Shown here piece after piece: positions 1 through 64,000 of a stretch of 64,000 nucleotides of DNA; the stretch's first letter is position 1; each line of letters starts with the position of its first letter. The notes beneath the pieces are model-generated. The model had not been told where the DNA came from. It was given only the letters and a program-made list of their open reading frames with translations, and did no database searches. The position numbers and the translations under genes were made by a program. Source of the DNA: Desulfoplanes formicivorans (lineage in GTDB: Bacteria > Desulfobacterota > Desulfovibrionia > Desulfovibrionales > Desulfomicrobiaceae); assembly GCF_001748225.1 (NCBI RefSeq), contig NZ_BDFE01000008.1, forward strand, positions 62,001 through 126,000, in the 5' to 3' direction.

Positions 1-1
1 G

Positions 2-916
2 GAAGAACTCCTGAAACAGACCGAGGGCACGGGCGTGGATGTGTATACCCATGGGGAGATGCTCCCGGCCAACTATTATCCCGCTTTCAAGAAGTACGAC
101 CATTTTGTGGGCAACTACGGCGGTTCGTGGTGGCATCAGAATGAGGAGTTCGAATCCTTCAATGGCCCCATCCTCATGACCACCAACTGTCTTGTGCCTT
201 TCAAGAAAAAGAATACCTATAATGACCGGATCTACACCACCGGTATGACCGGATACCCCGGCATTCCCCATATCCCCGATCGGGGTGAAGGCGGGGTCAA
301 GGATTTTTCGTCAATCATCGAGCAGGCCAAGACGTGTGATCCGCCCACCGAGATCGAGACCGGCAAGATCGTGGGCGGGTTTGCCCATCATCAGGTTCTG
401 GCCCTGGCCGACAAGGTGGTGGAAGCGGTCAAGTCCGGCGCCATCAAGCGATTTGTGGTCATGGCCGGTTGTGACGGTCGTCAAAAGACCCGAGGCTATT
501 ACACGGAAGTGGCCGAAGCCCTGCCCAAGGATACGATCATCCTCACGGCCGGCTGTGCCAAGTATCGGTACAACAAGCTGAATCTGGGCGATATCGGCGG
601 CATTCCCCGCGTCCTGGATGCCGGACAGTGCAATGATTCCTATTCCCTGGCTGTTATTGCGTTGAAGCTCAAGGAGGTTTTCGGGCTGGACGATATCAAC
701 GAGTTGCCCATTTCCTATGACATTGCCTGGTACGAGCAGAAGGCCGTGGCCGTGTTCCTGGCCCTGCTGGCCTTGGGCGTCAAGGGGATTCGCCTTGGAC
801 CCACCCTGCCCGGATTTCTTTCTCCCAATGTGGCCAAGGTGCTTGTGGAACATTTTGACATCAAACCCATCGGGGATGTCGAGAGCGATGTTGCTGCCAT
901 GATGGCCGGAAAATAG
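2..916 (+). CDS. hcp: Hydroxylamine reductase / hybrid cluster protein, 3' part only
   Basis: Carboxy-terminal 304 residues of the hybrid cluster protein; the frame is open from base 2, so the gene begins outside the window (family length about 540 residues). Hcp is a cytoplasmic Fe-S/Fe-S-O enzyme tied to nitrosative stress (NO and hydroxylamine reduction). Hybrid-cluster ligands are visible: the His/Glu segment YTHGEMLPA, Cys in TTNCLVP, Cys in VVMAGCDGR, Cys in [11 protein letters not shown], Cys in DAGQCND, and the Glu-x-Lys of WYEQKAVA near the end. All expected ligands of this half are present, so it looks functional. The N-terminal 4Fe cluster motif and the promoter are off the left edge. 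The gene ends 25 bases before a strong palindromic terminator. Confidence 0.96.
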
Positions 917-941
917 GCGCGCATCAGCACGTATGAACAGC

Positions 942-979
942 AAACAGCCCGCTGTCCTCATGAGGACAGCGGGCTGTTT
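942..979. terminator. Perfect 38-base palindrome, bidirectional terminator
   Basis: Bases 942-960 are the exact reverse complement of 961-979. The stem starts with AAA and ends with TTT, so either transcript would end in a GC-rich hairpin followed by U residues. It sits between the convergent hcp (+) and acyl-ACP thioesterase (-) genes, as expected for a shared terminator. Confidence 0.85.
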
Positions 980-1003
980 GCGTATTGAGTGATCAGCTAC
1001 ATG

Positions 1004-1771
1004 TCATGGTGCTGGCTGACGCCATTTGGAAAGAGCGCGGGCTGTTTCCATGCAATCAGCCTTTCGGGACAGACTGTGCAACCAGCTCTGGGGATTATTT
1101 TCTGCGGGGGCACAGTCTGCCGTGATAACGTCGTCCTGGCGGATCTCGCCGCGAAAGACGATGTCCAGCATGGTGAGCTCATGAGTGCGGCGAAATTCCC
1201 AGGGCATGGCTTCCAGGGCCCAGGTCACAAAGTGGACGTTGTTGACATGGCCGTTCATGTCCAGGTGAAAAAAATCCGGGGTATGGGAAACCCGGTAGGC
1301 GGGATCTTTCAGCTTGGGTACCGTGCGGGAGGGGAACTCAAGGGCTGTGGCTCCCTGGTGGGGAAGCATCTGGGCAAGCAATGGAGGAAGATCCGTCATA
1401 GTCCGGGTTTCCAGGTCCATGACCGGCCACGCACTGGTACCTCGTGCCAGAATACCCCCCTTGGCATCTTCCAGGATAAAGTCCCTGAAGGCTGTCTTGT
1501 GCCTGGGAGATCGGGGCCAGGTGGTCACACGAATCATCTCTTCGGCCTCTGGATATCGTTGCACCTGGATGCTCAGGCGGGACATGACCCAGCCCACTCC
1601 GAATTCCCGGAGTTTGTCCGGATGAAATCCCAGTTGCCGGGAGTGCTGGGCTGCTGCTTCTTGAAAATAGTTGATCAGGGTGATGATGGTTGCTTTTCCC
1701 CCGGGGTCGGTCTCGTAAATGCGTACCGGATAGAACGGGGTTGAAAACGTGGGGTGGTCTGTTGAATCCAT
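1004..1771 (-). CDS. Acyl-ACP thioesterase (FatA/FatB-like double hot-dog)
   Basis: A 255-residue protein of the acyl-ACP thioesterase family (PF01643), which hydrolyses acyl-ACP to free fatty acid in the cytoplasm. Two hot-dog repeats can be traced: an N-terminal one (about 10-125) with the substrate-helix segment ITLINYFQEAAAQHS, and a C-terminal one with the catalytic-loop motif DMNGHVNN at about 171-178 (conserved Asn/His). The length matches bacterial members. It starts six bases after the stop of the upstream radical SAM gene, so the two are probably one transcript. Its physiological substrate in a sulfate reducer is unknown; lipid turnover or lipoate/biotin precursor supply are possibilities. 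Confidence 0.9.
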   Translation of the reverse strand: MDSTDHPTFSTPFYPVRIYETDPGGKATIITLINYFQEAAAQHSRQLGFHPDKLREFGVGWVMSRLSIQVQRYPEAEEMIRVTTWPRSPRHKTAFRDFILEDAKGGILARGTSAWPVMDLETRTMTDLPPLLAQMLPHQGATALEFPSRTVPKLKDPAYRVSHTPDFFHLDMNGHVNNVHFVTWALEAMPWEFRRTHELTMLDIVFRGEIRQDDVITADCAPAENNPQSWLHSLSRKADCMETARALSKWRQPAP

Positions 1772-1777
1772 GATGCA

Positions 1778-3046
1778 TTACTTCCCAAGATAGGGGTTGA
1801 AATATCCGAAGTTCACCCAAGGACAATTTTTCCTGATCCGTTTCATGAAGTTTTTAAGCCCCATGACCGGGCTGTCAGTCCCTTGGGGCAGACGGGAAAG
1901 ATAAATTTCCGGGTCCAGACTCAGGTTGCGCATCTGGATGAAATCGGCTTTGGTGTCGTGGAGAAAACCGGTCAACGCCTCCAGTTCGGCCTCGGTGTCG
2001 TTGATTCCCGGGAAAAAGAGATAGTTTAAGGAAACGTGAAGACCGTGGGCCTTGGCCTGGCAAATGGTTGCCTTGACGTCGGCCAGAGAGAAGGTCGCGG
2101 GACGGTAATAGGCGTTATACAGGTCCTCCCTGGCGCTGTTCATGCTCGCACGAATGGACGAAAGTCCTGCCCTGGCTAGGGGGGCCATGGTTTCCGGACG
2201 GCTGGCGTTGGTATTGATGTTCACTGTTCCTGTGCCACCTTGGGCCCTGAAGGTGGCAATGGCTTGTTCCAGAAGCGCGGCCTCGGTCAGGGGTTCGCCT
2301 TCACAGCCCTGACCAAACGAGTATACCGCACGTTTTTCCCGCGAGTTGTGGTGGAGCATGACCTGGCAGATTTCTTCAACGGTGGGGCGAAAGGTGATGC
2401 GGTTCTGGGAAGACGGGAATCCCGAGTCCTCGGGTTGCAGGGAAATGCACCCCACACACCGGGCATTGCATGTTCTGGATGTGGGCAAAGGGGCTTCGAA
2501 TCGTCCCAGGGCGAAATTCTTGGCTGCCGGACACCCGTAGGTCAGGGCGCATTTTGCCAGATGGGTGACCAGCCGGTTATCCGGGAATTGACGCATGAGC
2601 CGCTTGGCGCCATCTTCAATGCGTTTACAGGGGATGTTGCAAAAGACCTGGCGTTTGTCCGTATCCACCTGCTTGGCTGTCACCCAGAATTTTCCTTGGG
2701 CATACCCGATGGCTCCATAGGCAAAAAGGGGCAGATGCGGTGCATCCTGGCTGGCGGTCTGGTACGCTGTGGTGGCCGAAAGGGTGTAGGAAGGGCAGAC
2801 AAATCCGGCCACAGCGGTTCCCTGTTCAATGCGTTCCATGCAGCCTGTTTCCGGATCGAATCCCAGGGCGTCGCGTCCGGGCAGCAAGTAGAGATCACTC
2901 TCGGCAGGCAGGGGGATGAGTTCGTCGGGACGAGGCAGGGTGATCTGATTGCCCCGCCGGCACACCATGAGCAATTGGGGATGATCGTAGATTTGCCCTT
3001 GGGCGTCGGCAAACAGGGCTCGGGGAGTGATATGTTTTTTGGCCAT
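1778..3046 (-). CDS. Radical SAM protein of unknown substrate
   Basis: A 422-residue radical SAM enzyme when started at the ATG giving MAKKHITPRALF. The open frame continues about 50 codons upstream with no family-like sequence. The cluster motif CNARCVGC (Cys 193, 197, 200) is a CxxxCxxC that would bind the 4Fe-4S/SAM centre, and SFGQGCEGEPL follows in the position of the SAM-binding GGEP-like strand. The N-terminal 180 residues form a separate domain with further cysteines (CNIPC near 136-140, Cys 166 and 172) that could hold extra FeS or zinc. No Shine-Dalgarno stands out before the chosen start. Substrate not recognised; sure of the superfamily, not of the reaction. Confidence 0.85.
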   Translation of the reverse strand: MAKKHITPRALFADAQGQIYDHPQLLMVCRRGNQITLPRPDELIPLPAESDLYLLPGRDALGFDPETGCMERIEQGTAVAGFVCPSYTLSATTAYQTASQDAPHLPLFAYGAIGYAQGKFWVTAKQVDTDKRQVFCNIPCKRIEDGAKRLMRQFPDNRLVTHLAKCALTYGCPAAKNFALGRFEAPLPTSRTCNARCVGCISLQPEDSGFPSSQNRITFRPTVEEICQVMLHHNSREKRAVYSFGQGCEGEPLTEAALLEQAIATFRAQGGTGTVNINTNASRPETMAPLARAGLSSIRASMNSAREDLYNAYYRPATFSLADVKATICQAKAHGLHVSLNYLFFPGINDTEAELEALTGFLHDTKADFIQMRNLSLDPEIYLSRLPQGTDSPVMGLKNFMKRIRKNCPWVNFGYFNPYLGK

Positions 3047-3269
3047 GATGAGAGAAGGTCTGTGTCTTGGAAGGTTGGGATGTGCGATTCGTGGACAACG
3101 TCTGCAGTCCTTATTCCGGCTGCCAGATGCATGGTGCAGCCCCGGGATGGCATCCTTCCCGAAGTGAGCAGTGAGGTTCCATGTCTTTGGGCGCAAGCTA
3201 TCCCCAAACCAGTGTTGTCTTGAAACCTGATGGAATGTTGATGCAGCTTGCCGGACGGGTCTGTGAACG

Positions 3270-3303
3270 ACAAAAGGCAGGGCACGCGTGCCCTGCCTTT
3301 TGT
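3270..3303 (-). terminator. Rho-independent terminator of rplM-rpsI
   Basis: Perfect palindrome with arms 3270-3286 and 3287-3303; the GC core is flanked by AAAA/TTTT. It lies 28 bases past the rpsI stop on the minus strand, so it closes the ribosomal-protein operon and separates it from the radical SAM gene. Confidence 0.85.
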
Positions 3304-3331
3304 GTACATACGAAATGACAGTCGTGGCGAA

Positions 3332-3724
3332 TTAACGCTTGGAATACTGGAAGCGTGCACGGGCGCCGCGCAGACCGTACTTCTTTCTTTCCTTTTTCCT
3401 GGGGTCTCGTGTCAGGAACCCGGCCTTTTTCAGGGCGGGACGCAACTCGGGGTCATAGTCGAGCAGGGCTCGGCTGATGCCATGACGAACAGCCTGGGCC
3501 TGGCCGGTAAGGCCGCCGCCTGCAACACGGATCTTGATATCGAACTTGTCCAGGGTTTTGGTCAGCTTGAGAGGCTGACGGATGATCAGTTGCAGGGTGG
3601 CTCTGGGGAAATAGTCATCAATGGAACGGCCGTTGATGATGATCTGGCCGCTGCCTGTGTACAGTCTGGTCCGGGAGACGGAACTTTTCCGACGTCCTGT
3701 GCCGTAAAAGAAATCTTGACTCAT
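3332..3724 (-). CDS. rpsI: 30S ribosomal protein S9
   Basis: 130 residues, the usual length for bacterial S9. The N-terminal [16 protein letters not shown] segment and the basic C-terminal tail [17 protein letters not shown], which reaches towards the P-site tRNA, are both intact. It sits 24 bases downstream of rplM, the near-universal L13-S9 pairing, and is followed by a strong terminator. Start ATG at 3724. Confidence 0.99.
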
Positions 3725-3748
3725 TGTATTCTCCGAAGTGCAGGATTT

Positions 3749-4177
3749 TTAGATATCAAGGGTAGCTGGTTTCTGGGCTGCGTGGGGATGATCAGGACCG
3801 GCATAGATCTTGAGCTTTTTGAACATGGCCCGCCCCAGCGCATTTTTGGGAAGCATGCCCTTGACCGCGTGTTCAATGACCCGTTCCGGCTTGGATTCAA
3901 GAAGGGTACGCAGATCGGTTTCCTTGAGACCTCCGGGATATCCCGAGTGGCGGTAGTATTTTTTTTGGGTAAGCTTGTGCCCGGTTACCTTGATCTTGTC
4001 GGCGTTGACAACCACCACGAAATCGCCGTTGTCCATGTGAGGGGCGAATTCGGGTTTGTGCTTGCCTCTCAAATACACGGCCACTTCTGTTGCCAGACGA
4101 CCAAGGATCTTGTCCGTAGCGTCGACAACATACCAATTATGCTGCAATTCACTTGCTTTGGGACTATATGTCTTCAT
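3749..4177 (-). CDS. rplM: 50S ribosomal protein L13
   Basis: 142 residues matching L13: the segment [17 protein letters not shown] at the N-terminus, [17 protein letters not shown] in the middle, and [17 protein letters not shown] near the C-terminus. An AGGAG lies about 10 bases before the ATG. First gene of the rplM-rpsI operon, with a consensus -35 upstream. Confidence 0.99.
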
Positions 4178-4210
4178 TACATGAGCTCCTGTGACAAACT
4201 GAAAAGAGAC

Positions 4211-4239
4211 CAGCTAGGTCATTTCCCTGAATATGTCAA
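4211..4239 (-). promoter_or_regulatory. Putative sigma70 promoter of rplM-rpsI
   Basis: On the minus strand a perfect TTGACA (-35, bases 4239-4234) is followed after 17 bases by TAGCTG (-10, 4216-4211). The expected start would leave a leader of roughly 25 bases before the rplM ATG. The -10 is weak, the -35 and spacing are ideal. Confidence 0.5.
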
Positions 4240-4461
4240 GCAAAACGGCCGATATCCTCGGGATGCCCTGCAGGTCGTTGCCCAGCCAGATGCTGGGAGG
4301 AGTGGATGATATCTGGTTGTCGTTCGTTCGACAACCAGCTTCGTTCAGTTAAGGACTTGGGTAACCAACTGGGGAATCGTGGGAAAGATTCATTCTAGAA
4401 GCATGCATGCTGATACTGGTTTTGTTCTGAAAATTCAAGAAAGAAAACATGGTTGTTCTTC

Positions 4462-4490
4462 TTGCGATTTTTTTATAGCTTTCGTATACT
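4462..4490 (+). promoter_or_regulatory. Putative sigma70 promoter of the HD-domain gene
   Basis: TTGCGA (-35, 4462-4467), a 17-base spacer and TATACT (-10, 4485-4490); a TATAAT follows directly at 4491-4496. The surroundings are AT-rich compared with the rest of the window. About 80 bases before the chosen ATG. Confidence 0.5.
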
Positions 4491-4569
4491 TATAATAACT
4501 ACAAACAGGTGGTTCCCCGCAGGATGGCCGGAAATGTTGCCGGGGGACCGTCCAAGCGAGGCTTTAACC

Positions 4570-5817
4570 ATGCCCGGTATACGCAAGAGTTTGTTACAAC
4601 TTGTTTTTTCAGGAACATCCATGAGACGGTGGAACGACAAGATGCGTCCCATGGAGCTCATGGAGGTGGACAAGCAGGCCCACAAGATGATCATGGCCTG
4701 GATGCTGTACATGCTCAACGGGTCGGATCTTGACCGCAAGGACTTTATCGATCTCGGTGACAAGATTGTTTTGGGCGGCATGTACGATTATTTGTACCGG
4801 TTGGTGATCACGGACATCAAGCCGCCCGTGTTTTACCAGATCAAGGCCAATCCCGCCCACTACCAGCAGTTGACCCAATGGGTTCTCGAGCAGCTCAAGC
4901 CCCGATTGCAGTCCCTTGGAGATCCCTTTTGGAAAGGTATGCGCGAGTATTATGCGGATGGAGCATCCCGTGATGATCTGGCCAGCAGAATTCTTGATGC
5001 CGCCCATCTTTTGGCGAGCCAGTGGGAATTTCACCTCATCAAGGATCTCAATCCCAAGGATGAGGAAATGGACGAGATCGAGGCCAATTTTATTCAAGGT
5101 ATTGAGGGGTTTCAGGATCTGATCGGGGTGCGTGAACTCATGCAGGGGAACAAAGCCTCTCTTGGAAGATTTGCCCAGCTTTGCGGTCAGCTCCGTTTCC
5201 AGCAGCGCTGGTCCCAGACACCGCGCATCCCGGAAACGGCTGTCCTTGGGCACATGTTTATTGTTGCCTGTTACGGGTATTTTTTTACCCTGATGGTCGG
5301 CGGGTGCAAGGCCAGGCGGGTGAACAATTTTTTTGCCGGTCTTTTCCATGATGTTCCGGAGCTCTTGACCAGGGACATCATTTCTCCGGTCAAGAGCTCG
5401 GTCAAACGCATCGGAGATCTGATCAAGGAGTATGAATTCAAGGAGCTGGACTCCAAGATATTTCGTACCCTGGAACAGGGTGGCTATTTCGAGCTTTCCC
5501 GCCGATTGAAATATTTTCTCGGGGTGGATGTCGGTTCCGAGTTTGCCTCGACCATCTGTCTGGAAGGCGACACGCGTGAGGTGGAGTGGGATCAGCTTCA
5601 AACAATCTATAATAACGATGACTGTGATCCCAAGGATGGATTCATGCTCAAGATCTGTGATGATCTGGCCGCGTTCATCGAAGCCTATACGGCCACACGC
5701 AATGGGATCACCAACGATCAGCTCCAGCAGGCCCTGTGGAAAATCCGCAAGAAATACCAGCAGGTCTCCCTGACCGAGACCATGCATATCGGCGGATTGC
5801 TGGCCGATTTCGATTGA
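4570..5817 (+). CDS. HD-domain protein, function unknown
   Basis: 415 residues from the ATG giving MPGIRKSLLQLVF; the frame is open further upstream, but that stretch contains the promoter. The first half is an all-alpha region. The second half carries an HD-type signature, GLFHDVPELLTRDIISPVK, with a preceding conserved His (LGHMFIVACYGYF), the layout of YfbR/HD_3-type metal phosphohydrolases acting on nucleotides. No partner domain or membrane segment is visible. A CBS-domain gene follows after 77 bases on the same strand, and CBS domains often sense adenine nucleotides, which would suit a nucleotide-metabolism role. The substrate cannot be named. Confidence 0.8.
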   Translation: MPGIRKSLLQLVFSGTSMRRWNDKMRPMELMEVDKQAHKMIMAWMLYMLNGSDLDRKDFIDLGDKIVLGGMYDYLYRLVITDIKPPVFYQIKANPAHYQQLTQWVLEQLKPRLQSLGDPFWKGMREYYADGASRDDLASRILDAAHLLASQWEFHLIKDLNPKDEEMDEIEANFIQGIEGFQDLIGVRELMQGNKASLGRFAQLCGQLRFQQRWSQTPRIPETAVLGHMFIVACYGYFFTLMVGGCKARRVNNFFAGLFHDVPELLTRDIISPVKSSVKRIGDLIKEYEFKELDSKIFRTLEQGGYFELSRRLKYFLGVDVGSEFASTICLEGDTREVEWDQLQTIYNNDDCDPKDGFMLKICDDLAAFIEAYTATRNGITNDQLQQALWKIRKKYQQVSLTETMHIGGLLADFD

Positions 5818-5894
5818 GGCAAACGCAAGTTGTCATGCACACAAGACGGGACCACGCCATGGCGACCGTTGCACAACCTGTACAAGGGGGAATC

Positions 5895-6386
5895 ATGCTA
5901 CTTCGTAAACGAGCTTGGGATATCATGCGGGAAGAATATCCCGCAGTTACCGAGGACGCCAGCCTGACCAGCGTCATCAAGGCTCTCAAGGAGAGCCGCA
6001 AGGAGTATCCTGACAACAATTTTGTTGTGGTATTGTCCAAGGACCGCAAGCAATTCAAAGGGGTCCTTTCCATGTGGAACATCATCCAGGCCATTGGCCC
6101 GTGTTTGCTCAAGAGCATGAGCCTGGGGGAGCGGGATGTGAACTGGGACGAGGCCTTCAAGCATGCCTGCGTGACCTGTGCCCAGGTGGAGATCAGGAAT
6201 TTCATGCAGGTGGACGTTCCCCGGATCAACCCCAACGAGCCGTTGGCCAGGATTTTGGAAATATTTCTGGACTACCGCCGTGGCCGGGCCATTGTTCAGG
6301 ATGGGGACAGGATTCTCGGTGTGGTTCTGTTGGCCGATCTGTATCGGGAGATCAGCAAGGATGCGACGTCATGGGAGGATGAATAG
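5895..6386 (+). CDS. CBS-domain pair protein
   Basis: 163 residues, started at the ATG giving MLLRKRAWDIMREEYPAV because AAGGGGG stands about six bases upstream. Two CBS motifs fill the protein: the first from AWDIMREEYPAVTEDASL to FKGVLSMWNIIQAI, the second from FMQVDVPRINPNEPLARIL to ILGVVLLADLYREI. No catalytic domain, so it is probably a stand-alone nucleotide-sensing module. It follows the HD gene and may regulate it; this is inference from position only. Confidence 0.85.
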   Translation: MLLRKRAWDIMREEYPAVTEDASLTSVIKALKESRKEYPDNNFVVVLSKDRKQFKGVLSMWNIIQAIGPCLLKSMSLGERDVNWDEAFKHACVTCAQVEIRNFMQVDVPRINPNEPLARILEIFLDYRRGRAIVQDGDRILGVVLLADLYREISKDATSWEDE

Positions 6387-6486
6387 GGAAGAATGTGTTC
6401 AGTACACGGTTCCCAAGGCAGAGCAGGGATGTTCTTTCGGATGGTGCAATGATCTGCATCTGGTGAACAGGATGGGCAAGATGATA

Positions 6487-6524
6487 AAGGCGCGGCAAGG
6501 GGATGATTCCCCTTGCTGCGCCTT
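6487..6524. terminator. Hairpin terminator between the CBS gene and lon
   Basis: A 17-base stem (6487-6503 with 6508-6524, one G-U type pair) around a four-base loop. On the minus strand it is followed by TTTATCAT, which favours use as the lon terminator; it lies about 130 bases past the lon stop. It may also stop plus-strand transcription from the CBS gene. Confidence 0.65.
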
Positions 6525-6654
6525 GTTGTAGGAATATGGGCAAGCAACGGTTGCAAAGACAGAGAACTTCTTCAGCGTCCCGGATCATGTGCTAGATGGC
6601 GAAAGCGGGATGTTGCGGTCATTCTTCCACCTTGCTTCTCGTCCCTGCCGGGGT

Positions 6655-9078
6655 TTACTCCACATGCACTTCAGGCCAGATTTCATCGATGTTTTCAACA
6701 ACCTTGACCTGAATCTTGCGCCGGAGTTCCTGGGGGATTTCCTTGAAATCGTTTTCATTCTGGGCAGGGATGATCACCTTGGTCAGTCCCGCACCAACGG
6801 CAGCCAGAACTTTTTCCTTGATCCCGCCCACCGGCATGACCCGACCGCGCAGGGTGATTTCTCCGGTCATGGCCACGTCACTGCGCACCTGTTTGCCCGT
6901 GAGGGCGGAGATGAGCGCCGTGACCAGGGTCACACCAGCTGAAGGACCATCCTTGGGGGTTGCCCCGGCCGGGACGTGAATGTGAATGTCCTTTTTCTCC
7001 ACAAAATCGGCATCAAGTCCAAGTTCTTCGGCCTTGCTCCGGGCATAACTCAGGGCCGCCTGGGCGCTTTCCTTCATCACGTCACCCAGTTGACCGGTCA
7101 GCAACAGCTTGCCCTTGCCAGGAAGGATGCTCACCTCAATGTACAGGGTTTCACCCCCATACGGTGTCCAGGCAAGGCCCACAGCCACACCAGGAGGAAG
7201 TTCCTTGTCGCGGTCCTCGTCCATGAATTTGGGTAACCCAAGCAGTTTGGTCAGACCCTTGGCCGTTATCCTGAAAGGTCCTTTTTTGCCTTCGGCAATT
7301 TTGCGGGCAATCTTGCGGCACAACCCGCCCAGTTCCCGTTCCAGGTTACGCAGACCCGCTTCCCGGGTGTACTCCTGAATGACCTTGCCAATGACCGTGT
7401 CACTTATCTGGATGTCTTCCGGCTTGATCCCGTTTTCCTTGATCTGTCTGGGCAGCAAATACCGTTTGGCAATTTTGATCTTTTCCTGCTGGGTGTATCC
7501 GGTGATCCGGATGACCTCCATGCGATCGAGCAAGGCCGAGGGAATGGTGTCCAGCATGTTGGCGGTGCAGATGAACATGGTCTTGGAGAGATCATAGGGT
7601 ACGTTCAGATAGTGGTCCGTGAAGCTGTTGTTCTGTTCGGGATCAAGGACCTCAAGCAGCGCCGAAGAGGGGTCTCCCCGGAAGTCCTGCCCGACCTTGT
7701 CGATTTCGTCGAGCATGAACACGGGATTACGTGTTTGGGCATCCTTCATTCCCTGGATGATCCGACCGGGCATGGCCCCGATGTAGGTACGTCTGTGCCC
7801 GCGGATTTCAGCTTCATCACGCATTCCACCCAGGGACATGCGCACGAATTTACGATTCAGGGCCCTGGCAATGGACCGTCCCAACGAGGTCTTTCCCACA
7901 CCGGGAGGGCCTACGAAACAAAGGATGGGCCCTTTCATTTTGGGGTTGAGTTTGCGTACGCTCAGGTATTCCAGAATGCGTTCCTTGACCTTGTCCAGAC
8001 CGTAGTGGTCCTCGTTCAAAATGGCGTTGGCCTTGCTGATATCCAGCTGGTCCTTGGACATTTTTTTCCAGGGAATATCCACGATCCAATCCAGATAGGT
8101 GCGAATGACCGTGGCCTCGGACGAATCAGGATGCATGCCTTCAAGGCGGGAAAGCTGTTTTTCCGCCTCGGCTTTGACCTTGGCCGGCAGTCCTGCCTTG
8201 TCAAGGGCCTTGCGGATGTCGTCAAACTCGCCGCCTTCTCCGTTTTCACCCATATCGCCGAGTTCCTTGCGGATGGCCTTGAGTTGTTCGCGCAGAAAAT
8301 ATTCCCGCTGGGCCTTGTCCATGCCTTCCCTGGCCATGCTCTGGATTTTGGCCTGCATGGAAGCCACTTCCACTTCCTTGGTCAATTGTTCATTGACCAA
8401 GATGAGGCGTTCCACGGGATCTTCGCATTCCAGGATTTTCTGGGCATCCAGGGGTTTGATCCGCAGGTTGGAGACCACAAGATCGGCCAGACGGCCGTGC
8501 TGGTTGACACTGTTCAGCACCGCCATGATTTCGCTGGTATCAATCCCGCGCAAGGAAAGAATTTTTTCCGTCTGTTCCTTGACCGTACGCAACAGGGCTT
8601 CCTGTTCCGGGCCGAGTTCAGAGACTTCGCGTTCTTCGATGAGTTCGATGCGCGCTTCGTCATACGGCTCGTGCCGGATGAAATCCTTGACGCGAGCCCT
8701 TGCAAGACCCTGGACCAGCACCTTGAGGCGGCCGTCGGGCATTTTGAGCATGCGCATGATCATGCCCACAGTGCCCACGGAGTAAAGATCATCGGCCCCG
8801 GGGTCGTCCACTTCTTCGTCCTTCTGGGTGCAGATGAGGACATACCTGTTGCGGTTCAGGGCCTCATCAATGGCCTGGACGCTTTTTTCCCGCCCCACGT
8901 ACAAGGGGAGGATCATGTAGTTGAAAACGACAATGTCCCGTACGGGCAGAACTGGCAAGGACGTAGGGATATCCGCTTCTCCCTGATTTTCGTTGTCGAG
9001 CATCTCGACATCCGCAGGGGCGTTGTCACCTGTTTGTTCAGGTGTGGTCGGTGTTGTATCCTTTTTTTCATCACTCAT
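6655..9078 (-). CDS. lon: ATP-dependent protease Lon (LonA type)
   Basis: 807 residues from the ATG giving MSDEKKDT, chosen because GAGGAG lies seven bases upstream. Order: acidic N-terminal extension (about 1-40), Lon substrate-binding domain ([12 protein letters not shown] onward), coiled region, AAA+ domain with Walker [10 protein letters not shown], and the protease domain with catalytic Ser 713 in PKDGPSAG and Lys 756 in [12 protein letters not shown]. All catalytic elements are intact. Lon degrades misfolded and regulatory proteins in the cytoplasm. No convincing heat-shock sigma promoter was found in the 289-base upstream gap. Confidence 0.98.
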
Positions 9079-9287
9079 TGAGTACTCCTCGATCAAAATG
9101 ATTGTCGGATGGTGGAAGAAGTGGTGCGCCTAGCTCACTCCATTGCCTTAGGGGATAGGCATGACTGGAAGCTCCGGCTTCAAGCGATGTACAGAGTACA
9201 TAAACGGATTGTTCGCTGGGTTGCGGTCACTCATACCGCGCTTCAGGTATTTTCCCGCGGGTGCAGTTCGATCATGTCATGTTGTGC

Positions 9288-9322
9288 GGGCCTGCCTGCC
9301 CGAACAGAGAGCAGGCAGGCCC
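9288..9322. terminator. 12-base perfect inverted repeat downstream of acylphosphatase
   Basis: Arms GGGCCTGCCTGC (9288-9299) and GCAGGCAGGCCC (9311-9322) around an 11-base loop. It lies 46 bases past the acylphosphatase stop on the minus strand and upstream of lon. No T run follows on either strand, so it is a possible attenuator rather than a textbook terminator. Confidence 0.4.
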
Positions 9323-9367
9323 TGCTGGCATGTGCATGCGAAGCAACGTCGTACAGTCCGGCAGGGA

Positions 9368-9643
9368 TTACCCTCTGATCTGAAAGGACGTATGCTGCTT
9401 GTCATAATCGATGAATTTGGCGTCAAGTTTGTCAATCCGGCTGAGTTCGGACCCCTGGATGAGCCGCTTTTTCATCTCTTCGATTTTGTCTTCAGGCCCC
9501 TGAAGCAGGACTTCGACCTGGTTTTCCTTGAGATTTCTGACCCAGCCGGTAAGTCCCAGGGCTTTGGCCTGGTCGTGGGTCCAGGCCCGGAAATTCACGC
9601 CTTGTACCTTTCCTGTAACTATGCACTGCAGGCTTTTTGTCAT
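9368..9643 (-). CDS. acyP: Acylphosphatase
   Basis: 91 residues from the ATG giving MTKSLQCIVTGKVQGVNF, with AAGGGGG just upstream. The signature GKVQGVNFRAWT contains the phosphate-binding Arg, and GWVRNLKENQVEVLLQG supplies the catalytic Asn. It hydrolyses acyl phosphates such as acetyl or carbamoyl phosphate in the cytoplasm. Length and both motifs are typical. Downstream of radC by 86 bases on the same strand. Confidence 0.95.
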   Translation of the reverse strand: MTKSLQCIVTGKVQGVNFRAWTHDQAKALGLTGWVRNLKENQVEVLLQGPEDKIEEMKKRLIQGSELSRIDKLDAKFIDYDKQHTSFQIRG

Positions 9644-9729
9644 GTGTTCCCCCTTTTGGTTATGACGATCGAGAACCAATGAATGTTTCTTCCTGGTTTC
9701 TTCCTGCATATCCCAGTACAGGGCATAGT

Positions 9730-10434
9730 TCAATGGTTTGCTTCCTTTTCCATGAGACCGTGTTCCATGAAGCTGTAATGACTGTTTTCCGCTACCACCA
9801 GGTGGTCGAGAATTCGTATACCCATTTCCTTGCCCAGGGATTGCAACCTGTTGGTCAGCATAATGTCCTGAGCTGACGGTGTGGGGTCTCCGCCTGGATG
9901 GTTGTGGACGAGGATGACTCCTGATGAACGATGCTCAAGGGCCAGGGTTATGATCTCTCTTGGAAAGACCGGTGCCTGGTCGATGGTCCCCTTGCTCACC
10001 TGTTCAAAGGCCTGCAGTCGGTTTTTGTTGTCCACCAAAATGGTCCAGAATTCTTCATGTTCACACCGGCCCAGGCGTGCAATGGCCATTTTGCTGACAT
10101 CGTCCGGATTGGAAAAGACTGTCTTGCGGACCAGAGGTGCCTGGGAGATCCTGGCCTGGCATTCTTCCAGAACCCGGAAAAAGAGCAGTGTGGATTCACC
10201 AATGCCCGGGACGGACCTGATCTGTGATCTTCGGGCCTGGAAAACGCCTGCCAGCGTGCCAAAACGCTGGAGCAATGCCTTTGCCTGGGGCTTGGTGTCC
10301 TTGCGCGGAATGGCATAGGTGAGCAGGAGTTCCAGAATTTCGTAATCAGCCATTCCGGTGGCGTTTTGGGCAAACCGTTCCCTGAGGCGCTGACGATGGT
10401 TGTGATAATGCGGCTTATTTGATCGCTTTTCCAT
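9730..10434 (-). CDS. radC: RadC-like JAB-domain protein (UPF0758)
   Basis: 234 residues. N-terminal helix-hairpin-helix region with SVPGIGEST (about 82-90), then the JAB/MPN metallo-domain with the zinc motif HNHPGGDPTPSAQD. The name RadC is historical; a DNA-repair role is doubtful and the actual activity of the family is not established. The metal ligands are intact, so an active metalloenzyme is likely. It lies 44 bases after holA. Confidence 0.93.
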   Translation of the reverse strand: MEKRSNKPHYHNHRQRLRERFAQNATGMADYEILELLLTYAIPRKDTKPQAKALLQRFGTLAGVFQARRSQIRSVPGIGESTLLFFRVLEECQARISQAPLVRKTVFSNPDDVSKMAIARLGRCEHEEFWTILVDNKNRLQAFEQVSKGTIDQAPVFPREIITLALEHRSSGVILVHNHPGGDPTPSAQDIMLTNRLQSLGKEMGIRILDHLVVAENSHYSFMEHGLMEKEANH

Positions 10435-10478
10435 ATAGGTACGAATTCATAACCGGGCAACCCCGGGTTGGGAAATAA

Positions 10479-11474
10479 TCAGGAAAACGTACGCATGAGT
10501 TCCTGGACCGTGAATGCCAAGGCCTGATCCGGGGTTTGACGGCCGGATTTGACCGAAGTTTCGGCGTCGGCAATAAGATCGAAGATTCGGGACAGTTTGA
10601 TCAGGCCAAGACGGGTTGCCATGTTTTTTTTCATGGACTTGATGGATGGGGGCAGGCGGACGGCCTTGTCTTCGCCCGCAGCGAGCTGCCACATGGTCCG
10701 CGTTTCCCATGTCAAAAGGCCGAGAAAGGGAAAAAGCATATCCGATCCGGTGCTGCCTTGGTCAACAAGGATTTTTTTCCAGGACTGCAGGCATTGGCGC
10801 TTGTCCTGGATGGACCTCAGGAATGTGAACATGTCCATGTCCATGGGATGTTCGAACAGAGTCAGGTCGGAGAGGGTGACGGTCTTGCGGGTGCCCAGGT
10901 GCAGGGAGAGTTTTTCCAGTTCATTGTGCAGGGCAAATGTCTCCAGGGGAAGATTATGGCAAAAGGCCTGGAGAACGCCCGGTTCAAACTGGATCTGCCG
11001 GCTGCCGGCCCATCGCCTGACCGTTTCGGGAAGGTTGCTGCGAGTCAGGCCAGGATCCTGCCAGATCCATTTTTTTCGGGTGGCTACTTTCCAATAGGGG
11101 CGGGATTGAATGGTCTTGGGAATGGCGGGCTTGTTTTTGGACCAGGCTCCTTCGAGGCAGAAAAATGGCCAGATGGACTGTTTGAATCCCTTGAGATGGG
11201 GCGTCAGGCTCTTCCAGAAGTCCACCTTGAGTCCGTGGGCCCGGCGCAGGATCAGGGCCCGTGGCGGACCCATGAGGTTGGGCACGGAAAGGGCCTGCCA
11301 AAAGGCCGGGGAAATATCCTCATCGCCCCAAAAGACCTTGTTTTCCCAATCCGTTTTGGTGTGTTCCAGACAGAGACGAATATGTTCCCTGAGTCGTTCG
11401 GGATCCGGACAGACACAGAAACTGAAACCGGGACGCTGGTTTTGGGAGGAACTGGGAGAAGAAGGGTGTATCAC
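10479..11474 (-). CDS. holA: DNA polymerase III delta subunit
   Basis: 331 residues if begun at the GTG giving VIHPSSPSSSQNQRPGF, which has GGGAG upstream; the open frame runs further but would overlap the end of lptE. Delta is the clamp-loader subunit that opens the beta ring. Seen here are an N-terminal strand PGFSFCVCPDPE, ALILRRAHGLK in the region of the AAA-like domain, and LHNELEKLSLHLG, the conserved segment of HolA proteins. Family similarity is diffuse, as is normal for HolA, but its position directly after lptE and leuS (the leuS-lptE-holA order of many proteobacteria) supports the call. The start codon is uncertain. Confidence 0.82.
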   Translation of the reverse strand: MIHPSSPSSSQNQRPGFSFCVCPDPERLREHIRLCLEHTKTDWENKVFWGDEDISPAFWQALSVPNLMGPPRALILRRAHGLKVDFWKSLTPHLKGFKQSIWPFFCLEGAWSKNKPAIPKTIQSRPYWKVATRKKWIWQDPGLTRSNLPETVRRWAGSRQIQFEPGVLQAFCHNLPLETFALHNELEKLSLHLGTRKTVTLSDLTLFEHPMDMDMFTFLRSIQDKRQCLQSWKKILVDQGSTGSDMLFPFLGLLTWETRTMWQLAAGEDKAVRLPPSIKSMKKNMATRLGLIKLSRIFDLIADAETSVKSGRQTPDQALAFTVQELMRTFS

Positions 11475-11547
11475 GACGGCTCCCGGTGTTTGATGGTTGG
11501 GAGAGAGGCAGTTGGGGAAAGATGATGGACGGAGGGTGATTGTGCCT

Positions 11548-11577
11548 CCGGCCAGGAGCACTGTATCTCCTGGCCGG
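11548..11577 (-). promoter_or_regulatory. Intra-operon hairpin between lptE and holA
   Basis: Perfect 11-base arms (11548-11558 and 11567-11577, CCGGCCAGGAG/CTCCTGGCCGG) around an eight-base loop, in the 154-base gap between lptE and the chosen holA start. No T tract follows on the minus strand. It could be an mRNA stabiliser or partial attenuator. Confidence 0.4.
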
Positions 11578-11628
11578 ACTGCACGGTTTGTTGTCGATTC
11601 GAAATGGACGTTTCCCGGTTTCTGCCTT

Positions 11629-12132
11629 TTAAAACGCCTGTCCCAGACGGTCGGCAATTCTTTCCGCGGCAAGACGAACGGCATCTTCCCGGGCGTCCTG
11701 TTCGTTGGATTCGCCCTTGAAGGATTGGGACACGTAGATCGTTCCCGATGTCCAGATCAGGTTGTGATCGTTGGCATTGTACATATCAACGGCAACACGC
11801 AGCTGGATGGCCGATGTCACGGTTTCGTCGTCCGATCCCTTGAGGGTGCTTGAGGACGAGTACCCAAGAACCCGGATGGTCACCAGGGTTTCGGCCTCGT
11901 TCCTGCCGACCCATCTGACCTGACCGCGTCGGGTGAACTCGTCCCGGAGTTCCGCCCGAAGCGAAGGCTCAAGCCAGGATTCGGTGGACGGATTTTCGAA
12001 CTTGGTTATGCACAAAAGGGTCTGGCCCCGGGGAAGTTCAATGGGAGCCATGGCACTCAACGAGTATCCGCACCCCCCCAGGGAGCAGACAAGCACGAGC
12101 CAGACAACAAGAGTTCTAACTGACGACCACAT
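11629..12132 (-). CDS. lptE: LPS-assembly lipoprotein LptE
   Basis: 167 residues from the ATG at 12132, which overlaps the end of leuS by 17 bases. A lipoprotein signal is clear: [17 protein letters not shown], with a lipobox ending at Cys about residue 21, then GYSLSA. The rest matches the LptE/RlpB fold: [23 protein letters not shown] and a C-terminal helix [15 protein letters not shown]. LptE plugs the LptD barrel in the outer membrane and helps insert LPS, so the organism is Gram-negative. The location after leuS and before holA is the conserved proteobacterial order. Confidence 0.9.
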
Positions 12133-14617
12133 TGACGAGTTTCTCCGGGATGACAATGATTTTGCGGATGGTCTTGCCGGCGGTGTGTTTGGCCACATTG
12201 GGGTCGGCCAGGGCCGCCTCTTGGACCGATTGCTTTGAAGCCCCCGCAGGCACGGCAATTCTGCCCCTGAGTTTGCCGTTGACCTGGACCACGATGGTGA
12301 TTTCATCCTTGGACAGTGCCTTGGGATCATAATGGGGCCAGGGCTGTTCCGACAAGGGAGTTTCATATCCCATGGCCTGCCAGAGTTCTTCACAGATGTG
12401 AGGCGTGATGGGAGCCAGAATGGTCAGAACCGAGCTGATGGCCGAGGAAAGCAGAAGGGGGCCGTTGGCCGAGGTCTTCATGGTTTCCTTGGACTTGTAC
12501 AACTGATTGACCAGTTCCATGGACGCGGCAATGACCGTGTTGAACTGGAATTTGTTCTGGATGTCCGTGGTGGCCTTGAGCACGGTCTCATGTTCCTTGC
12601 GTCGCAGATCTTTTTCTTCGCTGCTCAAGGTCAATCCGTCCATGGACCGTGTGGGCCCGCAAGGTGTCAGCAGGGGAAGAAGTTCATCCACGAGTCGCCA
12701 GAGCCGGTTCAGGAACCGATGGGCTCCTTCCACCCCGGCATCCGACCATTCCAGATCCTTTTCCGGGGGCGCGGCAAACAGGCAGAACAGGCGCGTGGTG
12801 TCCGCGCCATATTGTTCGATGAGGTTGTTGGGATCAACCACATTGCCCTTGGACTTGGACATTTTGGCCCCGTCCTTGAGGACCATCCCCTGGGTGAGCA
12901 GGTTCTCGAAAGGTTCGTCCACCCCCTGGAGTTCTCCCATGTCCCGCAGTACCTTGACCCAGAATCGGGCATACAGGAGGTGCAGGATGGCATGTTCGAT
13001 CCCTCCGATGTACTGGTCCACAGGCAGCCAGTAGGAGATGGCTTCCTGGTCAAAGGCCGACTCGGTTCTTCGGGCGTCCGTATACCTGGCAAAGTACCAG
13101 GAGGATTCCACAAAGGTATCCATGGTGTCGGTTTCGCGGCGGGCCTGTTTGCCGCATCGAGGGCAGGTGGTTTCCACAAAGGGCGCATAGTCCGGCAGGG
13201 GCGACTTGCCGTCCTCCCGGGTGGTGATGTCCATGGGAAGTTCCACGGGCAGATCCTTCGGATCAACCGGCACGGCTCCGCATTCCGGGCAATAGACAAT
13301 GGGAATGGGAGCTCCCCAGAACCGCTGTCTGGAAATATTCCAGTCCCGCAAACGGTAGTTGACGGTCTTTTTGCCGATACCCCTGGCGTCCAGGGTCTGG
13401 GCGATCTTTTCCTTGGCCTCTTCGTTGAAAAGACCGTCGAATTCTCCCGAGGCGGTCAGGTAGCCCGGGTCGGCATAAGCCTCGGTCATGGTGGCCGGGT
13501 CAAGGGTTTCATCTTTGGGCTGGATGACCACCTTGATGGGCAGATCGTATTTGCGGGCAAATTCGAAATCCCTCTGGTCATGGGCCGGAACCGCCATGAC
13601 TGCGCCGGTACCATAGCCCATGAGGACAAAATTGGCTACAAAGATGGGCATCTTGATCCCGGTGACGGGATTGATGCAGTAGCTTCCGGTGAAGCATCCT
13701 TCCTTTTCCAGATCTTCGGCCGTGCGCACGATATGGTCCATCTTGTCCACCTTGTCCCTGAATTCCTGCACGGCCCGGGCCTCGGGTTTACCCGCAATCA
13801 GGGTGTCCACCAGGGGGTGCTCAGGCGCCAGACTCATGAACGTGGCCCCGAACAGAGTATCCTGCCTTGTGGTGAACACGGTGATGGATTCGTCCATGCC
13901 GTCAACGGCAAAGTCGATCTCCATACCGTGGCTCTTGCCGATCCAGTTGCGCTGCATGGTCAGCACCCGTTCGGGCCATCCCTTGCCGAGCTTGTCCAGA
14001 CAGTCCAGGAGTTCGTCCGCATAGGCGGTTATCTTGAGGAACCACTGGGACAGCTCCTTGTGCACGACCTCGGAATCGCATCGCCAGCACAGCCCGTCCT
14101 CCACCTGTTCGTTGGCCAGAACCGTATGACAGGAGGGACACCAGTTGACGGGTGCCTTTTTCCGATAGACCAGTCCCTTTTCCAGAAGTTTGAGGAAGAA
14201 TGCCTGTTCCCATTTGTAGTATTTGGGATGGCAGGTGGCCAGTTCCCTGGTCCAGTCATAGGAGTATCCCAGCCGTTTGAGCTGGGTGCGCATGTAATCA
14301 ATGTTTTCAAAGGTCCATTTGGCAGGATGGGTCTTGTGCTTGATGGCCGCGTTTTCCGCAGGCAGGCCAAAGGCGTCCCAACCCATGGGATGCAGTACAT
14401 TGCATCCCTGCATCCGCTTGAACCGCGCAACCACGTCCCCGATGGAATAGTTGCGCACATGGCCCATGTGGATGCGTCCCGAAGGGTAGGGAAACATTTC
14501 CAAAACATAGTATTTGGGCTTGTCGCTGACATTTGCAACATGGAATGTCTGGTTGGTTTCCCAGATTTCCTGCCATTTTTTCTCGATGGTTGCGGGATCG
14601 TAGTGAGAAAGAGACAT
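12116..14617 (-). CDS. leuS: Leucyl-tRNA synthetase
   Basis: 833 residues, full length for a bacterial LeuRS. Class I signatures: HIGH as HMGH in [15 protein letters not shown] and KMSKS as KMSKSKGN. The zinc finger is [21 protein letters not shown], and the large CP1 editing domain contains [14 protein letters not shown]. It charges tRNA-Leu. Transcribed between nusB and lptE. Confidence 0.99.
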
Positions 14618-14725
14618 GTTTGTTCCTTGGGTGGTATCGTGAAAAAAAAGGACTGTGGCGGGTTGGTGTGATGTATTTGCAAGGGGCGTGCATGCCGTGA
14701 AATTGCAGGATGCACGCCTTTGGAC

Positions 14726-15184
14726 TCAGCCCTTGTCGGGAGGAGTGCCTTGCCTGGTCAGACTCTTGGCCACACCGTCAAGAATGCCGTTGATAAAGTT
14801 TCTGGAGTTGTCGTCACCGAAATCCTTGGCCAGCTCGATGGCCTCGTTGATGGCCACCCGAACAGGGACATCCGGGACGTGCAGCATTTCAAAGACGCCC
14901 AACCGCAAAATGGTCAGGTCCACGTTGGCGATGCGCGAGATTTTCCAGTGCCGGGAAAATCGGGCAATGGTCGCGTCCAGTTCATCCATGTGGGTGACCA
15001 CGCCATGAACCAGGCTCCGGGCAAAGGACATGTCCGATGTCTGGTCGTCCGGGGTGTCGGCTGCCAGAAAATTGGCAAAGGTTGCGTCCACACGGTCCAT
15101 GCGGGGCGTGTCTTCGAAATTGACGGAATACAGCACCTGGAATGCAAATTGGCGTTCCTTACGCCGGGAAGTTTTGCCAGCCAT
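14726..15184 (-). CDS. nusB: Transcription antitermination factor NusB
   Basis: 152 residues with the all-helical NusB pattern: N-terminal basic RRKERQFAFQVLY and the conserved C-terminal block VRVAINEAIELAKDFGDDNSRNFINGILDGV. NusB with S10 binds boxA RNA in antitermination of rRNA operons. It starts three bases after the ribH stop, so the two are translationally linked; ribH-nusB is a very widely conserved pair. Confidence 0.98.
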   Translation of the reverse strand: MAGKTSRRKERQFAFQVLYSVNFEDTPRMDRVDATFANFLAADTPDDQTSDMSFARSLVHGVVTHMDELDATIARFSRHWKISRIANVDLTILRLGVFEMLHVPDVPVRVAINEAIELAKDFGDDNSRNFINGILDGVAKSLTRQGTPPDKG

Positions 15185-15187
15185 GGT

Positions 15188-15658
15188 CTAAATCTGCTCC
15201 AGAACGCGAATGGATTCCAGAGTGGCTGCGGCAGCTTCCACACCCTTGTTGCCGGCCTTGCTCCCGGCCCGCTCAATGGCCTGCTCCAGATTGTCTGTGG
15301 TCAGGACGCCGAAACCAATGGGCACATTGGTGTCCAGGCAGACATGGGCAATGCCCTTGGCTGCTTCGGCAGCCACAAAGTCGAAATGCGGGGTTGCTCC
15401 GCGGATGACCGCACCCAGGCAGATGATGCCGTCGTACTTGCCGCTTGCGGCCAGCTTCTTGGCCACTAGGGGCATTTCAAAGGCCCCGGGAATCCTGACA
15501 ATGGTCAGATCGTCCCGTGAACCGCCATTCCTGAGGATATAGTCAACGGCACCGCCGACCAGGCGATCCACAATAAAGTCGTTGAACCGGGCGGCCACAA
15601 TGGCGAACTTGAGTCCCTTGGCGTCAAGCTGACCTTCAATGGTAGTGATATGATGCAT
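15188..15658 (-). CDS. ribH: 6,7-dimethyl-8-ribityllumazine synthase
   Basis: 156 residues. Typical motifs: [12 protein letters not shown] at the N-terminus, RIPGAFEMP, and [14 protein letters not shown] with the catalytic His. Condenses 5-amino-6-ribitylaminouracil with 3,4-dihydroxy-2-butanone 4-phosphate. Fourth rib gene of the cluster. Confidence 0.98.
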
Positions 15659-15788
15659 GATGAGCTCCGATAATGGGTAAATTGTCGTGTATCTGTTGAC
15701 GCATGCTGGTTGTCTGGATGCTTTTGGTCCGTGGTTCCAAAGGCGGTTGACTCCCGTTATGCATTCCGGATGCTGCGTATTTCTGGGG

Positions 15789-17042
15789 TCATTTGGATTG
15801 GGTGGGCTGCTTCCTTGTTGCGGCCTTTTCCTTGAGATGGAGCAGATGGCCCATCTTTTCCTGCTTGGTCAGCAGGTAGAATTCGTTTTCGGTGCACGGC
15901 GGGATCTCAATGGACACCCGTTCGACAACTTCCAGACCATAGCCTTCCAGCCCAATGATTTTCTTGGGGTTGTTGGTCATAAGGCGCATCTTGGAGATGC
16001 CCAGGTTGACCAGGATCTGGGCGCCGATACCGTAATCCCTGAGATCCGGGGCAAACCCGAGTTCTTCGTTGGCCTGGACCGTATCCCTGCCCTGATCCTG
16101 GAGATGGTACGCCTTGATCTTGTTGCCCAGTCCGATGCCCCGGCCTTCCTGCCGCATGTACAAAATGACGCCCTTACCCTCGGCCTCCACCATGCGCATG
16201 GCTGTCTGCAATTGACCGCCGCAGTCACAACGCAGGGAGCCGAACACGTCCCCGGTCAAACATTCGCTGTGGACGCGGACCATGACGGGTTCGTCCTCTT
16301 CCCACTCTCCCTTGACCAGGGCGATGTGGGTGTAGTCGTCAATGTCGCTTTCAAAGGCAATGGCCCTGAACTCTCCGTAACAGGTGGGCAGTTTGGCTTC
16401 GCTCACCCGGTAAACCAGGGAGTCGAATTTGGAGCGGTATCTGATGAGGTCTTCGCAGGTGACAATTTTCATGTCGTGCTTGGCTGCGAATTCTTCCAAG
16501 GCCGGGCGTCTGGCCATGTTGCCGTCTTCGCGCATGATTTCGCAGATCACGGCCGCGGGTTTGAGCCCTGCGAGACGGGCAAGATCAACGCTTCCTTCGG
16601 TCTGACCCGCCCGAACGAGAACCCCGCCGGGTCGGGCCCGCAGGGGGAACATGTGCCCGGGAGTGGCAATGTCTTCCGGGGTAACATCGTCCTGAACGGC
16701 CGTAAGCACGGTGGTGGCCCGATCATAGGCGGAGATGCCCGTTGTCACTCCCTGGGCCGCCTCAATGGAAACCGTGAAGTTGGTTCCGAATTTGGACGTG
16801 TTTCGCTGGGTCATCAGGGGCAGCTGAAGCTTGTCGACAAGTTCCGGTGCCATAGCCAGACAAATGAGGCCCCTGGCGTGGGTGGCCATGAAGTTGATGG
16901 CTTCAGGTGTGACTTTTTCGGCTGCAAGGCACAGATCGCCTTCGTTTTCCCGGTCTTCATCATCGACCAGGATGATCATCTTGCCCTGTTTGATGTCTTC
17001 CAGGGCTTCTTCAATGGAGCAGGAACATGTTTTCGTGGACAT
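15789..17042 (-). CDS. ribBA: Bifunctional DHBP synthase / GTP cyclohydrolase II
   Basis: 417 residues with two domains. The first 200 form the 3,4-dihydroxy-2-butanone 4-phosphate synthase ([12 protein letters not shown] metal and substrate loop, [12 protein letters not shown]). The second half is GTP cyclohydrolase II, with zinc ligands in [20 protein letters not shown] and the RQEGRGIGL loop. Both active sites look intact, so one protein supplies both committed riboflavin precursors. 67 bases after ribE, 130 before ribH. Confidence 0.98.
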
Positions 17043-17109
17043 GATATGATAACCTCGAATGTCCTTGGGGACTGGTATGAAGATTTATTGAGAGATATGC
17101 CTGATTGTT

Positions 17110-17766
17110 CTAAAAGCCGTTTTGCCTGAGAAATTCCATGCTGATTCGTGACGAATCTTCATGTTCGTCCGTGCCGGTCCAGGAAGCGGTCATGCTGCGG
17201 ACGTATTTGCCGATGATATCGGTTTCCATGTTGACGGCCGTACCCGGTTGCCATTTTCCTATGGTTGTTTCCTTCTGGGTGGCGGGGATGATGTTTACTG
17301 TAAGGAATCCTTTTCCGCAATCATTGACGGTCAGGCTGATTCCGTCCAGGGCCACGGACCCTTTGGGGATGACCAGGGGAGAATGCTCGGGATCGAATTC
17401 AAGGGTAAAGATGCGCGATTCACCGGCCGGATTGATCTGCTTGACCGTTGCCACACAGTCCACATGGCCGGAAACCAGGTGCCCGCCCAGGCGATCACCC
17501 AGGGCCAGAGCCCGTTCCAGGTTGACCAAACTGCCAACCTGTAGTCCCCCCAAATTGGTTCGGGACATGGTTTCGGCCGAGGCATAAACAGAAAACCAGT
17601 CGGTGGAAAAGATTTCAACCGTCAGGCAGACCCCGTTGACCGCAATGGATTCGCCAGGAATGAATTGTCGCATCCTGGTATCGGTGGCTATGCGCAGGCG
17701 CGTTTCCCTGCCCTTGTTCTCAATGGCCAGCATGGTGCCAACGGCCTGGATGAGTCCGGTAAACAT
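17110..17766 (-). CDS. ribE: Riboflavin synthase alpha subunit
   Basis: 218 residues. The N-terminus MFTGLIQ is diagnostic. Two lumazine-binding barrels: the first with PGESIAVNGVCLTV and GGHLVSGHVD, the second with PKGSVALDGISLTVND and TDIIGKYV. It dismutates two lumazines to riboflavin. Called ribE or ribC depending on nomenclature. Confidence 0.97.
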   Translation of the reverse strand: MFTGLIQAVGTMLAIENKGRETRLRIATDTRMRQFIPGESIAVNGVCLTVEIFSTDWFSVYASAETMSRTNLGGLQVGSLVNLERALALGDRLGGHLVSGHVDCVATVKQINPAGESRIFTLEFDPEHSPLVIPKGSVALDGISLTVNDCGKGFLTVNIIPATQKETTIGKWQPGTAVNMETDIIGKYVRSMTASWTGTDEHEDSSRISMEFLRQNGF

Positions 17767-17875
17767 GGTGGTTTCCTTGTGTCTCGTGCAGCGGGGGAAC
17801 AGAAATCATTCCTCATGGGGCGCGGGACGTTTGTCCGACAGGGTTCAACTTTTCAAATGCAACGCTATTTCACGG

Positions 17876-19000
17876 TCAGCTGGGCCATAATCTCAAAAAA
17901 AGATCGTCGCCACAGCGGGTTGCCTGGCCCAGGCGCAGGGACACGGCCTTTTCCATGGAAGTGATGGAGCGGCCGGAAAAGCAGGCCTTGCCCTGGTTGT
18001 CCCCCAGTATTTTCATGGCCTGGTAGATGTTGATTTCATCGGCCAGGTGTTGGCGTATCAGGGACATGGCCAAAAAGCCTCCGCCTTCGCACAGCACATA
18101 GTGACATGCGCATTGGCGGTATAGATGGACGAATCCTTGCTGGAGATCAAGGCCTGATTGGCAAGCAGGCAGGGCAAGGATGGAGCAGCCAAGGTCCTGG
18201 AGGCGTTTTCCCCGGTCTGAACCGGCTTCCTGAGCCGTTGTCCAGAACATGACCTCTTGAGGACGGCTGGTAAGCAGGGTGAAAACTTCCGGGGTTGGGG
18301 GCAAATGACCGGTGACGATCACCGCCAGGGGTTGGGGACCGTCAAATCCCTGTTGCCTGCACGTCAGGGAAGGATTGTCCTTTCTGAAGGTTTCCCCGCC
18401 CACAATGATGGCGCCGGCAATGGCCCTGAGGGCATGAACACGGGCTCGGGATTCTTCTCCGCTGACCCATGCGGAATGGCCAGTTCTGGTGGCTATTTTG
18501 CCGTCCAGGGTCGTGGCCAGTTTAAGAATGGAATAGGGGCGTCTTTTGGTTTGCCATACAGTGAAATCGGCAATGAGATCCAGGCATTCCCGTTCAAGAA
18601 TGCCTGTTTCCACCCTGACGCCGCGGTGTCTGAGAAAATCAGCTCCCCCACCAGCAACGTGGGGATTGGGGTCCATGGCTCCCACCACGACATGGGGGAT
18701 GTTCGCCTGGATGATGGCCCGGGTGCAGGGAGGGGTTTTTCCGGTATGGTTGCAGGGTTCCAGGGTGACGAACAGGGTGCAGTTGGCCAGATCGACGTTC
18801 TTGGCCCGGGCATCGGCAAGGGCCTCGATCTCGGCATGGGGCTTGCCGCATCTGGTATGCCAGCCCGAGGCCACGATCAGACCATCCCGGACAATGACCG
18901 CACCCACGCAGGGGTTGGGCGCTGTTGCTCCTCTGCCTCGCAGGGCCAGTTCAATGGCCTTGCGCATGCACTGTTCCTTGAATGTCTGATCGAGGATCAT
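17876..19000 (-). CDS. ribD: Bifunctional riboflavin deaminase/reductase RibD
   Basis: 374 residues. The N-terminal zinc deaminase has [16 protein letters not shown] and [11 protein letters not shown]; the C-terminal reductase domain has [13 protein letters not shown] and [13 protein letters not shown]. Both steps of pyrimidine processing in riboflavin synthesis. Its ATG overlaps the stop of the preceding dCMP deaminase gene by four bases. No FMN riboswitch is visible before it or before any other rib gene here. Confidence 0.97.
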
Positions 19001-19485
19001 GGGGTTTGCACCGGAAGGGACCTATAAGTGATGCCTGCTTCGTCAAACATGTCTCGAGCAAGCTGGTCGGGATAGCCTTCTGCAAAATAGATGGCCGAGA
19101 ATCGGCAATTGATCAGCATTTTCGTGCAGATCAGACAGGGCTGCGTCGTACAGTAGAGCTCGGCGCCCTCAATACTTACACCGTGGGTGGCCGCCTGAAC
19201 AATGATGTTTTGTTCGGCGTGCAGTGCGCGGCAGAGTTCGTGGCGTTCGCCCGACGGGATGTTCATCTGCTCCCTGAGACATCCAACCTCCTTGCAATGC
19301 TTGAGGCCGATGGGCGCACCATTGTATCCGGTTGCCAGGATGCGTTTGTCCCGGACGGCAATGGCGCCGACTCTGCGTCGCAGGCAGGTGGACCGCTGGG
19401 CCACGAGATAGGCGATCTGCATGAAGTACTGGGGCCAGGGGATCCGGTCATCCCTGACAGGAAGAAGATCGGGGTTGGTTGGCAT
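18997..19485 (-). CDS. dCMP deaminase family protein (ComEB-like)
   Basis: 162 residues of the cytidine/deoxycytidylate deaminase fold. Zinc motif HAEQN with the proton-shuttling Glu, and [10 protein letters not shown] for the two Cys ligands. The extra [17 protein letters not shown] segment before HAE is typical of dCMP deaminases and supplies additional Cys/His. dCMP to dUMP deamination would feed thymidylate synthesis. It is translationally coupled to ribD (four-base overlap), so it heads the riboflavin unit here; a related role in flavin precursor processing cannot be excluded. Confidence 0.92.
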
Positions 19486-19567
19486 GGTTACGATGTCACG
19501 TTGGGGATGAAAACATGTACGTTAAGCATGCAGGACAAGCGCGTGCTGCATGTGGTCCCTGCCGGCT

Positions 19568-19606
19568 GCCATGTTCGGTTGACTTCAAGGTCGTGCCGAA
19601 CATGGC
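19568..19606. repeat. 11-base perfect inverted repeat between glyA and the dCMP deaminase gene
   Basis: Arms GCCATGTTCGG (19568-19578) and CCGAACATGGC (19596-19606), spacer 17 bases, with partial pairing continuing outward (CTGC/GCAG). It lies about 80 bases upstream of the deaminase start on the minus strand. Could be an operator or a leader structure. Confidence 0.45.
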
Positions 19607-19653
19607 CGTGCAGTCAAAAGGCCCAGGCGTGTTGTGCACGTGGCCCAAGGTAG

Positions 19654-19675
19654 ACGCGGGGATGGCTCCCCGCGT
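19654..19675 (-). terminator. Hairpin after glyA
   Basis: Nine-base stem ACGCGGGGA/TCCCCGCGT with a four-base loop, 12 bases past the glyA stop on the minus strand. The T tract after it on this strand is poor, so termination may be partial. Confidence 0.5.
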
Positions 19676-19686
19676 TTGTTCCTTGC

Positions 19687-20925
<1,239 letters not shown>

Positions 20926-21044
20926 GAGGTTCTCCTGCGATAAATAAGGGGGTGGATGCCAGGTTCATTGGCTGGCCGTCTTGGGGCAAGGGTCGGTTGA
21001 TGAAAATTCCGTGAACGATACGGTTCTCTTGCCCGGGTGTCAAA

Positions 21045-21088
21045 GCAAAAGGCCCGAACCAGGCACTGCCTGACAACGGGCCTTTTGC
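21045..21088 (-). terminator. Rho-independent terminator of fabF
   Basis: 12-base perfect arms GCAAAAGGCCCG (21045-21056) and CGGGCCTTTTGC (21077-21088), with a smaller hairpin AGGCA/TGCCT in the loop. On the minus strand the stem ends in TTTTGCTTTG. It lies 40 bases past the fabF stop. Confidence 0.8.
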
Positions 21089-21128
21089 GTGGAACGCGTT
21101 TATGCCGGGTCACTGGTCAGACTGCGTG

Positions 21129-22373
21129 TTATCGGTTGTAGCGTTTGAACAGGATGGAGGCGTTGGTGCCGCCGAATCCAAAGGAATTGCACAGGGCATG
21201 GTTGATTTGCTGTTCGCGGGGGCTTCCAATGACATGGTTCAGATCGCATTCGTCGTCGGGGTTGTCCAGGTTGATGGTCCCGGGCACCAGCGAGTTGGCA
21301 ATGCTCATGGCCGTGAATACGCTTTCCGCGCCTCCGGCCGCGCCCAGGAGATGGCCGATCATGGATTTGTTGGCCGTGACGGAAATGTTGGTTACGTGGT
21401 CGCCAAAGACCATTTTCAACGCTCTGGATTCGCTCAGATCGTTGAGCATGGTTGATGTGCCGTGAGCATTGACATGGTCGATGTCCTTCGGGGCGATTTC
21501 CCCATCGACCATGGCTGCCTGCATGGCCATGGCCATGCCTGCCCCGGTCTGGTCGGGAGCGGTCATGTGATAGGCGTCCGAAGAGGCGCCATATCCGCCT
21601 ACTTCAGCGTAAATCCTGGCCCCTCGGGCCAGGGCGTGATCAAGGGATTCCAGAAGGAGCAGGCCACAGCCTTCTCCAATGACAAAACCGTCACGATCCC
21701 TGTCAAAAGGGCGACTGGCCTTTTCCGGCTCGTTGTTGCGGGTGGACAGGGCCTTCATGGCATTGAATCCGGAGACTCCCATGGGGGTGATGGTTGATTC
21801 CACCCCGCCGGTGATCATGACATCTGCCCGACCGAGTCTGATGTCTGAATAGGCGTAACCAATGCCGTGGAGGGCCGAGGCACAGGCCGAGGTGGTGGTC
21901 AGGTTGGGCCCCTTGGCTCCGGACATGATGGATACCTGGCCCGCAGACATATTGGCGATGAGTTCGGGGATGTAAAAGGGGGAAACCTTGTTGGGACCAC
22001 GTTTCACAAGCCGCGTGTGAAAGTCTTCGATGGTCTTGAGCCCTCCCAGACCGCATCCGAGAATGACCCCGCACCGGGCAGCTTCTTCCGGGCTGATGGT
22101 GAAGTTTCCATCCTCGAGAAGCTGATGGGCTGCAACAACCGCGATCCTGGCAAACCGGTCCATCCGTTTGAGCTGCTTGGGGGGAATGATCTCTTCGGGA
22201 TGGAAGTCCTTGAGTTCACCCGCGATTTTTGTCTGGAATTCCGAACAGTCGAAATGGGTGATGGGTCCAATCCCGGAGACTCCCCGAAGCAGGTTCGACC
22301 AGCTTGTCGCAAGATCGTTACCTATGGGGGTGATGGCTGCAAGTCCTGTAACAACAACCCTTTTTCCAATCAT
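21129..22373 (-). CDS. fabF: 3-oxoacyl-ACP synthase II
   Basis: 414 residues from the ATG giving MIGKRVVVTGLAAITPIG, preceded by GAGGAT; the frame is open 71 codons upstream without family-like sequence. Catalytic Cys 164 in TTTSACASALHG, His in VNAHGTSTMLND and His in KSMIGHLLGAAGG. Elongating condensing enzyme of type II fatty acid synthesis. Last gene of the fab cluster, separated from acpP by a terminator-like hairpin. Confidence 0.98.
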   Translation of the reverse strand: MIGKRVVVTGLAAITPIGNDLATSWSNLLRGVSGIGPITHFDCSEFQTKIAGELKDFHPEEIIPPKQLKRMDRFARIAVVAAHQLLEDGNFTISPEEAARCGVILGCGLGGLKTIEDFHTRLVKRGPNKVSPFYIPELIANMSAGQVSIMSGAKGPNLTTTSACASALHGIGYAYSDIRLGRADVMITGGVESTITPMGVSGFNAMKALSTRNNEPEKASRPFDRDRDGFVIGEGCGLLLLESLDHALARGARIYAEVGGYGASSDAYHMTAPDQTGAGMAMAMQAAMVDGEIAPKDIDHVNAHGTSTMLNDLSESRALKMVFGDHVTNISVTANKSMIGHLLGAAGGAESVFTAMSIANSLVPGTINLDNPDDECDLNHVIGSPREQQINHALCNSFGFGGTNASILFKRYNR

Positions 22374-22594
22374 GCTATCCTCATGAACAGTGGTTGATTG
22401 TGATTCATTACGGGGGCTACCTTGAAAACGCGAGCCCGGTGCTGCTGGGGGCGGGTGCTGTCGGAAAGGGCGGAAAGAAGAGGAGAGAAGGTCGGCATGA
22501 ATGTTCCCTGACACGGGAACCCGGTCGTCCGCGAACAGCGCATGAAAAGGATACGACAACAACGGCGTCGGCCGTTGCCCCGGCATCAGGTTGC

Positions 22595-22634
22595 AAAAAG
22601 GGTGTTCGCTCCTGGAAACGGCACGAACACCCTT
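22595..22634 (-). terminator. Attenuator or terminator between acpP and fabF
   Basis: 11-base perfect arms AAGGGTGTTCG (22598-22608) and CGAACACCCTT (22624-22634); on the minus strand the stem is followed by TTTGC. It lies ten bases after the acpP stop and 220 bases before fabF. A partial terminator would explain the high ACP to FabF ratio that cells need. Confidence 0.7.
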
Positions 22635-22644
22635 GGGCGATCAG

Positions 22645-22875
22645 CTACATATGGGCTTCAATATATTTGACAGCGTCCTGAACCGTGGCAATGTTCTGGG
22701 CGTCTTCGTCTTCGATCTCAATGTCGAATTCCTCTTCCATGGCCATGATCAGTTCGGTCAGATCCAGGGAATCGGCGCCGAGGTCCTCGACAAAGGACGA
22801 GGTTGTCTTGATTTCGTCACTGCTGACACCGAGCTGTTCGATGACTATTTCCTTCACTTTGGTTTCTACGGACAT
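22645..22875 (-). CDS. acpP: Acyl carrier protein
   Basis: 76 residues from the ATG giving [17 protein letters not shown], with GGAGG upstream. Strongly acidic; Ser 36 in GADSLDLTE is the phosphopantetheine site. Sits between fabG and fabF as in most bacteria. Confidence 0.99.
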
Positions 22876-22964
22876 ATTTGCCTCCACGTACAATACAATG
22901 CTTGATGGTTTGGGGGATGGCAAGGAACGGACACGTCACCTTGCCTGACAGTGGATCGAATCAA

Positions 22965-23708
22965 TCAGTACATTCCACCGTTGACACCCAGAATCTGACC
23001 CGTGATGTATCCCGCCCGGGGAGAAGCGAGAAAGGCAACGGCTTCGGCGATATCTTCAGGGGTGCCCAGGGTTCCGGTTGGAATGTTGGACAGAAATTTC
23101 TGCTGAATGTCTTCGGACAGTACCGAAGTCATGTCGGTCTGGATGAACCCGGGGGCAACTCCATTGACCGTTATGGAACGCCCGGCCAATTCCTGGGCAG
23201 CCGTCTTGGTCAGGCCGATGATACCCGCTTTGGAAGCGGCGTAGTTGGCCTGTCCTGCATTGCCTCTCTGACCAACAACCGAGGTGATGTTGATAATCCT
23301 GCCGTAACGCTGCTTCATCATGATCAGCGCAGCCTGTTGCAGGCACACAAAGCATCCTCCAAGGTTCACGTCAAGTACTTGTTGCCACTGATCGGGCTTC
23401 ATGCGCATGATCAGGCCGTCCTTGGTGATCCCGGCATTATTCACGAGCACATCCAGGCGGACCTTGTTCTTGATCTCGCTTTTGAAGAACTCCTTGACCC
23501 GGCTCCAGTCGCTCACATCGATCCTGAAGCAACGAGCTGTGCCGCCGTTTTCCCGGATGGTTTCGCAAACAGCCTGAGCCTGTTCTGGTTTGCTCACATA
23601 GGTCAGGTAGACCTGATAGCCATCCCGGGCCAGACGCAGGGCAATGGCCTTGCCGATACCACGCGATCCTCCGGTGACAAGGGCGGTGCTGGTGAGTTTC
23701 TCAGTCAT
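22965..23708 (-). CDS. fabG: 3-oxoacyl-ACP reductase
   Basis: 247 residues from the ATG giving MTEKLTSTALVTGG; GAGGTG lies at the right distance, which favours it over the GTG three codons earlier. Short-chain dehydrogenase with the NADPH glycine motif TGGSRGIGKA, NNAG, and the catalytic YAASK. First reduction of the fatty acid elongation cycle. Confidence 0.97.
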   Translation of the reverse strand: MTEKLTSTALVTGGSRGIGKAIALRLARDGYQVYLTYVSKPEQAQAVCETIRENGGTARCFRIDVSDWSRVKEFFKSEIKNKVRLDVLVNNAGITKDGLIMRMKPDQWQQVLDVNLGGCFVCLQQAALIMMKQRYGRIINITSVVGQRGNAGQANYAASKAGIIGLTKTAAQELAGRSITVNGVAPGFIQTDMTSVLSEDIQQKFLSNIPTGTLGTPEDIAEAVAFLASPRAGYITGQILGVNGGMY

Positions 23709-23733
23709 GGCGTTCACCTCGAAATGTAGGATT

Positions 23734-24726
23734 CTAGAATCTGATCAAAGCCGATGCCCACGTGAATCCTCCACCAAAGGAGGTCAGCAGGACGGTATCC
23801 CCGGGTGCGATCCGTCCCTGCAACTTGGCCTCGGCCAGGGCAATGGGAATGGAAGCAGCCGAGGTGTTGCCATAGCGGTCCACGTTGACGAAAATACGAT
23901 CCATGGAGATGTCCAGTTTTCTGCCCAGGGCCTGGATGATGCGAATATTGGCCTGGTGGGGAATGATCAGGTCCACATCCCCGGAGGTCATCTGGTTTTT
24001 GGCCAGAATGTCGTTGCAGACGCAGGCCATGGACCTTACCGCGTGCTTGAAAACATCCCTACCTTCCATTTGAATGAAAAAGTCGGGGCCGATGCGTTGG
24101 TCGCGAACGGCCGGGCAAGCTGAACCACCGCCTTTTACCGTGAGCAGATCGCCTAGGGATCCGTCGGCACTGAGTAGAACATCCAGAATACGCCCGCCAT
24201 CCTGTTCGGAGGTGGTCTTGCCTACAATGGCCGCACCGGCTCCATCACCAAAGAGCACGCAGGTGGAGCGATCCGTGAAGTCCGTACGCGAAGAGATAAT
24301 CTCACTGGCCGCAACCAGCACGCGGGCCTGGGGATACAGGGCCACAAGGGCGCGTGCCTGTTCCAGACCGTAGAGAAAACCCGAGCACGCGGCAAAGACA
24401 TCCATGGCAGGAATGCCCGGGATGCCCAGTTTGTGCTGGAGAATGCATGCCGTGCTTGGCACGTAGTAGTCAGGCGTGAACGTGGGAACAATGATGTGCG
24501 TGAGATCGGCAGGAGTCAGTCCTGCGTCGGCCAGTGCCTTGGTGGCAGCCTCCAGCGCCAGTACTGATGCTCCTGTTTGGGGAGGGGCAATGTGACGCGT
24601 TTTGATACCGGTGCGGGAAGTTATCCATTCGTCACTGGTATTGATGGTCTTCTCAAGATCCTCATTGGTGAGGATCCGTTCGGGGACATGGTAGCCAAGT
24701 CCCATAATGGAGGTGTATCCGGGCAT
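23734..24726 (-). CDS. fabH: 3-oxoacyl-ACP synthase III
   Basis: 330 residues. Catalytic triad Cys 114 (AACSGFLYGLE), His 255 (PHQANIRI), Asn 285 (GNTSAASIP). It starts fatty acid synthesis from acetyl-CoA (or branched acyl-CoA) and malonyl-ACP. Between plsX and fabG, spacing 49 and 25 bases. Confidence 0.98.
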   Translation of the reverse strand: MPGYTSIMGLGYHVPERILTNEDLEKTINTSDEWITSRTGIKTRHIAPPQTGASVLALEAATKALADAGLTPADLTHIIVPTFTPDYYVPSTACILQHKLGIPGIPAMDVFAACSGFLYGLEQARALVALYPQARVLVAASEIISSRTDFTDRSTCVLFGDGAGAAIVGKTTSEQDGGRILDVLLSADGSLGDLLTVKGGGSACPAVRDQRIGPDFFIQMEGRDVFKHAVRSMACVCNDILAKNQMTSGDVDLIIPHQANIRIIQALGRKLDISMDRIFVNVDRYGNTSAASIPIALAEAKLQGRIAPGDTVLLTSFGGGFTWASALIRF

Positions 24727-24775
24727 GGAGAGTACCTGATTGGGAAGGTTGGGGTGCGAAAATCACGGACGATTG

Positions 24776-25822
24776 TCAGGCCTTGGCCCGTTTGCCGAAC
24801 TGGGCGAGTTCCTTGTTTGCCTTGAGCCCCTTGACCAGATGTTCGTTGGCCTGGCTGGCCACAAATTCTGCGGCCTTTTCAATGGCGATGCGGATGGCGC
24901 GGACATTGGAAGCACCGTGGCAGACAATGGCAGTGCCATTGAGTCCCAAAAGATGAGCTCCTCCGTATTCGGCATAGTCAAGTCGTTTGGCCAGTCGTCT
25001 GAATACCGGTAGAGCCAGAAGGCATCCGAACCGAAACAGAAGACTTTTCCTGATTTCTGCCTTGAGAATGCTGGAAATGGATTTGGCGACCCCTTCGCTG
25101 ACCTTGAGAACCGCGTTGCCCACAAAACCGTCACAGACGATAACATCAAAATTGCCTGTGAACAGATCTCGGCCTTCTGCATTGCCCACGAAATTCATGG
25201 AGGAGAGCTTGAACAGCTTGTAGGCTTCCTTGGCTAGGATATTGCCCTTGCCTTCTTCCTCTCCTATGCTCAGAAGTCCGACCTTGGGGTTGGGGATTCC
25301 CAACAGATCCTTGGCCAGAACTTCGGCCATGACTCCGAATTGCACCAAGTGATAAGGCTTGCAATCCATATTGCCGCCGACGTCCAGAAAAACCAAGGGA
25401 TTTTTTTCCGTGGGCAGAATGGTTGCCAGGGCCGGACGCTCCACACCCTTGATCCGCCCCAGCACAAACATGCCGCATGCCAGAATGGCACCGGAATTAC
25501 CCGCACTGACAACACCGTGGGCTTGTCCCTCCTTGACCAGCCGACAGGCCACATGAATGGAGGAATCTTTTTTCCTGCGCAGGACGTCGGAGGGTTTGTC
25601 TGTCATCCCGACAACCTGGGATGCATTGACAACCTGAATGGGGAGTTTGTCGGTCTTGTACTTGGCGAGTTCTTTGTGGATCTCCTCTTCTCGGCCAACC
25701 AGGAGAAGGGAGATCCCTGTTGCCTGAGACGCTTCGATCGCACCCTTGACCACGACTTCAGGTCCGAAGTCGCCGCCCATGGCATCGACCGCTATGCACA
25801 CTCCGGACGGATGGTTAGGCAT
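24776..25822 (-). CDS. plsX: Phosphate acyltransferase PlsX
   Basis: 348 residues. N-terminal CIAVDAMGGDFGPEVVVKGA is the family hallmark; VSAGNSGAILA and FLDVGGNMDCKP are also conserved. It makes acyl-phosphate from acyl-ACP for phospholipid synthesis, peripheral to the inner membrane. The start overlaps the rpmF stop by eight bases. Confidence 0.98.
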   Translation of the reverse strand: MPNHPSGVCIAVDAMGGDFGPEVVVKGAIEASQATGISLLLVGREEEIHKELAKYKTDKLPIQVVNASQVVGMTDKPSDVLRRKKDSSIHVACRLVKEGQAHGVVSAGNSGAILACGMFVLGRIKGVERPALATILPTEKNPLVFLDVGGNMDCKPYHLVQFGVMAEVLAKDLLGIPNPKVGLLSIGEEEGKGNILAKEAYKLFKLSSMNFVGNAEGRDLFTGNFDVIVCDGFVGNAVLKVSEGVAKSISSILKAEIRKSLLFRFGCLLALPVFRRLAKRLDYAEYGGAHLLGLNGTAIVCHGASNVRAIRIAIEKAAEFVASQANEHLVKGLKANKELAQFGKRAKA

Positions 25823-25997
25823 CCGTGTCCTTGGTTACATAGTTCCGGCCGCGGTACTTGCCACAACCGGGGCAGATGGTGTGAGGCATGGTTGCTTCGC
25901 CACATTCGCAATAGATGAAATTGGGAACATCCACATGATCGTGGGAACGGCGCATGTTTCTTTTGGACTTGGAGGTTTTTTTCTTGGGTAATGGCAT
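25815..25997 (-). CDS. rpmF: 50S ribosomal protein L32
   Basis: 60 residues: basic N-terminus MPLPKKKTSKSKRNMRRSHD and a zinc-type four-Cys pattern (CECG and CPGCG), the C-plus form of L32. Between DUF177 and plsX in the classic yceD-rpmF-plsX order. Confidence 0.97.
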   Translation of the reverse strand: MPLPKKKTSKSKRNMRRSHDHVDVPNFIYCECGEATMPHTICPGCGKYRGRNYVTKDTDA

Positions 25998-26040
25998 GGT
26001 TGTTCCACCTCGTAATAAGTAATATTGTAAAGGGAAGAAA

Positions 26041-26565
26041 TCAGTTTTTGGAAATTTTGAGGTTCCTGAGAACGCTGAGCCGCGGATCGCCGACTTCTTT
26101 CCTGCACGTGCATGTTCCGGCGTTCAGGTTCTGGCCGCAATCAGGACATATCCCCTTGCACGTCGGGGAACACAACGGCTTGTCCGGCAGGGCCATGATA
26201 AACTGCTCCCAAGCCAGCCCGATGATATCAAATTCAAGAATCCCGGCCTGTTCCCGGACCAGACTGTTCCTGGATGCGTTGTCATCGGCCACCAGAGGTT
26301 CGAAGAAGTCGAACGGCTCGTTGCAAACGATGCGGGCATCTTCCAGACATCGGCTGCATCCAAGGATAACCGTGCCACTCACGGTACCCTGGACAAAAAT
26401 GCCGTCGTTGGCCGGGATGATGGTGAAATCGACCCGCACGGGTTGCTCGGCCCGGCATGGCAGGGCATAATCATCAAAAAGACGGTTCCAAATGTCTTGA
26501 TCATGAAAAGAAAATTCCCGGCCGTTCGCCGGGATGTCATGAAGAGCTATCCACTGTGTTTGCAT
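26041..26565 (-). CDS. YceD/DUF177 family protein
   Basis: 174 residues. The family feature is a C-terminal metal-type cluster CSPTCKGICPDCGQNLNAG followed by CTC, plus the central CSRCLED. DUF177 proteins have been linked to 23S rRNA accumulation and ribosome assembly in bacteria and plastids; the mechanism is not settled. It heads the rpmF-plsX-fab operon and has a good promoter directly upstream. Confidence 0.92.
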   Translation of the reverse strand: MQTQWIALHDIPANGREFSFHDQDIWNRLFDDYALPCRAEQPVRVDFTIIPANDGIFVQGTVSGTVILGCSRCLEDARIVCNEPFDFFEPLVADDNASRNSLVREQAGILEFDIIGLAWEQFIMALPDKPLCSPTCKGICPDCGQNLNAGTCTCRKEVGDPRLSVLRNLKISKN

Positions 26566-26586
26566 GCTTGCCTCGAAGGAGAAGTT

Positions 26587-26614
26587 TCTATAGTGAGTTC
26601 ATTTTCAATGTCAA
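26587..26614 (-). promoter_or_regulatory. Putative sigma70 promoter of the DUF177-rpmF-plsX-fab operon
   Basis: Minus-strand TTGACA (-35, bases 26614-26609), 16-base spacer, TATAGA (-10, 26592-26587). The expected start leaves a short leader of about 15 bases before the DUF177 ATG. Best promoter match I found in the window. Confidence 0.6.
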
Positions 26615-26755
26615 GGATTTTGCACTTGCTATTTTTGGGAGGTCCGGATAAGAGATCCTCTTCCTTGAAGCCTGCTCGGGGTGCCTGCTCCATCCCAAGG
26701 TTTTTCGCCATTTTGTATTTGATTGAAAATTTCAGTTTTATTCCAGGAGGATATA

Positions 26756-26956
26756 ATGTCTAAAGAATGCGCAATCTGTGGGAAAAAGCCCCAGGTAGGA
26801 AACAACGTCAGTCACGCACACAACAAGAGCAAACGCCGTTTCATGCCCAATCTGCAGAAGGTCCGGGTACAGCTTCCTTCCGGCGAAGTGAAAAAGATGT
26901 CCGTGTGTACCCGGTGCATTCGGTCCGGTTCGGTAACCAAGCCGGTTGCCAAATAG
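26756..26956 (+). CDS. rpmB: 50S ribosomal protein L28
   Basis: 66 residues from the ATG giving [16 protein letters not shown], with AGGAGG eight bases upstream. CAIC near the N-terminus and CTRC near the C-terminus form the zinc-binding C-plus type. Single-gene unit with its own terminator. Confidence 0.98.
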
Positions 26957-26975
26957 CATTTTTTTCTTGAGCGCA

Positions 26976-27009
26976 CAAAAGGGCGACCTGCAAGGGCCGC
27001 CTTTTTTTT
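26976..27009 (+). terminator. Rho-independent terminator of rpmB
   Basis: GGCGACC (26982-26988) pairs with GGGCCGCC (26994-27001) with one mismatch or bulge, followed by eight T residues at 27002-27009. About 25 bases after the rpmB stop. Confidence 0.8.
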
Positions 27010-27111
27010 GTGCCTTCCGGTTGTATCCTGCCCGTGTTTGCCGTTGGGCACAAGGGTACATCCGCCTGGCAGGAGCATTCAGCATTGAAGCAAAAAAGGG
27101 GCATGTACATC

Positions 27112-28482
27112 ATGCATACCCAGCAAAAGAGAACCGGCCCCCACGGCGAGGTCATTCGTGTCAGTTTTCCCCTTGTTTTGAGTATGGGGGCGACCACGGT
27201 CATGGAGTTCACGGATCGGGTTTTCCTTGGACGTTACAGCCTTGACGCCCTGGCGGCTGCCGTGCCTTCGGGACTCATGGCCCTGCTGGTCATGTCCGTG
27301 TTCATTGGCACGGGCGGGTATGTTTCCGTGTTCGTGGCGCAGTATACCGGGGCGGGTCGGCTGGACAAGGTGGGCCGGGTGCTCTGGCAGGGCGTGTATT
27401 TTGCTCTGGCGGCCACGGTTGTTTTTGTGGCGTGCAGTTTCGTGGGAGACCATGTCTTTGATCTCATGAACCACAGCCCGGAGGTGAAGAAACTTGAAGT
27501 CGTTTATTTTTCCATCCTCTGCCTGTTCGCCGGATTCCAGGTTCTGGGCGCGGTTTTTTCCGGTTTTTTCATGGGCCTTGGTCGGACACGGCCCGTCATG
27601 CTGGTCACCCTGTTTGGGATGTGCCTGAATATTCCCCTTGATTACTGCCTGATCAACGGCGTGTGGCTATTTCCCCAATGGGGTATGCAGGGAGCAGCTG
27701 TGGCCACGGGTATGTCCTGGGTTGTGGTGGCAACCGTACTGGGATGTCTTGTTTTTTCGCCCGGTCACGGCCGCGATTTTTCCCTGTTTGCATCGGTCCG
27801 ACCGGATGCGACCCTGTTCAAGCGTCTGGTGCGTTTCGGATTCCCCAATGGATTTCAGTTTTTTCTGGATATTTTTGCGTTTACTGTTTTCACCGCCATT
27901 GTCGGGCATATCGGGGTGCAGGAGCTGGCTGCCACGAACATCGTCCTGAACATCAACGGAATCGCTTTCATGCCTCTGGTCGGGTTTTCCCTGGGGACAA
28001 GCATTCTGGTCGGTCAGGCCCTGGGAGGTGGCAATCCCCCCTGGGCCGAACGGGTGACTATGGCCAGTATGCAGATCGCTGCCGCCTATACCGTGTGCGT
28101 GGGCATCATCTACCTGATATTTCCCGAGGCATTGCTGGGATTGTTCAAACCGGTGGGCTTTACGGCCGGGGAATATGCGTATGTGATGGAGACGGGCAAG
28201 AGTCTGTTGTACATTGTGCTTGTCTATCTCGGATTCGACGTCATGACCTTTGTTTTTGCCGGTGCCCTCAAGGGAGCAGGAGATACGGCCTTCATCATGA
28301 AGGCGACGGCTGTCGCCGCTTTGGGCTGCATGCTCGTTCCCCTGAGCATCGGCATCCTGTGGTTGGGCCTGGGGCTCTGGTTCGCCTGGTCGTGCGTGCT
28401 GTGCTATATCGTTTTTTTGAGTCTGTGCATGCTGGTTCGATACCATCTCGGGAGATGGCGCGAGATGTTGGTCATTGATTGA
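27112..28482 (+). CDS. MATE family multidrug/Na+ efflux transporter
   Basis: 456 residues from the ATG giving MHTQQKRTG, which has AAAAGGGG about ten bases upstream; an ATG three codons earlier touches the ribosome site. Twelve hydrophobic segments in two homologous halves, beginning VSFPLVLSMGATTVMEFTDRVFLG, the conserved first helix of MATE exporters. Inner membrane. Substrate cannot be deduced. Alone between the rpmB terminator and a convergent gene. Confidence 0.93.
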   Translation: MHTQQKRTGPHGEVIRVSFPLVLSMGATTVMEFTDRVFLGRYSLDALAAAVPSGLMALLVMSVFIGTGGYVSVFVAQYTGAGRLDKVGRVLWQGVYFALAATVVFVACSFVGDHVFDLMNHSPEVKKLEVVYFSILCLFAGFQVLGAVFSGFFMGLGRTRPVMLVTLFGMCLNIPLDYCLINGVWLFPQWGMQGAAVATGMSWVVVATVLGCLVFSPGHGRDFSLFASVRPDATLFKRLVRFGFPNGFQFFLDIFAFTVFTAIVGHIGVQELAATNIVLNINGIAFMPLVGFSLGTSILVGQALGGGNPPWAERVTMASMQIAAAYTVCVGIIYLIFPEALLGLFKPVGFTAGEYAYVMETGKSLLYIVLVYLGFDVMTFVFAGALKGAGDTAFIMKATAVAALGCMLVPLSIGILWLGLGLWFAWSCVLCYIVFLSLCMLVRYHLGRWREMLVID

Positions 28483-28627
28483 CAAGGCGTTGTCGGACGT
28501 AGCCCCTACCAGGCCCGTCCAGGTGAAGCACGGTATGTCTTATGGCTTGTGACAGGGGTACAGATACCAACAAGGATACTTCAACCGTCCCCTTTTTACA
28601 ACCATGAGGTCCGGTTGCCTTGAAAGC

Positions 28628-29842
28628 TTATCTGGTAGGCGGTTTGGAGGCTTTTGGGGATGTGGCATAGATTGCGATCTTGATCAGCCTGCCGTCCAGG
28701 CCACCACTCTTGATGGCCTTTTTGAAGCTGGTACGCAAACCAATGGATTTGATGAGTTCGCGGTTCCCGCAATAGATGTAGGCGGTGGAATCCAGGCAGC
28801 GCTTTTTGAGGAAATCGCCCAGGTCCTTGTAGAATTTTTTGAGTTCCTCTTCTTTGCCCAGACGGATGCCGTAAGGGGGGTTGGTAATGATTGTCGTGCC
28901 CGAGAGATCCGGGATGGATCGGACATCCCGGGTGGTGAGCACGACCTGTGTGGCTGCCCCCAGAACGTTCAGGTTGGTTCGGGTGGCATGGATGGCCCGT
29001 GGATCCCGGTCGTTACCCCTGACAAGGCCGGAAGGGAGATCAATGATCTTTGAGTCGGCCTCGCTTTTGACCCTCTTCCAGATGGTCGGGGAAAATTCGG
29101 GCATGTGCTCGAATCCGAAATGGTTGCGCAGATATCCTGCAGGCATGTGTCGGGCGTGCATGACGGCTTCGCAAAGCAGGGTACCCGATCCGCACATGGG
29201 ATCGCACAAGGGGGTGGTTCCGGTCCACTGGGACAAGCGTACCACCGCCGCTGCAACGGTTTCCTGCATGGGGGCGTCAACGGATTCCTGGCGATAGCCG
29301 CGCCGGTGCAGGGAGCCTCCTGAAAGTTCCAGACTGATGGTGGCGTGGTTTTCCCGGATATGCAGATGAAACCAGACATCCGGGGTTTTGGCGTCCACAT
29401 TGGGCCTGGTGCCGGTTTTGTCCCGGAAAAAATCCACAATGGCGTCCTTGAGACACAGGGATGCGTAATGGGAGTTGTTGATGGCCGAACCCGAGACATG
29501 GCTGAACACGGCAAAGGTCTGATGGACCTTCATGAAATCCGACCAGTTGATGGCCCTGGCCCGTTTGTACAGATATTTGGTTGCGTGACAGGCAAAGGAG
29601 ATCAACGGTGCATTGACTCTGGTGATGAGTCTGGACTGGTAGATGATCCGGTAGAGAGCCGGGGTATCTGCATGGAAAAAGAGTCCCCGAAAGGTGGTGG
29701 CAATATCCGTAGCGCCCAGTTCGGCAAGTTCCTGGGCACCCAGGGGTTCAAGACCGTCGGCGATTTGGGCGAAATAGCGGTGGGTGTTTTGATAGTCGTA
29801 TATGGGCACAAAAAAGGGGGTTGTGGTTGAGGGCAAAGCCAC
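28628..29842 (-). CDS. THUMP-domain class I RNA methyltransferase (RlmL/YpsC-like)
   Basis: 404 residues. An N-terminal THUMP-like RNA-binding region (about 25-170) is followed by a Rossmann methyltransferase with DPMCGSGTLLCEA (SAM binding) and the catalytic TNPPYG, typical of N2-methylguanosine 23S rRNA methyltransferases. Length and layout match the single-domain YpsC type, not the RlmK fusion. The start is a GTG with no clear ribosome site. A 14-base hairpin sits 13 bases upstream of it. Confidence 0.9.
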   Translation of the reverse strand: MALPSTTTPFFVPIYDYQNTHRYFAQIADGLEPLGAQELAELGATDIATTFRGLFFHADTPALYRIIYQSRLITRVNAPLISFACHATKYLYKRARAINWSDFMKVHQTFAVFSHVSGSAINNSHYASLCLKDAIVDFFRDKTGTRPNVDAKTPDVWFHLHIRENHATISLELSGGSLHRRGYRQESVDAPMQETVAAAVVRLSQWTGTTPLCDPMCGSGTLLCEAVMHARHMPAGYLRNHFGFEHMPEFSPTIWKRVKSEADSKIIDLPSGLVRGNDRDPRAIHATRTNLNVLGAATQVVLTTRDVRSIPDLSGTTIITNPPYGIRLGKEEELKKFYKDLGDFLKKRCLDSTAYIYCGNRELIKSIGLRTSFKKAIKSGGLDGRLIKIAIYATSPKASKPPTR

Positions 29843-29854
29843 GTCCAGGGGGTG

Positions 29855-29890
29855 CTGCCGTCATCCCGACATGCGCCGGGATGACGGCAG
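29855..29890. repeat. 14-base perfect inverted repeat upstream of the RNA methyltransferase
   Basis: Arms CTGCCGTCATCCCG (29855-29868) and CGGGATGACGGCAG (29877-29890), eight-base loop. It lies between the gltX stop and the methyltransferase start on the minus strand. Composition resembles short dispersed intergenic palindromes of the GTCATCCCG type seen in many genomes. No T tract on the minus side. Confidence 0.5.
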
Positions 29891-29982
29891 AAAAATCGGG
29901 CAAAGTGATAACTCGGATGGAATGGGGACGTGCCGGTTTCAATGTTGAGACAACGTATTCCCGGCGGTCTGGACACTGTTTC

Positions 29983-31386
29983 CTATTCTTCCGGTAATTC
30001 CATTGCCCGTTTCATACGGGCCAGGGTCTGTTCCTTGCCCAGGGCTTCCATGGTTTCGAAAAGACCGGGGCTTACGGTTTTACCTGTCAGGGCCACTCGA
30101 ATGGGTTGAGCAATGGCCTTGAACTTGATGTTTTGATCCTCGAGGTACGCCGCGGCCACATTTTCCAGGGATTTCTGGTCAAAGGTGGGCAGGTTGGCAA
30201 ACCGGGCATGCAGGTTGCGCAGGTGCTCCCGGTGTTCGGGCTTGAGGAATTTTCTGACCGCTTTGGGATCGTATTCAATGGCCTGGGCATCCAGGATGAA
30301 GAACAGTGCCTGGTCGGCCATTTCCTGCATGGTTTTGGCCCGTGGCTGATACAAGGGGATGATGGTTTTCAAAAAGTCCTTGTCCAGATCGGCGTATCCC
30401 ATACGTTCAAAATGCCAGGCAAGGATATGGGCCAGCCGGTCAATATCCGCTTCCTTGATGTAATGGGCGTTGAGCCAATTAAGTTTGTCCATGTCGAACA
30501 CGGATGCGGACTTGCCCAGGTGATCCGTGGAAAAATGTTCAATAAGCTCTTCCCGTGAGAAAATTTCCTGATCGCCGTGGGACCAGCCCAGTCTGGCCAG
30601 GTAATTGATCATGGCTTCGGGCAGATACCCCATGTCCCTGTAGACCATGACCGAGGTGGCGCCATGACGCTTGGAGAGCTTTTTCTTGTCCGGGCCAAGG
30701 ATCATGGGCACGTGACCGAATTGGGGAACATCGAATCCCAGGGCCTTGTACAGGAGAACCTGTTTGGGGGTGTTGCTTTCGTGATCATCCCCCCGGATGA
30801 TGTGGGTCACCTTCATAAGGGCGTCGTCCACCACCACGGACATGTGGTAGATGGGGCTTCCGTCGGCTCTGCGAATGATGAAATCGTCCAGTTCCTGGTT
30901 GTCCACGGCCACGGACCCCTTGATGAGATCCTCGTAGATGGTTTTGCCGGTGAGAGGGGTTTTGAACCGGACCACTCTTCCCGGGCCGGGTCCCAGGCCC
31001 CGTTCCCGACAGGTTCCGTCATATTTGGGCTTTCTGCCTTCTTTGCGTGCCTTGGTGCGCATGGCCTCCACTTGTTCGGGAGTACACTGGCAATAATAGG
31101 CATGCCCGGTTTCCAGAAGCTGGTCCACGTATTTGTTGTAGATGTCCGTGCGTTCGCTCTGAAAATACGGCCCCTGGTCCCAGTCCATGCCCAGCCAGGT
31201 CATGCCTTCGAGAATGGCATTGGTCATTTCCTGGGTGGATCGGGCACGGTCCGTGTCCTCGATGCGCAGGACAAAGGTGCCTTGCTGTTGCCGGGCAAGC
31301 AGCCAGTTAAACAGGGCGGTACGTGCACCGCCGATATGCAAAAAGCCAGTGGGGCTCGGGGGAAAACGGGTTACTAGGGGTTGCAT
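29983..31386 (-). CDS. gltX: Glutamyl-tRNA synthetase
   Basis: 467 residues from the ATG giving MQPLVTRFPPSPTGFLHIGG, with GGAGA upstream. HIGH is HIGG in PSPTGFLHIGGART, KMSKS is KLSKRHG. Discriminating GluRS, class I. Full length. Confidence 0.98.
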   Translation of the reverse strand: MQPLVTRFPPSPTGFLHIGGARTALFNWLLARQQQGTFVLRIEDTDRARSTQEMTNAILEGMTWLGMDWDQGPYFQSERTDIYNKYVDQLLETGHAYYCQCTPEQVEAMRTKARKEGRKPKYDGTCRERGLGPGPGRVVRFKTPLTGKTIYEDLIKGSVAVDNQELDDFIIRRADGSPIYHMSVVVDDALMKVTHIIRGDDHESNTPKQVLLYKALGFDVPQFGHVPMILGPDKKKLSKRHGATSVMVYRDMGYLPEAMINYLARLGWSHGDQEIFSREELIEHFSTDHLGKSASVFDMDKLNWLNAHYIKEADIDRLAHILAWHFERMGYADLDKDFLKTIIPLYQPRAKTMQEMADQALFFILDAQAIEYDPKAVRKFLKPEHREHLRNLHARFANLPTFDQKSLENVAAAYLEDQNIKFKAIAQPIRVALTGKTVSPGLFETMEALGKEQTLARMKRAMELPEE

Positions 31387-31674
31387 GGTTGGGGTCTCCG
31401 GAATCCATAAGTAGATGGACGATGTTCGATACAAATAAAAATGCCGCTTGCAAGCGGGTTGTGATACCTGGTGCCGTCCCGGGCGTGATCCGGGTTTGTG
31501 CCTGGGCCATCAAGGGTCTTGGAAATGGATGCTCAAGACCGCCAAGTAGACGGTGTGTACCGACATGGGATGAAGCACCGGCCATGTGGGTACCGGTGCT
31601 GCTTCTGGCATGACACGGGGGATAGACGCCAGGGGGGTAACGCATTGCAGGAAGTTGTTCGTTCCGACAATGTG

Positions 31675-31902
31675 TTATGCGGATTCGACAGCCTTGATTT
31701 CGGGAATTTCCTTGAGCAGGAATTTTTCGATCCCCTGCTTGAGGGTCATCTGGGACATGGGGCAGCCCTTGCAGGCGCCCTGAAGGCGGACCTTGACCAC
31801 GCCGTCCTGGGTCAGTTCCACAAATTCCACATCTCCGCCATCGGCCTGCAGGGCAGGGCGGACCTGTTCCAGTGCCTGCTGTACTCTTTCCTTGAGTTCC
31901 AT
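31675..31902 (-). CDS. nfu: NifU C-terminal-domain (Nfu) iron-sulfur carrier
   Basis: 75 residues, only the Nfu domain: QALEQVRPALQADGGDVEFV and the cluster-binding CKGC in GACKGCPMSQMTL. Carries and delivers 4Fe-4S clusters. It follows the FTR-like subunit gene by about 60 bases, suggesting a role in maturing FeS enzymes, perhaps that one. The symbol is generic. Confidence 0.95.
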   Translation of the reverse strand: MELKERVQQALEQVRPALQADGGDVEFVELTQDGVVKVRLQGACKGCPMSQMTLKQGIEKFLLKEIPEIKAVESA

Positions 31903-31961
31903 GAGTTTGTCTCCTTGAATGGGTGAAGCACGTCCTTAAAGAGCGGATACGGACGTGTCAA

Positions 31962-32312
31962 TCAATCCTCGATGCCCAGTCCTGCGAGTACCCGTGCAGG
32001 GTCCCTGCGTTCGGGTACTGTTTCGTGGGGGATGGCTTCGTTGTTCCAGGCCTCGGACACGTACAAACCGCAAAAGCAGGCCCCGTATTCCTCCACATCC
32101 TTTGAACGGTATTCACACGGGCACAGGATGTCCTTGTCCTTGTGATAATCGCCCGAGGCCAGTCGGCACGGACAGGCCATGTAGCCGTAACGCTCCTTGT
32201 TCACCAGCAGGCTGTCAAGAAGGGCCATGACCATTTCCTTGTCCTTATTGAAAAAATAGCCCTTGGATTCCTGAAATTTCTTGAGCTGTTCGTAGAGTTG
32301 TTCCGCGTTCAT
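31962..32312 (-). CDS. Ferredoxin:thioredoxin reductase-like catalytic subunit
   Basis: 116 residues. Three paired-Cys motifs: CPC at 47-49, CPCEY at 64-66 and CFC at 79-81, the pattern of FTR beta chains, which use a 4Fe-4S cluster beside a redox disulfide to reduce thioredoxin-like proteins with ferredoxin electrons. The third motif is CFC instead of CHC, so the His that tunes the cluster in plant-type FTR is absent. No variable subunit is nearby. The ATG overlaps the stop of the glutaredoxin gene, so the likely partner is that protein. Confidence 0.9.
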   Translation of the reverse strand: MNAEQLYEQLKKFQESKGYFFNKDKEMVMALLDSLLVNKERYGYMACPCRLASGDYHKDKDILCPCEYRSKDVEEYGACFCGLYVSEAWNNEAIPHETVPERRDPARVLAGLGIED

Positions 32313-32560
32313 GCGTCAAGGGCCTCCTTGATTTCATCCTTTTTGTATCCCACAATGACCTTATCACCGATGCACAGGGTGGGAAAGGACAGGTTCGGAT
32401 TGAGCTTCTTGATCTCTTCGATAACCTTGACGCGTTCCTCTCCTTCCAATTTGTCCACATAACAGCAATCGTAGTCGGTATCGTTGTCGTCCAGGAATTG
32501 CCTGGTATTCTTGCAATGGATGCATGTGGACAGGGCATAGAGTTTGACATCATGTTTCAT
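32309..32560 (-). CDS. Glutaredoxin-family thiol protein
   Basis: 83 residues from the ATG giving MKHDVKLYALSTCIHCK, AGGAG upstream. Active site CIHC followed by the cis-Pro segment LSFPTLCIGD and the C-terminal GYKKDEIKEAL. An odd cysteine pair, DYDCCYVDK, sits in the middle. It overlaps the glycosyltransferase end by 11 bases and the FTR-like start by four, so glutaredoxin and FTR-like subunit are almost certainly made together; a ferredoxin to FTR to glutaredoxin chain is plausible. Confidence 0.92.
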   Translation of the reverse strand: MKHDVKLYALSTCIHCKNTRQFLDDNDTDYDCCYVDKLEGEERVKVIEEIKKLNPNLSFPTLCIGDKVIVGYKKDEIKEALDA

Positions 32561-33320
32561 GATCCGACTCCTGTTGCGGTTTGGGTTCGTCAATGCGGAT
32601 ATATTTATGGAAGGCATAAAAAAAGGCGTGCACTGCCAGGATGAATCCTGCCTTGCCATCAAGAAAGCCTCGTTTGATAATATACTGCTTGAGAAATTTG
32701 CCCACCCCATGGCTCATTCCCTTGGCCAGGGAGCCTGAAACTCCGCGTCGGGCCAGTTCATCTGCTGCCGTTTGGGTGTAGGAATTGATTTTGGCCAGAT
32801 GTTCGGCAAGGTTCCTGTAAGGGTAGTGGATAATGTCCCCGGACAGCGTTGCTGTTTCCCCTCGGGGATGGATTTCCTCGTGGGGCAGGGTGCCCAGGAT
32901 TTCCACGGCCTCGGGCCTGAACAGTCTGAGCAGGTGATCCGGGTACCATCCGCTATGCATGATGAACCGGTCGTAATAAAAGGATCGTCTGGACAGAAAG
33001 AATCCGGTGCACGCTCCGGGATGATCAAGTGTCTTTTGCACATTGGCCCGCAGCTCCGGGGAAAGGTATTCGTCCTGGTCCAGAGTGATCACCCACGGGG
33101 TCGTAACCTTGGTGAATCCGAATTGCAGCTGGGCGATCATGCCTTCAAAGGGATGAAAAACAATCTCGGCACCGGCTGCACGGGCAATGTCCCGGGTCCT
33201 GTCCGTACTCCCCGAGTCGATCACCAGTATATGGTCACAGAAATCCAGACTGGCAAGGGTTTTTTCCAGAAGTCGTTCGCCGTTGAAGGTGCAGATGAGT
33301 GCGGTTATTGGTTCGGACAT
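32550..33320 (-). CDS. Family 2 glycosyltransferase (WaaE/KdtX-like, LPS core)
   Basis: 256 residues. N-terminal GT-A nucleotide-sugar fold ITALICTFNGERLLEKTLASL, VIDSGSTDRTRDIA, and the DxD-type metal site LDQDEYLSP. The rest matches the WaaE/KdtX group that adds glucose to inner-core heptose. No membrane spans apart from a weak hydrophobic C-terminal stretch. Lies next to the amino-sugar cassette, fitting surface polysaccharide work. Confidence 0.9.
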   Translation of the reverse strand: MSEPITALICTFNGERLLEKTLASLDFCDHILVIDSGSTDRTRDIARAAGAEIVFHPFEGMIAQLQFGFTKVTTPWVITLDQDEYLSPELRANVQKTLDHPGACTGFFLSRRSFYYDRFIMHSGWYPDHLLRLFRPEAVEILGTLPHEEIHPRGETATLSGDIIHYPYRNLAEHLAKINSYTQTAADELARRGVSGSLAKGMSHGVGKFLKQYIIKRGFLDGKAGFILAVHAFFYAFHKYIRIDEPKPQQESDHET

Positions 33321-33407
33321 GGGTAGGTATGCAGGATGCGGGATAAAGTGTGCATGAAAATAATATTTTGACCATGATGCCGTAAGGGCTGTTCCCGGGT
33401 CGGAACA

Positions 33408-34553
33408 TCATGGCTGGTCAAAGGCGTTGATGCAGGTGATGACATGTTGGATTTCTTTCTGGGTGATGGTCGGTCCCATGGGCAGACTCAGGATTTCCCG
33501 GTGTATGGACTCGGTAATGGGCAGGGAGTGGGATGACCATGCTGCATACGCCTTTTGCAGGTGCGGGGGAATGGGGTAGTGAATCAGGGTCTGAATGTGG
33601 TTGTTTTCCAGATGGGCTCTCAGCGCGTCCCGGTGCTTTGTCCTGATGGTAAAAAGATGGAATACATGGGAATCATCTCCCGTGTCCATGGGCAGGTTGA
33701 TCCCGGGATGGGAAATGCCCTGCATATAGGCCCGGGCTGCCATGCGTCGTTTTTGTGTGTCCTCGTCCAGGTGGGCGAGTTTGACCCGAAGCAGGGCTGC
33801 CTGCATTTCGTCCAGCCGGGAATTGATTCCGGCAACCTCGTTGATGTATTTTTTGTGCGAGCCGTAATTGCCCAGCGCCCGGACCATGGCGGCCAGGGCT
33901 GGATCATTTGTTGTCACGGCCCCTGCATCACCCAGGGCACCCAGGTTTTTGCCCGGATAGAAGCTGAATCCTGCAGCATCGCCGAAACTTCCGGCCCGTT
34001 GTCCGTTGCGGCAGGCGCCGTGGGCCTGGGCCGCATCTTCAATGACCTTGAGCTGGTAGGTGGCAGCGATGGCGTTGATGGCCTCCATGGGAGCTAGACG
34101 GCCATAGAGATGCACGGGCATGATTCCCTTGATCCGATCGATGGGAAATGTCTCTGATGTTCCAGGAATGCAGCCTGATTCAAGGAAGTTCCTGGCCGAT
34201 TGGGGATCCAGATTGCAGGTTGCCGGGTCCGGTTCCACCAGAATGGGAGTCAGACGGTTTTCCGTAATGGCCAGGATGGTGGCAATATAGGTGTTGGCCG
34301 GAACGATGATTCCGTCTCCCTCGTTCATGACGCCCATTTCCATGTAGGCCCGCAGAATGAGAGTCAGGGCGTCCAGGCCGTTCCCAACACCAATGGCATG
34401 GGAAACTCCGCAAAAGGCGGCAAATTCGTTTTCAAAGGCCTGGACTTCCCGGCCCTGGATGTACCAACCCGAATCAATGACGCGGGTTGCGGCGGCTATA
34501 AGTTCGTCACGATAGACCTGGTTGACGGATGCAAGGTCGAGGAAAGGAATCAT
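33408..34553 (-). CDS. DegT/DnrJ/EryC1 sugar aminotransferase (FdtB/QdtB-like)
   Basis: 381 residues, PLP-dependent. Internal aldimine Lys in [16 protein letters not shown]; substrate motifs [16 protein letters not shown] and [11 protein letters not shown]. With the two cupin ketoisomerases directly upstream (four-base overlap), it most likely converts dTDP-3-keto-6-deoxyhexose to a 3-amino-3,6-dideoxy sugar (Fuc3N or Qui3N). The acetyltransferase and dTDP-glucose genes of that pathway are not in the window. Confidence 0.93.
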
Positions 34554-34969
34554 GATTGTGCCTGTTTGCGTTTCAGAAAGGTCTCGTAATTGCGCACATA
34601 TTCGTGCTCATCATAGGGAAGGGAGGCCAGAACCAGACAGATGGCTCCCGAGGAAAAATGGATCAGTTCCCGCCAGATCATCCGGGGGACGTAGAGCCCG
34701 TAATAGGCCCGCTCCAGGCGGACCGTTTTCTTGCGTGTGCCGTCATCCAGAATCACGTCAAAGGCTCCCATGACGCAAACGATGAGCTGTTGTAGCTGCT
34801 TGTGGGCATGTCCGCCCCGGTTCATGCCCCCGGGCACATCGTACAGGTAATAGGTCCTGGCGATGTCAAAGGGGATGTGGACCTGATTGTAGATGGGAGT
34901 AAGCGATCCCCTGGTGTCATAGAACCGGTCCAGCTTGATCAGTTTGCAATCATCAATGGTCGTGCTCAT
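34550..34969 (-). CDS. dTDP-4-keto-6-deoxyhexose 3,4-ketoisomerase-like cupin (copy A)
   Basis: 139 residues, FdtA/QdtA/WxcM-like cupin. The active-site strand is [11 protein letters not shown], with the His pair used in isomerisation; then FDVILDDG and [14 protein letters not shown]. Overlaps the aminotransferase downstream (ATGA) and copy B upstream. About half identical to copy B by eye over the C-terminal 60 residues. Confidence 0.9.
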
Positions 34970-35400
34970 GATCCGGTCCTGTTGAGGGTCTTGAATTTTT
35001 CAAAGTCGCGAATGTAATCCTTCTGGTCATAAGGATGGGAGGCCAGGATAAGGGCGACCGCATTGGTGGAAAAGTTCTGCATTCTGCGCCAGATCATGCT
35101 CGGGATGTAGAGCCCGTAATAGGCCCTGTTCAGACTGACGGTCTTCTGGGTCGAGCCGTCATGAAGATAGACATCAAAACTGCCGGACAAGGCAATGATG
35201 CACTCCTGCTGATTTTTGTAAGCGTGTCCCCCGCGTTTGCCGCCGCCCGGGACATCGTAGATCCAGTAGGCTCGGCTGATGGCAAAGGGAATGTGATGTT
35301 CCTGTTCCACAAAGGTCAGGTTTCCCCTGGGATCGGTGATTTTGGGGAAGGTGAGGATGCTGACGTCGTGGATGGTCCGTATGGGGATGCTTGGTCGCAT
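34966..35400 (-). CDS. dTDP-4-keto-6-deoxyhexose 3,4-ketoisomerase-like cupin (copy B)
   Basis: 144 residues, paralogue of copy A. The active-site strand reads RGGHAYKNQQE: the second His of the HAH motif is Tyr. YYGLYIPSMIWRRM and FDVYLHDG are conserved. First gene of the three-gene amino-sugar cassette; its stop overlaps the start of copy A by four bases. It may give a different product (galacto versus gluco), form a heteromer with copy A, or be inactive. Confidence 0.88.
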   Translation of the reverse strand: MRPSIPIRTIHDVSILTFPKITDPRGNLTFVEQEHHIPFAISRAYWIYDVPGGGKRGGHAYKNQQECIIALSGSFDVYLHDGSTQKTVSLNRAYYGLYIPSMIWRRMQNFSTNAVALILASHPYDQKDYIRDFEKFKTLNRTGS

Positions 35401-35585
35401 TGCGTCTCATGGGTCATGATGGATACGAGGAGGCCGACCGGAAAGAGGTCATCCGAAAAACACCTCTTGGCGCATGACCATACGCCATTTGAAAATGCAG
35501 GGTATGTTGCTGGTTTGTTCGTGAGCCACACTGGACCGTTTTTGGGATGGTCACACGTACAAACCGGCTTTTGTCGTGTTGTATC

Positions 35586-36215
35586 TCAGAGCATGGCGTC
35601 AATGGCTTCCTTGATGGCGTCAAAGGTTGCTTCCACAGAGCCGGTGGCGTCAATGACCACGAATCGTTCCCGGTTGAGGGCTGCCCATGTGAGATAGCCT
35701 TCGCGAACCCGGGAATGGAAAGCCAGACTTTCGGCTTCGAATCGGCCTTCTGTTGCATGCTTGTTTTCCTGGATATTACGGGTCAGGGCGCGTTTGAGGC
35801 CGATTTCCGGGTCAAGATCCAGAAGCAGGGTCAGATCGGGCCAGGTGGCGTCCACGGCCACTTCGTTCAGCTGGTGGAGCAGTTTGGGATCAAGCCCGCG
35901 TCCGTATCCCTGGTAGACAACCGTGGAATCGGCAAACCGGTCGCATAGCACCACCTCACCCCGTTCAAGGGCGGGGCGGATCACCGATGACACATGTTGG
36001 GACCTGTCAGCCAGGTAGAGAAACAATTCCGTCAACCCGGTAATGTCACTGTTCTTGGGGTCCAGGAGGATCTGGCGCAGGGTCGTTCCCAGGGTCGATC
36101 CTCCGGGTTCCAGGGTGGAGGTGACTGTCATGCCCTTGGCCTGGAGATAGTCACGGATCATCCTGCTTTGGGTCGACTTGCCGCAGCCTTCTATACCTTC
36201 AAGGGTAATGAACAT
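35586..36215 (-). CDS. tmk: Thymidylate kinase
   Basis: 209 residues. P-loop [11 protein letters not shown], the DR-type motif LCDRFADST and the lid region [17 protein letters not shown]. dTMP to dTDP. Its ATG lies inside the end of the upstream HD-exonuclease gene (25-base overlap). Confidence 0.98.
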
Positions 36216-37213
36216 TGGTCTTCCTTTGTTTTGGGACCCTTGCGAGTCGTTTTTTCCGGTTGCGGGGTTCTGACCGGGACATAAAGATCGCGTTCCAGAC
36301 TGCGTTGGTATCCCGACCAGTTGTTGGTGTCGGTCTGTTCCAGGGCATGGTCCATGGTGTTCATCTTGGCATCCAGATTGTCGGCCATATGCAGGACCAT
36401 GGCCTCGTGGGTCATGGGCAGTTTGGGAGATCCGTACTCATACTGGCCGTGGTGGCTCAGGATGAGGTGTTTGAAATGAAGGATCAATCCCTCGTCAAGA
36501 TCGGATTTGTTCAAAAACGGAGCAAGAACTTCCAGACCCAGGTGGATGTGACCCAGAAGTTTGCCCGGTGATGTGTATTCCCGGGAAATGCCGTGGCTGA
36601 TTTCATAAGCCTTGCCCAGGTCATGGAAGACGGCCGCCACCAGGAGAATGTCCCGATCCAGAGACGGGTAGAGATCGCTCATGGCCCGGCATGCCTTGAG
36701 CACACCAAGGGTATGCTCCAGAAGTCCACCAAGGTACGCATGGTGGATGGTTTTCCCGCCGGGTGCGGTCAGAAAGGCTTGGCGAATGGCCTGATCCTTG
36801 AGAATCTTCCTGTACAATTTTTTCCACGCCGGATGGACAACTTCCGTATGGAGGATGGTTTCGATTTCCTCGAGAATCTCGTGGGGAGGCGTGGTAGAGC
36901 AGGGCACAAATGCTGACCGGTCGATTTCGAGAGGATCAAGAACCTCCAGGGTTTTGATGTTCGCCTGGAGCTGATCCTTGAAGGTGCTGACCCTGCCCTG
37001 GACGCGTACAAATTGTTCGGCGGTCAGGCCTTCGTAATTCTGACTGGCAGGGAACCATATTTTGGCTTCCATGGTGCCGGATTTGTCCTGCAGGGTTAGT
37101 TGCCAGTAGGGGCCGTTCTTGGCCTGGTTCATTCGAGCCGCCGCCAGAGCGAAAATATCGTCAAATGACGTCTGGTCCTGGAGATCGCTGATATAGGTTT
37201 TCTTTTCCATCAT
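36191..37213 (-). CDS. YhaM-like OB-fold/HD 3'-5' exoribonuclease
   Basis: 340 residues from the first of two adjacent ATGs; no strong ribosome site. N-terminal OB fold ([19 protein letters not shown]) then an HD domain with the metal ligands [28 protein letters not shown] and [14 protein letters not shown]. This matches the YhaM/CBF1 family of 3'-5' exonucleases. Overlaps tmk by 25 bases. Confidence 0.9.
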
Positions 37214-37428
37214 CGATATTGCCAAGGCACAGGGGTTTGGGTATGTGCCCGGCGTATGTGCCTTTTCACCGGAACACGGATTTGTCCGTATACGGCTTCA
37301 CGCCGGGCAAGTCCAGCATGGGGACACGGGATAAGGGGCGGGCATGCGCGAAGCTGTATGTCTGATGCACAGGTTGGAAGTTCCGGGCCACCCGGTCCTG
37401 TTTGTTTTTTCCATCACAGAGACGTTTT

Positions 37429-38235
37429 ATGCATATTTTATTGACCAACGACGACGGCATCAGAAGCCCGGGTTTGCGGGCCCTGTATGCGGCCATGATC
37501 CGGGACGGCCACCGGGTTTCCGTGGTGGCTCCCATGACCGAACAGAGCGCCGTGGGGCATTCGGTGACCTTTTTTTCTCCTCTTCGGGTCAAGGAGGTTG
37601 TGGAACCGGAATTTACAGGCCTGGGCGTTTTTGGCACTCCTGTGGATTGTGTCAAACTGGCTTTGACCACCCTGCTGGACACACCTCCTGATCTGATCCT
37701 TTCGGGCATCAATAACGGGGCCAACGTGGGCGTGGATGTCCTGTATTCGGGCACGGTTTCCGCGGCAACCGAAGGGGCCCTGGCCGGATTGCCAGCCCTG
37801 GCCGTGTCCATAGATGATTTTTCTCCCCGGGATCTTTCGGCCCATGCCGCATTTGTGAGGAAATTCCTCGCCGGCAATCAGTGGAAACGCGTTCCTCCCA
37901 AATGCGTTTTGAACCTGAATTTCCCGGCCATTGATCTGGCCGACTCCCCGGGTCTTCGGGTCTGTTCCCAAACCGTGGCCGTGTATCGGGACGGGTATGA
38001 CGTCCGTAATGATCCCAGGGGACGGCCTTATTACTGGCTGACCGGGGAAATTCCGCCCGAGGAGGTGGCACCGGGAACGGACCGTGATCTGTTGAGCCGG
38101 GGGTATGTGACATTGACCCCCTTGAGCTTTGATCTTACCAACTGGGAGTTTTTGGAAACCCTTGAAACCATGCTTGCTGATGAAGACGAAACCTTCAGCA
38201 GCAAGCGTCTCCATTCCAATCAATCGAAATCATGA
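37429..38235 (+). CDS. surE: 5'/3'-nucleotidase SurE
   Basis: 268 residues. MHILLTNDDGIRSPGL carries the metal-binding Asp pair; SAVGHSVTFFSPL and SGINNGANVGVDVLYSGTVSAATEG are family signatures. Survival-type nucleotidase, divergent from the YhaM-like gene. Confidence 0.97.
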   Translation: MHILLTNDDGIRSPGLRALYAAMIRDGHRVSVVAPMTEQSAVGHSVTFFSPLRVKEVVEPEFTGLGVFGTPVDCVKLALTTLLDTPPDLILSGINNGANVGVDVLYSGTVSAATEGALAGLPALAVSIDDFSPRDLSAHAAFVRKFLAGNQWKRVPPKCVLNLNFPAIDLADSPGLRVCSQTVAVYRDGYDVRNDPRGRPYYWLTGEIPPEEVAPGTDRDLLSRGYVTLTPLSFDLTNWEFLETLETMLADEDETFSSKRLHSNQSKS

Positions 38236-38368
38236 TGTTTTGGTGCGAAGAGCGCGTCCCTTGAGGCTGCCCTTTGCACATTGATCGTTTGTACGCAACG
38301 AATGCCCGCATGCTCCGCGGGCAGACAAGGTTTGATCCGTTCAACTCGATATCTTCAAGGAGGAATAC

Positions 38369-39298
38369 ATGCCCCTGACAACACCCAAGAACATGTTTGA
38401 TCGTGCTTATAAGGAAGGGTTTGCTGTTGGCGCTTTCAACGTCAACAACATGGAAATCATCCAGGGCATCATGGCGGCCTGTGACGAGGAAAGGTCTCCG
38501 CTCATTCTTCAGGTTTCCGCAGGTGCCAAAAAATACGCCGGGCTCGTGTACATCCGCAAGCTGGTCGAGGCGGCTGTTGCGGACAAGGATCTGCCCGTGG
38601 TGCTCCATCTGGACCATGGCGCCAATTATGAAATCTGCAAGGAAGTCATTGATGCCGGATTTTCTTCGGTCATGATCGATGGTTCCCATCTGCCCTTTGA
38701 GGAAAATATCGCCGAGACCAAAAAGGTGGTCGAATACGCCCATGACAAGGGTGTCTGGGTCGAGGCTGAGCTGGGTCGTCTGGCCGGAATGGAAGAGCAC
38801 GTGTATTCGGAGAAATCCATCTACACCGATCCGGATGAGGCCGTGGAGTTTGTGGAGCGTACCGGATGCGATTCCCTGGCCATTGCCATCGGTACCAGCC
38901 ACGGGGCGTACAAGTTCAAGATGGACGCCGAGCCCGAACTTGATTTCGAACGACTGGATACCATTGCCTCCCGCATGCCCGGCTATCCCATTGTTCTTCA
39001 CGGTGCGTCCTCGGTTCCCCAGGAATTTGTCACGGAATGCAACGCCTACGGTGGCCAGGTGGAAGGCGCCAAGGGGGTTCCCGAAGCCCTGTTGCGCAAG
39101 GCCGCATCCAAGGCCGTGTGCAAGATCAATATTGATACGGATATTCGCTTGGCCATGACCGCCGCCATCCGTAAGTCGCTTGCGGATAATCCCACCAATT
39201 TCGACCCCAGAAAATACCTTGGTCCGGCACGAGAGGCGGTCAAGAATATGGTCGCTCACAAGATCAGGCACGTGCTCGGGTCCTCCAACAAAATCTAG
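38369..39298 (+). CDS. fba: Class II fructose-bisphosphate aldolase
   Basis: 309 residues with AAGGAGG before the ATG. Zinc ligands include the His in LHLDHGANYE, the Glu in VEAELGRLAGMEEH and the His in IVLHGASSVP; NIDTDIRLAMTAA closes the phosphate site. Glycolysis/gluconeogenesis. Confidence 0.97.
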   Translation: MPLTTPKNMFDRAYKEGFAVGAFNVNNMEIIQGIMAACDEERSPLILQVSAGAKKYAGLVYIRKLVEAAVADKDLPVVLHLDHGANYEICKEVIDAGFSSVMIDGSHLPFEENIAETKKVVEYAHDKGVWVEAELGRLAGMEEHVYSEKSIYTDPDEAVEFVERTGCDSLAIAIGTSHGAYKFKMDAEPELDFERLDTIASRMPGYPIVLHGASSVPQEFVTECNAYGGQVEGAKGVPEALLRKAASKAVCKINIDTDIRLAMTAAIRKSLADNPTNFDPRKYLGPAREAVKNMVAHKIRHVLGSSNKI

Positions 39299-39341
39299 TT
39301 CCGCCGGTTCGGCACGGACTTCCGGTTGTCGGGAGCCAAAA

Positions 39342-39387
39342 TGGCCCACACGCCTGTCTGGAGTATTTGGGGAAGGTGTGTGGGCCA
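39342..39387. repeat. Hairpin downstream of fba
   Basis: TGGCCCACAC (39342-39351) and GTGTGGGCCA (39378-39387), the stem extending to 13 pairs with one G-T. Only 43 bases after the fba stop, no T tract. Possible terminator of fba or leader element of the following ABC genes. Confidence 0.35.
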
Positions 39388-39556
39388 CGTGTTCTGGGTG
39401 GTGTCGTCATGCAATGTATGCTCAAAGACACCACCTGGACGCAATGGGCCGACATCGCCTTGTTGCAAGTCGCATCGAAAACCTCTATTCCTTCATCCAT
39501 CCTGTTTTTTCTGCCTGTATTCTTGAGCCTGCATTCCGGCATTCGGGTCAAACGTC

Positions 39557-40528
39557 ATGGGTTCCCTTCTTCACGTCAATGCCTTGAGTACGCATATTTT
39601 TTCCTCACGGGGAATCGCCAAACCCGTGGATCGGGTCACCCTGCATCTTGATGAGGGAAAGACCCTCGGGATTGTTGGTGAATCAGGGTGCGGCAAGTCC
39701 ATGCTCGCGTTATCCCTCATGGGTATTGTGCCCTATCCTCCGGCCAAGGTGGTCGGGGGGGAGATCTTTTTCAAGGGCAGGGACCTCTTGAAGCTGTCGG
39801 AACGGGCCATGCAGAATATTCGCGGGCGGGACCTGGCCATGATTTTTCAGGAGCCCATGACCTCCCTCAATCCTGTTTTTCGGGTTGGGGATCAGATAGC
39901 CGAGACCGTGCGCCATCATCTGGGCATGAGCAAGAAGCAGGGGCTGGACAGGGCCGTGTCCCTGCTTGGGCAGGTGGGCATCTCCTCTCCGGAACGGCGG
40001 ATCATGGATTTTCCCCATCAGATGAGCGGGGGGATGCGCCAGCGGGTCATGATTGCCATGGCATTGGCCTGCAATCCATCTCTGCTTGTGGCTGACGAGC
40101 CAACAACCGCCCTGGATGTGACCATTCAGGCCCAGATTCTGAAACTCATCCGGTCCCTGCGATCCGAATACGGGACATCTGTCATCCTGATCACCCATGA
40201 TCTGGGTGTGGTTGCGGAAAATTGCGATCATGTGGCCGTCATGTACGCCGGAATCATGATGGAGATGTGCACGGTGGGAGATCTTTTTGCCGATCCGCTT
40301 CATCCGTATACCAAGGGACTCATGGCCTGCGTTCCCAGGATCGACGACACCAGTGGTCGGAAATTGGCGACCATCCCCGGGGTTGTGCCGGGGCTTCTTG
40401 ATTTGCCCGCAGGATGTCCCTTTTCCAACCGTTGCAACAGGGTTTTTGATCGCTGTCTTGCCGAGCGTCCCCCACGGCTTTTTCCCCTCAGGGGGCACAT
40501 GGTCCGGTGTTGGTTGTATGACCGATGA
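39557..40528 (+). CDS. Oligopeptide/dipeptide ABC transporter ATPase (OppD/DppD type)
   Basis: 323 residues. Walker [10 protein letters not shown], signature SGGMRQRV, Walker [13 protein letters not shown], switch His in ITHDLGVV, and the C-terminal Opp extension with [14 protein letters not shown], a four-Cys element. Cytoplasmic energy subunit of a peptide importer. No permease or binding protein in the window. Confidence 0.95.
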
Positions 40529-40602
40529 GGGGCTTGGGATATTCAAACCTGCTTCGTGGAGTGCGAGTGGGTGGGTCGGTTTGCTTGAATTCATAACAAA
40601 GG

Positions 40603-41586
40603 TTGCAGGGTGTGTCTGTCCCGTTTCTTGAATTGAAGAATTTGACCCGGGATTTTGAGGTCAGAACAAGCAGGCTGCCTGCGCGCACGACGTTGCTTCG
40701 GGCCGTGGATCATGTTTCCCTGCACGTGGATCAGGGCCAGACCCTGGGTTTGGTGGGCGAATCCGGGTGCGGGAAATCCACCCTGGGGCAGATGGTGGTC
40801 GGGCTTGTGCCGCCCACCCGGGGGGATGTGTGCTTGCAGGGCAGACCCCTTTGGGATTCGGGCAGCTATGAAGAACCGCATGTTCGGCGCAAGATCCAGA
40901 TGATTTTTCAGGACCCGTCGTCGTCGCTCAACCCCAGGATGCGGGTTAAAAAGATCATTGGCGAGGGGCTCGACATTCATCGCATGGGTTCTCGTGCGCA
41001 ACGGACTGCGCGTGTTGCCGCTCTCATGGAGATGACCGGCATCCTGCCCGAGCACGGAAACCGGTATGCCCACGAGTTCAGCGGAGGCCAGCGTCAGAGG
41101 ATTTCCCTTGCCCGGGCCTTGAGCCTTGATCCCCAACTGATCGTGTGCGATGAGCCGGTTTCCGCTCTGGACGTTTCCATTCAGGCCCAGATTCTGAATC
41201 TGCTCGTTGACTTGCAAAAGAATCTCGGGCTGACCTATATTTTCATTTCCCATGATCTGGCCGTGGTCAGGAAGGTCAGCCATCGTGTTGCGGTCATGTA
41301 TCTTGGCCGTATCGTGGAAATCGCCGATGGCAATGATCTGTATGAAAATCCCTGTCACCCCTATACCAGGGCGCTGCTTGCGGCCGTGCCCCGACCCGAT
41401 CCCCGCAGAGGTGTGCCAAAAATCGCTCTTGCTGGCGAGATTCCAAGTCCCCTTGCTCCGCCGTCGGGATGCGTGTTCCATCCCAGGTGCCCCCGGGCCA
41501 TGGATATCTGTTCCCGGAACATTCCCGGGGACATGGAAGTCGGGCCAGGCCATCACGTGAAATGTTTTCTGTTCAAAACCGTCTGA
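40603..41586 (+). CDS. Oligopeptide/dipeptide ABC transporter ATPase (OppF/DppF type)
   Basis: 327 residues if started at the TTG at 40603, 324 from the GTG at 40612; neither has a good ribosome site. Walker [10 protein letters not shown], signature FSGGQRQRI, Walker B LIVCDEPVSALD, ISHDLAVV, and the C-terminal FHPRCPRAMDIC. Partner of the ATPase 75 bases upstream. Confidence 0.94.
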   Translation: MQGVSVPFLELKNLTRDFEVRTSRLPARTTLLRAVDHVSLHVDQGQTLGLVGESGCGKSTLGQMVVGLVPPTRGDVCLQGRPLWDSGSYEEPHVRRKIQMIFQDPSSSLNPRMRVKKIIGEGLDIHRMGSRAQRTARVAALMEMTGILPEHGNRYAHEFSGGQRQRISLARALSLDPQLIVCDEPVSALDVSIQAQILNLLVDLQKNLGLTYIFISHDLAVVRKVSHRVAVMYLGRIVEIADGNDLYENPCHPYTRALLAAVPRPDPRRGVPKIALAGEIPSPLAPPSGCVFHPRCPRAMDICSRNIPGDMEVGPGHHVKCFLFKTV

Positions 41587-41695
41587 TACAAGTTCCTACG
41601 CATGGGGAACATCTTTGTTGCGATCCCGCGTAGAGACATCTCTTGTTTGCCTTGTTGCACCTTCAATCCGCCGGACATGACGGCGACGAGATACC

Positions 41696-43690
41696 ATGAC
41701 CAACCAAGAACGACCCATTGAAATCCTGGCTCCGGCCGGGGGCAGGGAGAGCTTTCTGGCTGCAGTGGCAGCCGGTGCCGATGCCGTGTACTGCGGGCTG
41801 AAAAATTTTTCCGCACGCATGGAGGCGGACAATTTCGCCCTGGGCGAGCTGGCCGGGTTGACCGAATTGGCCCATACCAAGGGGGTTCGGGTGCACATTG
41901 CCCTGAACACCATGCTCAAGAACAGCGAGCTCGACCGCACTGGCAGGATGATCGACCGATTACAGCGGTTCGTGCACCCCGACGCCCTGATCATCCAGGA
42001 CCCTGGCGTGGCAGCATTGGCTCGTCAGGCCGGATATACGGGCGAACTCCATCTTTCCACCCTGGCCAATTGCAGTTTTCCTGCCGGGCTTTCTCTGGTG
42101 CGGGAGCACCTGCACATTGATCGGGTGGTCGTGCCCAGGGAATTGACCATCGATGAACTCAAACAGATGGCTGCTGCCTGTCCGCCCGATCTTGATCTGG
42201 AAATTTTCGTACACGGGGCCTTGTGTTATGCGGTCTCAGGTCGGTGTTACTGGTCCAGTTTTCTGGGAGGGCGCAGCGGGCTTCGGGGACGGTGCGTGCA
42301 GCCCTGTCGGAGGATGTACGATCAGGCGGGAAGCAAGGACCGGTTTTTTTCCTGTCGGGATCTGGGTTTGGACGTGCTTGTGCGTCCCGTGGCGAGCATC
42401 CCCCAGGTGCGTTCCTGGAAGATCGAGGGGCGCAAGAAGGGGCCGCATTATGTGTTTTACACGGTAAAAGCCTATCGCCTTCTCAGGGATCACGGGAATG
42501 AACCGGCCAGCCGCAAGATGGCCCTGGAACTTTTGGGCATGGCCCTTTCCCGCAAGACTTCGCATTATGCTTTTTTGTCCCAGCGCAAGGTTGTGCCCAT
42601 TGTTCAGAACGAGGATACGGGTTCCGGTTTGTTTATGGGCACTGTGCAGGGCGGAGGGCGCAGGGTGTGGTTTTCGCCCAGGGCAAGGCTTTTGAGTGGG
42701 GATCTTTTGCGTATCGGATACGAGGATCAGCCCTGGCACAGAACCCTGCGTATCCGTCGGGCCGTGCCCAAGAAGGGGAGGCTGGATATTCCTTGTGGCG
42801 AAGGTCGGCCCGCTCCCAAAGGCAGTCCGGTATTCCTCATTGATCGTCGGGAACCCGAGCTGTCCAAGCTGATTTCCGAACTGGGCAAGGAGTTGCAGTC
42901 AATCCCGCACCAGGAGATCGAAAGTTCGGATTTCAGGGTCAAACCTCCCAAGGTCTGGAGGCCTGTCCGGGTAAAAGGGAGGCAGGGTAACACCACGGAA
43001 CTGCGCGTGTTCCGCCAGTTGCCCACTGTGGAGCGCAAGGGGCCTCCCATGGGCACCTGGGTTGTTCCCGGCCAGGAGCGTAAGATCCCCCGTGCCCTGG
43101 TAGCCAGAACCTGGTGGTGGCTCCCTCCTGTTATATGGCCTGACAGGGAAAAGGTGTGGGAACAGGCAGTGACTTCGCTGGTCAACCGGGGGGCCCGGAC
43201 GCTCGTTGTCAACGCCCCCTGGCAGATGGGGCTGTTCGAGGCATCAATGAACTGTCGGATCTGGGCGGGACCGTTTTGCAATATCGCCAATCCTCTGGCC
43301 ATACAGGCCCTCAAGGATCTTGGAGCAGCCGGGGTCATTGTCAGTCCCGAGCTTGCAGGACCCGATTTTCTGGCCCTGCCTGGACGATCACCCTTGCCCC
43401 TGGGTGTGGTTATAAACGGCATCTGGCCCTTGTGCATCTCACGGATCAAGGCCACGCATCTCAAATCGGGCGAACCCTTTACCAGTCCCAAGAGAGAATC
43501 CGCCTGGACAGTCAGTTATGGCGATCTTTTCTGGACCTTTCCCAATTGGTTCCTGGATATCCGTGAAAAAAAGCAGGAATTGATCAAGGCCGGATATCAG
43601 CTTTTTGTTCACATGCGTGAACGGATACCCAAAAATGTGGAGATCAAGGACAGGCCCGGCCTCTGGAATTGGGATCTGAAATTGCTGTAG
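41696..43690 (+). CDS. Peptidase U32 family protein (RlhA/TrhP-like)
   Basis: 664 residues. Starts with the U32 motif EILAPAGGRESFLAAVAAGADAVYCG; the FeS cysteines lie in GALCYAVSGRCYWSS and GLRGRCVQPCRR. The extended C-terminal half (from about residue 320) resembles the RlhA-like U32 proteins that hydroxylate RNA. Members once called peptidases are increasingly linked to RNA hydroxylation (prephenate-dependent). Reaction here not proven. Confidence 0.9.
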   Translation: MTNQERPIEILAPAGGRESFLAAVAAGADAVYCGLKNFSARMEADNFALGELAGLTELAHTKGVRVHIALNTMLKNSELDRTGRMIDRLQRFVHPDALIIQDPGVAALARQAGYTGELHLSTLANCSFPAGLSLVREHLHIDRVVVPRELTIDELKQMAAACPPDLDLEIFVHGALCYAVSGRCYWSSFLGGRSGLRGRCVQPCRRMYDQAGSKDRFFSCRDLGLDVLVRPVASIPQVRSWKIEGRKKGPHYVFYTVKAYRLLRDHGNEPASRKMALELLGMALSRKTSHYAFLSQRKVVPIVQNEDTGSGLFMGTVQGGGRRVWFSPRARLLSGDLLRIGYEDQPWHRTLRIRRAVPKKGRLDIPCGEGRPAPKGSPVFLIDRREPELSKLISELGKELQSIPHQEIESSDFRVKPPKVWRPVRVKGRQGNTTELRVFRQLPTVERKGPPMGTWVVPGQERKIPRALVARTWWWLPPVIWPDREKVWEQAVTSLVNRGARTLVVNAPWQMGLFEASMNCRIWAGPFCNIANPLAIQALKDLGAAGVIVSPELAGPDFLALPGRSPLPLGVVINGIWPLCISRIKATHLKSGEPFTSPKRESAWTVSYGDLFWTFPNWFLDIREKKQELIKAGYQLFVHMRERIPKNVEIKDRPGLWNWDLKLL

Positions 43691-43735
43691 ACTTCCCTTG
43701 TTCGCGACGTTCATTCTTTGCGAAGCAAAACAAAG

Positions 43736-43770
43736 CCCTGCCGGAAATATTTATTTCCGGCAGGGTATTT
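43736..43770. terminator. Bidirectional terminator between the U32 gene and topB
   Basis: 14-base perfect arms CCCTGCCGGAAATA (43736-43749) and TATTTCCGGCAGGG (43752-43765) with a two-base loop, then TATTTTG on the plus strand. Convergent genes on both sides. Confidence 0.8.
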
Positions 43771-43816
43771 TGTTGGCTGATAGCGTGACGCATCGTGATG
43801 TGGTTTGATGGAAACT

Positions 43817-46015
43817 TCATGGAGACGGTTTGGCATCCCCTGGCTCGTCTGCTTGTGCTGCAACCTGCTGTCTGACTTTGGCAGTGGCAGACCGGTTGTT
43901 GGTCTGCATGTCTACTTTGACACGTCCTTGTTGCAGGATCAGCCGCGCTTCATATTTTTTCCCGTCCCTGGTTTCAAGCTTCAATGCGTTGGAAGTGATT
44001 TCCTTGGTGAGCAATTCTTTGACCTGGGTTTTGTTGATCTTCCCGCCGAACATATTTTTCCAGATGGTGAATCTGCACCCCCCGTTGGCCTCGCGCCAGT
44101 TGATGCATCCATAGGCTTTGGAGTTTTCAACCACATCCCCTCCGCACTTAGGGCATTTCCCAAGGGATGTCTTGCCGGGTGGCAGTGTGGCCGGGGTGGT
44201 GGCGAATTTCCTGTTGCGCAGGTTTTCCACGCCCTGGCGTACCATGTTTTTGATCCTGCCCATGAATTGAGGATAGGTTATGTTGCCATGCTCCATGGTC
44301 TTGAGTTCTTGTTCCCATGAACCGGTCAATTCCGGAGAAACCAGATCGGGCAAAGACGCTTCAACGGTTTCAACCACATGGCAGCCCTTGTCCGTGGCCA
44401 TGAGTTTTTTACCCTGTTTGGTCACGTAGTTTCTGCTGATAAGGGTTTCGATGATCTGAGCGCGGGTGGCCGGCGTGCCCAGTCCCCGCTCCTTGAGGGC
44501 TTCCTGCAGTTCTTCGTTGTCCACCAGCTTGCCCGCTGTTTCCATGGCTCCAAGCAGGGATGCGTCCGTAAAATGGGCAGGCGGCTTGGTGGTGTGTTTG
44601 ACCGGTCCAACCTCGCGAACCTTGATGGGATCTCCCTTGGCAACTCCTGGAAGGGGATTGTCCTTGGCTGTTCGCCAGGGTTCAGCCACGAACCATCCCC
44701 GGTCCTTGAAGATTTTACCCGTGGCCTTGAAGGGTTCGGTCTCCACCAGAATCCAGACCTGGGATGTCAAAAAGGTGCAGTCGGGGAGAAACGCGGCCAT
44801 GGTTCTGCGGCAGACCATTTCGTAGATGTTCCATTGATCCGGGGAGAGCTGTTCACGTACGGCAGGTTTTTTCGTCGGGATGATGGCGTGGTGGTCCGAG
44901 ACCTTCTTGTCGTTGACGCAGGCAAATTTTTTGGTGGCCGCCTTGATCCGTTCGGCTGCAAGGGTGCTGATTTCCTGGAAATGAGGGTATATGGCCCGCA
45001 GGTGGTCCAGAATTTCGTTATATACTTCGGTGGTCAGATAGCGCGAATCGGTTCTCGGATAGGTGAGAATTTTCTTGGATTCATAGAGTTCCTGGGCGAT
45101 TTCCAAAACCCTTTTGGCCGACAATCCGAACCGTGTATTTGCCTCACGCTGCAGGGTGGTCAGATCAAAGGGCAGAGGCGGACGCTGACGTCCCCGGGTA
45201 CTTGAGACCGATTCCACCATGCCCTGTTTGTCTGTACACTGTTTGGCCAATTCCTTGGCATGATCCTCTTCCCATAGCTTGTTGTCTTTGCGTTTGGGCG
45301 GGGCGAACCAGACGCCCTTGAAGGGTTCGTCTTCCTGTCCGAACATCCCTTCGATGGTCCAGTAGTTCTGGGGCTTGAAGTTTTCGATGGCCTTGCGACG
45401 GTCCACAAGGAGTTTCAGGACTGGTGACTGGACCCTTCCCACCGTGACCAGACCACCGGTCTTGACCGTGAAGAGTCGGGAAAAATTCATGCCCACCAGC
45501 CAGTCGGCCTCGGCCCGGGCAAAGGCGGCCAGTCCCAGATTGCGTTTGTCCTCGCCGGGGACAAGGTTGGCCAGGGCCTTTTTGAGGCCGGCCTCGGTCA
45601 TGTCGTTGGCCCAGAGGCGCTTGATGGGCTTGGTACATCCAGCCGTCAGATAAATGCGTCTGAAGATGAGTTCACCTTCGCGTCCGGCGTCTGTTGCATT
45701 GATGATGTCCGTGATGTCGTCGCGTGCCATGAGGGATTTGACAATGGCGAACTGGTCCCTGGTCTGGTCGAGTACGGTCAGGGTAAACCGCTCCGGGATC
45801 ATGGGCAGCTGTTGCAATGACCATTGTTTACCCCAATCCGGGTTCTGATCGCCGGGTTCGGCGATATTCACCAGATGGCCAACAGCCCAGGTGATCACGT
45901 AGCGATTGTCTTCAAGATACCCCTGACCGCGTCCCCGGAGACCGAGAACCTTGGCGATTTCCCTGGCCACAGAGGGTTTTTCCGCAAGGATGAGTGATTT
46001 GCTGGTTTGGTTCAT
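43817..46015 (-). CDS. topB: DNA topoisomerase III
   Basis: 732 residues, type IA topoisomerase. Toprim motif ILAEKPSVAREIAKVLG with the acidic NATDAGREGELIFR, active-site Tyr 319 in ILTYPRTDSRYL. A zinc-type module near the C-terminus (CPKCGG, then CINWREANGGC) is of the small topoisomerase-like kind. Decatenates DNA. Starts 12 bases after the response-regulator stop, so it may be carried on the regulator transcript. Confidence 0.95.
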   Translation of the reverse strand: MNQTSKSLILAEKPSVAREIAKVLGLRGRGQGYLEDNRYVITWAVGHLVNIAEPGDQNPDWGKQWSLQQLPMIPERFTLTVLDQTRDQFAIVKSLMARDDITDIINATDAGREGELIFRRIYLTAGCTKPIKRLWANDMTEAGLKKALANLVPGEDKRNLGLAAFARAEADWLVGMNFSRLFTVKTGGLVTVGRVQSPVLKLLVDRRKAIENFKPQNYWTIEGMFGQEDEPFKGVWFAPPKRKDNKLWEEDHAKELAKQCTDKQGMVESVSSTRGRQRPPLPFDLTTLQREANTRFGLSAKRVLEIAQELYESKKILTYPRTDSRYLTTEVYNEILDHLRAIYPHFQEISTLAAERIKAATKKFACVNDKKVSDHHAIIPTKKPAVREQLSPDQWNIYEMVCRRTMAAFLPDCTFLTSQVWILVETEPFKATGKIFKDRGWFVAEPWRTAKDNPLPGVAKGDPIKVREVGPVKHTTKPPAHFTDASLLGAMETAGKLVDNEELQEALKERGLGTPATRAQIIETLISRNYVTKQGKKLMATDKGCHVVETVEASLPDLVSPELTGSWEQELKTMEHGNITYPQFMGRIKNMVRQGVENLRNRKFATTPATLPPGKTSLGKCPKCGGDVVENSKAYGCINWREANGGCRFTIWKNMFGGKINKTQVKELLTKEITSNALKLETRDGKKYEARLILQQGRVKVDMQTNNRSATAKVRQQVAAQADEPGDAKPSP

Positions 46016-46027
46016 GAATGGGGAAGG

Positions 46028-47425
46028 TTATTTTCTGAAATCCCTGGCCGAGATATCCATACGTCGCAAAATTTTTTGCAGGGAGACCCGTCCCAAACCG
46101 CTTTGCCTGGCCGCTTCGGAAATATTGCCCGAAGTCTTTTCCAGAAGGTCGGTCACATAGGTGCGGGTGAATTGGTTGAGGACATCGGCCTTGGCCTGCT
46201 TGTACGGCGTGATGCCGGTTGGGTGGTCCGTGGGCAGGTTGCCGGTTCCCTCAACCAGGGAGACCGAGGACATGGTGATCCGTTTTCCCCGGGAAAACAA
46301 AACCAGCCTGCGGATGAAATTGATCAGTTCACGGACATTGCCCGGCCAGGTTTTGGTTGCAAGATAGGAAAGAACGTCGGGATCGATCTCTTTTTCCTCA
46401 ATGGACATTTCCCGACACGTTCTGAGAATGAAAAACTGGACCAGAAGCGGAATGTCCTGGCTTCGTTCACGCAGGGGAGGGACGTCAATGGTCAGGACGT
46501 TGAGCCGGTAAAAGAGGTCTTCGCGAAACGCACCATCGTGGATTTTGTGTTCCAGGTCCTGATTGGTGGAGGCCAGGATGCGCACGTCCACCTTGGTCGG
46601 GGTTGTGGAACCAACAGGTCGGATTTCCCTTTCCTGGATAGCCCTGAGCAGTTTGGTCTGGATGGTTGGGTCGATGTCCCCGATTTCGTCCAGCAGAAGG
46701 GTAGAGTTGTCCGCACTCAAGAACAGGCCCTTGCTGGAAGCGTCCGCGCCGGTATAGGCCCCTTTGGTATGTCCGAAAAGTTCACTTTCCAGAAGTTCCG
46801 AAGGAATGGCCGGGCAGTTGACCGTAACCATGGGCCGTTTGGCGCGTGGCGAGAGCCTGTGGATCATTCGCGCTACCAGTTCCTTGCCTACGCCTGATTC
46901 TCCACGAATGAGAACCGTATAATTGGTCTGGGCCACCGTGGCGATGGTCTCCCGGAGTCGAGCCATGACCCTGCTCTGTCCAATAAGGGATGGGGACAGG
47001 GGCCGGGATTTGGTCAGAGATTTGAGTTCGACATTCTCGCACAAAAGGCGGTTGCGTTCCAGTCCCCTTTCTACCACGCGAAAGAACACTTCGTTGTCCA
47101 GGGGTTTGAGCAGAAAATCGTACGCCCCGGATTTGAGGGTTTTGACTGCGGTCTGAACATCGCCGAATGCGGTCATGATGACCACGCTGAGGTTCGGATC
47201 AATGGCCAGCACCCGGGTGAGGAGTTCATCTCCGGTCATGGAAGGCATGCGCAGGTCCGTCAGCATGAGCGAAATCCGACGGTTTTCCAAAATGGAAAGT
47301 GCCCGGGTGCCGGAATCGGCATCAATACACCTGCATGCGGGAAATCTTTGCCCGAGCAATCGGCAGAGGCCCCGGGAAAAGTCTTTTTCGTCGTCAACAA
47401 TGAGAATGGTTTGGGGTTCTGGCAT
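46028..47425 (-). CDS. Sigma54-dependent response regulator (NtrC family)
   Basis: 465 residues: REC receiver (1-120, phospho-acceptor Asp 57 in LTDLRMP, Lys 107), AAA+ activator domain with Walker A GESGVGKE (175-182), the sigma54-contact loop GAYTGA (222-227, Tyr where Phe is usual), Walker B LLLDEIGD (243-250) and a FIS-type HTH at the end (NISEAARQSGLGRVSLQKIL). Its gene follows the sensor kinase by 54 bases, so they form a pair. The likely target is the divergent exporter unit, which has a -24/-12 promoter. Confidence 0.95.
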   Translation of the reverse strand: MPEPQTILIVDDEKDFSRGLCRLLGQRFPACRCIDADSGTRALSILENRRISLMLTDLRMPSMTGDELLTRVLAIDPNLSVVIMTAFGDVQTAVKTLKSGAYDFLLKPLDNEVFFRVVERGLERNRLLCENVELKSLTKSRPLSPSLIGQSRVMARLRETIATVAQTNYTVLIRGESGVGKELVARMIHRLSPRAKRPMVTVNCPAIPSELLESELFGHTKGAYTGADASSKGLFLSADNSTLLLDEIGDIDPTIQTKLLRAIQEREIRPVGSTTPTKVDVRILASTNQDLEHKIHDGAFREDLFYRLNVLTIDVPPLRERSQDIPLLVQFFILRTCREMSIEEKEIDPDVLSYLATKTWPGNVRELINFIRRLVLFSRGKRITMSSVSLVEGTGNLPTDHPTGITPYKQAKADVLNQFTRTYVTDLLEKTSGNISEAARQSGLGRVSLQKILRRMDISARDFRK

Positions 47426-47479
47426 GGGAAAGACGATTCCTGGTTTCTGGTTGAAGGTGCCGAGGTATCTGTGCTCATG

Positions 47480-49864
47480 CTACAACGGGAGCGTAATCTC
47501 GAAGACGGCACCGTTGTCGTTGTAAACATTGATGTCGCCGTCGTTATCCTGGACGAGGTTGTAGACAACAGCCAGACCCAGACCGGTTCCCTGACCGACG
47601 TCCTTGGTCGTATAAAACGGATCAAAGATGTTGGGCAGGTCTTTTTCCGGAATACCCGGCCCATTGTCCCTGACCGTAAGGACCACAACGCCGGAATCTT
47701 TCTCGACCTCGGCAGTGATGTCAATGCGTCCATCTTCGGCTGACAGAGCGTCCAGAGCGTTGACAAACAGATTGGTCAGAATGTGTTCGATGTCACGGCT
47801 GGAGACCTTGATGGTTACGGGTGTTTCAGCCGAGCTCATGTGCAGTTGGATGTGTTTGGCCTCGGCCTGGACTTTGAATACCTGGTGGAGACCGGCAAGG
47901 GTGGCAAAGAGGTCACACCGGACATCGGGATTTTTCTTGATGTGGGCGAAATTGAGCAGATCCTGAACCACATTTTGAGCCTGTCTGGCATGCTTTTCAA
48001 TGATTGTCAGGTCGTCAATGGCCTGTTGTGATTTTGCCGAGATCCGCAGAAGCTCAGTGTAACAAAGAATGATCCCCAGGGGATTGTTGATTTCATGGGC
48101 CAGGCCAGCTGCAAATTTCCCCATGGCGATCATTTTTTCCGACTGCTGCATGCGGGTAATCATTTTCTTTTCTGAAGTGTTGTCTCGTACGTAAATGGCC
48201 ATGCGATCGGATTGGCGCAAGGGATAGATGGTTACCATGAAATGGCGGTTGTGCATGTGGAATTCATGACTGCCCGGTTGTGGGGCGGTTTGCAGATTGC
48301 CATCTTCGGACAGCATGGCCGGGTGGGATTCCAGAATGCTGGGCAAGGGGATTGCCGTGGGTACCCTGTTTTCGGGCCAGGAAAAGTTGCTGCGGGCTGC
48401 CGCGTTGGCAATAATCACCTGGCCGGTACCATCAAGGAGTAGCAGAGGGTCGGAAATGCCGTCAAACACGGACTGAAGAATGTTGCGCTGGTGCAGGAGA
48501 TCATCCAGAGCCTGGAGGTTTTCTATGGCCAGGGCGAGCTGCTGACCAAGAGCGGTGAGCACCTGGCGGGTCTGCATCGACATGCCCGGATCATGGCCCC
48601 AATGCAGGCAAAGGATGCCCCATGCCGTGTCCTGGGTGATCACCGGGATGAGGGCTCGCCTGGTATCGAACACGGCGCGTTTGTCCACAAGCAGAGATGT
48701 CCAGTTGTCCGGGAGCGAACAGGGAGTGGCTGTTGGAGGCCAGGTGTAGGAACGCTGCGAGGCTGCGGCGCATACATAAGTGATGGAGGAAACCTCGAAT
48801 CGGGTACCCATGAGGGCCAGGGTCTGGTCCAGAAGTTCGGGCCGTGAGGAGGTGGTGTTCAGCTGGTTCAGCATGTCCACAAAGAGGTGGACATCCAATT
48901 GGCGTTCGCGCGTTTCCTGTTGGAGGTCTTTTGTTCGTTCGGCAACCATGTGCTCGAGATTTTCCGCATATTGTTCGAGTTTGTTCCGGGCCTCCTTGAG
49001 GTGTGTTCCCAGTTCTTCGGTGGCATGAAATATTTCATGGATCTCGTCGCCGGTGTGTATCTTTTCAAAAATCTTTTTTTCCTGCGTGTCGTTGGCCTCA
49101 CCGTGAAATATGTCCAGCACCCGGCGCAGGTTGTGGACCACCAGACGATTGAACAGGACACTGATCATGCCAAAAAAAAACAATGCTCCCCCAAGGGCCA
49201 TGATGGCGTAGCTGATGGCTGCTTCCTTGATACGTAAAAACGAGACCTGGATGGGGATGCCCACCAGGTCAAGGCCGCTGATTTTTCCCTCGAGATAGTT
49301 GAATCCCCGGGTCGATCCGTACTTGGCAATGACCTCCACAGGCGCCTGCTGGGGGGAGCCGTGACAGCGCATGCACGGCTTCTCGAATCTGACAGGTCTG
49401 GTGGTGATGTAGTAATCCTCCCCCCTGATTTTCCTGATCCCTTCCCATATCTTCTTGTTGGGTGTTTTCCTGAAATATTCGATGAACTCCTGTTCCAGCT
49501 CGTTGGCCTCGAATTTGGGATTGCGCGCGTTGATGGCCACTCTTCGGTAATGATAATTCTGTTTGGGAAATTTCAGATCCTCCATGATCTGTTTGGATAC
49601 AAAGGATGAGGACATGGACTCGAGGATGAACCGGTCGGTTCCGAGCAGTTGGTACATGGACGGGCGAAGTATGGTGCGGACATAATTCTGGATGGAATCC
49701 ACCTGGGCAAAGAGAAGATGGGTTTTGTCCTTGACCTCGGTGAAAAGGATATTCCTCATGTTGAAGTACAACGCCGTGGACAGAAACGTACCCACGCAAA
49801 GCATGGAGACAATGAGCCAGAAGATGAATTTTGTTTGCAGCGTGTTCTTGGTGAAGGGAGACAT
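47480..49864 (-). CDS. Sensor histidine kinase with periplasmic c-heme-type (DUF3365/Tll0287-like) domain
   Basis: 794 residues from the ATG giving MSPFTKNTLQ; a GTG six codons earlier is an alternative, neither has a ribosome site. Order: TM1 (about 12-34), a periplasmic DUF3365-like sensor with CMRCH (164-168, a covalent heme motif), TM2 (about 217-239), a HAMP-like linker and coiled coil, a GAF-like region (about 340-450), a PAS domain (about 460-560), HisKA with His 590 in AHEINNPL, and HATPase (DNGPGIP, GQGTGLGL). Should sense redox state, or a ligand such as NO or sulfite, at heme outside the membrane. Confidence 0.93.
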   Translation of the reverse strand: MSPFTKNTLQTKFIFWLIVSMLCVGTFLSTALYFNMRNILFTEVKDKTHLLFAQVDSIQNYVRTILRPSMYQLLGTDRFILESMSSSFVSKQIMEDLKFPKQNYHYRRVAINARNPKFEANELEQEFIEYFRKTPNKKIWEGIRKIRGEDYYITTRPVRFEKPCMRCHGSPQQAPVEVIAKYGSTRGFNYLEGKISGLDLVGIPIQVSFLRIKEAAISYAIMALGGALFFFGMISVLFNRLVVHNLRRVLDIFHGEANDTQEKKIFEKIHTGDEIHEIFHATEELGTHLKEARNKLEQYAENLEHMVAERTKDLQQETRERQLDVHLFVDMLNQLNTTSSRPELLDQTLALMGTRFEVSSITYVCAAASQRSYTWPPTATPCSLPDNWTSLLVDKRAVFDTRRALIPVITQDTAWGILCLHWGHDPGMSMQTRQVLTALGQQLALAIENLQALDDLLHQRNILQSVFDGISDPLLLLDGTGQVIIANAAARSNFSWPENRVPTAIPLPSILESHPAMLSEDGNLQTAPQPGSHEFHMHNRHFMVTIYPLRQSDRMAIYVRDNTSEKKMITRMQQSEKMIAMGKFAAGLAHEINNPLGIILCYTELLRISAKSQQAIDDLTIIEKHARQAQNVVQDLLNFAHIKKNPDVRCDLFATLAGLHQVFKVQAEAKHIQLHMSSAETPVTIKVSSRDIEHILTNLFVNALDALSAEDGRIDITAEVEKDSGVVVLTVRDNGPGIPEKDLPNIFDPFYTTKDVGQGTGLGLAVVYNLVQDNDGDINVYNDNGAVFEITLPL

Positions 49865-50220
49865 GGGGAATTTGTTCGTCACCGGGTGGCGGAACCCGGT
49901 TGTTGAGGGTGTTTACAAAAGTATGCAGGTCATGACGTACCCGTTCATGATGTGGGGGCATTGGCCTTGCTGTTGCCGGGGCCTCAGTGCTTCAGCCATG
50001 AATCCAGTACGTGTAGTCCTGTTCAGAAGGTACTGCAAGGCCAGGAAGTGTCTCTTTGGGGATACATGGTGCTTCCACGGGGCTACACCTTGGGGTGGGA
50101 TAAAATATAATAGTACGGTATTTCAGTGTGTTGTCATGTTCAGAAAACTGGCGTCAAAAATGCTTGTTGTGTGACGGTATGGTACTATTCATGTTTCCCA
50201 TCAACATAAGGAGTGTAGCA
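49865..50220. promoter_or_regulatory. Divergent control region between the sensor kinase and the exporter unit
   Basis: 356 bases with no gene. It holds a perfect 7-base inverted repeat ACCGGGT/ACCCGGT (49881-49900), a 9-base direct repeat TGTTCAGAA at 50020-50028 and 50137-50145, an imperfect -24/-12 site at 49961-49977, a better one at 50149-50164, and a TATAAT (50106-50111) without a fitting -35. The direct repeats are candidates for activator binding. Confidence 0.5.
50149..50164 (+). promoter_or_regulatory. Putative sigma54 promoter of the exporter unit
   Basis: TGGCGT, five bases, ATGCT: GG and GC are separated by exactly ten bases as in TGGCAC-N5-TTGC promoters. Expected start near 50175 leaves a leader of about 46 bases ending in a good ribosome site before the 60-residue gene. 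The regulator encoded across the gap belongs to the sigma54 activator class, which fits. Confidence 0.55.
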
Positions 50221-50403
50221 ATGGCAGAAGACAAAAAGGTCCAAGGAACTCTTTCCATGGATGCCATGGATGACGAGAATCCCTTTGAGGAATGCGAGCC
50301 CTGGTCTCCCATAGAGACCAAATTGGTGGTTGGATCGTTTATTACTGCGGGTATTTGCCTGGTGATTTTCGGGTATCTGATTAACAAATTTATCCTGAGT
50401 TAA
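50221..50403 (+). CDS. Small one-TM protein of the exporter unit
   Basis: 60 residues from the ATG giving MAEDKKVQGTLSMDAMDDE, with AAGGAG upstream. Acidic N-terminal half (FEECEPWSP), then one strong hydrophobic helix VVGSFITAGICLVIFGYLI with a basic end, so it is probably anchored in the inner membrane with the acidic half outside or inside unknown. No family recognised. It sits three bases before the next gene; likely an accessory subunit of the exporter. Confidence 0.75.
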   Translation: MAEDKKVQGTLSMDAMDDENPFEECEPWSPIETKLVVGSFITAGICLVIFGYLINKFILS

Positions 50404-50406
50404 GCC

Positions 50407-50658
50407 ATGCTTGATTTCAGACTAGTTCACGATGGAAAGAATTGGCTGGCCGATTGCGGTGAGATCACGGCCAAGGGCGATTCGTTGAGCGATCTGGACA
50501 GAAATCTCCAGAAGGAACTTGTGCGCAGGGAGCTGACCAAAGGGCTGTCTGAATACAAAGTCAGAATGACCTTTGACAACAAGTGCATGCCCCCATTCAT
50601 GCGCCAGTATGCCAACCACTATTTCAACAGAGTGGTCCATTTCACATTCGATAACTAG
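50407..50658 (+). CDS. Small soluble protein of the exporter unit, unknown function
   Basis: 83 residues, no signal or membrane segment. Begins MLDFRLVHDGKNWLADCG and ends HYFNRVVHFTFDN; the pattern of strands and an amphipathic helix (SDLDRNLQKELVRREL) suggests a small alpha/beta domain. I think it belongs to a conserved domain of unknown function (DUF5395-like), but cannot confirm this. Between the one-TM protein and the exporter with short spacing, so cotranscribed. Confidence 0.7.
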   Translation: MLDFRLVHDGKNWLADCGEITAKGDSLSDLDRNLQKELVRRELTKGLSEYKVRMTFDNKCMPPFMRQYANHYFNRVVHFTFDN

Positions 50659-50671
50659 AAAGGAGAGAATA

Positions 50672-52156
50672 ATGTCACCGGTATCAAGTTATGAAAACAG
50701 AAAGTGGTATTCCGGTATGCTCATCCAGGAAGACTGGTGGTCTGTCTGGCTGGGTATGACCTTTGTGGTTTTGGGACTTCTTTCAATCTTTGGCCCGGAT
50801 CTGGTGGGCTGGGTTGCCTATCCCCATGCCTGGGTTGCAGGAACTCCTTTTGAAAAAATGATCGCTCCCCTGGGCAAAGGGTATAAATCATGGGGTCCAT
50901 GGGGCGCTCTGATTGGTTCCTATGTCTTTATTACCATTCCGGTCTGCGTGGGTGCCTATTGCATGGGCTGGGATTTCAAGAAATTTTTGGGCGGCTGGAC
51001 ATGCATCTTTGTGATCACCTATGCCGTCTGGATCATTGGTCATCACGCCACCATCACGGCCACGTCCCGGGAATGGGGCAAATATGGCATTTCCTTTGGC
51101 TTGGGCCTGGGCGGTGGTGGTTCCTACATTCTTGCCCTGTTCGTCGGCCTGTTCATCGGTAACTTCATGAAGGGCTTTGCCAAGTATCTTTCCGAAGCAG
51201 CCAAGCCCGAATGGTTCATCAAGACCGCCATTGTGTTCCTGGGCGTCAAGGTCGGATATATGGCCATCAAGGCGGCAGGTTTTGTCATGGAACTGGCTGT
51301 TGCCGGTGCCGCTGCAACCATTGTTGCCTATCTCATCTTCTGGCCGGGAACCTATTTTATTGCCCGTCGTTTTTTCAGCTTTGGACGCAAGACCTCTGCG
51401 GTTCTGGCTTCGGGTATCTCCATCTGTGGTGTTTCCGCAGCCGTTGCAACAGCTGGTGCCGTGCGATCCAAACCCCTGGTTCCCATCATGGTTTCCGCGC
51501 TTATCGTTGTGTATGCTGTTATTGAGCTGGTTATCCTGCCCCCCATTTTTTCGGCAACCATGTCCAGTGAGCCGATCGTTGCCGGTGCAGCCATGGGTAT
51601 GTCCGTCAAAACTGATGGTGCCGATGGTGCTGCTGGTGCTGTTCTGGACGAACTCATGCGTTCTGCCAAGATGGAAGCCGATGGTGTGACCTATGAAGAG
51701 GGTTCCATTACCATCAGCGCCATCATGACCAAGGTATGGATCGACATGTTCATCGGTCTGTGGGCGTTTGTCCTGGCCATGGTCTGGGTGTACAAGGTGG
51801 ACAAAATCGAGGGGGAACATGTTCCGGCCTCGGAAGTATGGCACAGGTTCCCCAAGTTCGTTCTCGGGTATTTTCTGGCCTGGGCCATTTATCTGGCCGT
51901 GCTCTTTTTGACTCCGCATCTGGCTGTTGCTGCCAAGGTCGGAGCCATGCCTGTTGAAAAGGGCCTCAGAAAGCTGTTCTTCATGCTTACCTTTGTAAGT
52001 ATTGGCTGCATTACTGATTTCAAGAAGCTGGCCCAGTCTCATTTCGGCAAGCTGATCTTTGTGTACATGATCGCTTTGTTTGTCTACATCGTTCCCGTGG
52101 CCGTCATTGTTGCCTATGTCTTCCATCATGGCATGATGCCGCCCATGGCTGGTTAG
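50672..52156 (+). CDS. YeiH-family putative sulfate/anion exporter, enlarged form
   Basis: 494 residues from the ATG giving MSPVSSYENRKWYSG, preceded by AAGGAG. About a dozen hydrophobic helices. The core from about residue 150 (LALFVGLFIGN, KTAIVFLGVKVGY, SGISICGVSAAVATAGAV) is the UPF0324/YeiH fold, usually about 340 residues; here about 120 N-terminal residues with extra helices and a soluble insert before ITISAIMTKVWID are added. Family members are called sulfate exporters by prediction, and transport of sulfite, sulfonates or cysteate is discussed. In a sulfate reducer either import or export of sulfur oxyanions is possible. Confidence 0.88.
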   Translation: MSPVSSYENRKWYSGMLIQEDWWSVWLGMTFVVLGLLSIFGPDLVGWVAYPHAWVAGTPFEKMIAPLGKGYKSWGPWGALIGSYVFITIPVCVGAYCMGWDFKKFLGGWTCIFVITYAVWIIGHHATITATSREWGKYGISFGLGLGGGGSYILALFVGLFIGNFMKGFAKYLSEAAKPEWFIKTAIVFLGVKVGYMAIKAAGFVMELAVAGAAATIVAYLIFWPGTYFIARRFFSFGRKTSAVLASGISICGVSAAVATAGAVRSKPLVPIMVSALIVVYAVIELVILPPIFSATMSSEPIVAGAAMGMSVKTDGADGAAGAVLDELMRSAKMEADGVTYEEGSITISAIMTKVWIDMFIGLWAFVLAMVWVYKVDKIEGEHVPASEVWHRFPKFVLGYFLAWAIYLAVLFLTPHLAVAAKVGAMPVEKGLRKLFFMLTFVSIGCITDFKKLAQSHFGKLIFVYMIALFVYIVPVAVIVAYVFHHGMMPPMAG

Positions 52157-52229
52157 TGGTCAGGTAACAATTCCTGCCATGGCCCGGGTTCGATATCCGT
52201 AAGTTGATCATCGAATCCTTCAAAACGCT

Positions 52230-52267
52230 CGAAAGCCCGTCTCTGGTCATTGCCAGGCGGGCTTTCG
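52230..52267. terminator. Hairpin between the exporter and murI
   Basis: Ten-base perfect arms CGAAAGCCCG (52230-52239) and CGGGCTTTCG (52258-52267); the loop holds a second stem CTGG/CCAG. Lies between convergent genes. No clear T tract, so confidence is moderate. Confidence 0.5.
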
Positions 52268-52433
52268 GCGTTGATGAATCGGGGGCAGGGGAGACTTGTT
52301 GCCATCCTTTTTGCATTTTGCAGGCTTGTCCCCACGGCAACAGCGTGAAGTCTTCAGGTCCGTGCTGTCACACGTTGTCCTGAAAATCACTGGAAGATGA
52401 GGTGCAGACGACCTGCATGATGGCCTTTTGGGG

Positions 52434-53264
52434 TCAGAGATCCACGATTTCGACATCTCTGGAGGTGAGGGGTTGCTGAAGAAATATGCTCCCCACCCGG
52501 GCAAAACGGGAGGCCGAATCAGTCGCCAGAAAACGTGTGCTGCCCGGCTGCCGTGAGATGGTGCAAAGGTTTTGTCCCTTCAGGATGTTGGCCACCTCCA
52601 CGGCTGTGGTGCTTGCCGAATCCACCAGGGTCATGGTTGGTCCGGCAACCCTGGCAATGGCCGGGGCAAGGAGGGGGAAATGGGTGCATCCCAGAACCAG
52701 ACAATCGGGAGATGTTCCGGGGTGGTTTGCAAGAAGGTCATCCAGATAGCGTTTGGCAACAGATTCAACAATGCTTCCCGTGAGCCATCCCTCTTCGGCA
52801 AGAGCCACGAACAATGTGCAGGATGTGGACAGAACGGTCGCGTTTGGATCTATGGCATGGATGGCCTGCTGGTAGGCGCCTCTGGAAATGGTTGATTCCG
52901 TTCCCATGACCGCGATTTGTCGGTTCCTTGTGGCCCGGCATGCAGCCTGCGCCCCGGGTTTGACAACTCCGATGACCGGGACGGGAGCGCATTGTAGCGC
53001 AAGATCGGCCAGGGCCACGGAGGATACCGTGTTGCAGGCCACGACCAGCAGCTTGATCTGCTGGGAGATGAGCTTGGCCGCAACCTGCAGGGCATAGCGG
53101 GTGATGGTGTCCGGACTCTTGGTTCCGTAGGGAAGTCTGGCCGTGTCTCCCAGATAGATGAGGTTTTCATGGGGAAGTTGGTGACGTAGTGCCTTGAGCA
53201 CGGTCAGGCCGCCAACTCCGGAGTCGAATACGCCGATGGGAAGATGGGTGTGAACTGGGGTCAT
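52434..53264 (-). CDS. murI: Glutamate racemase
   Basis: 276 residues. Catalytic Cys pair in VVACNTVSS and LGCTHFPLL, with GVFDSGVGGLTVL at the N-terminus. Supplies D-glutamate for peptidoglycan. Begins one base past the stop of the upstream gene. Confidence 0.97.
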   Translation of the reverse strand: MTPVHTHLPIGVFDSGVGGLTVLKALRHQLPHENLIYLGDTARLPYGTKSPDTITRYALQVAAKLISQQIKLLVVACNTVSSVALADLALQCAPVPVIGVVKPGAQAACRATRNRQIAVMGTESTISRGAYQQAIHAIDPNATVLSTSCTLFVALAEEGWLTGSIVESVAKRYLDDLLANHPGTSPDCLVLGCTHFPLLAPAIARVAGPTMTLVDSASTTAVEVANILKGQNLCTISRQPGSTRFLATDSASRFARVGSIFLQQPLTSRDVEIVDL

Positions 53265-53265
53265 A

Positions 53266-54135
53266 CTATTGGGCTTGATCCTGGGAGAGGGTTTTGAAGA
53301 AAAGAACGAGGGGGCCGATGGTCGTACTCATGCGGATACACAAGTCGGCATGCCTGGGGGGCTCGGTGTCATCATGCATGTGGATATGGGTCATGGACTC
53401 GGGAAAACCTTGCTTGCGCAATTCCGTGTCAATCAAATAGCCAAGGGTCTCGGCATACTCCTGGAGCACCAAGACCGCACGTCCCTGGTCGTGAATGCTC
53501 TTGTCGGTAAGGCAGTAGCACAAGGAGAGGGCTTCCCGCTTGCCCATGGTGAATCCGAAAAGGAGTCGGGATGCCCTGGGAGCCATGTCCCGGACAAAGT
53601 GTGCGGTGACAAACCCGTTGCTCATGATCGGATGCCCGCAGGAAAGCACCTCTGTGGCCTTGGCCGTGCCGCAGATGGCCCGGGACATATAGGACTGAAA
53701 GATTGCCAGGATGAGCTTGAGGGGAATGGCCATGTGTACGTGACGGCTCGCCTCCATGACCCGCGACGCAACGTCCCGGTTGGCAGCGTGGAATCGTGTC
53801 AGGCTGGCCTGCAACGTCTCCGGGGAAAGACTTCCCTGGCGTATCAGCATTTCCCCGAGAAAGAGATGGGATTGTTCCTGGATGGCCAGAAGCTGGTTGA
53901 CCTGTTTAGACGTGAGAAAACCATGATCAATGGCGAGTTGGCCAAATCGTTTGGTGGATTTTGGAAGAATGTCCAGGATTTCACGCAGCTGTTCAGGGGA
54001 GAGCATACCCTGTTCCAGAGCCAGAATCCCCAGGGGCTGATTGATCGTGTCCTGCATGAGCAACGCCTTTTTGAGGTCGGACTTGGAAATGATCCCCTGA
54101 TCGTAAAGAAATTGGCCGAACAGTTTTCCATACAT
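53266..54135 (-). CDS. Protein with four MshEN-like repeats and an unknown C-terminal domain
   Basis: 289 residues, soluble. The N-terminal 115 residues are four short repeats of the type GQFLYDQGIISKSDLKKALL, GILALEQGMLSPEQL, GQLAIDHGFLTSKQVNQLL and GEMLIRQGSLSPETL, the pattern of MshE/GspE N-terminal domains, some of which bind cyclic-di-GMP. The rest (about 125-289) is not recognised. Between murI and hemW on the same strand. Could be a signalling or pilus-related factor. Confidence 0.75.
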   Translation of the reverse strand: MYGKLFGQFLYDQGIISKSDLKKALLMQDTINQPLGILALEQGMLSPEQLREILDILPKSTKRFGQLAIDHGFLTSKQVNQLLAIQEQSHLFLGEMLIRQGSLSPETLQASLTRFHAANRDVASRVMEASRHVHMAIPLKLILAIFQSYMSRAICGTAKATEVLSCGHPIMSNGFVTAHFVRDMAPRASRLLFGFTMGKREALSLCYCLTDKSIHDQGRAVLVLQEYAETLGYLIDTELRKQGFPESMTHIHMHDDTEPPRHADLCIRMSTTIGPLVLFFKTLSQDQAQ

Positions 54136-54154
54136 GGATGATCACCGGTCCTGG

Positions 54155-55294
54155 TCAATTGGCCTCTTGGATGAGAAATTCCGAAATGATCGTGTTGCTC
54201 ACAAGCATGCCCTCCGGAGTCAGACCAAGGAAGGCATCCTTGATGGTTGCCAGCCCGTGCTGGCACAGGGATTCAATGAGACAATCCAGCTGCTGCGCCT
54301 CCTGCTCCGACCTATGCGCCCGGAGCAGGTCCAGTCCCAGTCCTTTGCTCGTGCGCAACGAGAGCATGATCTGTTCATTGGTCAGGGTCGACCCTGCAAG
54401 AACTTCCCTGTTGGCACCAAGCTGCCTGTTTTGCAAGGACAATGCATAGGATTCGAGGTCATGGGGGTGTGTCCATCGGTTGTGAGAGATGGTAGACACG
54501 GCTGCAGGTCCCACGCCCAGGTAGTCCATGCCTTGCCAGTATCCTGTATTGTGATGGCTGTGCCTGTCGGGCAAACAAAAATTGGAAATTTCGTAATGGT
54601 CGTAGCCATGTGCGCCAAGCAGTGCCGAGCCTTCAAGAAACATGGCCGACTGGGTGTCCTCCGCAGGGAGCATGATCTTTTCGGCCTGGATATCCCGTTC
54701 AAGGGGGGTGCCGGGTTCAATGGTCAGTCCATAACAGGAAAGATGGTCCGGCTTCAACCTGGCAATGGTTTCAAGCTGATCCAGCCATTGATTCAGCGAT
54801 TGTCCGGGAATGCCCCATATGAAATCCAGGCCGATGTTGGTGAAACCGGCTGTACGGGCCTTGTCCAACGTCTGGATCGCCTGGTCGGGCGTATGGAGCC
54901 GACCGAGAATGGCCAGGAGATGGGAATCAAGCGACTGGACTCCCACGTTGAGGCGGTTCACTCCAAGATCGTGCAGCGATTGGAGGTAGGTCGTGTCATT
55001 GGCGGATTCCGGATTGGCTTCCAGGGTAATTTCTGCACCAGGAAGGACTTGGAATCGCATGAAAATGGTCGTCAGGATACGTTCGATATCCTGTGCCCAA
55101 AGCAGGGAGGGGGTTCCGCCGCCAAAATAAATGGTCTCAATGGTGGGGTGTTCCAACCGTTCGCTCCAGAAACAAAGTTCCTGGAGAAGGAGGTCTACAT
55201 AGGTTTGCATCCCTTTCCGGGAATAAGGGCCCGAAGCAAAGGCGCAATACCGGCATTTGCGGCGACAAAAGGGAACATGGATGTAGAGGAGCAT
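54155..55294 (-). CDS. hemW: HemW-like radical SAM heme chaperone
   Basis: 379 residues. MLLYIHVPFCRRKCRYCAF carries the CxxxCxxC SAM motif (Cys 10, 14, 17); FGGGTPSLL and the C-terminal GLTPEGMLVSNTII follow. The extra Cys of true HemN is absent, so this is the HemW type, which binds and transfers heme rather than oxidising coproporphyrinogen. Confidence 0.93.
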   Translation of the reverse strand: MLLYIHVPFCRRKCRYCAFASGPYSRKGMQTYVDLLLQELCFWSERLEHPTIETIYFGGGTPSLLWAQDIERILTTIFMRFQVLPGAEITLEANPESANDTTYLQSLHDLGVNRLNVGVQSLDSHLLAILGRLHTPDQAIQTLDKARTAGFTNIGLDFIWGIPGQSLNQWLDQLETIARLKPDHLSCYGLTIEPGTPLERDIQAEKIMLPAEDTQSAMFLEGSALLGAHGYDHYEISNFCLPDRHSHHNTGYWQGMDYLGVGPAAVSTISHNRWTHPHDLESYALSLQNRQLGANREVLAGSTLTNEQIMLSLRTSKGLGLDLLRAHRSEQEAQQLDCLIESLCQHGLATIKDAFLGLTPEGMLVSNTIISEFLIQEAN

Positions 55295-55423
55295 GAAGAG
55301 ACCGATGGTGCATGCTGGATGCGCAGCAACGTTTGATGTGACACGTCGCAGGTTGAGGACCGCAGGTATGAAGAAGAGCGTGTGGGCGTCTGTCCGACCC
55401 TGGTGCCGATTAATGAGTCGTGC

Positions 55424-55990
55424 TCATCGCTTGGCCATGACCTTTTCAAGCTCGCGGTGATAGCGTTCCATTTCCGAATAGATGCATCCGCAATACTGCT
55501 GTCTGTAGATGTTCCATTCCCTTGAAAGATCAATTCCCTGTTGCCAGCCTTCCCGGAAATCCTGATACAAAAAGGGGGTTTCCCCCTGACCTGCGATGTC
55601 GCGGCCAAGATCGGCAATGGTCTGATGGTTCTGAAACTTGCTGTACAGCAGGGTGGTTGAAAAACAATCAAAACCACCCCGTTTGGCCACGGACAGCGTT
55701 TTTTCCAGGCGCATGGCATAGCAGTGGAAACAGCGGTTCTTTTCCCGAAAGACCACGTTGCGCAGATAGGCGGCCGGGTCGTAATCCTTGTCCTTGTAAA
55801 TGACCGTGAGGTCCAACCGCTTGGCGGTTGCTTCCACCCCTTGCCGCCGTTTGAGATACTCCTGAAGCGGGTGGATGTTGGGGTTGAAATAGAGCCCTGT
55901 GACATCATAGCCCTGGGCCCTGAGGGCCTGGACGGGATAGATGGCACAGGGACCACAGCAGATATGCAGGAGTACGCGCTTGTTGTTCAT
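55424..55990 (-). CDS. queH: Epoxyqueuosine reductase QueH
   Basis: 188 residues. Cysteines in HICCGPCAIYP, NRCFHCYAMRL and YCGCIYSE match the QueH (DUF208) FeS/metal site. Final step of queuosine synthesis, replacing QueG. Starts five bases after the ribonuclease stop, so the pair is cotranscribed. Confidence 0.95.
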   Translation of the reverse strand: MNNKRVLLHICCGPCAIYPVQALRAQGYDVTGLYFNPNIHPLQEYLKRRQGVEATAKRLDLTVIYKDKDYDPAAYLRNVVFREKNRCFHCYAMRLEKTLSVAKRGGFDCFSTTLLYSKFQNHQTIADLGRDIAGQGETPFLYQDFREGWQQGIDLSREWNIYRQQYCGCIYSEMERYHRELEKVMAKR

Positions 55991-55995
55991 GGCCG

Positions 55996-57471
55996 TTACC
56001 TGTTGAGGGGGGCATCGGCAGAGACCAGAAATATATCCTTGGAAAATTCCTCTTCAAAACGATGAATCATATCCCGTTTGTGGTTGAGTATATATGTGAC
56101 CAGTTCGGGAGATGCGCAGTATTCAAAGGGAGAGGGACATTGTTTGCGTCGCAATTGTCTGTACATTTCCTTGAGGGTCTGGATCGCCTGCCATTCCAGG
56201 TTGCGTCGGATGCCCACACCCTTGCAGCTGGGACATGGCTCCATGCTCAGGGAAAGGGCAGAGGTGCCCAGACGCTGGCGGATGAGTTCCATGAGACCGA
56301 ATTTGGAAATCCGTCCCACGTCGGTTCGGGCCTTGTCTCCCTTGATGGCGGCACGCACGGTCTTTTCCACTTGCTGGATATGGCTTCTGTCCTTCATTTC
56401 GATAAAGTCGATAACCACCTGACCGCCGACATCGCGCAGCCGCAGCTGTCTGGGAATTTCTTCGGCTGCTTCAAGATTGGTCCGCAGGGCCATTTCCTTG
56501 AAATTTTTCTTGCCGCCGATTTTGCCCGAGTTGATGTCCACGGCCATGAGGGCTTCGGTCTGGTCGAAACAGAGCTGGCCGCCGCTTGGCAGGTTGACCT
56601 CCCTGCGAAAGATCTGGACAAGTTGGTTTTCGATATTGAAGCGTTCAAACAGGGTCTGTTCAAAATCCGTATGCTGTTTGACCATTTTGGTCCGCCGGGG
56701 ATAGAGAAGGGTCACGGTTTCCTTGACCATTTTGGCTGTTTCCTCGTGGTCGACCCATATTTCGCTCACATCCTGGGTGAAATAATCCCGTACCGCCCTG
56801 AAAGCCAGGTCTTTTTCCTCGTAGATCAGGCTCGGGGTGGATGCTTCAACCCCTTTCTTGCGGACTTCCTTCCATAGCCGCTTCAGGAATTGCAAATCTC
56901 TGCCAAGGGTTGTCTTGCTTTGGCCTTCACTTACCGTGCGGACAATAAGGCCGAGTCCTTCGGGAACCTTGAGTTCCTCGAAAATGGATTTGAGCCGTTC
57001 GCGTTCTTTGGGGTCTTCGATCTTGCGGGAAATGCCCAGCTGTTCACGTCCCGGAGTGAGGACAATGTATCGTCCGGGCAGGGACAGATAGGTGGTCAAA
57101 AAAGCGCCCTTGGAACCCGTGGGGTCTTTGACCACCTGGACCAGGACTTCCTGCCCCGGTTTGAGGGCTTCCTGGAGGGGGGGGTATTTGCTTCCCTTTC
57201 TTCGTTTGGTGCCGGGCTGGTAGTATTCTGGATGGACCTCGTCCACCTGCAAAAATCCGTTTTTGGGGGCACCATAGGAGATGAAGGCCGCTTGCAATGC
57301 GGCATCAATGTTGTGGATTTTTCCCTTGTAAATATTGCTTTTGGTTTTGCTTTGATGAACCATTTCTAGGTAGTATTCTTCGACCCGTCCGTCCTGGGTC
57401 AGAACCACCTCGACTTGTTCTCCTGGAAGAACACTGATGAACATTTTACGACGTTTTTTATTGGAGGCCAT
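55996..57471 (-). CDS. Rne/Rng family ribonuclease (RNase E/G)
   Basis: 491 residues, RNase G size with no E-type scaffold tail. N-terminal S1 domain (KSNIYKGKIHNIDAALQAAF), catalytic Asp pair in LMAVDINSGKI and VIDFIEMKDR, and the zinc-link CPSCKG. Endonuclease of rRNA and mRNA processing. Cotranscribed with queH. Confidence 0.97.
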   Translation of the reverse strand: MASNKKRRKMFISVLPGEQVEVVLTQDGRVEEYYLEMVHQSKTKSNIYKGKIHNIDAALQAAFISYGAPKNGFLQVDEVHPEYYQPGTKRRKGSKYPPLQEALKPGQEVLVQVVKDPTGSKGAFLTTYLSLPGRYIVLTPGREQLGISRKIEDPKERERLKSIFEELKVPEGLGLIVRTVSEGQSKTTLGRDLQFLKRLWKEVRKKGVEASTPSLIYEEKDLAFRAVRDYFTQDVSEIWVDHEETAKMVKETVTLLYPRRTKMVKQHTDFEQTLFERFNIENQLVQIFRREVNLPSGGQLCFDQTEALMAVDINSGKIGGKKNFKEMALRTNLEAAEEIPRQLRLRDVGGQVVIDFIEMKDRSHIQQVEKTVRAAIKGDKARTDVGRISKFGLMELIRQRLGTSALSLSMEPCPSCKGVGIRRNLEWQAIQTLKEMYRQLRRKQCPSPFEYCASPELVTYILNHKRDMIHRFEEEFSKDIFLVSADAPLNR

Positions 57472-57584
57472 GGTTTCCTCGTTTCTACGTGAAAAGTTGG
57501 AGACGATTCCGCTGATCTGCTTGTGATGGACTGCCTGGGCGAACCCGGCTTCCCGGGGATGGTACGAGCAGACATTGGGGCACG

Positions 57585-58577
57585 TCAGAAAATTTGTGAT
57601 ATGGTCTTTTCCCTGTCCTGATCGGCGAGGGCATAGAACATGGTTCCGGCATCCGGGATGCCGGTGATTTGGCGTTTTGTGGCAAGGTGTTCAATGATGT
57701 TGCCGACCCGTTCTTCACGGACTCCCATGGCCATGGCTATTTGAGGCACGGTCTGGGGCCTGATGGCGATGGAGTGCAGGATAGCTTTGGTCAGTTGATC
57801 ATCGGTCATGGTTGCCGGCGACTGGAAATTTGCGGATTGACGGACGTGGGCCAGAAAATCCCGCGACCCGTTGTTGACGTTGAGGACCTGTCGCCATCGG
57901 TCAAGGGTCGCCTGATCAACCGGTCGCGCAACAGAAAAGGCGCCGGGTCGGGTCATGGTGACCACGTCAATGCGATCCGGAGCCAGGGCCTTGCAAAAGG
58001 GACCCATGGCCTGGAGGTTGGCCTCGGAATCATTGATGCCTGCCACGAGAAGAATTTCAAGATAGATGGCTCCGCCATAGCCTGCTCCCCATTCAAGGAT
58101 GCCAGTACGGATTGCTTCCAGATCCAGGCCGGGGCAGGGACGGTTGAGCCGGACGAATTCCTGTTCGATGAGGGTGTCCATGGAAGGGAGGACCACCTGG
58201 GCTTCTTTCAGCGCCTGCTGGACTTCCGGATTGCCGAGAAGGGTGCCGTTGGTCAGAACCGCAACCGGGATATCCGGGGCCAGACGGTGTACTCCCTGGA
58301 TGACGGCAGCCATTTCACTGTTCAGGCAGGGTTCACCCTTTCCGCCCAGGGTGATGTATTCGGGACGTGGCAGGCCCAGGGAAAGCCAGTTTTCCAGTTC
58401 TGTCAGGATAGCCTCGGCCCTGACCCAGGGCTGGCGGGCCAGGGTGTGAACACGGGTCTTGCCGACTTCGCAGTACAGACAATCAAAATCACAGATGGGA
58501 CGGCCAAGGAGGTCGAGCCCCAGGGAGCGACCGAGCCTTCCCGAGGGAACGGGCCCGAAAATGTAGTTGAAATCCAC
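57585..58577 (-). CDS. Radical SAM protein with C-terminal winged-helix
   Basis: 330 residues from the GTG at 58577, with AAGGAA upstream; the longer frame starts at a TTG. N-terminal DFNYIFGPVPSGRLGRSLGLDL and CDFDCLYCEVG (Cys 29, 33, 36) are radical SAM features, LGGKGEPCLN the GGEP-like strand. From about residue 255 (TDDQLTKAILHSIAIRPQTV) a small winged-helix domain follows, of the type seen in this FGPVPS radical SAM family. Substrate unknown. Confidence 0.85.
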   Translation of the reverse strand: MDFNYIFGPVPSGRLGRSLGLDLLGRPICDFDCLYCEVGKTRVHTLARQPWVRAEAILTELENWLSLGLPRPEYITLGGKGEPCLNSEMAAVIQGVHRLAPDIPVAVLTNGTLLGNPEVQQALKEAQVVLPSMDTLIEQEFVRLNRPCPGLDLEAIRTGILEWGAGYGGAIYLEILLVAGINDSEANLQAMGPFCKALAPDRIDVVTMTRPGAFSVARPVDQATLDRWRQVLNVNNGSRDFLAHVRQSANFQSPATMTDDQLTKAILHSIAIRPQTVPQIAMAMGVREERVGNIIEHLATKRQITGIPDAGTMFYALADQDREKTISQIF

Positions 58578-58891
58578 GTTCGTGAAGTTCCTTGCCAGAG
58601 AAAATGGTGTATAATTGAACAAACAATATCTATCTATAGGTCTTCCCTGAATAAAGACAAGGGCATGGCCTGTGTTTTTTGGTGTGCCTGCAACACGCCC
58701 TAATACCGGCTGTTTCGGGCCGGCTGGAGTTGGTTTGCCAAGAAGATCGGCAGATTACCTGCCTTGTCATCAAGGTTTTGGCATCAGGGTCATTGAGTGC
58801 AGCCTGCCGTATCTTGGTGGAGCAGGCTTCCGTCTTGACAGGCCTGTTGAACCCGGGATACCTCGCCCCTTATTCTCGAGGAGGAGACTCT
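58578..58891. other. Divergent gap between the radical SAM gene and trmI
   Basis: 314 bases with no gene. On the plus strand TTGACA (58835-58840) with a 17-base spacer and a weak ATACCT (58858-58863) is a possible trmI promoter, with a leader of about 20 bases. The 5' third is AT-rich (58600-58660) and may hold the minus-strand promoter. Nothing else seen. Confidence 0.4.
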
Positions 58892-59656
58892 ATGCTGCAA
58901 GCCGGTCAATTGGTAATGTTAGTCAGTCCCAAGGGCAAGCGATACTTTCGCGTGCTTGATCCCGAAGATACGTTACATACGCATGATGGCAAGCTGGATC
59001 TTGCCGATGTCCTCAATCGGGGTTTTGGCGCGACCGTGAACACGCATCTTGGTCGCCCCTATTCCATTCTCTTGCCAACCCTGTACGATTTGATCAAGGG
59101 GATCAAGAGACATACCCAGATCATGTATCCCAAGGACATCGGATATGCCTTGATGCGTCTGGGTATCGGACCTGGCAAACGGGTCATTGAAGCGGGCAGT
59201 GGTTCTGGTGGCATGACCATGGCCCTGGCTTGGAGCGTGGGGGATCAGGGGTGCGTTTTTTCCTATGACAGGCGGGAGGAATTCAGTGAACTGTGTTCCA
59301 AAAACCTTGAATGGGCCGGTCTTGCGTCCCGGGTCGAGTGGTTTAACCGGGATATCAAAGAGGGGTTTTTGCAGACCGATGTGGACGCCCTTTTCCTGGA
59401 TGTACGCACTCCCTGGGACTATCTCGAGCAGGCAGCTGCTGCCATGAGCCCCGGGGCGCCCATTGGCTTTTTGTTACCCACCACCAATCAGGTCCAGGAT
59501 CTGCTCATGGCCCTTGAAGAGGCGCCTTTTGGCGATGTTGAAGTGCTTGAGATCCTGTTGCGAAAATATAAGGTCAATGGAGAGCGGTTTCGTCCTGACG
59601 ACCGCATGGTCGCTCATACGGGATTTCTGATTTTTGCCCGCAAGAACGGGGAATAG
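58892..59656 (+). CDS. trmI: tRNA (adenine-58-N1)-methyltransferase TrmI
   Basis: 254 residues from the ATG giving MLQAGQLVMLVSPKG, with GAGGAGGAG just upstream; the open frame extends 71 codons earlier without family features. SAM motif VIEAGSGSGGMTMAL, and the N-terminal barrel domain of TrmI. Modifies A58 in the T loop of tRNAs. Confidence 0.95.
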   Translation: MLQAGQLVMLVSPKGKRYFRVLDPEDTLHTHDGKLDLADVLNRGFGATVNTHLGRPYSILLPTLYDLIKGIKRHTQIMYPKDIGYALMRLGIGPGKRVIEAGSGSGGMTMALAWSVGDQGCVFSYDRREEFSELCSKNLEWAGLASRVEWFNRDIKEGFLQTDVDALFLDVRTPWDYLEQAAAAMSPGAPIGFLLPTTNQVQDLLMALEEAPFGDVEVLEILLRKYKVNGERFRPDDRMVAHTGFLIFARKNGE

Positions 59657-59990
59657 GAGCGGTCCGGGCCTGCTTCATACTCGGCGGATGAGGGGTACCC
59701 GGCTGCTGCATACGGGCTCGGACCGTGATGGTTTTCGTCCCGTTGAAGACGCGGGCATGGGATCAACCTCTGTTTGCGGGGGTAAACATGCCTGGTATTG
59801 CCCTTGCGTGTTTTGTAAAACGGCCGTTATTTCGGCAGGGTGAGGCGGCAAGGAATCAGCTCGGCAGTGGCTTGCTTTTTTATGCAAAAATATATATCAA
59901 GCTCGGTTTACATCAGAGTACCCGTGTTTTGAGTCCCGGAATCATTTCGGGGCCGCGGGATACAATACCTATGCAAGGGGGTGGCGGCGC
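59657..59990. other. Gap between trmI and the PaaK-like gene
   Basis: 334 bases. I see an inverted pair CGGTCCG (59660-59666)/CGGACCG (59719-59725) that could form a long imperfect stem after trmI, and an AT-rich stretch at 59872-59900 (TTGCTT then TATATATC) that may be a promoter for the next gene. A 89-codon open frame here has no family features and is rejected. Confidence 0.4.
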
Positions 59991-61256
59991 ATGACCCGCA
60001 AAGACCGCACAGAAGGAATCTACAGCCGACGCGAGGTTCTTGACGAGAGCGAACGCAGAAAGTTCTATCAGATTCAGCTCAAGGATCTGCTTTCCTATGC
60101 CTACAGATATTCCGAGGACGTCAAAAAACGGTTCGATCGGGCCCAGTTCGATGTGGAAAAATTCAAGGAATTGTCTGATCTCAAGCATATACCCATTCTC
60201 AAGAAAAAAGAACTCATTTTTCTCCAGTCCATGGGCCCCCGCCTTGGCGGACTCCTGACCAAGGACCTCGGAGAACTGCGACGCATTTTTCTTTCGCCCG
60301 GCCCGATCTTTGATCCCGAGGATCGCAGTGAGGATTACTGGGGATGGTCCGAAAGTTTTTACGCGGCCGGCTTCAGGCCCGGTGATCTGGCCCAGATCAC
60401 GTTCAACTATCACATGAACCCGGCAGGGCTCATGTTTGAGGAACCCCTCAAGACACTCAATTGTGCGGTTATCCCGGCCGGTCCGGGCAATACCAACAAT
60501 CAGCTGGATATTATGCAGAAGCTTCGGGTGACCGGATATGTGGGTACGCCCAGCTATCTGATGCATCTGGCCCAGAAGGGTGAGGAAAAAGGGCTCAATC
60601 TGCGCAAGGAGCTGTATCTTGAAGTGGCTTTTGTCACTGGAGAAAAGTTTTCCGAAAAGATGCGCACGACCATTGAGAAAAAATTCGATCTCATCATGCG
60701 TCAGGGGTATGGAACCGCTGACGTGGGATGTATCGGGTACGAATGCTTCCAGAAAAACGGTCTGCACGTGGCCAACCGCTGTTTTGTGGAGATCTGTCAT
60801 CCGGATACGGGCATTCCCCTGAAGGATGGGGATGTGGGCGAGATCGTGGTCACCGCCTTTAATAAGACCTATCCCCTGATTCGTCTGGCCACCGGAGATC
60901 TTTCCTACATTGACCGTGAACCCTGTGCCTGCGGCCGGACCTCGCCTCGTCTTGGCAATATTGTCGGGCGTGTGGACACGACTGCCAGGATCAAGGGGAT
61001 GTTTGTCTATCCGCACCAGGTGGAACAGGTCCTTGCCAGTTTCGAAGAGGTCAAACGCTGGCAGATCGAAGTGACCAACCCCGGCGGGATCGACGAAATG
61101 ATCCTGTCCATCGAGGCCAGCAGTTTCAAGCGTGAAGACGAGTTGTTGCATTCCTTTCGCGAGAAGATCAAGATTCGTCCTTTGCTCAAGGTGCTCGCCC
61201 CGGGAAGCCTGCCTCCCCAGATTCGGCTCATCGAGGACAAGCGCAAGTGGGATTAG
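59991..61256 (+). CDS. PaaK-like AMP-binding protein lacking the usual P-loop
   Basis: 421 residues, adenylate-forming superfamily, phenylacetate-CoA ligase group. Conserved parts: VIPAGPGNTNNQ, YVGTPSYLMHL, IMRQGYGTADVG, RLATGDLSY, GRVDTTARIKGMFVYPHQVE. The phosphate-binding loop that reads SSGTTGKPT in PaaK is replaced by SPGPIFDPE at the same place (in RIFLSPGPIFDPEDRS, about 99-114). The CoA-ligase C-terminal domain looks complete. Family members annotated as phenylacetate-CoA ligases occur in sulfate reducers; this form may be inactive, or bind the phosphate otherwise. Substrate unknown. Confidence 0.85.
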   Translation: MTRKDRTEGIYSRREVLDESERRKFYQIQLKDLLSYAYRYSEDVKKRFDRAQFDVEKFKELSDLKHIPILKKKELIFLQSMGPRLGGLLTKDLGELRRIFLSPGPIFDPEDRSEDYWGWSESFYAAGFRPGDLAQITFNYHMNPAGLMFEEPLKTLNCAVIPAGPGNTNNQLDIMQKLRVTGYVGTPSYLMHLAQKGEEKGLNLRKELYLEVAFVTGEKFSEKMRTTIEKKFDLIMRQGYGTADVGCIGYECFQKNGLHVANRCFVEICHPDTGIPLKDGDVGEIVVTAFNKTYPLIRLATGDLSYIDREPCACGRTSPRLGNIVGRVDTTARIKGMFVYPHQVEQVLASFEEVKRWQIEVTNPGGIDEMILSIEASSFKREDELLHSFREKIKIRPLLKVLAPGSLPPQIRLIEDKRKWD

Positions 61257-61281
61257 TTCCGACGATCATTTTACAGAATGC

Positions 61282-61314
61282 AAACCGGCAGGGGCAACCC
61301 TGCCGGTTTTTTTG
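61282..61314 (+). terminator. Rho-independent terminator of the PaaK-like gene
   Basis: 12-base perfect arms AAACCGGCAGGG (61282-61293) and CCCTGCCGGTTT (61298-61309) around GCAA, continuing TTTTG. 25 bases after the stop. Confidence 0.9.
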
Positions 61315-61489
61315 CCTTTGTGACAGTGGCAAGGCCCAGGCTGGCTCTCTGCCAGAGTTGTGAACGATGCAAAACGTCTGGAGGTCGCTTCATGTTGCGT
61401 GATTCCAGGGTGAAAAAGGCTTGTGGAATGTGTTTTGTGGGCGTTATGGATGGGCACTCCTGGTGCGTTGCAATGCAGGGAGAAGGAAC

Positions 61490-62635
61490 ATGGAAAGAAC
61501 AATAGTTTTTCAGTTCATGGGGCTGGCCATGATGACTCTGATTGCTGCCGGGTGTGCCCGGCACGGAATACCCCCTGCGGATCAGAAACCGGTCAACCAG
61601 CCTACCCTGCATACGTCCCGGGGAACGGTCATCACCCCGGAAAAACTGGCTGATCGCCTGGGTACGACGGGGTATCTTCTGCTGGGTGAAGGGCATACCA
61701 AGAGCTGTGACCACATGGGTCAGGCAATGATTGTTCGCGCTCTGGCAAAACAGGGACGCAGACCCGTGGTGGGACTGGAAATGGTCGCCCGGGACAAACA
61801 GCCCGTACTTGACAGGTGGAACAGGGGAGACCTGTCCCTTCAGGAGCTGGAAGACCTGCTGGACTGGAAACAACGCTGGGGACATCCTTTTGCCTTGTAT
61901 CGATCGATTTTCGAGGTGTGTCAGACGTACAAGCTGCCCCTTGCGGCCCTGAATGTTCCGCGCCGCGTGGTGGATGTGGTCCGGAAACAGGGGCTTGATG
62001 GCGTGAGTTTTAAAGACCGCCTCTACATACCCGATTCGATCATCCCGGCGACCAGACGGCAACGACAGGCTCTTCAGCCCATGCTTGCCATGCATGCACA
62101 GATGAGCGGGAACAAGGATGCTGACGCTGACAGGGAAGCCTTTTTCTTGATTCAGTCCCTTTGGGATACGGCCATGGCCGAGGCAGCCGTCAGCTGGCAC
62201 AGGAAAACCGGGCATATGGTGGTCGTTCTGGCCGGAGCCGGGCATGTGGAAAATCGTTGGGGCATTGCGGCCCGCTTGCAGACCCTTGATCCGGATGCGT
62301 CTTTGATTTCGGTCATGCCAGCACGGGACAAGGCGGATATGACCCCTCAACAAGCCGATTATTTCTATTTCTGTCCATCGGCCGGGAGCAGCCGTTTGGG
62401 ACTCGTGCTGGACATCCGGGATGATATGCTTGTGGTCAGAGGGGTGATGCCCGATTCCAGAGCCGCCAATGCAGGCTTTGAGCCGGGCGATGTGCTGGTC
62501 CTGGTTGGCGACCGGCGTATCACAAGCGCCCTTGATCTGCACAAGGTTGCCCTGCCCGCTGCCAAGGAAAACAGAGATCTTGTCTTCCAGGTGATGCGCA
62601 AAGGGGTACAAAAAAAGGTGGTTGTCCGGTTTTAG
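61490..62635 (+). CDS. ChaN-family lipoprotein fused to a PDZ domain
   Basis: 381 residues from the ATG giving MERTIVFQFMGLAMMTLIAAGC, GGGAGAAGGA upstream. Lipobox LIAAGC (Cys about 22). The ChaN/heme-binding-type domain (PF04187-like) runs from YLLLGEGHTKSCDH, conserved His at GEGH, to MVVVLAGAGHVENR with a second His. A PDZ domain fills about 295-381 (GLVLDIRDDMLVVRGV, AGFEPGDVLVLVGDRRI). Members bind heme or iron at the cell surface. Single gene, own terminator. Confidence 0.87.
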   Translation: MERTIVFQFMGLAMMTLIAAGCARHGIPPADQKPVNQPTLHTSRGTVITPEKLADRLGTTGYLLLGEGHTKSCDHMGQAMIVRALAKQGRRPVVGLEMVARDKQPVLDRWNRGDLSLQELEDLLDWKQRWGHPFALYRSIFEVCQTYKLPLAALNVPRRVVDVVRKQGLDGVSFKDRLYIPDSIIPATRRQRQALQPMLAMHAQMSGNKDADADREAFFLIQSLWDTAMAEAAVSWHRKTGHMVVVLAGAGHVENRWGIAARLQTLDPDASLISVMPARDKADMTPQQADYFYFCPSAGSSRLGLVLDIRDDMLVVRGVMPDSRAANAGFEPGDVLVLVGDRRITSALDLHKVALPAAKENRDLVFQVMRKGVQKKVVVRF

Positions 62636-62660
62636 GACAATCCATCCTTATGACATAAAA

Positions 62661-62692
62661 AACCCCTGCAATTATGATTGCAGGGGTTCTTT
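62661..62692. terminator. Bidirectional terminator after the ChaN-PDZ gene
   Basis: 12-base perfect arms AACCCCTGCAAT (62661-62672) and ATTGCAGGGGTT (62677-62688), loop TATG; A-rich before, TTTA after, so it works for both convergent genes. Confidence 0.85.
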
Positions 62693-62742
62693 ATGTCCCG
62701 TTTGCACCAATCTGCCTGGTACGCATGCTGGGCTGTGGATAC

Positions 62743-63048
62743 TTATTTGTCGTTTTTGAGCAAAAAGGTGGCGGAATCCATGTCGTAGATTGCCAGGGGG
62801 GCCTTGCCGCCACGTTGTTTCTGTATTTCTGCGGCACGCTGGATGATGCTCATGTCCAGCCAACCGTGGCGTTCCCAGACCTCGGGACTGCGGCTGCTCC
62901 AGAGTCTGAACTCGATGACGCCATCATTCTCGCGTACGTACATGCGTTCCTGTTTGTTCATGGGATCGGGATAGTAATAAAGTCCTTTGTCGTCTTTCAC
63001 GTAAAGCTCCTTGCGTGATGCTTTGTCTGTAAACGGTCTGTCCGGCAC
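62743..63048 (-). CDS. Conserved small protein, unknown function
   Basis: 101 residues, soluble, no signal. Charged with several aromatic patches (ELYVKDDKGLYYYPDP, MYVRENDGVIEFRLW, WERHGWLDMSII). No family recognised. Follows the cyclic-nucleotide-domain gene by 62 bases on the same strand, so it may share its transcript; ends before a bidirectional terminator. Coding bias looks like its neighbours, which supports it being real. Confidence 0.7.
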   Translation of the reverse strand: MPDRPFTDKASRKELYVKDDKGLYYYPDPMNKQERMYVRENDGVIEFRLWSSRSPEVWERHGWLDMSIIQRAAEIQKQRGGKAPLAIYDMDSATFLLKNDK

Positions 63049-63110
63049 GTATCGGCCTGCTGGTTGATGCGGACAGGGAGCAGGCCGGCAGACAGTCTTC
63101 TGAAAAACAG

Positions 63111-63899
63111 TTATTTGCTGGGTGCGCTGGTTGGCATGGAGCCCTTGATCTCGGCCAGTTCCCGGCTGGTTTTGGCAAGGCGCTGGGCCAGGGTTGTTAC
63201 CAGACGCAGTGAAAAGTCGGGGTAGTCGGCAAGCATGGAGATCAGCTGCTCGGGGGAATAGACTTCAAGCACCGAGTTGCCCAGGGAGCGTATGCCAGCG
63301 GTTCTTCCCTCATTGAGCAGAAATGCCATCTCGCCGAATATCTCTCCGGGTTCCGTGATCACGGCCAGCTGATTGCCGTTCTTGACGACTTCAAGGCCCT
63401 TGTCGGTGGAAATGATCCGGTAGATTTCCGTGCTCATTTCGCCATCCTGCATGACCCATTGACCAGGACCCATGGTTTGTATCTTTCCCACGAATTGGGT
63501 CTGCATCTGTCCTGGATGGGTCTTGTCGAGTCGGGCCCAGCTTGCCTCCAGGACATGGGCCAGTCCTTTCAGAATGAGCTGGAGTGTACGCGGAGAATTT
63601 TGCAGGAGGTCATCAACCATGTCGGCCTGATAGGTGGCCACGCGGCAGGGTTCCAGAGCAATGGCCGTGCAGGGGTGGGTCCCCGATGGATTGATGATGC
63701 CCTCAATGCCAAAGGCATGACGTCCACGAAGATGCACGGGAGGTCCATTGCCTTTGGTCAACGCAACACTGCCCCCCAGCAGGATATAAAAACGCAGGGC
63801 GGTTTCACCAGCAGCAAAGAGGGTTGCCCCCTCTGGAAACGATTCAATGGCAGGGGCTGGTGCAGAATGTGTGGCAGGGTTGCTGTGTGCGGCGTGCAT
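63111..63899 (-). CDS. Double cyclic-nucleotide-binding-domain protein without HTH
   Basis: 262 residues, two cNMP-type beta-rolls: the first about 18-110 (FPEGATLFAAGETALRFYIL), the second about 130-245 (PGQWVMQDGEMSTEIYRI, GEIFGEMAFLLNEGRTAGIRS, with the phosphate-cassette GEMAF). No DNA-binding or kinase domain; the ends are low-complexity. Likely a sensor or regulatory subunit. Near the right edge, its promoter lies in 63900-64000, where I see nothing more. Confidence 0.85.
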   Translation of the reverse strand: MHAAHSNPATHSAPAPAIESFPEGATLFAAGETALRFYILLGGSVALTKGNGPPVHLRGRHAFGIEGIINPSGTHPCTAIALEPCRVATYQADMVDDLLQNSPRTLQLILKGLAHVLEASWARLDKTHPGQMQTQFVGKIQTMGPGQWVMQDGEMSTEIYRIISTDKGLEVVKNGNQLAVITEPGEIFGEMAFLLNEGRTAGIRSLGNSVLEVYSPEQLISMLADYPDFSLRLVTTLAQRLAKTSRELAEIKGSMPTSAPSK

Positions 63900-64000
63900 G
63901 AGCGAGGCGAAATCCTGGTGGATGATGACGGAACGATTCTAGGGAGAGATAGAGAAGCAGCTGCGTATGGCTACTGTATCTTCCAATGATTGCACAAGGG

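Follow-up and report, generated by a model that had tools for sequence, protein, structure and literature searches.

The window, a 64,000-nucleotide stretch of Desulfoplanes formicivorans DNA, encodes a PaaK-like protein in which the P-loop (motif A3) and the A10 lysine motif are missing, a double loss that is common to a whole subfamily beyond the window protein. On sequence grounds, we lean towards the view that this PaaK-fold subfamily would not perform the normal ATP-dependent adenylation while it would still bind acyl groups and AMP. As the ATP elements are lost across the entire branch and the protein is nearly unchanged in the Desulfovibrionales, it probably has a core job in this order that does without the usual ATP step.

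Family assignment and predicted fold

The gene and the motifs of its product are as follows (positions in the window, + strand throughout):
59991 to 61256 (+), PaaK-like protein lacking both the P-loop and the A10 lysine motif; open reading frame of 421 amino acids with Pfam and PDB matches
60282 to 60320 (+), A3/P-loop position, residues 98-110; a strand, a PGP turn and a strand replace the SSGTTGKP loop
60408 to 60413 (+), Tyr-His, residues 140-141; His141 in 62/72 family rows versus Gly in 13/13 P-loop rows
60708 to 60722 (+), A5 stretch YGTAD, residues 240-244; Tyr retained, Ser/Thr changed to Ala, region two residues shorter
60744 to 60767 (+), C252 and H259 of a Cys/His cluster conserved in the family alignment; putative metal site
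60891 to 60899 (+), A7 TGD, residues 301-303; ribose-binding D303 in 72/72 family rows
60924 to 60932 (+), C312-A-C314 of the same Cys/His cluster (family alignment)
60966 to 60971 (+), A8 GR, residues 326-327; R327 in 72/72 family rows
61200 to 61253 (+), A10 region, residues 404-421; the GK(A/S)xR of PaaK is missing, the region is about three residues shorter and a new conserved ED.R.W(D/E) tail is present

The PaaK-type ANL (adenylate-forming) homology of the window protein covers both of its domains, in sequence and in fold. Pfam reported a partial AMP-binding match (residues 165-287, 1e-7) and AMP-binding_C_2 (PF14535; residues 336-408, 3e-9), so that the C-terminal domain is present. The closest solved structures are PaaK-type ligases (PDB 4r1l, E 3.3e-45), and sequence comparison aligned 4r1l and 2y27/2y4o across almost the entire protein. 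None of the NCBIfam cut-offs was reached. The window protein scored 170 bits against the curated 646.3 bits of the PaaK equivalog TIGR02155, a cut-off that the P-loop PaaKs of the order also miss (0/41 genomes above it), and 76 bits against the 458.7 bits of TIGR03335 (Coenzyme F390 synthetase). The DVU_1553 family (NF045666) is PaaK-related like the window protein, which nevertheless stays below its curated cut-off (110.6 versus 300 bits). In annotations, proteins of the same kind as the window protein carry the name AMP-binding protein or phenylacetate--CoA ligase.

The AlphaFold2 model of the window protein (mean pLDDT 93.7) resembles PaaK over its full length, as represented by Burkholderia cenocepacia PaaK1/PaaK2 (2y27/2y4o; 2y4o_A, Z 45.4, rmsd 2.1, 403 aligned residues) and BT_0428 (4r1l_A, Z 45.0, rmsd 1.9, 407 aligned). 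It also resembles 2-Hydroxyisobutyryl-CoA ligase (HCL, 6hdw-6he2), a PaaK-type relative (E 2e-27; 6he0, Z 41.5, rmsd 2.0, 413 aligned) whose GTSGTTGRPT loop is unlike the SPGPIFDPE of the window protein. A more distant match is 3hgv_A (Z 21.9, rmsd 3.2, 287 aligned). We take 3hgu/3hgv to be EhpF, which is reportedly an atypical ANL relative; EhpF-like truncated ANL proteins lack the C-terminal domain. The solved 3hgv chains, of about 350 residues, match only residues 14-328 of our model, whereas the window protein has the C-terminal domain. The predicted thioester-like conformation was considered as evidence and rejected: the model of L004, a P-loop PaaK of the same genome that served as control, matches 2y4o_A, 4r1l (4r1l_C) and 6he0 over the full length just as the window model does, so that the conformation says nothing special.

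Replacement of the P-loop and changes in other motifs

The preliminary description had proposed, for positions 60285-60333, a P-loop replacement in a PaaK-like protein. This was borne out: SPGPIFDPE (residues 102-110, positions 60294-60320) lies opposite the SSGTTGNP/SSGTTGKP of 4r1l and 2y27/2y4o, and our alignment with PaaK and close homologues upheld the replacement for the whole subfamily. The motifs on either side had been described as kept. The flanking stretches RPGDLAQITFNY, VIPAGPGNTNNQ and ATGDLSY are indeed there, but A5 and A10 differ from those of PaaK, and the pocket strand reads YH in place of YG. According to PMC8388817, the ATP phosphates are bound in PaaK1 by Ser94, Thr96, Thr97 and backbone amides of the P-loop.

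Columns and spacings were counted in a single MAFFT alignment of 72 SPGP-type rows, comprising 11 orthologues (the window protein and 10 others, i.e. every tenth of 110) and 61 other members, with 13 P-loop PaaKs, which include 8 of the 25 loci L176-L200. An orthologue with an in-frame stop (L109), the fragments L128 and L129 and an 869-residue relative from the same genome (L006) were left out. In the family, A3 reads [S/A/N/T/H]-P-G-P: P103 and G104, which rank among the most conserved columns family-wide, occur in 72/72 rows, P105 in 68/72 and P109 in 70/72. The columns of P103-P105 hold Ser, Gly or Thr in 12/13 P-loop rows. One of the P-loop rows (X_L003) has the odd loop TTGRGNSP. The G104-G127 stretch comprises 21-25 residues in the family (22 in 54 rows) versus 29 in 13/13 P-loop rows, a shortening by 7 residues in most cases. 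L003 itself (1399-2727, + strand; G000:C16:232331-233557) is a PaaK-like protein of the Desulfoplanes genome that ends before A10; the similar places in G026 and G043 each carry one in-frame stop.

In the window model, strands 98-102 and 106-110 are joined by a turn (103-105), and the next helix spans residues 120-126. In the L004 control, strands 86-90 and 98-102 flank a seven-residue loop (block pLDDT 66) followed by helix 104-120. The comparison of the two models predicts a tight hairpin in place of the phosphate-binding loop.

At the C-terminus, GKxxR was found in 2/72 family rows versus 11/13 P-loop rows; among the 13, the 4r1l row (residues 13-421 used) ends before A10 and X_L003 has no A10 motif. 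In 14 of the 61 non-orthologue rows, the A10 stretch is devoid of both Lys and Arg. Within the shortened stretch, residue 412 is basic in every orthologue (Arg in 91, Lys in 19 of 110), and this column holds Lys or Arg in 38/61 non-orthologue members. The A10 lysine is described in PMC8388817 as conserved in aryl-CoA ligases and acting in the adenylation conformation, and a phenanthroate ligase that is active and belongs to the PaaK group retains both A3 and A10 (PMC11497795). As to A5, Ser/Thr is replaced by Ala in 60/72 family rows and the region is two residues shorter in 70/72; the adenine-stacking Y240 is retained in 69/72, and Asp244 resembles the A5 acidic residue. E218 is kept in 67 of 72 rows, and C252, H259, C312 and C314 in 64-69 of 72. 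The window protein is thus like PaaK in its A5 Tyr, A7 Asp, A8 Arg, Cys/His cluster and C-terminal domain, and unlike PaaK in lacking the A3 P-loop, the A10 GK motif and the A5 Ser/Thr and in having YH for YG.

The 72 SPGP-type rows form one side of a branch (SH-aLRT 100), and the same split was recovered (SH-aLRT 99) after removal of the A3, A5 and A10 columns (residues 95-125, 236-251 and 400 onward). The tree is unrooted and the two groups were assigned by hand from the loop, so that it speaks to the clustering of the trait on a single branch and not to the relative age of the two states. The P-loop occurs in the rest of the ANL proteins, and a loss of the P-loop rather than a gain is thus the favoured direction. 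Relatives at E <= 1e-70 occur in 79/247 genomes of the phylum, those of the order included. A plasmid search (161 records at E <= 1e-30, some of P-loop type; 8 loci inspected) found relatives in Azospirillum, Aminobacter, Paracoccus, Xanthobacter, Methylibium and others.

Conservation in the Desulfovibrionales

An orthologue was found at E <= 1e-180 in 279/297 genomes of the order (238/243 of those of good quality) and in 55/55 genera, and at E <= 1e-60 in 59/61 near relatives (49/49 of good quality); some of the absences are fragments, and G006, missed at the order level, gave a partial match in the near-relative search. Orthologues of the order are mostly 77-89% identical. The 80 loci from a contig search are 83-88% identical and mostly of Desulfovibrionales type, some being labelled only Deltaproteobacteria, Proteobacteria or Pseudomonadota. 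No variation occurs at residues 102-110 among 110/110 orthologue sequences (89 distinct), and in 107/107 distinct full-length coding sequences each of these positions has a single amino acid written with two to four codons. At the same loci, the median identity is 86% for the orthologue versus 67% for RNase G (14 loci), 59% for TrmI (16 loci) and 37% for ChaN (53 loci). The invariance of the loop despite varied codons, and an identity above that of the neighbours, indicate that selection maintains the replaced loop, and the window protein is, by these sequence measures, under strong purifying selection.

In 7 of 12 order genomes, hand-picked and mostly small, the orthologue is the sole PaaK-like protein at E <= 1e-8 (G363, G396, G340, G045, G473, G418 and G448). 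G340 includes a contig of 1457619 bases (33% GC in the stretch read) and G363 one of 1410056 bases.

Genomic neighbourhood

The genes on either side in the window are:
58679 to 59656 (+), tRNA methyltransferase, GCD14/TrmI-like, upstream neighbour
61421 to 62635 (+), protein with ChaN-like haem-binding domain and PDZ domain, downstream neighbour, present in 54/81 orthologue loci

Among the 81 orthologue loci, MutM (50/81), TrmI (17) and RNase G (15) also occur as neighbours, all such counts being minimum values, since numerous contigs stop close by. GlmS or IHF, guessed by eye from their N-termini, are among the neighbours in a set of 8 loci, mostly of small genomes. No functional link emerged from either set.

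The non-orthologue relatives lie mostly at or near the end of a Liv-type operon encoding permeases, a Peripla_BP_6 protein, an ABC ATPase and, in several cases, an AMP-binding ligase. A Liv permease accompanies 11/14 paralogue loci of the order, 27/40 phylum loci (several of the 13 others being on short pieces) and 5/8 plasmid loci, and none of the 81 orthologue loci. Other copies stand among acyl-CoA dehydrogenase, hydratase and CoA-transferase genes (Sulfitobacter, Roseibium) or adjoin an AMP-binding protein and an MFS transporter (Rhodococcus); CoA thioesters of acids are thus a theme of several relatives' gene contexts. The genome of the window encodes several P-loop PaaKs and Liv permeases at 30-40% identity. 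For the operon ligase, it offers a partial best match (E 6e-18) but no close relative, and the operon partner is therefore dispensable here.

A few loci deserve separate mention. In L133, two tandem SPGP-family copies (3892-5205 and 5275-6561) follow a Liv operon and possibly form a heterodimer. In five loci (L136, 3659-4336; L134, 5779-6438; L135; L139; L167), the SPGP gene is followed by a gene for a CBS and ACT domain protein (cluster c30), a neighbour that suggests ligand sensing. On the Xanthobacter Py2 plasmid pXAUT01 (L203, 2774-8212), the SPGP gene is beside methylmalonyl-CoA-mutase-like and B12-binding genes, together with a LAO/AO-type ATPase, a PaaD-like protein and a Liv module. 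The orthologue L109 (608-1870), from a Desulfonatronospira metagenome-assembled genome, has its single in-frame stop through either sequencing error or decay.

Proposed function and alternative explanations

A3 and A10 are both devoted to the first half-reaction, and their loss, with the nucleoside side of the site kept, points to binding of AMP/adenylate or of a CoA thioester without adenylation. We propose that the window protein would bind CoA together with either an acyl group and AMP or the acyl-adenylate. It could then be confined to catalysis of the CoA half-reaction, in the forward (acyl-AMP + CoA -> acyl-CoA + AMP) or the reverse direction, hold acyl-CoA or acyl-AMP as a sensor or scaffold, or perform a transfer using His141. 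For most relatives, the ligand would be the acid imported by the neighbouring Liv-type importer; in the Desulfovibrionales, the gene has turned into a stand-alone core gene. The preliminary idea of a non-ligase, or of a protein binding acyl-adenylate, is partly supported in that it fits the additional loss of A10 and of the A5 Ser/Thr, and we infer that the window protein may not be a ligase.

Several points speak against a loss of adenylation. The P-loop may be more dispensable in some ANL enzymes than in others, the likeness of Asp244 to the A5 acidic residue persists, and the basic residue 412, found in all orthologues and many other members, could stand in for the A10 lysine from its shifted position. 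An ATP-dependent acyl-CoA (or acyl-adenylate) ligase, with its phosphate site rebuilt from the backbone of the SPGP turn and the shifted Arg/Lys412, would moreover account for the retention of the adenine and ribose residues and of the entire fold. We nevertheless regard such a ligase as rather unlikely, since it would have to work with a short loop that has two prolines and no Thr side chains, with A10 deleted and with the A5 Ser/Thr lost, all of these together and family-wide, and since the A10 stretch of 14/61 relatives offers no basic residue.

We find it harder still to see the window protein as the pseudoenzyme half of a heterodimer, i.e. as a subunit that accompanies or regulates a normal ligase (a PaaK paralogue or the AMP-binding ligase of a Liv operon). 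The presence, in 5/8 plasmid loci, of a protein related to the conventional AMP-binding ligase of the operon and the tandem copies of L133 are in line with such a role; the solitary orthologues of 7/12 order genomes, the partial ligase match in the window's genome and the lack of Liv permeases around the 81 orthologues are not. As a general explanation in the Desulfovibrionales, a helper role towards a PaaK paralogue or towards the ligase of a local operon was rejected in view of the solitary copies and the missing permease. Decay into a pseudogene, or a sequencing artefact, has next to no credibility: the in-frame stop of L109 and one TAG in genome G055 stand against 107 distinct intact coding sequences with an invariant loop and varied codons, retention in 238/243 good genomes and a median identity well above those of the neighbours, and this explanation was rejected.

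Returning to the non-adenylating subfamily, a bolder and clearly speculative version is that an old PaaK-fold subfamily turned into ATP-independent acyl-adenylate/acyl-CoA transfer enzymes, perhaps through the new His141 in the pocket, and that one of these enzymes joined the core proteins of all Desulfovibrionales, where it may be essential and is kept even in reduced genomes. The fold and the family are known. In the open-licence PMC literature, covered mainly through titles and the openings of abstracts, we recognised no description of a P-loop-less PaaK family, nor did we find there the clade-wide loss of A3 and A10 or the order-wide core status. The words 'phenylacetate' and 'AMP-binding' are absent from the main text of a D. 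vulgaris transposon paper (PMC10102598) and of PMC10133479.

The protein described here is the product of an order-wide core gene of sulfate reducers. Its annotation as an AMP-binding protein or CoA ligase predicts the activation of an acid, which this family may be unable to perform. If adenylation has been lost, the two half-reactions of acyl-CoA synthetases would be separated in nature.
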